DNA of 45,985 nt from Nitrosomonas sp. (GTDB lineage: Bacteria > Pseudomonadota > Gammaproteobacteria > Burkholderiales > Nitrosomonadaceae), in NCBI GenBank assembly GCA_021774265.1, contig JAJFJG010000213.1, forward strand, positions 1-45,985, written 5' to 3'. The notes under the pieces were generated by a model. It searched no databases. It was not told where the DNA came from and saw only the letters and a list, made by a program, of their open reading frames with translations. The position numbers were made by a program, and so were the translations under genes. The first letter of the stretch is position 1. The number at the start of each line of letters is the position of its first letter. Positions 1-45,985 of this stretch are shown here, one piece after another.

Positions 1-19
1 CTTTAATTGGAGTTTTTTT

Positions 20-2086
20 ATGGCTAATGGTTTAATTCTTGCAATACTTTGTGGTATTGCAGCCCTGGTAGTCAGTGGTGTCTGGATCAGGGCCATTTAT
101 CTCAAATCTACGGGCACTGAGCGTATGCAAGAAATCGCTGCTGCGATTCAAGAAGGTGCATCAGCTTATCTCAAGCGTCAATATACATCCATTGGTGTTG
201 TCGGTCTTGTGCTGTTTGTGCTTATCGCGATAGCGATATCATGGGATACGGCCATTGGTTTTGCGTTAGGTGCGATTCTTTCCGGTGCGGCTGGTTTCTT
301 AGGCATGCACGTATCTGTTCAAGCTAATGTGCGGACAGCTGAAGCAGCGCGCACGAGCTTAGAAGATGCGTTGGATGTTGCTTTCCGTGGCGGTGCAATT
401 ACAGGCATGCTCGTTGTTGGCTTGGGCTTGTTGGGTGTTGCAGGCTACTGCGCCATATTATTTAACGGCGCGGAAGCTGGCGCTGATGTCAGTGACGTTA
501 TTAAACCACTCATTGGTTTTGCTTTTGGTGGCTCACTCATTTCTATTTTTGCTCGTCTTGGTGGCGGTATTTTTACCAAGGGTGCTGATGTTGGCGCTGA
601 TTTGGTTGGTAAAGTAGAAGCTGGAATTCCTGAAGATGATCCCCGCAACCCTGCCGTTATCGCTGATAATGTGGGTGATAATGTGGGCGATTGTGCAGGT
701 ATGGCTGCCGATTTATTTGAGACCTATGCGGTAACAATTATTGCGACCATGTTGCTAGGTGCGTTGTTGTTCACTGCCACTGAAACTTCTGCAATGGATG
801 CTGTTATTTTCCCGCTGGTATTGGGTGCGGCTTCAATTGTTGCTTCTATCATTGGTTGCTATTACGTTAAGATGACACCTGGCGGCACCATCATGGGCGC
901 ACTATATCGCGGATTAATTATTGCAGGCGGCATTGCCTTTGCGCTCTTTCTTCCGATAACCATTTGGTTTATGTCCGATATGACACTCGTAATTGCTGGT
1001 GAAGATGTGAGCGGCTTTAGTTTGGTTATGCGCATATTTGTGGCGGCAGGAATTGGTCTATTGTTAACTGGTATATTAGTTGTTATCACTGAATATTACA
1101 CATCAACTGAATATCCACCTGTTAAGCATATTGCTGAAGCATCAACGACTGGCGATGCAACTAATATTATTGCTGGTTTGGGTGTTGGAATGCGCGCAAC
1201 AGCGGCGCCTGTATTGGTCGTTTGCTTAAGTATCTTGATTGCTTACTCATTAGCAGGTCTTTATGGTATTGCGATTGCAGCAACTGCGATGTTGTCTATG
1301 ACCGGTATTGTTGTTGCTCTTGATGCTTATGGCCCAATTACTGATAATGCGGGGGGTATTGCTGAAATGGCTGAAATGCCTGAATCCGTTCGTGCCATTA
1401 CTGATCCTTTAGATGCGGTTGGTAATACAACCAAAGCGGTAACTAAAGGTTACGCTATCGGTTCTGCGGGCTTGGCTGCACTGGTATTATTTGCAGATTA
1501 CACGCATGGTTTGGAACATGCAGGTCACGATCTGACATTCGACTTATCTAATCACATGGTCATTATTGGCCTGTTCATTGGTGGTTTGATTCCTTACTTG
1601 TTTGCTGCGATGTCAATGGAAGCGGTTGGGCGTGCAGCGAGTTCTGTAGTGATTGAGGTTAGACGTCAATTCAAGGAAATTCCAGGCATTATGGATGGTA
1701 CGGCAAAGCCTGACTATTCACGTGCGGTTGACATGCTGACACAATCAGCTATTAAGGAAATGATGATTCCATCACTCCTGCCAGTTATGATTCCATTGTT
1801 GGTTGGCGTCATTCTAGGCCCACAAGCTTTAGGTGGCGTGTTAATGGGTTGTATCATTACAGGCATCTTTATTGCAATTTCTATGACTACCGGTGGTGGC
1901 GCATGGGATAACGCAAAGAAGTTTATTGAAGATGGTAATTGTGGTGGAAAAGGTAGCGATGCTCACAAAGCATCTGTTACCGGTGATACCGTTGGTGATC
2001 CTTACAAGGATACAGCAGGTCCAGCGATTAACCCATTAATTAAGATTATTAACATCGTGGCATTGATGATTATTCCGCTGTTGTAG
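20..2086 (+). CDS. hppA: Membrane-bound proton-translocating pyrophosphatase
   Basis: 688 aa multi-TM ORF with H+-PPase motifs ([84 protein letters not shown]). SD-like ggag upstream, terminator downstream. Confidence 0.97.
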
Positions 2087-2101
2087 ATATTCTTATGTAA
2101 C

Positions 2102-2141
2102 AAAAAAAAGCATGCCACTTATCCTGGCATGCTTTTTTTTT
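2102..2141 (+). terminator. Rho-independent terminator after hppA (A-tract and T-tract, potentially bidirectional)
   Basis: AAAAAAAAGCATGCCA-cttatcc-TGGCATGCTTTTTTTTT perfect stem plus U-tract. Confidence 0.93.
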
Positions 2142-2296
2142 GACTGTTTTTTGTCAATGCCAGACCCAATTTTAATTTACCTTCAATTCGTTCCAACGAT
2201 ACATCTCTTTTTATTTTATGTAATAATCGCTAACTCTTGTGCGTTGCGAAGGGTTTGCGCCAATAAATCTAATAAGTCAACTTTCGCGCCATTCAT
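2119..2296 (-). pseudogene. Possible frameshifted remnant of a small protein gene
   Basis: Minus strand reads MNGAKVDLLDLLAQTLRNAQELAIIT*, and the +1 frame continues RLLHKIKRDVSLERIEGKLKLGLALTKNSQKKSMPG*. The two reading segments join only through a frameshift in the A-rich stretch. Confidence 0.3.
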
Positions 2297-2331
2297 AAGG
2301 TGGACATTTTGATTTTTAACTCAATTTTAGG

Positions 2332-3045
2332 GTGATGTTTATGACTCCTTTTTTAGGTGAACTGATTGGTACCTGTTTATTAGTATTATTAGGTAACGGC
2401 GTAGTTGCTAATGTAGTGTTAGATAAGTCAAAAGGCAATAATGCTGGCTGGTTAACCATAGCAGCTGGGTGGGGTGTTGCGCTTTTTGTGAGTGTATACG
2501 CTGTTGCCGCAGCCAGTGGCGCACATTTGAATCCTGCTGTTAGTGTTGGTCTTGCAGCAGCAGGCAAATTTGCATGGGCTGATGTTCCCTTGTATGCGAT
2601 TGCGCAAATGTTAGGTGCTATGTTAGGTGCATTATTAGTGTGGGTTACTTATTACAAGCACTATGCGGCGACTAACGACGCCGATGCAAAGTTGGCTACA
2701 TTCTGTACGGGACCCGCGATAAAGAGCCCTTTTCATAACATAGTGACCGAAGCAATGGGAACATTTGTGTTGGTGTTTGGTGTTATGAGTATTGTTTCCG
2801 CAGATATAGGTCTTGGTGCATTGGATGCATTGCCTGTTGCGCTATTACTATTTGCTATTGGTATGTCACTCGGTGGGCCAACAGGTTTTGCAGTTAACCC
2901 TGCGCGTGACCTAGGGCCACGTTTAATGCACGCGATTCTTCCAATTCCAGGAAAAAGAGATAGTGATTGGGGTTATGCTTATGTGCCCGTGGTCGGTGGC
3001 TTTGTTGGCGGGCTATTGGCCGCTGGTGTTTTTATGATGTTGTAA
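2332..3045 (+). CDS. MIP-family channel (aquaporin/glycerol facilitator-like)
   Basis: Two NPA motifs (AHLNPAVSVGLA, FAVNPARDLGPR) in a ~230 aa six-TM protein. Initiation may be at 2338 (MTPFLGELIGTCLLV). Confidence 0.93.
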   Translation: MMFMTPFLGELIGTCLLVLLGNGVVANVVLDKSKGNNAGWLTIAAGWGVALFVSVYAVAAASGAHLNPAVSVGLAAAGKFAWADVPLYAIAQMLGAMLGALLVWVTYYKHYAATNDADAKLATFCTGPAIKSPFHNIVTEAMGTFVLVFGVMSIVSADIGLGALDALPVALLLFAIGMSLGGPTGFAVNPARDLGPRLMHAILPIPGKRDSDWGYAYVPVVGGFVGGLLAAGVFMML

Positions 3046-3062
3046 CATAACAGGCTGTATCT

Positions 3063-3093
3063 TGGCGTCTGTGGTCTTTTGAAGCAGGCGCCA
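3063..3093. terminator. Hairpin between convergent genes, candidate terminator
   Basis: TGGCGTCTG ... CAGGCGCCA stem (one G-T wobble) between convergent ORFs. Confidence 0.55.
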
Positions 3094-3112
3094 CTTCTTT
3101 ATAAGGAACAGT

Positions 3113-3958
3113 TCAGCAATCTAGAAAATTTCCATTTCGCGTATTATATTTACGTAACTTAGTAATAAAATCTGTAAACGGTAGCGGGTATGCTTTTTCA
3201 AGTGTTTTAGCACGTGTTCTTAAGATTTTCCAAGCCAATTTACCCGGGCTATGTTTGAATGCAAAGACAAGTAAATTACCACGAATTTCTGACAGCATAG
3301 CGACAACATGGCCATTAAAACTATTTTCAATGCGCCTTAAATAGTTACTAAGGCACTTATCTCGACTGAGTAAATTGACAACTAATATACCGTTTTTATT
3401 CAATGCCTCACGCGTTAGGTTGTAAAATTCCTGGCTGCAAAGTGTCGACACCTGATAATCATCATCAAAACCATCAATCATAAGCACGTCCATGCTAATC
3501 GGGTGGTTTGCAATATGCTCAGCACCCTCGCCAACATGTATTTTAAAGCGCGTACCTTCTGTAGGTAGTTCAAAGTGATTGTGTGCTGCCGCAACAATCT
3601 GAGGATTAATTTCAACGACGGTTATGCTGGAATTGGGTAGGTAGTGATAAACAAACTTTGCTAATGATCCACCACCCAGGCCTATCATATGAATTGTCTT
3701 TGGGTTTTGATGAAACAACAAAAAAGCCATCATGCATTGCGTATAACCTAAGACTAAATCATTAGGTGCGGACACTTTCATAGCACTTTGGATCATGTCG
3801 CCACCCAAATGTAGTGATCGTACGCCATCTTGTTCACTAATGGCGATTTCTAATTCAACCTGACTGTTGTTATTAAGAGAAGAAATCATAAAAAAACAGC
3901 AAAAAACTGCAATTGTAACCTCCATAATGGTGATATGTTGCATGATTATTTTCTTCAC
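3113..3958 (-). CDS. Spermidine synthase-like / SAM-dependent methyltransferase-fold protein
   Basis: IGLGGGSLAKFVYHYLPNSSITVVEINPQIV nucleotide-binding motif and DVLMIDGFDDDYQVSTLCSQEFY. Likely true start is Met at 3889 (MISSLNNN...). Confidence 0.75.
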   Translation of the reverse strand: MKKIIMQHITIMEVTIAVFCCFFMISSLNNNSQVELEIAISEQDGVRSLHLGGDMIQSAMKVSAPNDLVLGYTQCMMAFLLFHQNPKTIHMIGLGGGSLAKFVYHYLPNSSITVVEINPQIVAAAHNHFELPTEGTRFKIHVGEGAEHIANHPISMDVLMIDGFDDDYQVSTLCSQEFYNLTREALNKNGILVVNLLSRDKCLSNYLRRIENSFNGHVVAMLSEIRGNLLVFAFKHSPGKLAWKILRTRAKTLEKAYPLPFTDFITKLRKYNTRNGNFLDC

Positions 3959-3973
3959 TAAGAGGAAGTGTCG

Positions 3974-5158
3974 ATGAGCAAACGCGAAGTGGTGGTTTTA
4001 AGTGGTGTGCGTACTGCAATTGGAGATTATGGCGGTATGCTGAAAAATATCGCACCCGCTGAGTTGGCAGCTAATGTTGTACGGGAGGCCGTGACTCGCG
4101 CCAAGATTGATCCCGAAGAAGTTGGGCATTTGGTGTTTGGTAATGTGATTCACGGTGAGACACGTGACATGTATGTGTCTCGCTTGGCCAGCATTAATGG
4201 CGGCCTACCACAACATACTGCCGCATTAACGGTTAATCGGCTATGTGGAAGTGGAATGCAAGCGATTGTTTCGGCTTCCCAAAATATTCTGTTGGGTGAT
4301 ACGAGCATCGCCGTTGCTGGAGGGGTTGAATCCATGAGTCGGGGTGGTTATTTATTACCTTCACTGCGCTGGGGGCAGCGGATGAATGATAGCGGGGCTA
4401 TTGATATGATGGTGGGTGCGCTGACAGATCCATTTGATAATGTTCACATGGGCGTTACGGCTGAAAATATCGCTGTTAAGTGGGGCATTAGTAGAGAAGA
4501 GCAAGATCAATTTGCATTGGAGAGTCATCACCGGGCATCTAATGCAATAAAAAACGGTTATTTCAAAGAACAAATTTTGCCTGTCGAAATAAAATCGCGC
4601 CGGGGGAGCGCTGTCTTTGATACCGATGAGCATCCTCGAGAAAATATTAGTATTGAAGATTTAATGAAACTGCGCGCTGTTTTCCAGAAGGGTGGTACCG
4701 TTACGGCAGGCAATGCATCGGGTATTAATGATGGCGCAGCAGCTGTAGTGCTCATGGAAAAAAGTATGGCTCAAGCTAATGGATTAAAGCCAATGGCACG
4801 GTTAATATCTTATGGTTATGCCGGCGTTGATCCCAAATTTATGGGTATAGGACCTGTGCCTGCAGTATATAGCGCGTTGAAGCGAGCTAATTTAACAATT
4901 ACTGATATGGATGTCATCGAATCCAATGAAGCTTTTGCCGTTCAAGCTTGTGCGGTGGCAAAAGAACTTCACTTTGATTCAGCCAAAACTAACCCAAATG
5001 GCGGAGCTGTTGCGCTTGGACACGCAATTGGTGCAACAGGCTGTATTCTCACTGTTAAAGCAATTTATGAGTTGCATCGGTGCGACGGGCGTTATGCATT
5101 AGTCACTATGTGTATTGGTGGTGGTCAAGGAATTGCCGCAGTATTTGAACGTCTTTGA
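3974..5158 (+). CDS. Acetyl-CoA acetyltransferase / beta-ketothiolase
   Basis: Thiolase signatures NRLCGSGMQAI (active Cys), NPNGGAVALGHAIGATG and CIGGGQGIAAVFE. ORF track starts at GTG 3968; ATG 3974 follows agaggaag SD. Confidence 0.94.
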   Translation: MSKREVVVLSGVRTAIGDYGGMLKNIAPAELAANVVREAVTRAKIDPEEVGHLVFGNVIHGETRDMYVSRLASINGGLPQHTAALTVNRLCGSGMQAIVSASQNILLGDTSIAVAGGVESMSRGGYLLPSLRWGQRMNDSGAIDMMVGALTDPFDNVHMGVTAENIAVKWGISREEQDQFALESHHRASNAIKNGYFKEQILPVEIKSRRGSAVFDTDEHPRENISIEDLMKLRAVFQKGGTVTAGNASGINDGAAAVVLMEKSMAQANGLKPMARLISYGYAGVDPKFMGIGPVPAVYSALKRANLTITDMDVIESNEAFAVQACAVAKELHFDSAKTNPNGGAVALGHAIGATGCILTVKAIYELHRCDGRYALVTMCIGGGQGIAAVFERL

Positions 5159-5614
5159 TAGAACGTTTTTGTAATAACAAAAAAATAAAAAGCTATATCT
5201 GCTCCTACTCGATCACCTGCTTGAGTTGCGCTTCTAGTGCATTATTTTAAAATGGAAGAATAAATTCTCGAGATTTGTTTAAGCAAAGCTCAAAGCGACT
5301 CTGATAAGTCCACCTTATTATTAACGCTATTTAATTGCTTTTTCAAAGTAGCCTGTTAATTGCGGCAGCATTGATTATCTATTTGCATTAATTGGTCAGC
5401 AAGAGGTGGAGATCTGGATTTTTTGCATATTCTCGGAAGAGAAAATTAACCGTACGAAAAACCGTACGGTAGCGACGCTTTTATTTCAATAACGAATTGA
5501 TCAGTAGGGGATAGAGTTAGGTGAAAAATTAATCAAAAGTTCTCTCGAATTTTTTACCAAGGGATTGATGGGCGACTCCAAAGCGAACCAATTAGCCTAC
5601 TGTAGGTCTTATAC

Positions 5615-5642
5615 TTGACAATGCTAGGCATGGGCGTAATGT
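5615..5642 (+). promoter_or_regulatory. Candidate sigma70 promoter (TTGACA-N16-TAATGT)
   Basis: TTGACA at 5615-5620, TAATGT at 5637-5642, 31 bp upstream of the 5673 ATG. Confidence 0.55.
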
Positions 5643-5672
5643 TGTGCTTCTATAGACGTTCGAGGTAATTCA

Positions 5673-6068
5673 ATGCAGCGGATACTTATTTTATTGCTGG
5701 TCGTACCTGCTTTTGTGTGGGCTGATAGTAGTCAGAATATTCAAGATTTGATAAGTCAGCATGAGTCAGAGTTGGTTAGAATACAACAAGAAGCACAAAC
5801 TGTTCACCAGCAATTTCAGATGATCCAAGAACTGCGCCGTAATGAAATGAACGAGACTTCTGTTTCAATTCAACCGAATGTGGCTATTGACAGCATGCAG
5901 GCTCTTAATTATGAAGATATGGTAAAAAGGAAAAAAGAGAAACGGGCACGTATTCAACAATATGGTGTCGATTTGGATACGCTTTACTTGCGTCATAAGG
6001 AACTGAATGAAAGGCGAAACGCACTTTTTAATGAGATTGAGCATTTAAAGATAACCCCGGAAGAATAA
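5673..6068 (+). CDS. Exported coiled-coil protein of unknown function
   Basis: Signal peptide MQRILILLLVVPAFVWA, then a highly charged helical region rich in E/Q/K/R. Confidence 0.75.
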   Translation: MQRILILLLVVPAFVWADSSQNIQDLISQHESELVRIQQEAQTVHQQFQMIQELRRNEMNETSVSIQPNVAIDSMQALNYEDMVKRKKEKRARIQQYGVDLDTLYLRHKELNERRNALFNEIEHLKITPEE

Positions 6069-6194
6069 ATCGCAATTAATTTTACTACGATTGAATAACT
6101 TGTTATAAGTATGAAATATGCCTAATATATGTCGCGTGTTGATGGTTACTTTTTCCCTTCACCAGCTTATTTTCTAATACTCTTTGGATTTTTC

Positions 6195-7916
6195 ATGAAT
6201 TTTAAGATTCTTGGCTTACTACTGCCATTTGGCTTGGTGGCTTGTGCGCAGGTTCCCGCTAAAAATGATGTCGATGAATTGGGAGGATCGGCTAAACAAG
6301 TCGAAATCAATTTAAATAACTTGCCAAAGCAAGAATTGACGGCGCCCATTTTGTTTGATTATTTGGTTGGAGAGGTCGCATTGCAGCGTGGTTACCCAGA
6401 AATTGCTGTAAAAAATTACCTTAAGCTAGCAGAAAAGACACATGATCACCGTATTGCGCAGCGTGCGACAGAAATTGCTTTAAATGTGAGACATCCGTAC
6501 GCGGCAGAAAAAGCGGTATCAATGTGGACCAAATTTGATCCTGAATCGGGCGGTGCAAATCAAACGGCGGCAGCACTATTGATAAATATGGGGAAATTGG
6601 ATGAAGCGCGTCCGTATTTAGAAAAGCTAATAGCTTCGGAGGAAACAATGGTTGACAATGCGTTCATGCAATTGAACACGTTGTTGTCACGCCATGCCGA
6701 TAAAACAGCAGTGTTTAAATTGGTTCAACATCTTGCTGAGCCTTACCCAAAAATACCTGAAGCACGTTTTGCAGTGTCCCAATCGGCTTGGTTTGCAGCC
6801 CAATTTGATGTTGCATTAAGTGAGATGGAGAAAGCTTTAGCATTACGCCCAGACTGGGAGGCGGCGGCAATTTACCAAGGGCAGATACTACGCCGTAATG
6901 AATACGCTGATGCCGCTGAGTTTTACCAAAATTTCATCAGAAAATACCCAAAATCTAATGATACGCGTGTCGCTTTTATACGCATGTTGATGGAGGAAAA
7001 TAATTTCGATCAAGCGCGCGAACAGCGTAAATTATTACTGAAAAATAATCTATCAAATGCTGATGTTGCATTAGCTGTCGGATTGTTATCTATGGACTTA
7101 AACGATTTAGATGTCGCAGAGACAAACTTAAAGACAGCTATAGATTTGGGGTATAAAGATACAAGCTTGGTATATTTTCATCTTGCTCAAATTTATGAAG
7201 AGTCGCAGCGTATTGAGCTGGCAAAGGATGCCTATCTTAATGTGACTAGTGGAGGGCGGTTTCTTCCTGCACAAATCCAGTATGCCGTTTTATTGGCGCG
7301 CCAGGGTAATCTTAAAGATGCACGGTTCCACATTCAGCAATTACCTGCGGCTAGTGAGCTACAGGCCACGCACTTAATCTTAGCTGAAGCGCAATTATTG
7401 CGTGAGTCAGGAGAGCATCAGGAGGTATTTGATTTGCTAAGTCGTGGCTTAGAAAAATTGCCTAATTCGCCTGAAATACTCTATGATCATGCTTTAGCTG
7501 CAGATAGAGTCGGTAAATTTGAAATTCTAGAACAAAATTTACAAAAACTTATTCAATTAAAACCAGATCATGCTCATGCATATAACGCGCTTGGATATAG
7601 CTTGGCTGAGCGTGGTGAGCGCTTACCTGAAGCATTAAAATTGATTAAAAGAGCAGTAGAGCTCTCGCCAGGCGACGCCTTTATAATGGATAGTCTTGGC
7701 TGGATATATTATCGAATGGGTAATATTCAAGACGGTCTTAGTTATCTAAATCAGGCTTATGCAACGCGTCCTGATCCTGAAATTGCAGCTCACCTAGGAG
7801 AAGTGCTCTGGATTCAAGGTGCAGAGAGCGATGCAAAAAGAATATGGCAGTCTGCGTTGAAAAATTACCCTGATAATGAGGTTTTACTAGAAACAATAGA
7901 GCGACTAATGCCTTAG
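6195..7916 (+). CDS. TPR-repeat lipoprotein
   Basis: Start MNFKILGLLLPFGLVACAQVP has a lipobox (LVAC). Repeated TPR-like helices, e.g. AHAYNALGYSLAERGERLPEALKLIKRAVELSPGDAFIMDSLGWIYYRMG. The ORF track extends upstream to 6129. Confidence 0.88.
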   Translation: MNFKILGLLLPFGLVACAQVPAKNDVDELGGSAKQVEINLNNLPKQELTAPILFDYLVGEVALQRGYPEIAVKNYLKLAEKTHDHRIAQRATEIALNVRHPYAAEKAVSMWTKFDPESGGANQTAAALLINMGKLDEARPYLEKLIASEETMVDNAFMQLNTLLSRHADKTAVFKLVQHLAEPYPKIPEARFAVSQSAWFAAQFDVALSEMEKALALRPDWEAAAIYQGQILRRNEYADAAEFYQNFIRKYPKSNDTRVAFIRMLMEENNFDQAREQRKLLLKNNLSNADVALAVGLLSMDLNDLDVAETNLKTAIDLGYKDTSLVYFHLAQIYEESQRIELAKDAYLNVTSGGRFLPAQIQYAVLLARQGNLKDARFHIQQLPAASELQATHLILAEAQLLRESGEHQEVFDLLSRGLEKLPNSPEILYDHALAADRVGKFEILEQNLQKLIQLKPDHAHAYNALGYSLAERGERLPEALKLIKRAVELSPGDAFIMDSLGWIYYRMGNIQDGLSYLNQAYATRPDPEIAAHLGEVLWIQGAESDAKRIWQSALKNYPDNEVLLETIERLMP

Positions 7917-9172
7917 TCTGAGCGTAGTATGCGTAGTGCCGAGACACGATTTTCTATTTCTTCTGCCATTTGTTTATAAATAGGCTCATTAATGCCGCCA
8001 AAGCGCCGTTGAAATTCAGGTTCCGTCATATGTTCGGGAAGATCAAGCCAGGGCGGCATCAAATCACTATCTTTTAAATCGGCTGAAATTAATCGTTGAA
8101 GTTGACGTGCGGACGCTTGGCTAGCAACGGCTTTCTTTCCAAATTTTGTGCCTGCACGATTGGCGGCAATATCATTAAAAGAAAAACCGCTTTCACCATG
8201 TAAGTCTTCAATTTCTTTGTATAAACCGATTGCATCAGATAGTTTGGTGTCAGCGTAAGCAGTTATTGCCGCTGAAACCATAAAATGTTTGGCAAAATCA
8301 TTACGTCCATCAAGTGTAATAATCTGCCGAGTAGGTATTGGCCAGTTAGCTGCCTCTGGAACCAATAACTTAAGTGGAAATCCCAGCACATGAAATGTTG
8401 TTACTAAGATAGCTGCTCGGTTTTCTGCTAATGCATCACCATTAATTGATTGTATTGCAGCATGATGTATTAATGGTTGAAGAATTTCTGAAAGCGATAC
8501 AATGTTAATGCTACTTGCTTCGCTTTTATTGACGAGTAAAGAATTAAAGTGAAACAAACGTTCTCGTGTTTCTTTTCCAAGAATTGGAATACCATTTTTT
8601 TTCTGCGAAAAACTAGGGCTCCAATGGTAGATTACATTGACTTCATGGTGAGAAATCTTAATTCGTTCAATAATGTTGACGCTTGCATTGAATTCAGGCT
8701 TGCTTTGTAGCCAGTCAATAAAAATAGATATCAATAGGTTAGTGATAGAATTTGGCAGTGATAAATTTCCTATTTGAACCGACTGTGGATGTGGAAGCCA
8801 AGTAGTCTGCGCGAACGTCACTTGTAAATTTAAGTAACCACGGATAAATTGCTCCGGCAATGGAATGCTCAAAGCAACTAACGCGTTACCGTCGGTCATT
8901 GATACTTTGGCGCTTCCTTTACCAAAATGATTAGCTAAGTAATTTGCAGCTATATCAATATCCTTTGAGAGTATATTGATGGTTGTTATTTCTGGATTTG
9001 ATTGGTCACGATACGTATCAATAATTTGTTTGGCGCGTGCAATATATTCTGGGCTTAATGAAACTTGGCGAACAATACGAGGCTCATCCTCGATAGCAAG
9101 TATCAAAATGGCAGGGGGTATTATCACAATAACTAGCAAACAAATGGTAATAAAAAAGCGGAATGTGCGCAT
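7913..9172 (-). CDS. Conserved-type hypothetical protein with N-terminal membrane anchor
   Basis: 419 aa ORF, N-terminal TM (FRFFITICLLVIVIIPPAILILAI). Overlaps the 3' end of the TPR gene by 4 bp in convergent orientation. Confidence 0.75.
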   Translation of the reverse strand: MRTFRFFITICLLVIVIIPPAILILAIEDEPRIVRQVSLSPEYIARAKQIIDTYRDQSNPEITTINILSKDIDIAANYLANHFGKGSAKVSMTDGNALVALSIPLPEQFIRGYLNLQVTFAQTTWLPHPQSVQIGNLSLPNSITNLLISIFIDWLQSKPEFNASVNIIERIKISHHEVNVIYHWSPSFSQKKNGIPILGKETRERLFHFNSLLVNKSEASSINIVSLSEILQPLIHHAAIQSINGDALAENRAAILVTTFHVLGFPLKLLVPEAANWPIPTRQIITLDGRNDFAKHFMVSAAITAYADTKLSDAIGLYKEIEDLHGESGFSFNDIAANRAGTKFGKKAVASQASARQLQRLISADLKDSDLMPPWLDLPEHMTEPEFQRRFGGINEPIYKQMAEEIENRVSALRILRSD

Positions 9173-9410
9173 GAGTAGCTTGGTAAATGGTCGTGCAAAG
9201 AAATCTATTTAGGTGTTTAGCCGATAGTTTTCAATATAGTACAGCATCGTATTGTAATGCTATCACTAGAATATGGCAGAATTATATTCAATTCCACTAG
9301 AATTCAACTCAAAATTACTTTTAGAGGTAATTGATGGGTATAATGTGGTCTCAAATAGATTTTTAGTGCCTAACCCAAGATTTATTAATGTAATCAAGCG
9401 GATTTAATGA

Positions 9411-10208
9411 ATGTCGATTGATCCTCAAAGAAAACCTTATACACCACCGGTGCTTGAATTTAAGAGTAGCACTTTTTTTGCACCTGTATTGATTCTATAC
9501 AACCACGACTTACATCTTATTGAGCAATCACTTAATGAGAAAATAAGTCAGGCTTCCGATTTCTTTAAAAACTCTCCATTAATTTTTGATGTTCAAGAGT
9601 TAAATAAAGAAAATAATGAATTTGATGTGACGGTTCTCATAGAGCTTCTGCGTAAAATTGGCTTGTTTCCCATCGGAATACGTGGCGGTAATGAGCAACA
9701 GAATAACCAAGCACAAAAGTTATTCATACCAGTTGACACGGTTCGTAGTAACGAAGGTAGCAGTGAACTAGCCAAAGAGCAAGAGCAAGTTATCGCCATC
9801 ACAGAATCAGAACAACCTGGGTCGCCACCTAAAACCAATGCTGTCGTAGATAAGCCGACAAATGTTCCTAAGCCAACAGCGATACCGGCGACATTAATTA
9901 GTCATCCTATTCGTTCTGGTCAGCGTATTTACGCGGCGGGTGATTTAATTGTCATGTCACAGGTTAGCGCCGGCGCTGAAATTATGGCAGAAGGGAATAT
10001 ACATGTTTACAATACATTGAGAGGTAGGGCTTTGGCTGGCGTGCAAGGTAACAAGAATTCACGTATTTTTTGTTCAGATTTACAAGCCGAGCTTATTTCA
10101 ATAGCGGGCGATTATAAAACTAGCGAAGATTTAAGTGATAATGTCCGTAAAAAACCAGTTCAGATTTACTTGCAGGATCGTGCTTTAATTATTAAAGATA
10201 TTGCGTAA
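9411..10208 (+). CDS. minC: Septum site-determining protein MinC
   Basis: C-terminal MinC domain (HPIRSGQRIYAAGDLIVMSQVSAGAEIMAEGNIHVYNTLRGRALAGVQGN), followed by minD and minE. Confidence 0.96.
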   Translation: MSIDPQRKPYTPPVLEFKSSTFFAPVLILYNHDLHLIEQSLNEKISQASDFFKNSPLIFDVQELNKENNEFDVTVLIELLRKIGLFPIGIRGGNEQQNNQAQKLFIPVDTVRSNEGSSELAKEQEQVIAITESEQPGSPPKTNAVVDKPTNVPKPTAIPATLISHPIRSGQRIYAAGDLIVMSQVSAGAEIMAEGNIHVYNTLRGRALAGVQGNKNSRIFCSDLQAELISIAGDYKTSEDLSDNVRKKPVQIYLQDRALIIKDIA

Positions 10209-10235
10209 TACTGAATTAAGCTAAGGAGATTCAAA

Positions 10236-11051
10236 TTGGCAAGAATTATTGTCGTGACATCAGGTAAGGGTGGCGTTGGTAAAACAACAACAAGTGCAGC
10301 GATAGCAATGGGGCTTGCAAAAAGAGGCCATAAAACGGCGGTAATTGATTTTGATGTCGGTTTGCGTAACTTGGATTTGATTATGGGTTGCGAGCGGCGG
10401 GTTGTTTATGACTTTATTAATGTTATCAATGGCGAGGCGAGTATAAGCCAAGCATTAATCCGTGATAAGAATTGTAATATGCTCTATATCTTGCCGGCTT
10501 CACAAACGCGTGATAAAGATGCTTTAAGTCTGGATGGTGTTGGTCGCGTATTGGATGAGCTTGCAGCTGATGATTTTAAGTACATTGTCTGCGATTCGCC
10601 TGCTGGGATAGAAAAAGGGGCCAACTTGGCGCTTTATTTTGCAGATGATGCCTTTGTTGTTACCAACCCTGAAATATCCTCAGTCCGAGATTCAGATCGT
10701 ATGTTGGGTATTTTGTCAAGTAAGTCACGTAGAGCCGAACGAAATGAGGATCCGGTCAAAGAATATTTGTTAATGACGCGATATGATGCTAGTCGTGTGA
10801 AATCTGGCGAGATGCTAAGTCTGGATGATGTGCAAGAAATTCTATCGCTAGAGCTGTTGGGAATTATTCCTGAGTCAAAGTCGGTCTTGACTGCGTCAAA
10901 TCAAGGTGTGCCAGTAATCTTGAATGATAAAAGTGAGGCGGGACAGGCTTATGCTGATGTTGTCGCACGCTATTTGGGCGAGAAAATACCGCATCGGTTT
11001 GTTGAGAGTAAGAAAGGATTCTTGCGAAAAATTTTCGGAGGGAGATTATGA
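10236..11051 (+). CDS. minD: Septum site-determining protein MinD
   Basis: Deviant Walker A GKGGVGKTT, MinD sequence throughout (DFDVGLRNLDLIMGCERRVVYD). Confidence 0.98.
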   Translation: MARIIVVTSGKGGVGKTTTSAAIAMGLAKRGHKTAVIDFDVGLRNLDLIMGCERRVVYDFINVINGEASISQALIRDKNCNMLYILPASQTRDKDALSLDGVGRVLDELAADDFKYIVCDSPAGIEKGANLALYFADDAFVVTNPEISSVRDSDRMLGILSSKSRRAERNEDPVKEYLLMTRYDASRVKSGEMLSLDDVQEILSLELLGIIPESKSVLTASNQGVPVILNDKSEAGQAYADVVARYLGEKIPHRFVESKKGFLRKIFGGRL

Positions 11052-11326
11052 GTTTATTGGACTATTTCAGGTTATCGAAGCCGAAAACAGCATCTGTTGC
11101 AAAAGAGCGGCTGCAAATCTTAGTTGCTCATGAAAGAACCTACCGTAATCGCCCCTCTTATCTCCCGCAGTTACAAAAAGAATTATTGGAGGTCATTCGG
11201 AAATATGTCAATGTTGACCAAGAGGCGATCACGGTTAACTTTGAGCAGGATGAGAATCAAGAAACGTTGGAGTTAAATATCATATTGCCTGACCATCAGG
11301 AAACGGATAGAGCTGTACATAGCTGA
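11048..11326 (+). CDS. minE: Cell division topological specificity factor MinE
   Basis: MSLLDYFRLSKPKTASVAKERLQILVAHER, overlapping minD by 4 bp. Confidence 0.96.
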   Translation: MSLLDYFRLSKPKTASVAKERLQILVAHERTYRNRPSYLPQLQKELLEVIRKYVNVDQEAITVNFEQDENQETLELNIILPDHQETDRAVHS

Positions 11327-11471
11327 TGTTTTTTGCCAAAGCAAGGGGCGTATAACTTCTAAGGTTTCTCCTAAAAACTTGATGGCGGATAGGGTAAATT
11401 TCTCTGTGGCATGACGATTACGATTATTCTTTTCTTGTGAAATCGAGCTGTTAAAAAAGTTGTGGCGATAA

Positions 11472-12098
11472 TTGGCTAGCAAAAGACAATGTCTCTTTTC
11501 TGTATGGAAGTTGCTCCTTTGTATCCTTCCATTGATTACAGGTTGTGCGACAATTTCCACCCAAACGACGGTTGTTCGAACAATAATTACTCAGCCTGTC
11601 AAAAACACCGAAAATGTCACTCCTGAAAAGTTTAACTTGACTGGAAGAATTTCAATTCAAGATGAGCGGCAGCGTACTTCCGGTGGGATACGTTGGCAGC
11701 ACTCAAAAATGGTTGATGAAATTTTATTGCTTTCACCATTAGGGCAAGTCATGGCTCAGATCATACGTGACTATGAGGGTGTGAGTTTAACAACCTCGGA
11801 TCAACAAGAGTTTTATGCTTCTGATGTGGAAAGTTTAACTGAAGATATCTTAGGTTGGCGTATTCCATTAGCAGGATTGCAGTATTGGGCGCAAGGTAAA
11901 CATTCACCCGTGACCGTGGCGATGAAAGATTTGGATGAGAATAATCGAGTAGTTGCGATTCGTCAAGATGGCTGGGAAATAAATTACATTAGCTATACAA
12001 CAGTACAGTCCACACAGAAACCACGCCCCAGAGTACTGACTTTGAGTTATGAAGCGCTAACGATTCGATTAGTGGTTGATAGTATGGAAACTCAATAA
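11472..12098 (+). CDS. lolB: Outer membrane lipoprotein LolB
   Basis: Lipobox LITGC, FNLTGRISIQDERQRTSGGIRWQH, directly upstream of ispE as in many proteobacteria. TTG start. Confidence 0.88.
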   Translation: MASKRQCLFSVWKLLLCILPLITGCATISTQTTVVRTIITQPVKNTENVTPEKFNLTGRISIQDERQRTSGGIRWQHSKMVDEILLLSPLGQVMAQIIRDYEGVSLTTSDQQEFYASDVESLTEDILGWRIPLAGLQYWAQGKHSPVTVAMKDLDENNRVVAIRQDGWEINYISYTTVQSTQKPRPRVLTLSYEALTIRLVVDSMETQ

Positions 12099-12131
12099 CC
12101 TATTAAGACGAAGTTTATTATTTTTGAAACT

Positions 12132-12971
12132 ATGCATACATTTGTTGCGCCAGCTAAACTTAATTTATTCTTGCATGTTATAGGGCGGAGAAATGATGGC
12201 TATCATTTACTGCAGACTGTATTTCGTTTATTAGATTTTTCTGATCAGCTGAGTTTTGAAATACGTGAAGATGGCGTTATTAAATTAAATAAGCGAATTG
12301 TTGGCGTTCCAGAAGAAAATGACTTGTGTGTGCGTGCCGCGAAATTATTACAGCAAAAAAGTGGCACAAATAAAGGCGCGGAAATTTTTCTGGTTAAGCG
12401 AATTCCGATGGGTGGTGGGTTGGGTGGTGGTAGCTCTGATGCGGCGACGACATTAATGGCACTTAATCAACTGTGGGGAATCGGTTGGAGCAAAGAACAG
12501 CTAATAGAATTGGGACTTAAGCTGGGAGCGGACGTTCCGGTTTTTATTTTTGGAGAGAGTGCTTTTGCGGAAGGAATTGGTGAAAAACTAGTGCCAATTA
12601 TACTGCCTTCTGCTTGGTATTTAGTGTTGACGCCATCGGTTCAAGTCTCAACCGCTGAAATTTTTTCAAGTAAGGAATTGACACGAAACACGATACCTAT
12701 CAAAATACCGCCCTTTTCCACAAGACAAGGTCATAACGATTTGGAACCTGTTGTACGCCAAGCATACCCAGAAGTTGATGAATGCTTGGAGTGGCTAAAA
12801 TTGTTAGGAAATACTACAATAGTGGCTATGAGCGGTTCCGGTGCTTGTGTATTTGCAGAGTTTAAAACTGAAATTGCAGCGCGGGCTGCTTTTGATAAAA
12901 TTCCTGTTAATATGTGTGGTTTTGTAGCGCAAGGATTGGATTACCATCCGATGCATAGCACTATAGAATAA
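12132..12971 (+). CDS. ispE: 4-diphosphocytidyl-2-C-methyl-D-erythritol kinase
   Basis: PAKLNLFLHVIGRRNDGYHLLQTVF and GHMP motif PMGGGLGGGSSDAA. Confidence 0.97.
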   Translation: MHTFVAPAKLNLFLHVIGRRNDGYHLLQTVFRLLDFSDQLSFEIREDGVIKLNKRIVGVPEENDLCVRAAKLLQQKSGTNKGAEIFLVKRIPMGGGLGGGSSDAATTLMALNQLWGIGWSKEQLIELGLKLGADVPVFIFGESAFAEGIGEKLVPIILPSAWYLVLTPSVQVSTAEIFSSKELTRNTIPIKIPPFSTRQGHNDLEPVVRQAYPEVDECLEWLKLLGNTTIVAMSGSGACVFAEFKTEIAARAAFDKIPVNMCGFVAQGLDYHPMHSTIE

Positions 12972-12976
12972 AAAAT

Positions 12977-13051
12977 TGGGGAGTCGCCAAGTGGTAAGGC
13001 ACTGGATTTTGATTCCAGCATACGTAGGTTCGATCCCTACCTCCCCAGCCA
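12977..13051 (+). tRNA. tRNA-Gln (anticodon TTG)
   Basis: TGGGGAGTCGCCAAGTGGTAAGGCACTGGATTTTGATTCCAGCATACGTAGGTTCGATCCCTACCTCCCCAGCCA. Cloverleaf stems pair, encoded CCA, TTG anticodon. Confidence 0.97.
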
Positions 13052-13198
13052 GTTTTAGGCTTCATGATGTTGTTTTGTCTGGATAGTGTTGATTGAATAA
13101 TAATCTGTTTAATTTGAATACATAGCCAGTTTTACATAATCAGGAGTCGGCTAGTGTTTCATTTTCTAATTATCTGTTTTATAAGCGAAGCGTTAATT

Positions 13199-14149
13199 AT
13201 GTCTTATGACAGCTTGATGGTTTTTACCGGTACAGCCAATCCAAAATTGGCTCAAGATGCAGTTAAGCATTTGAATATTCGCTTGGGACGTGCAGAAGTT
13301 GGGCGTTTCAGTGACGGTGAAATAATGGTAGAGATCCTCGAAAATGTACGAGGCAAAGATGTCTTTGTGCTTCAATCGACTTGCGTACCTACAAATGATA
13401 GTTTGATGGAGATATTGGTAATGGTTGATGCATTAAAACGTGCATCAGCTGGACGTATTACAGCAGCTATCCCTTATTTTGGCTATGCTAGGCAGGATAG
13501 AAGGCCTCGATCAGTGCGTGTTCCGATTACTGCAAAAGTTGTGGCAAATATGTTAACAACAGTCGGTATTGATCGATTGCTGACAATGGATTTACATTCT
13601 GATCAAATTCAGGGTTTTTTTGATGTTCCTGTCGATAATATCTACGGTATGCCTATTTTGCTGGGTGATATATGGAAGCATGATTATCAAAAATTAGTTG
13701 TCGTTTCGCCTGATGTGGGCGGCGTTGTTCGGGCAAGGCATTTGGCTAAGCGTTTAGAATGCGACCTAGCAATTATTGATAAGCGTCGTCCGAAGCCGAA
13801 TGAAGCAAAAGTCATGAATGTCATTGGTGAAATTAAAGGGCGTACATGCGTTATCATTGATGACATGGTTGATACTGCGAATACCCTGTGTCAGGGAGCA
13901 CAGGCGTTAAAAGATGAAGGTGCTGAGATGGTGATAGCTTATTCAACACATGCTGTATTGTCTGGAAAAGCTGTTGAGCGTATTGAAAACTCGCAGTTAG
14001 ACAAGCTCGTTGTAACTGATACAATTCCGCTACGAGAAGATGCACAAGCTTGTGAGCGTATATGCCAGTTAAGTGTCGCAAGTATGTTAGCTGAAACAAT
14101 GGTGCGAATTAGTAATGAGAGCTCGCTAAGTTCGTTGTTTATGGAGTAA
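13199..14149 (+). CDS. prs: Ribose-phosphate pyrophosphokinase
   Basis: [77 protein letters not shown]. The ORF track extends upstream to 13154. Confidence 0.98.
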
Positions 14150-14171
14150 AGGCGAAGATTTTCGCCTTTTT
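14148..14171 (+). terminator. Rho-independent terminator after prs
   Basis: AAAGGCGAA-gatt-TTCGCCTTTTT. Confidence 0.85.
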
Positions 14172-14216
14172 AAATGGATTATCTGGTCGCGGATAATCAA
14201 CTTTTGGAGAAGTAAG

Positions 14217-14861
14217 ATGAAAATTGAAATTACTGCAAATAATCGTACGTTGCAGGGCAAGGGTGCGAGCCGCCGCCTGCGTATTGCTGGAAAAGTGCCA
14301 GCAGTCATTTATGGCGGAGAGACGCCAGCACAGTCAATTGAGCTGGATCATAATACGTTATACCACAAGCTAAAGCTTGAAGCTTTTCATGCCTCAATTT
14401 TATCATTAGACATTGATGGCAAAAAAGAGAAAGTATTGCTGCGTGATGCACAGATGCATCCGTTCAAGCAACAAGTGTATCACGTTGATTTTCAACGAGT
14501 AGATCCGAAGAAGAAGATACACATGAAAGTGCCGTTACACTTCATTAATGCGGAATCTTCACCTGGGGTTAAGACCTCCGGCGGTAACGTAAGTCATGTG
14601 ATTACCGAAGTAGATATCTCGTGCTTGCCGCAAGATTTACCCGAGTTTATTACGGTCGATCTAGTAGATTTGGATGCCGGTAGTACATTGCATTTGAGTG
14701 ACCTCGTGCTGCCAAAGAATACTGAGATCCCCTCGTTACAAAAAGGTGGCAGTGATTTACCTGTTGTAACTATTGTTATTCCACGCGCGGTAATATCGGA
14801 AGACGGTGGTGATGCTGATGAAGCCGCCGCCGTTAACGAAGATAATAAAGAAGCCGAGTAA
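14217..14861 (+). CDS. rplY: 50S ribosomal protein L25/general stress protein Ctc
   Basis: L25 N-terminus with TL5/CTC C-terminal domain, between prs and pth. Confidence 0.95.
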
Positions 14862-14892
14862 TTCTTTTTTGATTATATGGCTTTAATAAAAC

Positions 14893-14929
14893 AAAAACTA
14901 CCGGCAGTAATTTGATCGGTAGTTTTTTT
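14893..14929 (+). terminator. Rho-independent terminator after rplY
   Basis: AAAAACTACCG ... CGGTAGTTTTTTT, ending 9 bp before the pth ATG. Confidence 0.8.
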
Positions 14930-14937
14930 ATAATTTC

Positions 14938-15507
14938 ATGAAACTTATTGTCGGCCTCGGTAATCCCGGAAGAGAATATGCAGGTACGCGACATAATGCT
15001 GGGTTTGAATGGGTATGCCGTTTATCTGAGGCTTTAAATGTATCATTTAAAGCCGAAGCGCGGTTTTATGGATTGTGCGTGCGTGTTGATCATGGAGATG
15101 CTGGTCTTTGGTTGTTAAAACCGCAGATTTATATGAATCGTAGTGGACAATCTGTTGGTGCATTGTGTAAATTTTATAAAATTCTACCGGAGCACATTTT
15201 AGTTGTGCATGATGAGCTGGATTTGCAACCTGGCGTCTCTAAACTAAAATGGAGTGGTGGTCATGGCGGTCACAATGGACTTAAAGACATTGTTGCTCAT
15301 TTGGGCACAAAAGACTTTTGGCGACTACGAATAGGTGTTGGTCATCCCGGCGATAGGAGCGAAGTTGTGAATTATGTTCTGCATCCACCACGAAAGGAAG
15401 AGGCATCCTTAATTGACGAAGCAATTCACCGGAGTATGACTGTGTGGCCTGAAATCTCTCAAGGTGATTGCCAAGCGGCAATGCTGAAATTGCATACCAA
15501 ACCCTAA
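14938..15507 (+). CDS. pth: Peptidyl-tRNA hydrolase
   Basis: MKLIVGLGNPGREYAGTRHNAGFEWV; LKWSGGHGGHNGLKDI. Confidence 0.97.
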   Translation: MKLIVGLGNPGREYAGTRHNAGFEWVCRLSEALNVSFKAEARFYGLCVRVDHGDAGLWLLKPQIYMNRSGQSVGALCKFYKILPEHILVVHDELDLQPGVSKLKWSGGHGGHNGLKDIVAHLGTKDFWRLRIGVGHPGDRSEVVNYVLHPPRKEEASLIDEAIHRSMTVWPEISQGDCQAAMLKLHTKP

Positions 15508-15557
15508 CATATTTTCATTTGCATCAATCAATTTTAAAATTTAGCGAGAACTAGGGT

Positions 15558-16649
15558 ATGAGTCTGAAATGTGGCATTGTTGGTCTCCCTAATGTTGGGA
15601 AATCCACCTTATTTAACGCATTAACCAAAGCTGGTATTTCGGCAGAAAATTATCCTTTTTGTACCATTGATCCCAATATTGGTATTGTTGAATTACCAGA
15701 TCCGCGCTTAGATGAACTTAGCAAAATTGTTCAGCCACAAAAAATACAATCGGCCACGGTTGAATTTGTCGATATTGCCGGCCTTGTCGCTGGTGCTTCA
15801 AAGGGGGAGGGCCTGGGAAATAAATTTCTGGCCAATATCCGAGAAACCGATGGCATTATCAATATGGTGCGTTGTTTTACAGATGATAACGTGGTTCATG
15901 TCGCTGGTAAGGTTGATCCACTTTCAGATATTGAAGTCATACAGACCGAATTAGCATTGGCTGATTTAAGTACCGTTGAGAAAGCCCAGCAAAGAGAAGC
16001 TAAGTTAGCGAAAACGGGAAATAAAGATGCCATTAAGCTAAGTAATTTTCTTGAAGTAGTGCGCGCTCATCTTGACGAGGGAAAACCGGCTAGGAGTTTA
16101 ACGCTAGACGAAGATGAACAGCAATTATTAAAACCACTATGTTTGTTGACTGCAAAGCCGGCGATATATGTGGCTAATGTTGATGAGCAAGGGTTTGAAA
16201 ATAACTCATTGCTAATTCGTGTACAAGAATATGCTGCTGGCGAAGGTGCACCAGTTGTGGCCATTTGTGCGTCGTTAGAAGCTGAGATTGCTGAATTATC
16301 TGACGAAGACAAACAAATTTTCCTTGCAGATATCAATATGGAAGAGCCGGGCTTGAACCGCTTGGTCCGTGCTGCATACAAATTACTTGGTTTGCAAACT
16401 TACTTCACAGCAGGTGTTAAGGAAGTTAGAGCCTGGACCATGTATCAGGGTGATACAGCGCCGCAAGCAGCCGGTGTGATTCATACTGACTTTGAGCGAG
16501 GTTTTATTCGTGCAGAAGTGATTGCATATGAAGATTTCATTACTTATAAAGGCGAGCAAGGCTCAAAGGAAGCCGGAAAGATGCGCCTTGAAGGTAAAGA
16601 ATATATCGTAAAAGATGGCGATGTCATGCATTTTCGTTTTAACGTTTAG
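15558..16649 (+). CDS. ychF: Redox-regulated ATPase / GTP-binding protein YchF
   Basis: [40 protein letters not shown]. 363 aa. Confidence 0.97.
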
Positions 16650-16660
16650 TGTTCTTAGCC

Positions 16661-19567
16661 TTAAGTTGCAACAATCACCCGTAGTGCGTCTAACCTAAGG
16701 TGCGTCGAGTGTAGCAGTTGCGATAAATTTTCTAATTGTTGCTGCAAAAATTCGATTTCTTCGATACGGACGTTTGGGTTTACTCTATGGAGCGCCTGAA
16801 GTCGTTCTATTTCTTGCGTAAACATTTTCTGGATTTGGTTGCGCTTACCGGAAACTATGTCAGGGACTTCTATTTGCGCAAGGGATTCGCTGCGCGACAC
16901 CATTGTTTTGATAGATTCTTTTTTTAATTGAATCACCTGTTTGGCAATTTCTGCGGACACACCAACCTGATATTTGTTGAGTGTTTCATGATCGAGATCA
17001 AGATAGTTATTACGGTCAGTTTCGTCAATGAGAATACGGATGATTGTTGTCGGTAAATAACGTTTGCTCTGTTGGATACCATCCCCTGAGGCCTCAAGAA
17101 CAAATAAGCTCTCTAGTAATAAGGTACCGGGCTCAATTTTTTCGCATTGGATTGCACTGACTGCAGCATTACCAAATTCACTACTTATTACCCTGTCCAT
17201 GGCATTTACGACCATTGGGTGCGCCCAGGTGAGATAGTGGATATCTTCATTGGTTAAAGCAACATCTCTGTTATAAGTAATGGTCATGCCATCATCACTT
17301 AAGCCAGAGAATGCAGTGGTCATATGCTCGCTTGGACGAATAATATAACTGTTGCTCCTGTGTTCTTCAGTGTGGACGCCAAAGCAATCAAAAATGCTAT
17401 CCATGTAATGAAATAAGCTGGGATCTGCGTCTTGTTCTAGCGCTTGCTGCTTAAGTTTGTTAGCAATCTCTGGACGAAAAGAATTATATTCAAGTAATTT
17501 GTCACGTCCTTCGTGCAACGTTTCATTAAGTGCCCGATTAATAGATTGCGTAGTGTTAATTAAGCTGGAGAGATCATCTAAATCAGCTTTAGGTTGATGA
17601 AGTGCATTAACAAGCATTGCTTCAACTTGTGAGAAAACGGTTTGACCCGCAGCACAAGTTTGCTCAAATGCATTCAGACCTTGATGATACCAATGCAGCA
17701 TGACGGCCTGTGCCGTATTATTTAAATAAGGAATGTGAATATTAATAGTTTCAGTCTGACCTATACGGTCTAATCGACCAATACGCTGTTCCAATAAGTC
17801 AGGATTCAATGGCAAATCAAATAAGACCAGATGATGTGAAAATTGAAAATTGCGTCCTTCGCTGCCAATTTCAGAGCAAACGAGAAGTTGACATCCTCCT
17901 TCTTTATCCGCAAAGAAAGCAGCGGCACGATCACGTGCAATTAAATCCATATGCTCATGAAACACGGGTATATGCTGCCCAATTATCACTTTAAGCGTTT
18001 GGGCAATATCGAGAGCGGTTTGTGTGCTGGCTGTGATAACTAACACTTTCTCAGGACTGAGTTGCTTTAAGATATTCGTTAGCCAAGGAATACGCGGGTC
18101 GATTTCAGTCCAGTTAGAATTTGTTGCGTTCTCATTGGACTGATAAAGTAATTCAGGGCAAAGCAGTAATTGAGGCGCCGAAATGCGGTTTGTCTCAAAT
18201 ACCGTTAAATATTCAATATATTGCACCGGTGGTGTGAGCTGAACAATATGAGCTTTTCGGCCAGGAAACCCTTTGATCGTAGCGCGGGTATTGCGAAATA
18301 AGATTCGTCCTGTTCCATGTTGATCAAGTAAACGTGCGATCAATATTTCTCGTGCGTACTTGTTTTTGTCCGAATCTATCGGCGTGCTGAGATCGTCGAG
18401 TTGTTGTTGCACTTCTTCATCATGAAAGGTTGATATCACCATCTGTATGGTGACACAATCAAGCGGCTGTGCACTGAGCAAGGCTTCAACAGCTTTGGCG
18501 ATCGGTTTGTAGGATTGTTCTTCTTCTACGAATGTTTCAAAATTAGAGAATCGATCAGAATCAAGTAAACGCAATCGAGCAAAATGACTGGTTTTTCCCA
18601 GTTGTTCGGGTGTCGCCGTTAACAAAAGCACACCTTTAGTTTGCTGCGCCAATTGTTCGATCAACGCATACTCGGGACTAACTGTTTCCTCTGACCATTC
18701 TAGATGATGTGCTTCATCGACGACCAACAAATCCCATTCGCCGTCTAACGCAGCTTGAAAACGTTCAGGGTCATATTTTAGAAAATCAAGGCTACAAAGA
18801 ATTAATTGTTCACTATGAAAAGGATTTTCTTGATTATTGCTCTCTTCAATGACATCGCAACGCTCTTCATCAAAAACACTAAAGTGAAGATTGAAGCGTC
18901 GCAGCATTTCCACTAACCATTGATGAACCAATGTCTCTGGAACGATGATAAGTACCCGATTAGCACGTTCAGTTAGTAATTGGTGGTGTAGAATTAAACC
19001 AGCTTCAATGGTTTTTCCTAAACCCACCTCATCAGCTAATAACACACGAGGTGCATAGCGATTTGCAACCTCATGGGCGATATAGAGTTGATGTGGAATA
19101 AGGCTGGTGCGACAGCCCGTTAAGCCATGTAGCGTTGTGTCAGCTAGTTGTTGCTGCCGCTGCAAGGTTTTATAGCGCACTTGGAACCATTTGTCTGAAT
19201 CAACATGGCTATTAAGTAGGCGTTCAGTTGGGCGATAAAACTGGATAAAACTGGCAAGTTGTAGCTCTTCTAGATGGCGTGATACACCGTCCTGATCAAT
19301 ACCAAAATAAGTTAATAAACCGTTATGATGTTCGACTGATTCAACGGTTAATGCCCAGTCTTCATCACTGGTTACGGTATCGCCCACTGAGAACATTACT
19401 CTTGTTAATGGCGCCGATTGCTTCGCGTAGGCACGCGTTTCACCAGCGGCTTTAAAGGAGATGCTGATCATCCGGTCTTCTACCGCCTGAATGACGCCTA
19501 TGCCTAATTGCAAGTCAGCATCACATATCCAACGTTGACCCAGCTTAAATTCACTCATGCACAACAT
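16661..19567 (-). CDS. rapA: RNA polymerase-associated SWI2/SNF2-family ATPase RapA (HepA)
   Basis: 968 aa; LLADEVGLGKTIEAGLILHHQL, DEAHHLEWSEE, CSEIGSEGRNFQFSHHLVLFDLPLNPDLLEQRIGRLDRIGQ. Confidence 0.95.
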   Translation of the reverse strand: MLCMSEFKLGQRWICDADLQLGIGVIQAVEDRMISISFKAAGETRAYAKQSAPLTRVMFSVGDTVTSDEDWALTVESVEHHNGLLTYFGIDQDGVSRHLEELQLASFIQFYRPTERLLNSHVDSDKWFQVRYKTLQRQQQLADTTLHGLTGCRTSLIPHQLYIAHEVANRYAPRVLLADEVGLGKTIEAGLILHHQLLTERANRVLIIVPETLVHQWLVEMLRRFNLHFSVFDEERCDVIEESNNQENPFHSEQLILCSLDFLKYDPERFQAALDGEWDLLVVDEAHHLEWSEETVSPEYALIEQLAQQTKGVLLLTATPEQLGKTSHFARLRLLDSDRFSNFETFVEEEQSYKPIAKAVEALLSAQPLDCVTIQMVISTFHDEEVQQQLDDLSTPIDSDKNKYAREILIARLLDQHGTGRILFRNTRATIKGFPGRKAHIVQLTPPVQYIEYLTVFETNRISAPQLLLCPELLYQSNENATNSNWTEIDPRIPWLTNILKQLSPEKVLVITASTQTALDIAQTLKVIIGQHIPVFHEHMDLIARDRAAAFFADKEGGCQLLVCSEIGSEGRNFQFSHHLVLFDLPLNPDLLEQRIGRLDRIGQTETINIHIPYLNNTAQAVMLHWYHQGLNAFEQTCAAGQTVFSQVEAMLVNALHQPKADLDDLSSLINTTQSINRALNETLHEGRDKLLEYNSFRPEIANKLKQQALEQDADPSLFHYMDSIFDCFGVHTEEHRSNSYIIRPSEHMTTAFSGLSDDGMTITYNRDVALTNEDIHYLTWAHPMVVNAMDRVISSEFGNAAVSAIQCEKIEPGTLLLESLFVLEASGDGIQQSKRYLPTTIIRILIDETDRNNYLDLDHETLNKYQVGVSAEIAKQVIQLKKESIKTMVSRSESLAQIEVPDIVSGKRNQIQKMFTQEIERLQALHRVNPNVRIEEIEFLQQQLENLSQLLHSTHLRLDALRVIVAT

Positions 19568-19594
19568 TTGTCTTTAATTAAGGAGCGTTATAAT
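19568..19594 (+). promoter_or_regulatory. Possible promoter (TTGTCT-N15-TATAAT)
   Basis: Perfect -10 hexamer TATAAT at 19589-19594, weak -35 at suboptimal spacing. Confidence 0.3.
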
Positions 19595-19711
19595 AGTTGA
19601 AACGAGTTGAAAAGTCAGGTTTAGATGAAAAAATCTAAGGAAATTACATGAACAATGATGATGTGGTTTCAAATAAACTAAATGGAAGGGTTTTTGGTGA
19701 CAACTGATAAA

Positions 19712-19743
19712 TGGGCGCTATTCTTGACTAAGAAAGGCGCCCA
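19712..19743. terminator. Hairpin, candidate terminator (for the DUF2490 gene on the minus strand and/or a short plus-strand unit)
   Basis: TGGGCGC-ta-TTCTT-gact-AAGAA-ag-GCGCCCA nested stems. Confidence 0.5.
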
Positions 19744-19765
19744 AATCAAATCAATTATTTTTATT

Positions 19766-20482
19766 CTAGAAGTTTAAGAATAAATTTATAGCTAATAGAT
19801 GTTGCATTTGGTCAGGACGCGGGCTGCTTGGTCGGTTGAAGTATTGGTTCATGTAACCAATTTCGGCAGTAGCAACTTTGCTAACTTTATAAGCAAAACC
19901 AGCAAATATACGGTTTTGATTAAATCCACTTCTAGCACCAGTATCAACATTGTTCAAATTTATAAAGATTTCGTCAAGCAAGACAAAACTGACTTTTGGT
20001 GATACGGCTGGCATTGGGACAGTCCATTTAAGAAATTGTCTGAAACGATGACCGACGTCCGTACTGCCTTGGATATCAAAGGTACGTTGTTCCATACGAG
20101 TACGGCTCATGATAGAGCCAAATGAGTAAGAGTTAGACCACAATAATTGCTGCCAAATCCGGTGTTCGTTAAATGGACTTTGACCTGCGAATGGGAAGCT
20201 GGTTGGAACCCAAGCATAGCCCAACCAGATAGTTGTTTTTTCATTAAGTGCATAACCAATACCTGGACGGATAATACCTTGAGAAAATCTTGAAGAATCA
20301 TTACCAAAACGACCTTGGCCTTCAAGCCACCATTTAATTTTTGGGTTGGAAGAGAAGCTGCCCGTGGCAGTTATATTTCCCCAAGTTTGAAAATCTTCCA
20401 CTGTATCGTCAGCAACAACGGGGCTGTTGAGCGCAACTGCAATGATAGATGATGCAATTAGTATATTTAGTCTTTTAAACAT
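19766..20482 (-). CDS. DUF2490-like outer-membrane-type protein
   Basis: Signal peptide; WGNITATGSF..., alternating aromatic/polar beta-strand pattern, RTRMEQRTFD...RFRQFLKWTVP. Confidence 0.72.
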   Translation of the reverse strand: MFKRLNILIASSIIAVALNSPVVADDTVEDFQTWGNITATGSFSSNPKIKWWLEGQGRFGNDSSRFSQGIIRPGIGYALNEKTTIWLGYAWVPTSFPFAGQSPFNEHRIWQQLLWSNSYSFGSIMSRTRMEQRTFDIQGSTDVGHRFRQFLKWTVPMPAVSPKVSFVLLDEIFINLNNVDTGARSGFNQNRIFAGFAYKVSKVATAEIGYMNQYFNRPSSPRPDQMQHLLAINLFLNF

Positions 20483-20740
20483 TTACTTTCCTTTATTGGA
20501 GTAACTAGATTCGTAAGTTTTACGTTAAATTATTAATCTCACGGCCTAACGATTTATCGAAGACAACAAGATACATTCCTTGAACGGTTTTCTTTTCAAG
20601 TAGACACTTAGCTGATAAGTTAATGTTTTTGAAAAAAATCTTATTAATATGATTTGTTACTTCGTTGCGGAGAATATCATAGAGAATGTCAAAAAAGTGT
20701 CAAGAATCAACTCATATTGGACAAAAAGAGGAGTGGTAGC

Positions 20741-22363
20741 ATTAAACTATTATTTGAAAACATTCATATTGAGTTAGCAAAGACAGGTTTTTACAAGGGG
20801 CTGAATAAATTCATCACCATAAGCAGCAAGGTATTAATCACCGGGCTTGTTTTATGGGCGGCAATTGTTCCATCTCAAGCACTGTTTGTTTTAAATGCTG
20901 TCAATGTCGCATTGCTAAACACCTTTAATATTTATTATATTTATGTGGTGTCTTTTTTTCTCGTGTTTTGTATTGGGATGGCGGTTTTCCCATCAATTGG
21001 ACAATTAGTATTGGGAAAACCCGGCGAGAAACCAGAGTTTTCTAATTTCTCTTGGTTTTCTATGATGTTTAGCGCAGGCATGGGTGTCGGTTTGATGGTT
21101 TTCTCTACAGCTGAACCACTTTGGCATTTTGGTGGTAATCCAGAAATTATTAAAAACGATATTGAGCCGCACACCGATGAAGCCGTCCAATCATCATTTC
21201 GCTATGCATTTTTACACTATGGCCTCCACCCATGGGGTATCTATGTGGCAGTCGGTTTAAGTATGGCGTATTTCTCTCATGTACATAATCTCCCATTGAC
21301 TGTACGCTCATCTCTGGCGCCACTATTTGGGCGGTACTTAAATGGCTACATTGGGCACCTCTTAGATATTACCGCAATCATTGCAACATTGCTGGGTGTG
21401 GCTGTAACGATTGGTTACGGCGTCAGTCAACTGATTACTGGTTTTGATAGTTTAATTGAAATAGATTGGGTTATGTCTTCTGGAGCAAACCCAGCACCAA
21501 CGAAAGTTTCACTTATGATTGTGTTGATAATAGTCATGCTTTTAGCAACAATCTCAGCAGCGACGGGGATTGGACGTGGGGTTAAATATCTGAGTAATCT
21601 TAACTTAGGACTATCGATAGTTCTGTTGTTAGTTTTCTTGTTTTCCGGGTCGTTAATATTTTCACTTAAACTTTATGGTAGCGCATTGATTGATTACCTT
21701 CTAACCTTGCCTGCAACTTCATTTGCGGTGTTTGAAATAAACACACCGCTGGGTGATTGGCAAGAAAGCGGCACCATACTGTATTGGGCATGGTGGATTG
21801 CATTTGCGCCATTTGTTGGTTTATTCCTTGCGCGTATTTCCAGAGGTCGGTCAATTCGTGAATTTGTACTTGGCGCCATGCTTGCACCTGCCGCCATGTG
21901 TTTTGTTTGGATGGCCTTGATAGGCGGTACGGCGGTTAATCTTGAACTGGCTGGGGTAGCTAATGGCACAATCATTGATGCAGCGCCATCCGCGCAATTA
22001 TTTGAAACACTAAATGTGTTGCTGTCCAGCGGGATGGCGAATCTGATTTCTGCGCTGGCTGTAGTGTTGATTCTAACTTTCCTGATTACCTCGGCGGATT
22101 CAGGTGTGCTCATTCTTAATACGATTATGGCGGGCGGCAGTCGACTGCCGACGATTAAACATCGGTTTATTTGGGGGATGATTCTCATGCTGGTTATTGG
22201 CACACTGTTGATGGTCGGTAACGGAGGATTGGAGGCTTTGCAAAAAGCCATGATTATTGGTTCGTTGCCTTTTTCAATGGTGATGGTGCTAATGTGCATA
22301 TCTGTCATTAAGGAAATTCTTGGAAGCAAAAAACGTAAGGCGTTGGCGTCTAGAAAGACATGA
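20741..22363 (+). CDS. BCCT-family (betaine/choline/carnitine) transporter; start uncertain
   Basis: Multi-TM with BCCT signatures FSAGMGVGLMVFSTAEPLWHF, YGLHPWGIYVAVGLSMAYF and ILYWAWWIAFAPFVGLFLARISRGRSIREFVLG. ORF open from TTG 20654. Start given here is the position after the aGAGGAG SD-like site and needs verification. Confidence 0.85.
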   Translation: MKLLFENIHIELAKTGFYKGLNKFITISSKVLITGLVLWAAIVPSQALFVLNAVNVALLNTFNIYYIYVVSFFLVFCIGMAVFPSIGQLVLGKPGEKPEFSNFSWFSMMFSAGMGVGLMVFSTAEPLWHFGGNPEIIKNDIEPHTDEAVQSSFRYAFLHYGLHPWGIYVAVGLSMAYFSHVHNLPLTVRSSLAPLFGRYLNGYIGHLLDITAIIATLLGVAVTIGYGVSQLITGFDSLIEIDWVMSSGANPAPTKVSLMIVLIIVMLLATISAATGIGRGVKYLSNLNLGLSIVLLLVFLFSGSLIFSLKLYGSALIDYLLTLPATSFAVFEINTPLGDWQESGTILYWAWWIAFAPFVGLFLARISRGRSIREFVLGAMLAPAAMCFVWMALIGGTAVNLELAGVANGTIIDAAPSAQLFETLNVLLSSGMANLISALAVVLILTFLITSADSGVLILNTIMAGGSRLPTIKHRFIWGMILMLVIGTLLMVGNGGLEALQKAMIIGSLPFSMVMVLMCISVIKEILGSKKRKALASRKT

Positions 22364-22497
22364 ATTTACAATTTGCTGAGTTGCCATTACTCTGGGTTGG
22401 GTTAAATTTCTGGGCTTAAACTAAGGTTAGTGATATCTTATTAAACAGCCGCATTAGAGGTTGCATTGTTTTTAGTAAAATAAATTGGAGCTTTAAA

Positions 22498-22806
22498 ATG
22501 AAAAAATTGAATTTAGTATTCTGCATTTCTGCATTGGCTGTTTTGGTTGGCTGCGGAAGTGGAAGTGATTACACGCCTGCAGTAGATGCTAGTGGTGAGC
22601 AAATATTTTCTACTGCTTGTACGGAATGTCATAAGCCAGTAAATGCTGATGTTGCGATGATAATCAGCGAAGGGATGGCAAATAAAGATGCAATTATTAA
22701 TAAAGTACAGTCAGGGAGCATGAGAATGACAGCTTTCCCAAATATTCAGGGTGATGCGGCAGATCGTTTGGCTGAGTATATATTGGCAAATAGCGCGACT
22801 CAATAA
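22498..22806 (+). CDS. Lipoprotein monoheme c-type cytochrome
   Basis: Lipobox LVGC, heme motif CTECH, candidate distal Met in SGSMRMTAFP. 102 aa. Confidence 0.88.
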   Translation: MKKLNLVFCISALAVLVGCGSGSDYTPAVDASGEQIFSTACTECHKPVNADVAMIISEGMANKDAIINKVQSGSMRMTAFPNIQGDAADRLAEYILANSATQ

Positions 22807-22812
22807 AGATTC

Positions 22813-22848
22813 CCTGCTATGTCTGAGAGTACTCCCAGACATAGCAGG
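22813..22848. terminator. Bidirectional hairpin between convergent cytochrome c and hemN-like genes
   Basis: 13-bp perfect stem CCTGCTATGTCTG-agagtactcc-CAGACATAGCAGG directly between stop codons. Lacks a long U-tract. Confidence 0.6.
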
Positions 22849-22850
22849 TT

Positions 22851-24290
22851 CTAGATTGTGTTCGTGATGATACGTCGTTCATTATATTCTCGTAGGTATT
22901 TATCAAAAACCATACATATACTACAGATTAACAACCTGCCTTTTGGTGTGACGGTCATTTCTTCATCATTCAACGTTACTAAACCTAGTTTTTTATATTC
23001 CAATAGTTCAACCATTTCTGTTCCAAAATAGTGCTTAAAATCTATAGGAAATGCGGTTTCTATTAATTCGAATGATAGTATGGAATTACACATTAACATG
23101 TGCATAACCAAGCGTCGTAATAAATCGTCAGTTGTTAATTTCAGGCTGCGCATGATGGGTAGCGTGTTTTGTTTTAATTTGTGATAATACTGATCAAAGT
23201 CGCAGTAATTTTGACTATAGGTTGGCCCAATACTACCGATCGCAGAAACCCCTAACCCAATTAGGTCGCAATCAACGTGTGTCGAGTAACCTTGGAAATT
23301 AAGATAAAGTCGGCCTTGCTGTAACGCGACAACTAACTTGTCGTCATGTCTTGCAAAATGATTGATGCCAATGTGAACATACTCATGTTTTGTTAGCTGA
23401 TTAATGGCATGCCGAATGATTTCTAGTTTGGCTTCAGTTAATGGCGAATCTTTTACTTTAATACGTCTCTGTGCCTTAAAGTTTTCAGGCAAATGAATGT
23501 AATTTACTAAAGAAATTCTGTTGGGACGCGCATTAATAATTTTTTCTAGTGTTCGATCAAACTTATCGATATTTTGCTTGGGCAATCCATAGGCTAGGCC
23601 AATGTTGATGGAGTTGAATTTTTCCTGTTGCGCTTCATGTATGACGCGCAAAGTATCATCTTCATTCTGATTACGATGTGCAGTCTGTTGTACCTCACAG
23701 TCAAAATCTTGCACACTCAAAGTAATGCTGTTGAAGCCTATTTCTCTCAGTATTGATATCGAGCCATTTTTTGTTAAGCGCGGGTCGACCTCGATCGCGC
23801 ATTCTCCATTTTTTGTGAGGCTGAAATATTGATAGATTCCGCTTATTAATCGATACAGCTGATCCTCATTTAGCATGGAAGGCGTTCCGCCACCAAAGTA
23901 AACTTGTTCTACAGAAGTGTCATTCTGGAATAACTCTTTTTGTAATTTTATTTCGCGTAAAAGAAAGCTGATATATTTCTCAATATCAGCTTTCTTATTT
24001 GTATTGATATGATTGTGTTTGTAATAAAAGCATAACGATCTACAGAATGGGATGTGCGCATAAATAGATAAAGGTCGGCGAGCGCCGCCGATTTTGCGAT
24101 TTTCAGCCCAATTTTCATGGGCAGATGCATCAAAGGTGTCTATAAAATAATCAATGCTTGGGTACAGTGGATAGTTCGGCATTTTAATGTCAAAACGACG
24201 AATAACATCGAGATCAGCTTCAAGCGTTCCAATGGGGTTTAGTGAGTACACAGGGGTGTCTCTTATATTTGTGGTGCGTTGATAAGTCAA
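22851..24290 (-). CDS. HemN-family protein (oxygen-independent coproporphyrinogen III oxidase-like) with degenerate radical-SAM Cys motif
   Basis: HemN-like throughout (VIRRFDIKMPNYPLYPSIDYF, YFGGGTPSMLNEDQL, SLSVQDFDCEVQQTAHRNQ, NFQGYSTHVDCDLIGLGVSAIGSIG), but HIPFCRSLCFYYKHN in place of HIPFCxxxCxxCxC. Confidence 0.88.
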   Translation of the reverse strand: MTYQRTTNIRDTPVYSLNPIGTLEADLDVIRRFDIKMPNYPLYPSIDYFIDTFDASAHENWAENRKIGGARRPLSIYAHIPFCRSLCFYYKHNHINTNKKADIEKYISFLLREIKLQKELFQNDTSVEQVYFGGGTPSMLNEDQLYRLISGIYQYFSLTKNGECAIEVDPRLTKNGSISILREIGFNSITLSVQDFDCEVQQTAHRNQNEDDTLRVIHEAQQEKFNSINIGLAYGLPKQNIDKFDRTLEKIINARPNRISLVNYIHLPENFKAQRRIKVKDSPLTEAKLEIIRHAINQLTKHEYVHIGINHFARHDDKLVVALQQGRLYLNFQGYSTHVDCDLIGLGVSAIGSIGPTYSQNYCDFDQYYHKLKQNTLPIMRSLKLTTDDLLRRLVMHMLMCNSILSFELIETAFPIDFKHYFGTEMVELLEYKKLGLVTLNDEEMTVTPKGRLLICSICMVFDKYLREYNERRIITNTI

Positions 24291-24312
24291 CGATACAAGA
24301 TTAAATAACCAT

Positions 24313-24328
24313 TACCATTAAAATGGTA
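24313..24328. promoter_or_regulatory. Inverted repeat TACCATT-AA-AATGGTA, candidate operator in the hemN/fnr intergenic region
   Basis: Perfect 7-bp arms read directly from sequence. Confidence 0.35.
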
Positions 24329-24510
24329 CCAATTAATTTAAGATCAACAAAAGGAAAAGACAGGGTCTCCTACGCTTGGTCGACTAATTGTTCGGTTGTT
24401 ATTTAATTCGAGAATTTTAAAAATATGCCTAAGCAATAACTTTCACTTCAAGAATGCCCTTTTTTACAACAAAGTCGGTAAAATGATACCTGCAGTGGAG
24501 TTTTCTTGTT

Positions 24511-24524
24511 TTGATCCATGTCAA
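24511..24524. promoter_or_regulatory. FNR-box candidate
   Basis: TTGATCCATGTCAA versus consensus TTGAT-N4-ATCAA (9/10 conserved positions), 31 bp upstream of the FNR-like ORF start. Confidence 0.65.
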
Positions 24525-24555
24525 TGCAAGGGATAATGAAGAGTAATTTTCTTAT

Positions 24556-25305
24556 TTGAGAAATGCAGTTTTACAAGATACCTTGACACCAAAGCATCTT
24601 AAAGCCTCACATATACAACCGAATTGTTCAACGTGTAGCTTGCGAGAACTGTGCTTGCCTGTAGGCCTTGATGAACCAGAAGTCGAGGCTCTTGGTGATT
24701 TAGTTAATCATAAATGTCAGGTTAAACGTGGTGAATATTTGCATCGAGCAGGTTCAGACTTTAAGTCACTTTACGCGGTACGTAGGGGGGTTTTTAAAAC
24801 TTGCATCCTAGAAAAAGATGGCCGTCAGCAAGTGACTGGTTTTCATATGACGGGAGAGTTAATTGGGTTGGATGCGATTAGCACAGAGCGACATACTTGT
24901 GATGCCATTGCGCTAGAAGATAGTGAGGTATGCGAAATTCCATTTGCTAAACTTGAAGAAATGGGCCGAAATATTCCGCCATTAATGCATCATTTTCATA
25001 AAATAATGAGCCGCGAAATTGTAAAAGATCATGGTGTGATGATGTTGCTTGGTAGCATGAAAGCAGAAGAACGTTTGGCTACCTTCTTGTTGAATTTATC
25101 GCGTCGTTATTTTAAGCGAGGTTATTCTTCTTCTGATTTTATCTTGCGTATGACACGAGAAGAGATAGGAAGTTATCTAGGTCTTAAGTTGGAAACTGTA
25201 AGTCGTGCTTTTTCCAGGCTACAGGAAGAGGGCATTATTACAGTGAAGAACAAACATATAAATATTAGTGATATTGACCGCCTAAGAAGCAAAATTGGCG
25301 GTTAA
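24556..25305 (+). CDS. fnr: FNR-type Crp/Fnr transcriptional regulator
   Basis: N-terminal CSTCSLRELC (C-x2-C-x5-C) plus central Cys in VCEIPF gives four FNR [4Fe-4S] ligands. Recognition helix ETVSRAFSRLQEEG with E--SR. Confidence 0.92.
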   Translation: MRNAVLQDTLTPKHLKASHIQPNCSTCSLRELCLPVGLDEPEVEALGDLVNHKCQVKRGEYLHRAGSDFKSLYAVRRGVFKTCILEKDGRQQVTGFHMTGELIGLDAISTERHTCDAIALEDSEVCEIPFAKLEEMGRNIPPLMHHFHKIMSREIVKDHGVMMLLGSMKAEERLATFLLNLSRRYFKRGYSSSDFILRMTREEIGSYLGLKLETVSRAFSRLQEEGIITVKNKHINISDIDRLRSKIGG

Positions 25306-25456
25306 CTAGATAACTCCTTGTAAGTTTGGTCATGTCGGCTCTGTATTTTTTTGTTTGACGTGGAGTTCTCTGAAGACGGATTTATTAATAGCAATGCAAC
25401 GTGTTCATTTCCTTTTCGTGGTTGTCGGCGTCTATTTGTCTAAGGTCTATTCTGCC

Positions 25457-25484
25457 TTGAGTAGGCGCTGGAACATGCTATAAT
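25457..25484 (+). promoter_or_regulatory. Promoter for rpsB (TTGAGT-N16-TATAAT)
   Basis: -35 at 25457-25462, -10 TATAAT at 25479-25484. Implies a ~125 nt 5' leader. Confidence 0.75.
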
Positions 25485-25615
25485 GCCGAGATAATTTATG
25501 GTTGCGACCGGGAGGTTTGGTGTCCGTAAATTAAATACACACACTCATCAAATAAGATGCACGCGATATATCGGGCTGTCACGATGGGTGGAGGCTTAAT
25601 CTTAAAGGAGAATTT

Positions 25616-26341
25616 ATGTCGGTCACGATGCGACAAATGTTAGAGGCGGGTGTTCATTTCGGACATCAAACTCGTTTCTGGAATCCAAAAATGGCGCCCT
25701 ATATTTTTGGGCAGCGCAATAAAATCCATATCATCAATTTGGAAAAAACGATGGTGATGTATCAGGATGCAATGAAGCATGTGCGGCAATTAGCCGCAAA
25801 TAAGTCGACTATATTGTTTGTGGGTACCAAACGACAAGCTCGTGACATTGTGCGAGAGGAAGCGATACGTAGTGGCTCGCCTTACGTTGATCAGCGTTGG
25901 CTCGGCGGAATGATGACCAACTTCAAAACCATTAAGTTGTCTATTAAACGTTTGCATGATATGGAAATGATGGCGCAAGATGGCACGCTGGACAAGCTAG
26001 TTAAAAAAGAGGCGCTGGATATTCAGCGCGAATTAGCCAAACTTAATAGCAGCCTGGGTGGTATAAAAGATATGAAAGGTTTGCCTGATGTTATGTTTGT
26101 CATCGATGTTGGTTACCAGAAAGGTGCGATCACTGAAGCGAAGAAACTCGGCATTCCAGTAATTGGCGTGGTTGATACCAACCATAATCCAGATGGTCTG
26201 CAATATGTGATTCCAGGTAATGATGACTCAAGTCAAGCAATACGTCTTTATGCGCGTGGCGTGGCAGATGCGATTCTTGAGGGGCGTAATCAGTCCATTC
26301 AAGAAATAGTCGAAATGAGTCAGGAAGAAATAGCCAGCTAG
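25616..26341 (+). CDS. rpsB: 30S ribosomal protein S2
   Basis: [45 protein letters not shown]. Confidence 0.99.
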
Positions 26342-26353
26342 CATTTTACAAAT

Positions 26354-26386
26354 ATAAATATAGAGAAGTTACTTTTCTATATTTAT
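26354..26386 (+). other. AT-rich hairpin between rpsB and tsf
   Basis: ATAAATATAGA ... TCTATATTTAT, perfect 11-bp stem in the intergenic region, no U-tract. Confidence 0.5.
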
Positions 26387-26446
26387 GCGCCACTCAAGTT
26401 AAGAAGTATCAAAGATTTTTAGAATAATTTAGTGTCTGGAGTAGAT

Positions 26447-27346
26447 ATGGCGGATATTACCGCGAGTATGGTAAAAGAGCTTCGTGAATTAACAGGGCTC
26501 GGCATGATGGAGTGCAAGAAAGCTTTAGTAGAGACTAGTGGTGATATTAAAGCAGCTGAGGATTTAATGCGAATTAAAAGTGGCGCCAAAGCGAATAAAG
26601 CAGCAAGCAGAATTGCTGCCGAAGGTGTTATTGGTGCACATATTGCAGTTGGGAATAAAACAGGGGCATTAGTTGAGGTCAATTGTGAAACAGACTTTGT
26701 TGCTAAAAATGGGGATTTCATAAAATTTTCTAATGACCTTGCAGTATTAGTTGTTGCCAAAAAGCTAACTGACATTGCCGCGCTAAGTGACGCAGAGCTA
26801 CCAAGCGGAGAAACAGTGGAAAACTGTCGCAAAGAATTAGTTATGAAGCTTGGTGAAAACATTTCGGTACGTCGGTGCGCCTATCATGTTACTGATGGAC
26901 GACTAACCACCTATTTGCATGGCATAAAAATTGGTGTCTTAGTCGATAGCGTTGGTGGTGATGAGGGATTAGGAAAAGACTTGGCGATGCATATTGCGGC
27001 GAGTAAGCCTGTTTGTGTTTCTAAAAACCAAGTGTCAGCTGAATTATTAGAACGCGAACGCCAGATATTTTCCGCGCAAGCAGCTGAGAGCGGTAAGCCC
27101 GCCAATATTGTTGAAAAAATGGTAGAAGGACGGGTTGCCAAGTATCTCGCAGAAATAACCTTGCTTGGCCAGCCTTTCGTTAAAAACCCGGATCAAACAA
27201 TAGAAAAATTATTGGCTGAGAAATCAGCAAAAGTTAATAGTTTCTCGATGTTTGTAGTTGGTGAGGGTATTGAGAAAAAGACAGAGGATTTTGCTGCTGA
27301 AGTAAAAGCACAGCAGGAACAAGTTAACGCAAATAAGGCGTCTTAG
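26447..27346 (+). CDS. tsf: Elongation factor Ts
   Basis: [29 protein letters not shown]. The ORF track starts upstream at GTG 26432. Confidence 0.98.
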
Positions 27347-27353
27347 TCGGTCA

Positions 27354-28064
27354 ATGGCTGAATATAAACGCATTCTGCTGAAAATTTCTGGCGAAGCTCT
27401 AATGGGTGAAGACAGTTATGGTATTAATCATGCGGTGATGCAGCATATTGTCTCTGAAATAAATGAAATAAAGCGGTTAGGTGTCGAGTTAGCTATTGTT
27501 GTTGGTGGTGGTAATATCTTTCGTGGCATGCAGTCTGCAAATGATGGCATTGAGCGCGTTACTGCGGACCATATGGGTATGCTGGCCACCGTTATGAATG
27601 CATTGGCGTTAAGAGATGTTATGAAGCAAAGTGGGCTAGTAGGACGTGTGCAATCCGCTTTGAATATTGAACAAATTGTTGAGCCATATATACGTGGAAA
27701 AGCAATACGCTATTTACAAGAAGGCGATATACTTATTTTTGCAGCAGGCACGGGAAACCCTTTTTTTACGACAGATACAGCTGCTGCTTTGCGTGGGATG
27801 GAAATGAATGTCGACATTGTTCTCAAAGCAACGAAAGTTGATGGGATCTATACCAGCGATCCCAAAATTCACCCTGAAGCGACTCGCTATCAAACGTTGT
27901 CTTTCAGTGAAGCTATTACTAGAAACTTGCAGGTTATGGATGCAACGGCTTTAACTTTATGTAGAGATCAGAAGTTGCCGCTCAATGTGTTTAGTATTTT
28001 TAAAGCGGGGGCACTTAAAAGAATTGTGATGGGGGAAGATGAAGGAACCTTTGTCACTGTTTGA
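27354..28064 (+). CDS. pyrH: Uridylate kinase
   Basis: [41 protein letters not shown]. Confidence 0.98.
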
Positions 28065-28114
28065 TTTTTGAACTCACAAGGTTCCAATTACAAAAATACA
28101 AACGGGATATTTTT

Positions 28115-28672
28115 ATGATTGTCGATGTAAAAAAAACTGCTGAGCAGAAAATGCAAAAAAGTCTGGAAGCTTTAAAAATTGACTTGAGTAAAGTAAGAAG
28201 TGGACGGCCACATACTGGTTTGCTAGATCATGTCACGGTCGATTATTATGGATCACCGACACCACTTAGCCAAGTTGCCAATGTCACTTTGGCTGATGCG
28301 CGTACAATTGGTGTTATTCCATGGGATAAGAAAATGATGGGCGGCATTGAAAAAGCCATACGTGACTCTGATCTTGGATTAAATCCGATGACAGTTGGCG
28401 AAATGGTTCGTGTCCCCATGCCGCCTTTGACCGAAGAACGTCGACGTGATCTAACTAAAATAGTTAAACAAGAAGCGGAATCTGTGCGCGTTGCGATGCG
28501 AAATATCAGGCGCGATGCAAATACGCAATTAAAAGACTTAGAGAAAGAGAAAGAAATTTCAACCGATGATGAACGTAGAGGTCAAGATGAGATTCAAAAA
28601 TTAACGGATCGCTATATCGCTGAAATTGACAAACTATTGCAAGTGAAAGAAGCTGAATTAATGGCTGTTTAA
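28115..28672 (+). CDS. frr: Ribosome recycling factor
   Basis: [46 protein letters not shown]. The ORF track extends upstream to 28061. Confidence 0.97.
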
Positions 28673-28673
28673 T

Positions 28674-29468
28674 ATGCCGAAAGGTCTAAGCTCAACTCGA
28701 GAGGTTCCTAAAACCAATATTGTTCCGCAACATATTGCCATCATCATGGATGGTAATGGTCGGTGGGCAAAGAATCGCTTTATGCCGCGTGTTGCTGGAC
28801 ATAAACAAGGTGTTGGAGCAGTACGTGATATTATCAAAGCTTGTATTGAGCGCGGTGTAAAATACTTAACATTATTTGCTTTTAGTAGTGAAAACTGGCG
28901 CAGGCCGGAAGATGAAGTGTCATTTCTGATGCAATTGTTTGTTGGTGCATTAGAGCAGGAAGTCGCTAAGCTTCATGAAAATGATATCTGCTTTAAAGTC
29001 ATAGGTGACGTATCAAAATTTGAACCAAAAATAATTCGGTTTATCCGTGATGGTGAAAACTTGACAGCTAATAATACACAACTCACTTTTACTATAGCGG
29101 CAAATTATGGTGGGCGATGGGATATTTTACAAGCAACCAAAAAAATGATAGCCCAGCAGAAAAAAACACCGGAAGATTACCAGGAAGAGGATTTAGCACA
29201 ATATCTTGCCATGAGTTATGCGCCCGAGCCTGATTTATTTGTTCGCACAGGCGGGGAGTGTCGTATAAGTAATTTTTTATTATGGCAGCTAGCTTATACC
29301 GAATTATATTTCACAGATACGCTGTGGCCCGACTTTGATGTCCACGCGCTGGACCAAGCCATTCATTCTTACCAACAACGAGAGCGCCGGTTTGGGCGTA
29401 CAAGTGAACAGGTTCTACAGCCTGAGACTAACAAGCCTTCTGAAGTTTTTGCCAAAAGCGAAGCGTAA
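28674..29468 (+). CDS. uppS: Isoprenyl (undecaprenyl) transferase
   Basis: HIAIIMDGNGRWAKNRFMPRVAGHKQGV; LFAFSSENWRRPEDEV; DLFVRTGGECRISNFLLWQLAYTELYFT. Confidence 0.97.
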   Translation: MPKGLSSTREVPKTNIVPQHIAIIMDGNGRWAKNRFMPRVAGHKQGVGAVRDIIKACIERGVKYLTLFAFSSENWRRPEDEVSFLMQLFVGALEQEVAKLHENDICFKVIGDVSKFEPKIIRFIRDGENLTANNTQLTFTIAANYGGRWDILQATKKMIAQQKKTPEDYQEEDLAQYLAMSYAPEPDLFVRTGGECRISNFLLWQLAYTELYFTDTLWPDFDVHALDQAIHSYQQRERRFGRTSEQVLQPETNKPSEVFAKSEA

Positions 29469-29519
29469 GCCAACTATCTCATCAATTAGCGTGGACTTTC
29501 CACAAGGCACCTTCTTTCA

Positions 29520-30344
29520 ATGCTTAAAACTCGTATTATTACCGCAGCTATCTTGTTACCTACATTTCTTGCAGCATTACTATATTTCCAACCAATTTTC
29601 TGGGCAACTTTATTACTGGCTTTAACAGTAATAGGGGCGCGAGAGTGGTGTAAATTGGCCGATTTTTCCGTAAGGAACGCAATAATTTTCATGTTGCTTA
29701 CAGCATTAATGGGTGGTGAATTATTGTTTCTACTAAGCGAGTCAATTACTAGTGATCATTATACGCCGTTGTTTACGATCATTTATAGTTTATCATTCGT
29801 GTTTTGGGTGCTTGTCGCCCCTTTACTTTTGAGATTAACTAAACCAATTAAAACCCCCATTATTTTGATGGTGCTTGGTTGGTTGATTCTTTTGCCAACC
29901 TGTCTTGCATTGTATCAGTTGCGAGAAATAAGTCCGAAGATGTTACTTGGGATTATGGCGACTGTTTGGATAGCGGATAGCGCTGCCTATTTTTTTGGAC
30001 GCACTTTTGGAAAACACAAACTCGCGGCTGTTATTAGCCCCGGCAAAACATGGGAAGGCGTTGCTGGTGCGCTACTGACCGTTTTTGTCTATGCATTTAT
30101 CTGGTATCAGTTGACAAACGATGAGTCCCTGTCGACCTTTTTAATCCCATTGTTGCTTGTGCTCACTGTGCTAGGCGTTATTGGCGATTTGTTTGAATCT
30201 ATGATGAAACGTCAGGCAGGTTTGAAAGATAGCGGTAACATTCTGCCGGGTCACGGCGGCATATTAGATCGCATTGATGCACTGACCTCAACACTTCCCG
30301 TTGCCATGCTAGCTTTTATCTTCTTTTATTCCGCTAAATTATGA
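29520..30344 (+). CDS. cdsA: Phosphatidate cytidylyltransferase
   Basis: Multi-TM; signature [29 protein letters not shown]. Confidence 0.96.
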
Positions 30345-31528
30345 AAACCATACGTCAACTAACGATACTCGGCTCTACAGGAAGTATCGGTGAAAGCACA
30401 TTAGATGTCGTTGCTCGCCACCCAAGCCGATTTCAAGTTTTTGCACTAACGGCTAACAAAAGTGTTGAAAAAATGTTGGCGCAATGCCAGCTGTTTCAAC
30501 CGCGCTATGCGGTATTGCTAGATGCTAATAGCGCAGAAAAATTGTCTGTTGCGATACGCAATAATGGTCTTGATGTTGAAGTATTGTCTGGCGTTGAATC
30601 ATTAGAAAAGGTTGCGTCACTTGCCGAAGTAGATACTGTTATGGCTGCCATCGTGGGGGCTGCCGGTATTCGACCGACATTTGCAGCAGCACGTGCTGGA
30701 AAACAGGTATTGCTTGCTAATAAAGAAACGTTGGTGATGGCAGGGCGAATTTTCATGGATGAGGTGAAAGAGCATCATGCAACACTATTACCAATTGATA
30801 GCGAGCATAATGCTATCCATCAATCACTTCCTGACCGTTTTAGTGGCAATCTTACTAAAGATGGCATTCGTCGAATTTTATTGACTGCTTCGGGTGGGCC
30901 ATTTCGACGTTCATCTATAACCGAGTTAGAAAATGTGACGCCAGCACAGGCATGTGCACATCCAAACTGGGATATGGGTCGGAAAATATCAGTTGACTCG
31001 GCAACTATGATGAACAAAGGGTTAGAGGTTATCGAGGCGCACTGGTTATTCAATGCTGCGCCCGAGAAAATACAGGTTGTCATTCATCCGCAAAGTGTCG
31101 TACATTCTATGGTTGAGTATATTGATGGTTCTGTTTTGGCACAATTAGGTAACCCCGATATGTGTACACCAATTGCTCATGCAATGGGTTATCCAGAAAG
31201 AATTGAGAGTGGCGTGCCATCATTGGACATGTTTAAAGTCGCGCAGTTAGATTTTGAGGCACCTGATTTGGCGCGCTTCCCCTGCCTGAGACTTGCATAT
31301 CAAGCATTAGCAGATGGTGGCAACATGCCAGCCATACTTAATGCAGCCAATGAAATTGCGGTGGAATCTTTTCTCGAAGGTCGGATGTCATTTACAGCTA
31401 TTCCATCAATGATTGAACAAACCATGCAAACGGTGACTCAAAGTAATGTGACAACGCTGGACGATGTTCTTGAAGCAGATAAATTGGCACGTGAAGTGGC
31501 TCTTGAATGGTTGGTCGGACAGGTGTAA
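30341..31528 (+). CDS. dxr: 1-deoxy-D-xylulose-5-phosphate reductoisomerase
   Basis: [53 protein letters not shown]. Confidence 0.98.
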
Positions 31529-31573
31529 TTCATTGATTCTAAATTGTTTAATTCTCAAGCGGTCTAAATTGAC

Positions 31574-32941
31574 ATGACGATACTTTTTACTATTATTTCT
31601 TTCATCATTGCGTTAGGTATTTTGATTACTTTTCACGAGTTTGGTCACTACCTAGTTGCGCGTTTGTGTGGCGTAAAAGTACTCAAATTTTCAATTGGGT
31701 TTGGCAAGCCATTATTTCGTAAACAGTGGGGGAAAGATCAGACTGAGTGGGTTGTCGCGGCGATTCCTCTTGGTGGTTACGTCAAAATGCTGGATGAAGG
31801 AGAAGGAAAAGTTGAACCTGAAGATTTGCCACGTTCATTTAATCGGCAAACCGTTGGGCGCCGTTTTGCAATTGTTTCAGCAGGACCCATAGCTAATTTC
31901 TTATTAGCTATTTTCTTCTATTGGCTGTTGTTCATCATAGGCATGAATGGGATGAAGCCAATGCTAGGACCTGTTGTTCCTGCAACTCCTGCAGCAATCT
32001 CTGCATTTGTGGAAGGAGAAACCATCCAGAAAATAGATCATAAATCGGTTGCGAGTTGGCAAGATGTTCGTTGGGCGTTATTAACCCATGCGGTCGATCA
32101 GACGCCACGTTTACAAGTAGAAACGGTCAACGAAAAAGGCGAGATCGCGCAGCGCAATCTGGATCTGAGTCATATATCAGCAGATGAATTGGATGGTGAT
32201 TTTTTGGGGATTATCGGATTAAGTAGTTATCAACCCGCATTAAAACCAATTATCGACCAGGTAATGTCTGGCGGTGCAGCCGATAAAGCGGGATTGCTTG
32301 TTGGGGATGAAATTTTAACCATTGATGGTGAAGATATCTATGACTGGCAAGTGCTGGTACAAATCATACAGAGTAGCCCTAATCAATTATTGAATTTGGA
32401 TGTGCTGCGTGACAACCATATCATCCGCGTTGCAATTACACCAGAATCATCCAACGAGGGTGACCAGAAAATCGGGAAAGTTGGGATTGTTCCTTATATT
32501 AATTATTCGGAATTTGAAGATCTATTCGTAGAAGTCAGCTATCCGGCTGCAGAATCTTTTGTCAAAGCCATTGATAAAACATGGGACACCTCTATTTTAA
32601 CGTTGCAAATGCTAGGAAAAATGATCACGGGTGATGTCTCAATGAAAAATCTTAGCGGCCCCATTTCAATAGCTGATTATGCAGGTCAATCTGCAAAGAT
32701 GGGTCTGGGAGCGTACATTGGGTTTTTGGCGCTGATTAGCATTAGTCTAGGTGTGCTAAATTTGTTGCCAATTCCTGTCCTGGACGGAGGGCATTTAATG
32801 TATTATGTCATTGAAATTTTCAAAGGCAAACCCCTCTCTGAGAAAGCCATGTTGTTGGGTCATCAGATTGGCATGGCCATGTTATTCACCCTAATGACTT
32901 TTGCCATATACAATGATATTCATAGGATTTTTTCTGGTTAA
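31574..32941 (+). CDS. rseP: RIP metalloprotease RseP
   Basis: HEFGHYLVARLCGVKVLKFSIGFG, PDZ region, NLLPIPVLDGGHL. Confidence 0.97.
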   Translation: MTILFTIISFIIALGILITFHEFGHYLVARLCGVKVLKFSIGFGKPLFRKQWGKDQTEWVVAAIPLGGYVKMLDEGEGKVEPEDLPRSFNRQTVGRRFAIVSAGPIANFLLAIFFYWLLFIIGMNGMKPMLGPVVPATPAAISAFVEGETIQKIDHKSVASWQDVRWALLTHAVDQTPRLQVETVNEKGEIAQRNLDLSHISADELDGDFLGIIGLSSYQPALKPIIDQVMSGGAADKAGLLVGDEILTIDGEDIYDWQVLVQIIQSSPNQLLNLDVLRDNHIIRVAITPESSNEGDQKIGKVGIVPYINYSEFEDLFVEVSYPAAESFVKAIDKTWDTSILTLQMLGKMITGDVSMKNLSGPISIADYAGQSAKMGLGAYIGFLALISISLGVLNLLPIPVLDGGHLMYYVIEIFKGKPLSEKAMLLGHQIGMAMLFTLMTFAIYNDIHRIFSG

Positions 32942-32944
32942 GTA

Positions 32945-35233
32945 ATGAAACTAAAGTACCTTGCTGCGTTTGTTTACTTCTTTTATTCTTTTAATTCTTT
33001 GGCAAGTGAACCATTTATAGTTAAGGATATTCGGGTAGAAGGCATACAACGTACTGAGGCAGGTACTGTTTTTAGTTATCTTCCTATTAAGGTCGGCGAC
33101 GCACTTGATGATGTGAGAGCCGCTGCAGCCATAAAAGCGCTCTATGCGACCGGGTTCTTCAAAGATGTTAAATTAAAATCAGAGGATGGTGTACTCATTG
33201 TTCAAGTGGAAGAACGTCCTGCCATTGCCGAAATCTCCATCAATGGCGCCAAGGAATTTGAGCCTGATAAGTTAAAAGAGGGTTTGAAGCAAGCAGGGTT
33301 ATCTGAGTCACGTATCTTTAGCCGTTCACTCCTGGATCGCGCTGAGCAAGAATTAAAGCGTCAATATATCAGCCGTGGAAAATACGCGGTAAAAGTCACA
33401 ACAACAACAACCCCCTTAGAACGTAATCGTTTGGGAATCAATTTCGATATCAAAGAAGGCAGGACTGCACGAATCCGCCAGATTAATATTGTTGGAAATG
33501 ATGCATTTAATGACGATGACTTACGCAGCTTGTTCGTACTCAGAACGCCTGGAATGCTCACTTGGTTTACCAAGAACGATCAGTATTCAAAGCAGAAACT
33601 ATCAGCTGACTTAGAGACGTTACGCTCTTATTATCTGGATCGTGGTTATTTAGAGTTTGGTATTGAATCAACTCAAGTATCTATAACGCCAAATATGCGT
33701 GACATTTACATTACCGTCAATATTACTGAAGGTGAGCAATTTACCGTTTCAGAAATTAAGATGGCAGGTGAGTTTCCAGTTCCAGAAGAAGAGTTGCGAG
33801 AACTAATACTCCTTGAACCTGGTGCTGTTTTTGCTCGTGAGAAGTTAACAGAATCCATAAAACTCATTACCGACCGTTTGGGTGATGATGGTTATGCTTT
33901 TGCTAACGTAAATGCTTCGCCAGAATTAGACAAAGAAAACCAACAAACAGGCTTTACCTTCTTTATCGACCCAGGTCGAAGAGTCTATGTTAGACGCATT
34001 AATATCTCCGGAAATGACCGCACGCGGGATGAAGTCATACGACGGGAATTTCGGCAAATGGAAGGCGGTTGGCATTCAACGTCAAAAATTAATCTCTCTC
34101 GTCGACGTGTCGATCGATTGTTTTTCTTTACCAGTGTCGACGTAGAAACCCCACCGGTTCCGGACGCGCCTGATCAGGTGGATATTAATGTCAGTGTTGT
34201 CGAAAGACCGACAGGTGCCATTATGTTTGGCGCAGGTTTTTCTGATCGCCAAGGCTTGATACTCAATGGTTCTGTATCGCAGAATAATATATTTGGTACG
34301 GGTAATCACCTTAGCGTACAGGTCAACACAGGTAGTATTAATAAACTTTATTCCGCATCATTTACCAACCCCTACTTTACTGCTGATGGTGTCAGTCTTG
34401 GGTTTGATGTATTTAGGCGTAACCTAAATACAAGTCGTTTATCGAGAGTTCAATCATTTAGAACGAATACCACTGGCTTTACGACACGCGTGGGTATTCC
34501 GATTGCCGAGAATGATATCGTTTCATTTGGTTTGGGTGCTGAGCAAACATCCATAGGGACATTTGAAGATAGTCTCCCACGTAATCAGCGGTTTGTTGAT
34601 GAGTTTGGGAGCACTACCAACAATTTCCCATTTACGATCAGCTGGGCGCGTGACCGTCGAGATAGTGCGATTTATACCACCTCAGGAACGACACACAGGC
34701 TCTTTGGCGAGATTAGTGTGCCGGGGGGTGATTTGAATTATTACAAAATAAGTTATGCGCAGAAATGGTTTTATCCCATTACCGAAACGTTTACATTTAT
34801 GTTTAATGGAGAGTTAGGACTGGGTGATGGCTATTCAGGTAACTCCCTGCCTTTCTTCAAGAACTTTTTTGCTGGCGGAAATAACTCGGTTCGTGGTTTT
34901 GACTTGAACTCACTAGGCCCGCGTGAAAGGGTCAACGAGGATAGCCGGTCAGTTGCATTGGGCGGGAACAAGCGCGTTGTCGGAAATTTAGAAATATTGT
35001 TCCCTATGCCTTTTATGAAGGATGATCGGTCGCTTCGTTTAAGTACATTTATTGATGGCGGTAGTGTATTTGCTGGTAAGGTTGAATTAAATGAGATGCG
35101 TTATTCTGCCGGTTTTGCAGTTTCTTGGATTTCACCAATGGGCCCTTTAAAAATTAGCCTTGCTAAGCCACTTAATGATAAACCAGAGGACAATTTGCAA
35201 GTATTGCAATTTCAATTTGGACAGCAATTCTAG
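32945..35233 (+). CDS. bamA: Outer membrane protein assembly factor BamA
   Basis: Five-POTRA-like N-terminus ([24 protein letters not shown]...), Omp85 barrel with [14 protein letters not shown]-terminal ...LQFQFGQQF. Confidence 0.98.
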
Positions 35234-35261
35234 TTAAGCGCCAATTAATCAGGAGAATGAA

Positions 35262-35801
35262 TTGATACGTAAATTTAATTGCTCGAAAGTCCTGTTTGCC
35301 ATTTTCATAATGCTATGGTATGTCGGTGTTTACGCAGTTAATACTAAAATTGGCATTGTTAATACTGATAAAATCTTGCGTGAATCTGAACCAGCCGTCA
35401 TTGCGCAACTTAAAATAGAGCAAGAGTTCTTCCCTCGTGATGAGCAAATAAAAAAAATGGCCGCGCGGGCAAAAGAACTACAAGCGCAGTTAGAAAAAAA
35501 AAGCGCATCAATGTCAGAAGCTGATCGACGTGACATGGAACGTATATTGGCAAACTTGAGCCGCGAATTTCAAAGAGCAAAACGACAATTAAGAGAAGAT
35601 CTAAGTGTTCGCCAGAATGAAGAGTTTGGCATCATTCTGGAACATACCAATGAGGTGATTAAGAGGATAGCAGAAACAGAGAAATATGACCTTATATTAC
35701 AGTTGCAAGATTCTGTTTATCGTAGTGAACGGATCGACATCACAGAACAGGTTCTCAAAGCATTAGAAGGCCGCATACGCCAACCGGCAACTTCTAAATG
35801 A
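35262..35801 (+). CDS. skp: OmpH/Skp-family periplasmic chaperone
   Basis: Signal peptide, KIGIVNTDKILRESEPA, long coiled coil. Position after bamA. Confidence 0.93.
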   Translation: MIRKFNCSKVLFAIFIMLWYVGVYAVNTKIGIVNTDKILRESEPAVIAQLKIEQEFFPRDEQIKKMAARAKELQAQLEKKSASMSEADRRDMERILANLSREFQRAKRQLREDLSVRQNEEFGIILEHTNEVIKRIAETEKYDLILQLQDSVYRSERIDITEQVLKALEGRIRQPATSK

Positions 35802-35860
35802 TACACGTGTTTCATTAATCAAAGTGTTTTGTTAAATACAAAAATTCAAAGGGGAAAGTT

Positions 35861-36304
35861 ATGAGTGGCATGGACATTCATGAGATATTAAAATATCTGC
35901 CGCATCGGTATCCATTTTTATTGGTCGACCGGGTCATTTCATATGAAAAAGGCAAAGACATTGTTGCACTTAAGAATGTCAGCATTAATGAACATTTCTT
36001 TTCTGGTCATTTTCCTCATCATCCGGTAATGCCTGGTGTTCTTATTGTGGAGGCGTTGGCACAGGCTGCTGCTATTCTTACACTGAGGACTGAAGGCTCC
36101 AAAGTTGATAAAAATTCTGTTTACTATTTTGTTGGAATTGATGGGGTACGTTTTAAACGACCTGTTATGGCGGGTGATCAATTAATCCTTAACGTTTCGA
36201 TTGATCGGGAAAAGAAAGGATTGTGGAAATACTCAGCTCATGCTGAAGTGGATGGCAACCTTGTAACCGAAGCGAAATTAATGTGCACGTCAAGAAACGT
36301 TTAA
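35861..36304 (+). CDS. fabZ: 3-hydroxyacyl-[acyl-carrier-protein] dehydratase FabZ
   Basis: [41 protein letters not shown]. Confidence 0.98.
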
Positions 36305-36882
36305 CCCCATATTTAAATAATTATGTTTTAGCTTGTGGTGTAGATGAGGCCGGAAGAGGGCCGCTCGCGGGGCCTGTTCTTGCGGCATGTGTCATTCTAG
36401 ACCCCTGCCGAAAAATAGATGGTCTGGCCGACTCGAAAAAGATCAGCGCAAAAAAACGTGAGAATTTGGCGGTCTTAATCAAGAGATATTCTAAAGCATG
36501 GGCAATTGCTTCTGCTTCTGTAGCAGAAATTGATCAACTGAATATTTTGCAAGCCAGTTTGCTTGCAATGAAACGTGCTGTTGAAAGTTTACCATTGACG
36601 CCCAATATTGTTTTAGTCGATGGCAACCATTGTCCACAACTGAAATGTCCTGTCCGGGCTATTATCAAGGGTGACAGCTTAATATCAGAAATTTCAGCCG
36701 CTTCTATCCTGGCTAAGACAGCACGTGATGCTGAAATGCTCGTATTACATTCAAGTTTTCCATGTTATGGTTTTGATCAACATAAAGGCTATCCTACCAA
36801 GAAACATGTTGCTGCATTACAGAAATATGGCGTTTCTTGCGTTCATCGGCGCAGTTTCTCGCCCGTTAAATCAATGATCTAG
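36283..36882 (+). CDS. rnhB: Ribonuclease HII
   Basis: [53 protein letters not shown]. Overlaps the fabZ 3' end by ~22 bp. Confidence 0.97.
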
Positions 36883-37062
36883 CCTGTGCAGCCTGCTGTC
36901 ATTATAGTAACGGCGTATTATGAATGATAAGTCAATAAAAATCGAAGTATCTCAAAACTTAGTCCAATTTATTGGTTAGAACAAGTAAACTTATGCTTTA
37001 ACGATCTGGTCGTGAATAATCTAAATGGATAAAAAACGACCCAATTAAAAAAAGGAAATGGT

Positions 37063-37269
37063 GTGATTAAACGACTATTCTGGCTGATTCAAATTCTTTC
37101 TATCATTTTCCCGATTATGATTTTTATTGGTTATATCGTCATGGCTGAGGGCGATCAATTTACATCAGCACACTACATGATGACCGGACTGAGTGCGATT
37201 CCTTTTGTTATTGTTCAATTGCTCAAATTCCTGATGTCCGATGTGCGAGATGAGAGCGACACTGACTAA
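37063..37269 (+). CDS. Small two-TM membrane protein of unknown function
   Basis: 68 aa, two hydrophobic segments, SD-like aaaaaggaaat upstream. Confidence 0.55.
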   Translation: MIKRLFWLIQILSIIFPIMIFIGYIVMAEGDQFTSAHYMMTGLSAIPFVIVQLLKFLMSDVRDESDTD

Positions 37270-37336
37270 AGTCGTTAGTGATTCAGATATTGCTTAATGC
37301 TGCGTGTAATATTCAATTTTCATCGCGGACTCAACT

Positions 37337-37441
37337 ATGACTGAGTATGAATTACTTAACCTAATAATAGAAAGGCGGAACAAAGGGGTAAATTTGCTTC
37401 AATGGTGGGGTGCAATATCAATTGTTGCTGGCTTTTTCTGA
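37337..37441 (+). pseudogene. Short ORF / probable truncated membrane protein remnant
   Basis: MTEYELLNLIIERRNKGVNLLQWWGAISIVAGFF* (34 aa): N-terminal helix plus start of a TM, then an abrupt stop. Confidence 0.35.
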
Positions 37442-37664
37442 TCTAAACGAAAGGGGTTGAGTAATATCTAAACAAACCAAGACCATGATTCAGATCCATT
37501 TGTTTGGTAGATTATCTAAAGCCTTTTAATGCTGCTTCAATAGTGCGTGGTGCTGTGCTGTGCCTGTTTAATAGTAAAAATTTATTTTTCTATTACTTTC
37601 ACCGAATAAAACAAAAAAGCACATTACAAAACTTAAAATCTCGGGATAATTTATTTTCTTATTT

Positions 37665-37698
37665 GGAAGAATAATCTCTTGCTTACGAATTATCTTCC
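37665..37698. other. Hairpin-forming inverted repeat
   Basis: GGAAGAATAAT ... ATTATCTTCC (single A bulge) in the ~640 bp intergenic region. Confidence 0.35.
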
Positions 37699-37906
37699 GT
37701 CTGTGTGAGTCGTGCAGTATTAGGGGTTATACCTGCAATAAATCAAATAAAGAGTGGTTTTTGTTAAAAAATTAACATATGACTAATCCCACTGTCTAAT
37801 TTTTCTTAGTCTGGCACTATGACCGTTGTTTTCCTGGTATAGACAGTGACACGCGTTAATTACCAATCATTTATAATACGTTTTTAACGAAAACTTAGTT
37901 GTATAA

Positions 37907-38590
37907 ATGCTCTATTTAATACTCATTATTCTGATTGTTGCACTTATTGTTGGCCCCTCTTATTGGGTAAAACACACGCTTAAGAAGTATAGTTATCCTG
38001 AGGATCGTTACCCAGGTACTGGGGCAGAGCTTGCGCGGATATTGCTTGATTGGGCAAAGTTACAGTCGGTTAAGGTTGAAATAACCGATGTGGGTGACCA
38101 TTATGATCCTATTGAGAAGGTTGTTCGTTTAACGCCGGATAAATTTAATGGTAAGTCTTTAACGGCGATTACGGTTGCGGCACATGAGGTGGGTCATGCA
38201 ATTCAGGATCGTGATGGGTATTTGCCATTGCGATTGCGTACTAAACTGGTGAGGCTGGCGGCGCCAGCCGAGAAATTCGGCGCGGCTATTTTAATGCTTG
38301 CGCCAATTGTTTTGATTGTTACGCGAGCACCTATTGCGGGCGCTTTATTTCTGGCTGGTGGTTTGTTAACAATAGGTGCAGCAACTTTAGTGCATCTGGT
38401 GACGTTGCCGATGGAGATGCATGCTAGCTTTTCACGTGCGTTACCGATGCTTGAGAAAGGTGGTTTCTTAATAGATGGAGATGCGCCTCATGCGCGGCGT
38501 ATATTGAGAGCAGCGGCTTTAACTTATGTTTCTGCTTCGCTAATGACTTTGCTTAATATGGGTCGATGGTGGGCTATTTTGCGCAGGTAA
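37907..38590 (+). CDS. Putative neutral zinc metallopeptidase (Zn_peptidase_2 / YugP-like)
   Basis: HEVGHAIQD zinc motif, ARILLDWAKLQSVKVEITDVGDHYDPIEKVVRLTPDKFNGKSL, multiple TMs. Confidence 0.88.
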   Translation: MLYLILIILIVALIVGPSYWVKHTLKKYSYPEDRYPGTGAELARILLDWAKLQSVKVEITDVGDHYDPIEKVVRLTPDKFNGKSLTAITVAAHEVGHAIQDRDGYLPLRLRTKLVRLAAPAEKFGAAILMLAPIVLIVTRAPIAGALFLAGGLLTIGAATLVHLVTLPMEMHASFSRALPMLEKGGFLIDGDAPHARRILRAAALTYVSASLMTLLNMGRWWAILRR

Positions 38591-38770
38591 GTTTTCTAAA
38601 AAAAGCCTGTATTTACAGATATTATCAAGTTAATTGAATGATTATAGGTTATGTAATATGTCTAAGCTTCGCTTATAATTTATAACAAAAATATTTCTGT
38701 CATATAAATAGCTTATATTGGCAAGAAACATATACCGTGATGGTAATAAAATTAATCTAAGAGGTTAAAA

Positions 38771-39205
38771 ATGATGCGTTGGCAGACACAACGATATATA
38801 CAAAATGCACGTGGTTTTACGTTATTAGAATTGCTAGTTGTAATGGTTATTATCGGTTTATTAGCAGCTTATGTTGGGCCAAAATATTTTTCTCAAGTTG
38901 GGAGGTCTGAAATCCGTATGGCCCAGGCTCAAATAGATGCTTTGGAAAAATCATTGCATCAGTATCGTTTAGATGTGGGTAGCTATCCATCGACTGAAAA
39001 TGGTCTTGCTGCCTTGATGGTTAGTCCGAATAATGAGCCGCGATGGAATGGGCCTTATCTGTCTAAAACTCCACCGGATGATCCTTGGGGACGCCCTTAT
39101 ATTTACAAATATCCCGGTGATCGTTCAGAATTCGACTTGTTTTCGCTTGGTAGAGATGGTCAACCTGGTGGTGAGGCTGAAGCTGCTGACATTACAAATT
39201 GGTAA
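38771..39205 (+). CDS. gspG: Type II secretion system major pseudopilin GspG
   Basis: Prepilin motif RGFTLLELLVVMVIIGLLAAYVGPKYF and C-terminal DPWGRPYIYKYPGDRSEFDLFSLGRDGQPGGE. Confidence 0.97.
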   Translation: MMRWQTQRYIQNARGFTLLELLVVMVIIGLLAAYVGPKYFSQVGRSEIRMAQAQIDALEKSLHQYRLDVGSYPSTENGLAALMVSPNNEPRWNGPYLSKTPPDDPWGRPYIYKYPGDRSEFDLFSLGRDGQPGGEAEAADITNW

Positions 39206-39215
39206 ATTTTAGCTA

Positions 39216-40400
39216 ATGCGTTATGAGGTGAAAGCTGTTCTTTCAGGACAAGGTACTGTGAAGCTCGAGCTTGAAGCAAACAGCGAGGAAGAGGCGCGTC
39301 TTCAAGTTATTGAACAGGGCGGCATGGTACTCAGTGTGAAGCGCAGCTTCACGGGCTTTACTTTCAAATCAAAGACAACTTTCCCGCTGGTGCATTTTAG
39401 CCAGGAACTGCTTTCACTGTTAACCGCAGGGCTAAGCTTAGTGGAAAGTATCGAGACCTTGGTTGACAAAGAACAAGATGCAGGCATCCGTAAAGTCATA
39501 CAAGATCTACTGGCACGGCTTTATGAAGGGATTACTTTTTCAAGTGCATTGGAAGAATACCCGCACGCATTTCCAGCTTTGTATATTTCAACAGTTCGGG
39601 CTAGTGAACGAACAGGTGATTTGCCTGAAGCATTAACCCGCTTCATTTCTTATCAAACGCAGATGGATTCCGTGCGTAAAACACTGGTGGGCGCCTCAAT
39701 TTACCCTGTTTTATTGTTAACCGTTGGTTTGTTAGTATCGATGTTTTTGTTGGTGTTTGTGGTGCCTAAATTCAGTGCAATCTACGATGATATTGGCTCT
39801 GACTTACCTTGGCTTTCAGTGTTGCTCATTCAGTGGGGACAATTTGTACACGAGCGTGGCGGAGAATTGGCTGTTATTGCAATCGCTCTTTTTAGCGCTA
39901 TTTTTTACGGGATAACACGTCCTAAGTTTAAGGCCTATGCCATGCGGCAATTATGGCGTATACCGGCTATTGGCGAGAATATGCGCGTGTATCAATTGGC
40001 TCGTTTTTATAAAACGTTAGGCATGTTGCAACGTGGTGGCATCCCAATTACACAAGCACTAGACATGGTCAGTGGGTTACTACAACCGCATTTTCGGCCC
40101 AGCGTCGAAGCTGCAGCCAAGCATATTCGTGAGGGTAAGACCATTTCCAGTGCAATGGAAATGGAGGGACTCACCACAGCCGTTGGCAACCGTATGCTAC
40201 GCGTGGGTGAACGAACGGGCTTAATGGGAGATATGATGGAACGCATTGGTAATTTTCATGATGAAGAGATTGCGCGATGGGTTGAGTGGACAACCAAGCT
40301 TATTGAACCCATTTTAATGGCGGTCATTGGAATCGTGATTGGCGGTATTATTATTCTTATGTATATGCCCATATTTGATTTGGCGGGAAGTATTAATTGA
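39216..40400 (+). CDS. gspF: Type II secretion/T4P inner-membrane platform protein GspF
   Basis: GspF/PilC family: two repeats (FSQELLSLLTAGLSLVESIE; FYKTLGMLQRGGIPITQALDMV), three TMs. Confidence 0.95.
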   Translation: MRYEVKAVLSGQGTVKLELEANSEEEARLQVIEQGGMVLSVKRSFTGFTFKSKTTFPLVHFSQELLSLLTAGLSLVESIETLVDKEQDAGIRKVIQDLLARLYEGITFSSALEEYPHAFPALYISTVRASERTGDLPEALTRFISYQTQMDSVRKTLVGASIYPVLLLTVGLLVSMFLLVFVVPKFSAIYDDIGSDLPWLSVLLIQWGQFVHERGGELAVIAIALFSAIFYGITRPKFKAYAMRQLWRIPAIGENMRVYQLARFYKTLGMLQRGGIPITQALDMVSGLLQPHFRPSVEAAAKHIREGKTISSAMEMEGLTTAVGNRMLRVGERTGLMGDMMERIGNFHDEEIARWVEWTTKLIEPILMAVIGIVIGGIIILMYMPIFDLAGSIN

Positions 40401-42088
40401 TAGAACCCCCTATGCAACCAACTGAAAAACTGCCAATTAGTGCCAATTTTCTTAGTGAAGCACGACAAGAGGCGTTAAAACAAGGTGTTTCAGTCATCAA
40501 AGTGCTGGAAGAAAGTGGCGGCTATGCGCCAGATGATCTTATCCAGGAGCTAGGGCGGCTGCTTCATATTCCCGTGTTGACTATGGAAACCTTAAGAGCG
40601 CTCAACCCCGCTTACGATAAATTGCCCTTTTCCGAAGCTTCACAACATGAGTGTGCTTTATTTAGTAAAGATGAAACTTATGTGCTCGCAGTAAGCGATC
40701 CTTTCGCGCCAAATTTACATTCATGGTCGGAAGAGCGTTTTGATGTGGATGCGATATGGCATTTGGTGCACCCAGCTGATTTGACCGCTTTCTTTGCTCA
40801 GCAAGAAAAAACCATGCGTGCTATGGATAATGTGCTGGGATCTTCCGAACTGGATATTATCCAAACTGGTGTTGAAGACCTTTCTCTAAAATCGATTAAT
40901 GAAGGCACTAGTCAAGTTGTGCGACTAGTGCATTCCACATTGTATGACGCACATAAGTCTCAAGCCAGTGACATTCATCTTGAGATGGTAACGGGTGCAT
41001 TATCCATTAAGTACCGCATTGATGGCGTCTTGATGTCCATCGGTGTCATGCAGGGTGCGGACTTGGCTGAACAAGTTATTTCACGTATTAAGGTAATGTC
41101 TGAGTTGGATATTGCTGAACGGCGTGTGCCACAGGATGGTCGTTTTAAAGTGTCGATACAAGGTCGGGAAATTGATTTTCGCGTCTCAATTATGCCAAGT
41201 ATTTTTGGTGAAGATGCAGTGTTGCGTATTCTTGATCGGCAGGCGCTCTCCGATCACGTCGAGGGATTGACACTCAATCAACTGGGTTTTAACTCGTCGG
41301 CAATAGCAACTATTCGTCGCTTGAGCTCTGAACCCTATGGTATGTTGCTAGTCACTGGTCCTACGGGTAGTGGTAAAACTACATCGCTCTATGCAGCAAT
41401 TTCCGAAGTGAACAAAGGCAGTGATAAAATCATCACCATTGAAGACCCGATTGAATATCAGTTGCCTGGCGTGTTGCAAATACCTGTCAATGAGAAAAAA
41501 GGGCTAACCTTCGCACGAGGTTTACGCTCAATTTTGCGCCATGACCCAGATAAGATCATGGTGGGTGAAATTCGCGATTCTGAAACTGCACAAATAGCGA
41601 TTCAAGCAGCACTCACAGGCCATCTTGTGTTTACAACGGTTCATGCTAACAATGTATTTGACGTGATAGGGCGTTTCTCACATATGGGGGTTGACCCCTA
41701 TAGCTTTGTTTCTGCTTTAAATGGTATTGCAGCGCAGCGATTGGTGCGTTTACTGTGTGAACACTGTGCTGTTGCAGAGCGCCCTGATGATGAGATTGTA
41801 ACTGAATCAGGCATTAGTCTTGATGAAGCCAGTGGTTATCATTTTCGCGCAGGAAAAGGTTGTGGGCAATGCCGAGGTAGTGGCTATCGTGGACGTAACG
41901 CCATTGCAGAGATACTGATTCTAAATGATGAAATTCGCGAATTGATAGTTGCACAAGAACCCATACGGAAAATAAAAGAAGCCGCACAAAAGAACGGTAC
42001 GCACTTCTTGCGCGAAGGCGCGTTGGACATGGTCAAGGAAGGATTAACTAGCTTAGAGGAGGCCAATCGTGTCACCATCGTGGCGTGA
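40397..42088 (+). CDS. gspE: Type II secretion ATPase GspE
   Basis: Walker A GPTGSGKTTSLYAA, DPDKIMVGEIRDSETAQIAIQAALTGHLVFTTVHAN, tetracysteine CEHC...CGQC. ATG alternative at 40412. Confidence 0.96.
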   Translation: MIEPPMQPTEKLPISANFLSEARQEALKQGVSVIKVLEESGGYAPDDLIQELGRLLHIPVLTMETLRALNPAYDKLPFSEASQHECALFSKDETYVLAVSDPFAPNLHSWSEERFDVDAIWHLVHPADLTAFFAQQEKTMRAMDNVLGSSELDIIQTGVEDLSLKSINEGTSQVVRLVHSTLYDAHKSQASDIHLEMVTGALSIKYRIDGVLMSIGVMQGADLAEQVISRIKVMSELDIAERRVPQDGRFKVSIQGREIDFRVSIMPSIFGEDAVLRILDRQALSDHVEGLTLNQLGFNSSAIATIRRLSSEPYGMLLVTGPTGSGKTTSLYAAISEVNKGSDKIITIEDPIEYQLPGVLQIPVNEKKGLTFARGLRSILRHDPDKIMVGEIRDSETAQIAIQAALTGHLVFTTVHANNVFDVIGRFSHMGVDPYSFVSALNGIAAQRLVRLLCEHCAVAERPDDEIVTESGISLDEASGYHFRAGKGCGQCRGSGYRGRNAIAEILILNDEIRELIVAQEPIRKIKEAAQKNGTHFLREGALDMVKEGLTSLEEANRVTIVA

Positions 42089-42902
42089 TCAAATACATGT
42101 TTTTTTTGCACCTGGGCGTGTTGACCTAGTGCGCTGGTCGCGTGGTTTTAAGCCGACACAGACACCTAAAATTACGCAACTATGCAAGAAAAATGATCCA
42201 GGGAAATTTGCCTGGGATGCGCCTTTGCATCAATTAGGGCAAATGCTGGAAGATGCTAGTGGCGCGGAGATGATTATTACGCTCTCTAATCATTTTGTTC
42301 GATATATTACCTTGCCGCCACAGGCAGAAATCACTACGCCAGAAGAAGTGTTTGCTTATGCTGCTTTCCGTATGCGTGAAGTTTATGCTGACCGGATTAA
42401 TAACTGGGAACTGAGTGTCAGCGCTTGGAATCCATCTAATGGCGCTATTTGTGCTGCGATAACGCGTGATTTCTTAATGCAGCTACAACAACTGGCAGTT
42501 CAATATAATGTCAAATTAAAACGCATTGAGCCTTATTTGACATCTACATTTGATCAATGGCATCAATCATTTAGTAATGAAAGAACATGCTATGCGTTGA
42601 TTGAAACTGGACGCGTTTGCATTGCATTATTAGCTGATGGTGTCTGGCATGGCATACGTAACCAAAAAATAATGCATTGCCTAGCTGATGAGCTACTTGC
42701 CGCGCTTGATCAGGAAATTATATTTTCAGGACATAAGTCAGATGTAGAGGAAGTTCTTGTTTTTGCGCCGGAGCACCCTGATTTGGCATTGCCGAAAGAT
42801 TGTGGCTGGAAGATTATCCTACCATCGGCTGATCTCACGGTTCCCGTTCACTATCCTTCTGTTATCAACCTAAGTGATGAGGCGAATTCATGCGTCGCTT
42901 AA
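42069..42902 (+). CDS. PilM/GspL-like (actin-like fold) assembly component
   Basis: Position between gspE and PilN/PilO-like genes and general PilM-like character (soluble, 277 aa). GTG start overlapping gspE. Confidence 0.5.
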   Translation: MSPSWRDQIHVFFAPGRVDLVRWSRGFKPTQTPKITQLCKKNDPGKFAWDAPLHQLGQMLEDASGAEMIITLSNHFVRYITLPPQAEITTPEEVFAYAAFRMREVYADRINNWELSVSAWNPSNGAICAAITRDFLMQLQQLAVQYNVKLKRIEPYLTSTFDQWHQSFSNERTCYALIETGRVCIALLADGVWHGIRNQKIMHCLADELLAALDQEIIFSGHKSDVEEVLVFAPEHPDLALPKDCGWKIILPSADLTVPVHYPSVINLSDEANSCVA

Positions 42903-43441
42903 AGCTTCAGTTTCCCTATGTTGGCCAGCATTCACAAACAGTTGATTTTAGTTTGCTACTTATTGGTTTGTTGACATTGGTTATGGTGTCATACCAATTT
43001 ACAACCTCTGCGAAAGAAATTGATTATTGGGAGACACGCGTTGCACGTGTTGAACAACAGCGACAACAGCGTGAAGCAGCACCTAGACGGTCATCACGGC
43101 AAAATCAGCGAAATATTACTCAAGAAATTCGTCAAGAGATACAAAAAGCCAGTGTCGTTATTGATGAGATGAATCTGCCTTGGGAATCATTCTTTGATGC
43201 CATTGAGTTTGCGTCTCACGAAGATGTGGCGATTTTGTCATTGCAGCCGAGTATTGCTAACAATAATATGCGAATCAGTGGCGAAGCAAAGGATATGTCA
43301 GTATTGCTTTTGTTTGTTGAGGCACTGGAGCGCGAACTTGTTTTTGAGAATGCACACTTACTCAACTACAAAATAAAACTGGATAACCCACATAAACCGG
43401 TTGTTTTCTTACTGACAGCATCATGGAAGCATGTGTCGTGA
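42890..43441 (+). CDS. PilN/GspL-C-like single-TM protein
   Basis: Short cytoplasmic N-terminus, TM (FSLLLIGLLTLVMVSYQFTT), coiled coil, periplasmic domain. Overlaps flanking ORFs. Confidence 0.55.
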   Translation: MRRLKLQFPYVGQHSQTVDFSLLLIGLLTLVMVSYQFTTSAKEIDYWETRVARVEQQRQQREAAPRRSSRQNQRNITQEIRQEIQKASVVIDEMNLPWESFFDAIEFASHEDVAILSLQPSIANNNMRISGEAKDMSVLLLFVEALERELVFENAHLLNYKIKLDNPHKPVVFLLTASWKHVS

Positions 43442-44010
43442 AAATTGACTTGTTAAAAATTAACATACCCCAAATATCTCAGCAGGCAAGCTGGCAAGTT
43501 GCACGACTTGGTTCTGTTGGGAAAATTGGCGTTGGTTTATTCGCTGCAGCTATTGTTTTTTTTCTAGCGGCTGTTTTGCCACAGAGCTCAATGGTGTCTG
43601 AACTCAAAGAAAGAGCGGATGCGGCGCAAGTACAGGTTTCAGCTCAGGATGGGAGTAGCCCTGAGAGAAGAATCGGGGGCGATCAAGCGTTGCAAATATT
43701 TTATGATTTCTTTCCGCGTGTTGACTCATCACCGTTTTGGGTTAGAGAGTTGGTGCGAATCGCGAAGAAAAATGGTGTTGAAATGAATAGCAGCGATTAT
43801 CGTTTGGTTCATGAAAACAATGCACGTTTGGCTCGATATGAAATGATCTTGCCCATACGTGGCAAATATCCACAGATACGCTCATTTATAGCTGATTCGT
43901 TGCGGGATATTCCTGCGTTGGCGATTGCAGGTATGGTCATCAAACGAGAAAATGTTCAGACAGAGCAACTTGATGTGCGCCTTGAAATTAATCTTTTCCT
44001 GGATGAATGA
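43423..44010 (+). CDS. PilO/GspM-like single-TM protein
   Basis: TM (IGVGLFAAAIVFFLAAVLP), coiled coil and a small periplasmic domain. Order after the PilN-like gene. Confidence 0.55.
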   Translation: MEACVVKIDLLKINIPQISQQASWQVARLGSVGKIGVGLFAAAIVFFLAAVLPQSSMVSELKERADAAQVQVSAQDGSSPERRIGGDQALQIFYDFFPRVDSSPFWVRELVRIAKKNGVEMNSSDYRLVHENNARLARYEMILPIRGKYPQIRSFIADSLRDIPALAIAGMVIKRENVQTEQLDVRLEINLFLDE

Positions 44011-44600
44011 TGGCGATGGATAAAGCAGAAATTAAACGCAAGTCAATTCTAGGTGTCGTATTACTGGTAACGTTAATCGCGGTTGTTATGGTTGATGACG
44101 AAGAGGAGGAAATTATTGTTGATGCCGTACAAACAACGCAATCAACTCGTGCTTCATCAGGGAAAACGCGTGTCGAAGCAGACACAGAAAACTACCTGGC
44201 GGTCGATTTACTAGGTCAAAGACAGTTTAGCGCTGAAGCAGGTAATATTTTCAAATCAACCTCATGGGTTCCTGCTCGTCCACAAGCATCTATTCAGCAA
44301 CAACAAGCGGCTTTAGCCAGACAAGCAGATCAAGCAGCTCGCCGCGCAGCTGCGCCACCGGCACCGACAGCGCCACCATTAGAGTTCAAATATATTGGCA
44401 AAGCAATTTCTGGAAATGAAACCTGGGTTTTTCTTTCTGAGTCGGGAGAAAACCATGTTGCCAAATTGGGTCGCCAGATTGACGATAGGTATCGGGTTGA
44501 TACCATGGATGATGAAACGGTCACATTTACTTATCTACCACTAAATGCAAAACAAACGCTTAATATTAACGATAATAAGATTGCAGGGAATTTTCGATGA
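44007..44600 (+). CDS. PilP/GspC-like periplasmic component
   Basis: N-terminal TM, Ala/Pro-rich linker, LEFKYIGKAISGNETWVFLSESGENHVAKLGRQIDDRYRVDTMDDETVTFTYLPL (HR/PilP-like beta domain). Directly upstream of the secretin. Confidence 0.6.
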   Translation: MMAMDKAEIKRKSILGVVLLVTLIAVVMVDDEEEEIIVDAVQTTQSTRASSGKTRVEADTENYLAVDLLGQRQFSAEAGNIFKSTSWVPARPQASIQQQQAALARQADQAARRAAAPPAPTAPPLEFKYIGKAISGNETWVFLSESGENHVAKLGRQIDDRYRVDTMDDETVTFTYLPLNAKQTLNINDNKIAGNFR

Positions 44601-45985
44601 GAGTTAAGAAATATGTTGTTATGGTCATAATGTCGTTTGTGCTTGCTGGCTGTGCGATTAATAATAAAACATTTGTCACCAGAAGCGAAGCATTTGATGA
44701 AGGACAAGAATTAATCTTAAATGGTGAATTAGTGCTTGGGTTGCAAAAACTAGAGCAAGCAGTGCAAGAAAAACCAGAAAATAAAGAGTTTCAAGCAGTG
44801 CTCATGCGTCAGCGTGATGAAATCCCCATGCAAATGGTTTATCAGGCAAATAGTCTTCGTTTGTCAGGTGACCTGGAAGCCGCTGAAAAAATGTATCACT
44901 ATATTTTAGAAAATTTCCCGGGTTATGAAAAAGCTCGATTGGGCTTGGAAGCACTTGAATTGGATCGTCATCATATAGCTTCGCTAGAATACGCTCAGGA
45001 ACTATTGGCACTTAATGATGTTGTAAGCGCAGAGAAAACAGTCAGAGCTGTTTTGCAGGAAAACCCGGAGCAGCCCCATGCTCGCCAACTTATTAAACAA
45101 ATTAGCACTCTAATTGCGCGAACTGAGAGTACTGGGTTAACAATAGAAACAGCGTTTAAAAAGCCTTTTACAATAGAGTTCCGTGATACTGAGTTGAAGA
45201 CCGTATTTGAGATTATGGCTAAAACAGCCGGTATCAATTTTGTATTTGATAAAGATATACGCCAAGAAGCCAAAATGTCTATTTTTGTACGAGACAATAG
45301 TGTTGAAGATATTTTAAATTTGATCTTGATGACTAATCAATTAGCGTACAAATCCCTCAATGATAATTCATTATTAATTTACCCTAATACTCCGGCCAAG
45401 CAGAAAGAATATCAGGAGCTAGTTGTGCGTAGTTTCCCCATTGCATACACTGATGTTAAGCAGATGGTAGCCATGGTCAGGGGGCTTGTAAAAGCAAAGG
45501 ATATCTATGTGAACGAAAGCTTAAATCTGTTTATTATGCGGGATACGCTGGAAGCTATTCGGGTGGTAGAAAGATTGGTTGCTCTGAATGATTTTCCAGA
45601 ACCCGAAGTGATGTTAGAAGTCGTAATAATGACTGTCGTACGTGACAATACTTTTCTTTTAGGCCCGAACCTTCCTCAGTCAGTAACTTTTGGTGCTGCG
45701 GTCGATGCCGCAACAGGCCTGCCTTTAACTGGAATTCGGCAATTCAGTGATTTTGGATTTGATGGATTGAAAAGTTTTGCCGCGTCGAGTACAGCAGCGA
45801 TAAATTTCACACATAACTTAACAAATGCCGACCTTCTCGCGAATCCACGTATTCGTGTAAAAAATCGTGAAGCCGCGAAAATTCATATAGGTGATAGAGA
45901 GCCGATATTTACAGCGAATGTTTCAGGTGTTAATTCTGTCGTTACGGTAACCCCAACTTTTCTTGATTTAGGTATAAAACTGGAT
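44597..45985 (+). CDS. gspD: TPR-containing secretin lipoprotein (GspD-like), 3' end beyond window
   Basis: Start overlaps the previous stop (ATGA). MRVKKYVVMVIMSFVLAGCAINNK lipobox, TPR-like region, then FTIEFRDTELKTVFEIMAKTAGINFVFDKDIRQEAKMSIFVRDNSVEDILNLIL (secretin N-domain). Open to the window end. Confidence 0.88.
   Translation, partial: MRVKKYVVMVIMSFVLAGCAINNKTFVTRSEAFDEGQELILNGELVLGLQKLEQAVQEKPENKEFQAVLMRQRDEIPMQMVYQANSLRLSGDLEAAEKMYHYILENFPGYEKARLGLEALELDRHHIASLEYAQELLALNDVVSAEKTVRAVLQENPEQPHARQLIKQISTLIARTESTGLTIETAFKKPFTIEFRDTELKTVFEIMAKTAGINFVFDKDIRQEAKMSIFVRDNSVEDILNLILMTNQLAYKSLNDNSLLIYPNTPAKQKEYQELVVRSFPIAYTDVKQMVAMVRGLVKAKDIYVNESLNLFIMRDTLEAIRVVERLVALNDFPEPEVMLEVVIMTVVRDNTFLLGPNLPQSVTFGAAVDAATGLPLTGIRQFSDFGFDGLKSFAASSTAAINFTHNLTNADLLANPRIRVKNREAAKIHIGDREPIFTANVSGVNSVVTVTPTFLDLGIKLD

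Follow-up and report, generated by a model that had tools for sequence, protein, structure and literature searches.

The hemN gene of Nitrosomonas may have turned into the gene of a pseudoenzyme, which part of the genus would keep for a role independent of the iron-sulfur cluster; we give this reading a probability of about 0.52. The copy considered here lies in a stretch of 45,985 nucleotides (hereafter the window), contig 128 in a draft genome of 3.4 Mb whose nearest named relatives are MAGs of Nitrosomonas. The three-cysteine [4Fe-4S] site (CX3CX2C) of its product is incomplete, and by this site the protein does not qualify as a functional radical-SAM enzyme. Pseudoenzyme relatives of HemN are already known, both in name (PsgB) and in function (HemW, CgdH2). 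What is unusual is the repetition of the loss within one genus and the selection that persists after it. Repeated loss of a catalytic site beside intact lineages of the same genus represents a natural experiment in the conversion of a radical-SAM enzyme to a pseudoenzyme.

The hemN gene of the window and its locus

The hemN orthologue occupies positions 22851..24251 of the minus strand and encodes 466 aa from a GTG start, with no stop or frameshift. The intact frame of 479 aa described in the earlier note is present as well (ORF 22851-24290, minus strand, from an alternative TTG start at 24290), and the GTG at 24251 matches homologues better. On the minus strand, the codons GCG CAC ATC CCA TTC TGT AGA TCG TTA TGC TTT TAT TAC AAA CAC AAT give AHIPFCRSLCFYYKHN, which contains the degenerate radical-SAM motif HIPFC-RSL-C-FY-Y-K-H (24010..24059, minus strand). 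Mapped on E. coli HemN, the first two cluster cysteines, C62 and C66, are kept as C70 and C74. The third, C69, is replaced by tyrosine (Y77; codon TAC at 24021..24023, minus strand), where the closest relative, G085, has TGC, and the fourth, C71, is replaced by histidine (H79; 24015..24017, minus strand), a position gone in nearly all Nitrosomonas. The window motif is CRSLCFYYKHN, so that the earlier note was right about both replacements, and its suggestion of a HemN-family protein unable to bind a normal radical-SAM cluster is supported.

Further motifs are altered. GPRYTSYPTA and RNFQGYTT have been described as motifs for coproporphyrinogen dehydrogenase activity (PMC10320005). The site of the former reads MPNYPLYPSI in the window protein (MPNYPLYP at 24159..24182, minus strand), which includes R22 changed to N26 and agrees with the NYPLYPS previously reported in place of GPRYTSYPT. 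The site of the latter is LNFQGYST, in which the core with F310 and Q311 is kept and R308 has become leucine (LNFQG at 23289..23303, minus strand); most other Nitrosomonas carry Y-G-L-Q-G. Additionally, glycine (G218; 23598..23600, minus strand) stands at D209, an invariant position of canonical HemN that is still Asp in the sister G085.

The overall fold is predicted to be preserved. E. coli HemN (1olt) is the best PDB match of the window protein by sequence and by predicted fold. The AlphaFold2 model has a mean pLDDT of 88 and TM scores of 0.89/0.96 against 1olt, with 39% identity in the structural alignment. For the cluster-free G092 protein, the model likewise shows the HemN fold (TM 0.86/0.91), a result favoured by the shared alignment; pLDDT values under 50 are confined to the cluster loop (73-83), one short loop (251-258) and the ends of the protein. 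The HemN fold is kept in the predicted structures of both proteins. Profile searches point the same way for the window protein, which matches TIGR00538 at 444.9 bits (cut-off 324.95) and PF04055 at 55.9 bits (cut-off 29.5), the latter starting at profile position 10. The TIGR00538 score does not discriminate, since the G092 copy, devoid of triad cysteines, passes with 334.6 bits; the G013 copy falls just below the cut-off. Because TIGR00538 names proteins with an incomplete site coproporphyrinogen oxidase, database annotation is unreliable for Nitrosomonas hemN. Metabolic models of ammonia oxidisers may consequently assign the anaerobic heme step to many species from which it is very probably absent.

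The gene sits in a conserved setting. A gene for an Fnr/Anr-type regulator (24556..25305, plus strand), present in 82 of 85 Nitrosomonas genomes, is divergent from hemN, and a small c-type cytochrome gene with a cbb3-III type domain (22498..22806, plus strand) is the conserved neighbour at its 3' end. The order rpsB-fnr <> hemN-small cytochrome c recurs in nearly every Nitrosomonas locus with enough contig, and fnr adjoins hemN in canonical relatives outside Nitrosomonas too. A match to hemN beyond HemW occurs in 47 of the 85 genomes, at 48 loci in all, and no second hemN was found in the window genome. Given this fixed ancestral fnr-hemN locus, the window gene is an orthologue, and the paralogue suggested in the earlier note is rejected. 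Where hemN is deleted, this small, lipoprotein-like cytochrome gene stays beside fnr, often diverged (45-50% identity).

An Fnr/Anr-like box, TTGACATGGATCAA, lies between hemN and fnr (24511..24524, minus strand) and is conserved in hemN-bearing relatives. By chance alone, the window would contain 0.56 matches to this pattern, and the support for the box is thus its conservation: with at most one mismatch, it occurs at 45 of the 46 hemN-bearing loci versus 5 of 17 without the gene, in counts that ignore phylogeny. The box is nearer to fnr and may serve that gene as well. The intergenic region (24252-24555 in the window) spans about 140-370 bp in Nitrosomonas versus about 80-180 bp in most canonical relatives; the Nitrosomonas box stays near fnr, hence farther from hemN.

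Motif shift and cysteine loss in the genus

The motifs of HemN have shifted throughout Nitrosomonas. GPRYTSYPTA is gone from all 47 readable copies and C71 from 44 of them (three retain it), and most rows carry R308Y, N309G, F310L and D209E. Among the papers searched, none was relevant to the HemN mutants Y56A, Q311A or F310L or to hemN in Nitrosomonas, so no claim here rests on the effect of an F310 mutation. Outside the genus, CxxxCxxCxC is present in 76/76 loci from the collection scan, and GPRYTSYPT in 76 loci; this set is 76 of 77 counted, as L113, labelled Betaproteobacteria, was dropped because it carries the divergent L027 sequence (G004, a Nitrosomonas). Since the loss of C71 is nearly genus-wide, the window gene inherited it, and only the third cysteine changed on the window's own branch.

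The fourth cysteine of CX3CX2CXC is described as taking part in catalysis (PMC10964404), and its absence is a signature of HemW (PMC11442138). Moreover, HemF is intact in the window genome and was found in 57 of 61 relatives searched, so that the coproporphyrinogen step is covered. Judging from their motifs, the HemN proteins of Nitrosomonas very probably do not carry out this step. In G023, hemF appears broken (pieces with stops at G023:C118:3694-4160), its hemN has CxxxCxxC, and an assembly error is possible. A HemN-level match was found in 0 of 23 genomes of a sister genus (g27). G109, from another genus of the family, has a HemN-like gene with canonical CxxxCxxCxC (L169, on G109:C6) among unrelated genes, next to a dioxygenase-like gene and a radical-SAM gene of the B12-binding type; the contamination of this genome is 8%.

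The loss of cluster cysteines, which the earlier note proposed to look for in related strains, is common in the genus. The triad is incomplete in 17 of 47 Nitrosomonas rows versus 0 of 76 relatives outside (Fisher p about 1e-8, phylogeny ignored). Dollo counting on the ML tree gives six losses of C62, five of C66, eight of C69 and nine of the complete triad, the last figure depending on one grouping with 70% support and becoming 10 without it. By this reconstruction, the cluster triad was lost at least nine independent times. The copies of G092, G025 and G002 have no triad cysteine at all and are still full-length in frame. Of the 29 readable triad-complete rows, 27 have an intact SAM-binding motif GGGxP, versus four of the 17 triad-lost rows, the window being among these four. 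Furthermore, residues new to Nitrosomonas (Y308, L336, Y109 and L25) persist in 15 to 16 of the 17.

In 38 of the 85 species, hemN is a relic or was not found, and any role it has must therefore be dispensable. Genomes that lack hemN still have fnr. Frame-broken pieces lie between fnr and the cytochrome gene in G010, G026, G084, G094, G100 and G101; the other hemN-less genomes examined have an empty fnr-to-cytochrome space, that is, a clean deletion. Among the triad-lost relatives, only G028 has a late frameshift, and apparent internal stops in several others were actually natural C-terminal stops.

Selection and competing explanations

Full-length orthologues with an older cluster loss evolve under purifying selection. 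Pairwise codon-model ML estimates of omega (own code), pooled by class, are 0.048 (0.038-0.059) for canonical HemN, 0.139 (0.118-0.160) for triad-complete Nitrosomonas, 0.227 (0.193-0.272) where the triad was lost before the pair split and 0.350 (0.280-0.419) where the loss is recent or one-sided. Omega = 1 is rejected in all four classes, which answers the question of dN/dS across orthologues raised before. In the older triad-lost lineages (n=5 pairs), individual values range over 0.14-0.40 and omega = 1 is strongly rejected (2dL 349). All pairs are intact ORFs and thus a selected sample; absent stop codons are therefore no proof of function, and this argument was dropped. The constraint is relaxed locally, in the radical-SAM core and little in the C-terminal half: omega for residues 131-260 is 0.310 in triad-lost versus 0.126 in triad-complete pairs, and for residues 341-447 it is 0.169 versus 0.142.

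The preferred reading orders these observations as follows, its first two steps resting on sequence comparison. Early in the genus, GPRYTSYPTA, the fourth cysteine and, in most lineages, RNFQGY were lost, while HemF supplies the step. Once that chemistry could be dispensed with, the [4Fe-4S] triad disappeared on at least nine occasions; in the window species, C69 was lost after the split from the closest relative. The retention of a folded protein in about half of the genus, with its Fnr box and with purifying selection strongest in the C-terminal half, suggests a cluster-independent role. Most plausibly, and as a conjecture from ancestry, porphyrinogen, porphyrin or heme would bind in the former active-site barrel, with the protein acting as a tetrapyrrole buffer or carrier at low oxygen. 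In other species, even the retained role would have become dispensable and the gene deleted.

The strongest competitor is plain decay, in which an aerobic nitrifier with HemF had no further use for hemN, selection relaxed, and the gene in the window is a pseudogene at an early stage, its frame still open and no new function gained. We regard this as somewhat unlikely. In its favour, a single locus offers the whole series from intact through triad-lost and frameshifted (G028) copies to relics and clean deletion with fnr beside cytochrome c. The stepwise rise of omega from canonical to triad-lost copies is also what plain relaxation would give, which is a counterpoint to the pseudoenzyme reading. 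However, the older triad-lost orthologues, with their pooled omega well below 1, intact ends and conserved Fnr boxes, speak against simple decay. The early-stage pseudogene proposed in the earlier note may hold for the window species and is insufficient as an account of the genus.

For the window itself, the comparison with its closest relative is informative. G085 is 85% identical and has CxxxCxxC, and hence the C69Y change of the window is recent, dating from after their split. The earlier note had named canonical cysteines in all close orthologues as a finding that would speak against it, which is borne out only by half: the triad of G085 is complete, this copy has no fourth cysteine either, and other orthologues lost one to three cysteines independently. 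On the window side of the split, C69Y is accompanied by D209G, G281E and R308L, all at sites otherwise kept, as decay would predict. Omega between window and sister is 0.34, an average over the time before and after the loss of C69; it exceeds that of most neighbouring genes (0.05-0.21; BCCT transporter gene 0.30), in line with decay, yet it is below 1 (2dL 34) and the frame is unbroken, which speaks against it. A terminal-branch omega for the window with G096 as outgroup was discarded: synonymous changes cannot be polarised, and the excess can be placed on one tip or the other with about the same fit. In a relative-rate test, 24 amino-acid changes were unique to the window protein and 15 to that of the sister, a difference that falls short of significance (chi2 2.1), and acceleration is therefore not claimed even though the window's tree branch is longer. 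Because the time since the loss is too short to measure, a pseudogene of recent origin whose frame is still open has to be taken seriously as an alternative for the window species.

It is improbable that the protein is still a radical-SAM enzyme, holding a cluster on C62, C66 and, as an atypical third ligand, Tyr at 69 or His at 71. The window does retain C62, C66, Y56, H58, GGGTP, E145 and Q311. Nevertheless, D209 and C69 both disappeared on the window side of the split, and in other lineages it is C62 or C66 that is missing, so that no single replacement ligand is conserved. A radical-SAM enzyme with a Tyr ligand is not known. A sequencing or assembly error in the MAG, with TGC misread as TAC, would require only the one-base difference from the sister and is very improbable, because C69Y arose separately in G027 (TAC) and G108 (TAT), C62 or C66 is lost elsewhere, the window also carries D209G, and the genus pattern stands without this base. 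The two substitutions to which the earlier note appealed differ in age and weight, the loss of C71 being inherited.

Comparison with known HemN relatives

The window protein resembles HemN/CgdH (E. coli HemN, PDB 1OLT; TIGR00538) in its locus beside fnr, its full-length alignment, its predicted fold and its score above the cut-off. Unlike HemN/CgdH, it has an incomplete triad and is devoid of the fourth cysteine, GPRYTSYPTA, R308 and D209. HemW (TIGR00539) is likewise a HemN relative without the fourth cysteine and without coproporphyrinogen activity, which binds heme and passes it on (PMC11442138, PMC10964404). By analogy, HemW is the nearest model for how the window protein might work. HemW differs in having CxxxCxxC and the heme motif HNxxYW; membership in HemW was rejected for the window protein, which scores 118 bits against a TIGR00539 cut-off of 205 and has no HNxxYW.

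Most other Nitrosomonas have a separate hemW. In the window genome (G000:C151, L198) and in G085 (G085:C457, L199), hemW is missing from its usual site after an ABC-transporter permease gene on an unbroken contig. No HemW was found elsewhere in the window or G085 assembly, and G019 is also without a HemW match. A bolder version of the pseudoenzyme reading is that HemN was converted into an Fnr-controlled, cluster-free protein that binds or moves tetrapyrroles and that, in the hemW-less lineage of the window, may have assumed some of the heme-carrier role of HemW; this we consider doubtful.

Two further systems offer precedents. PsgB (TIGR04419) is, by its NCBIfam model name, a HemN-related non-iron pseudo-SAM protein and thus a precedent for a HemN relative free of the iron site. 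Compared with PsgB, the loss in Nitrosomonas is recent and repeated inside one genus, and membership was rejected at 30.4 bits against a cut-off of 300. CgdH2 of Campylobacter jejuni is HemN-like, has no coproporphyrinogen dehydrogenase activity and receives heme from ferrochelatase (PMC10320005). It differs in that it retains CX3CX2CXC, groups with MenK methyltransferases and is only distantly similar to HemN. No earlier paper on cluster-free HemN in Nitrosomonas was found in a search that left most subscription journals outside, which makes this a weak negative. Finally, the window genome contains two similar loci (L005 on G000:C183 and L006 on G000:C42), in both of which a radical-SAM gene precedes a bioF-like gene of 390 aa that is near-identical between the two, a pair that may stem from duplication or from the presence of two strains in the bin.
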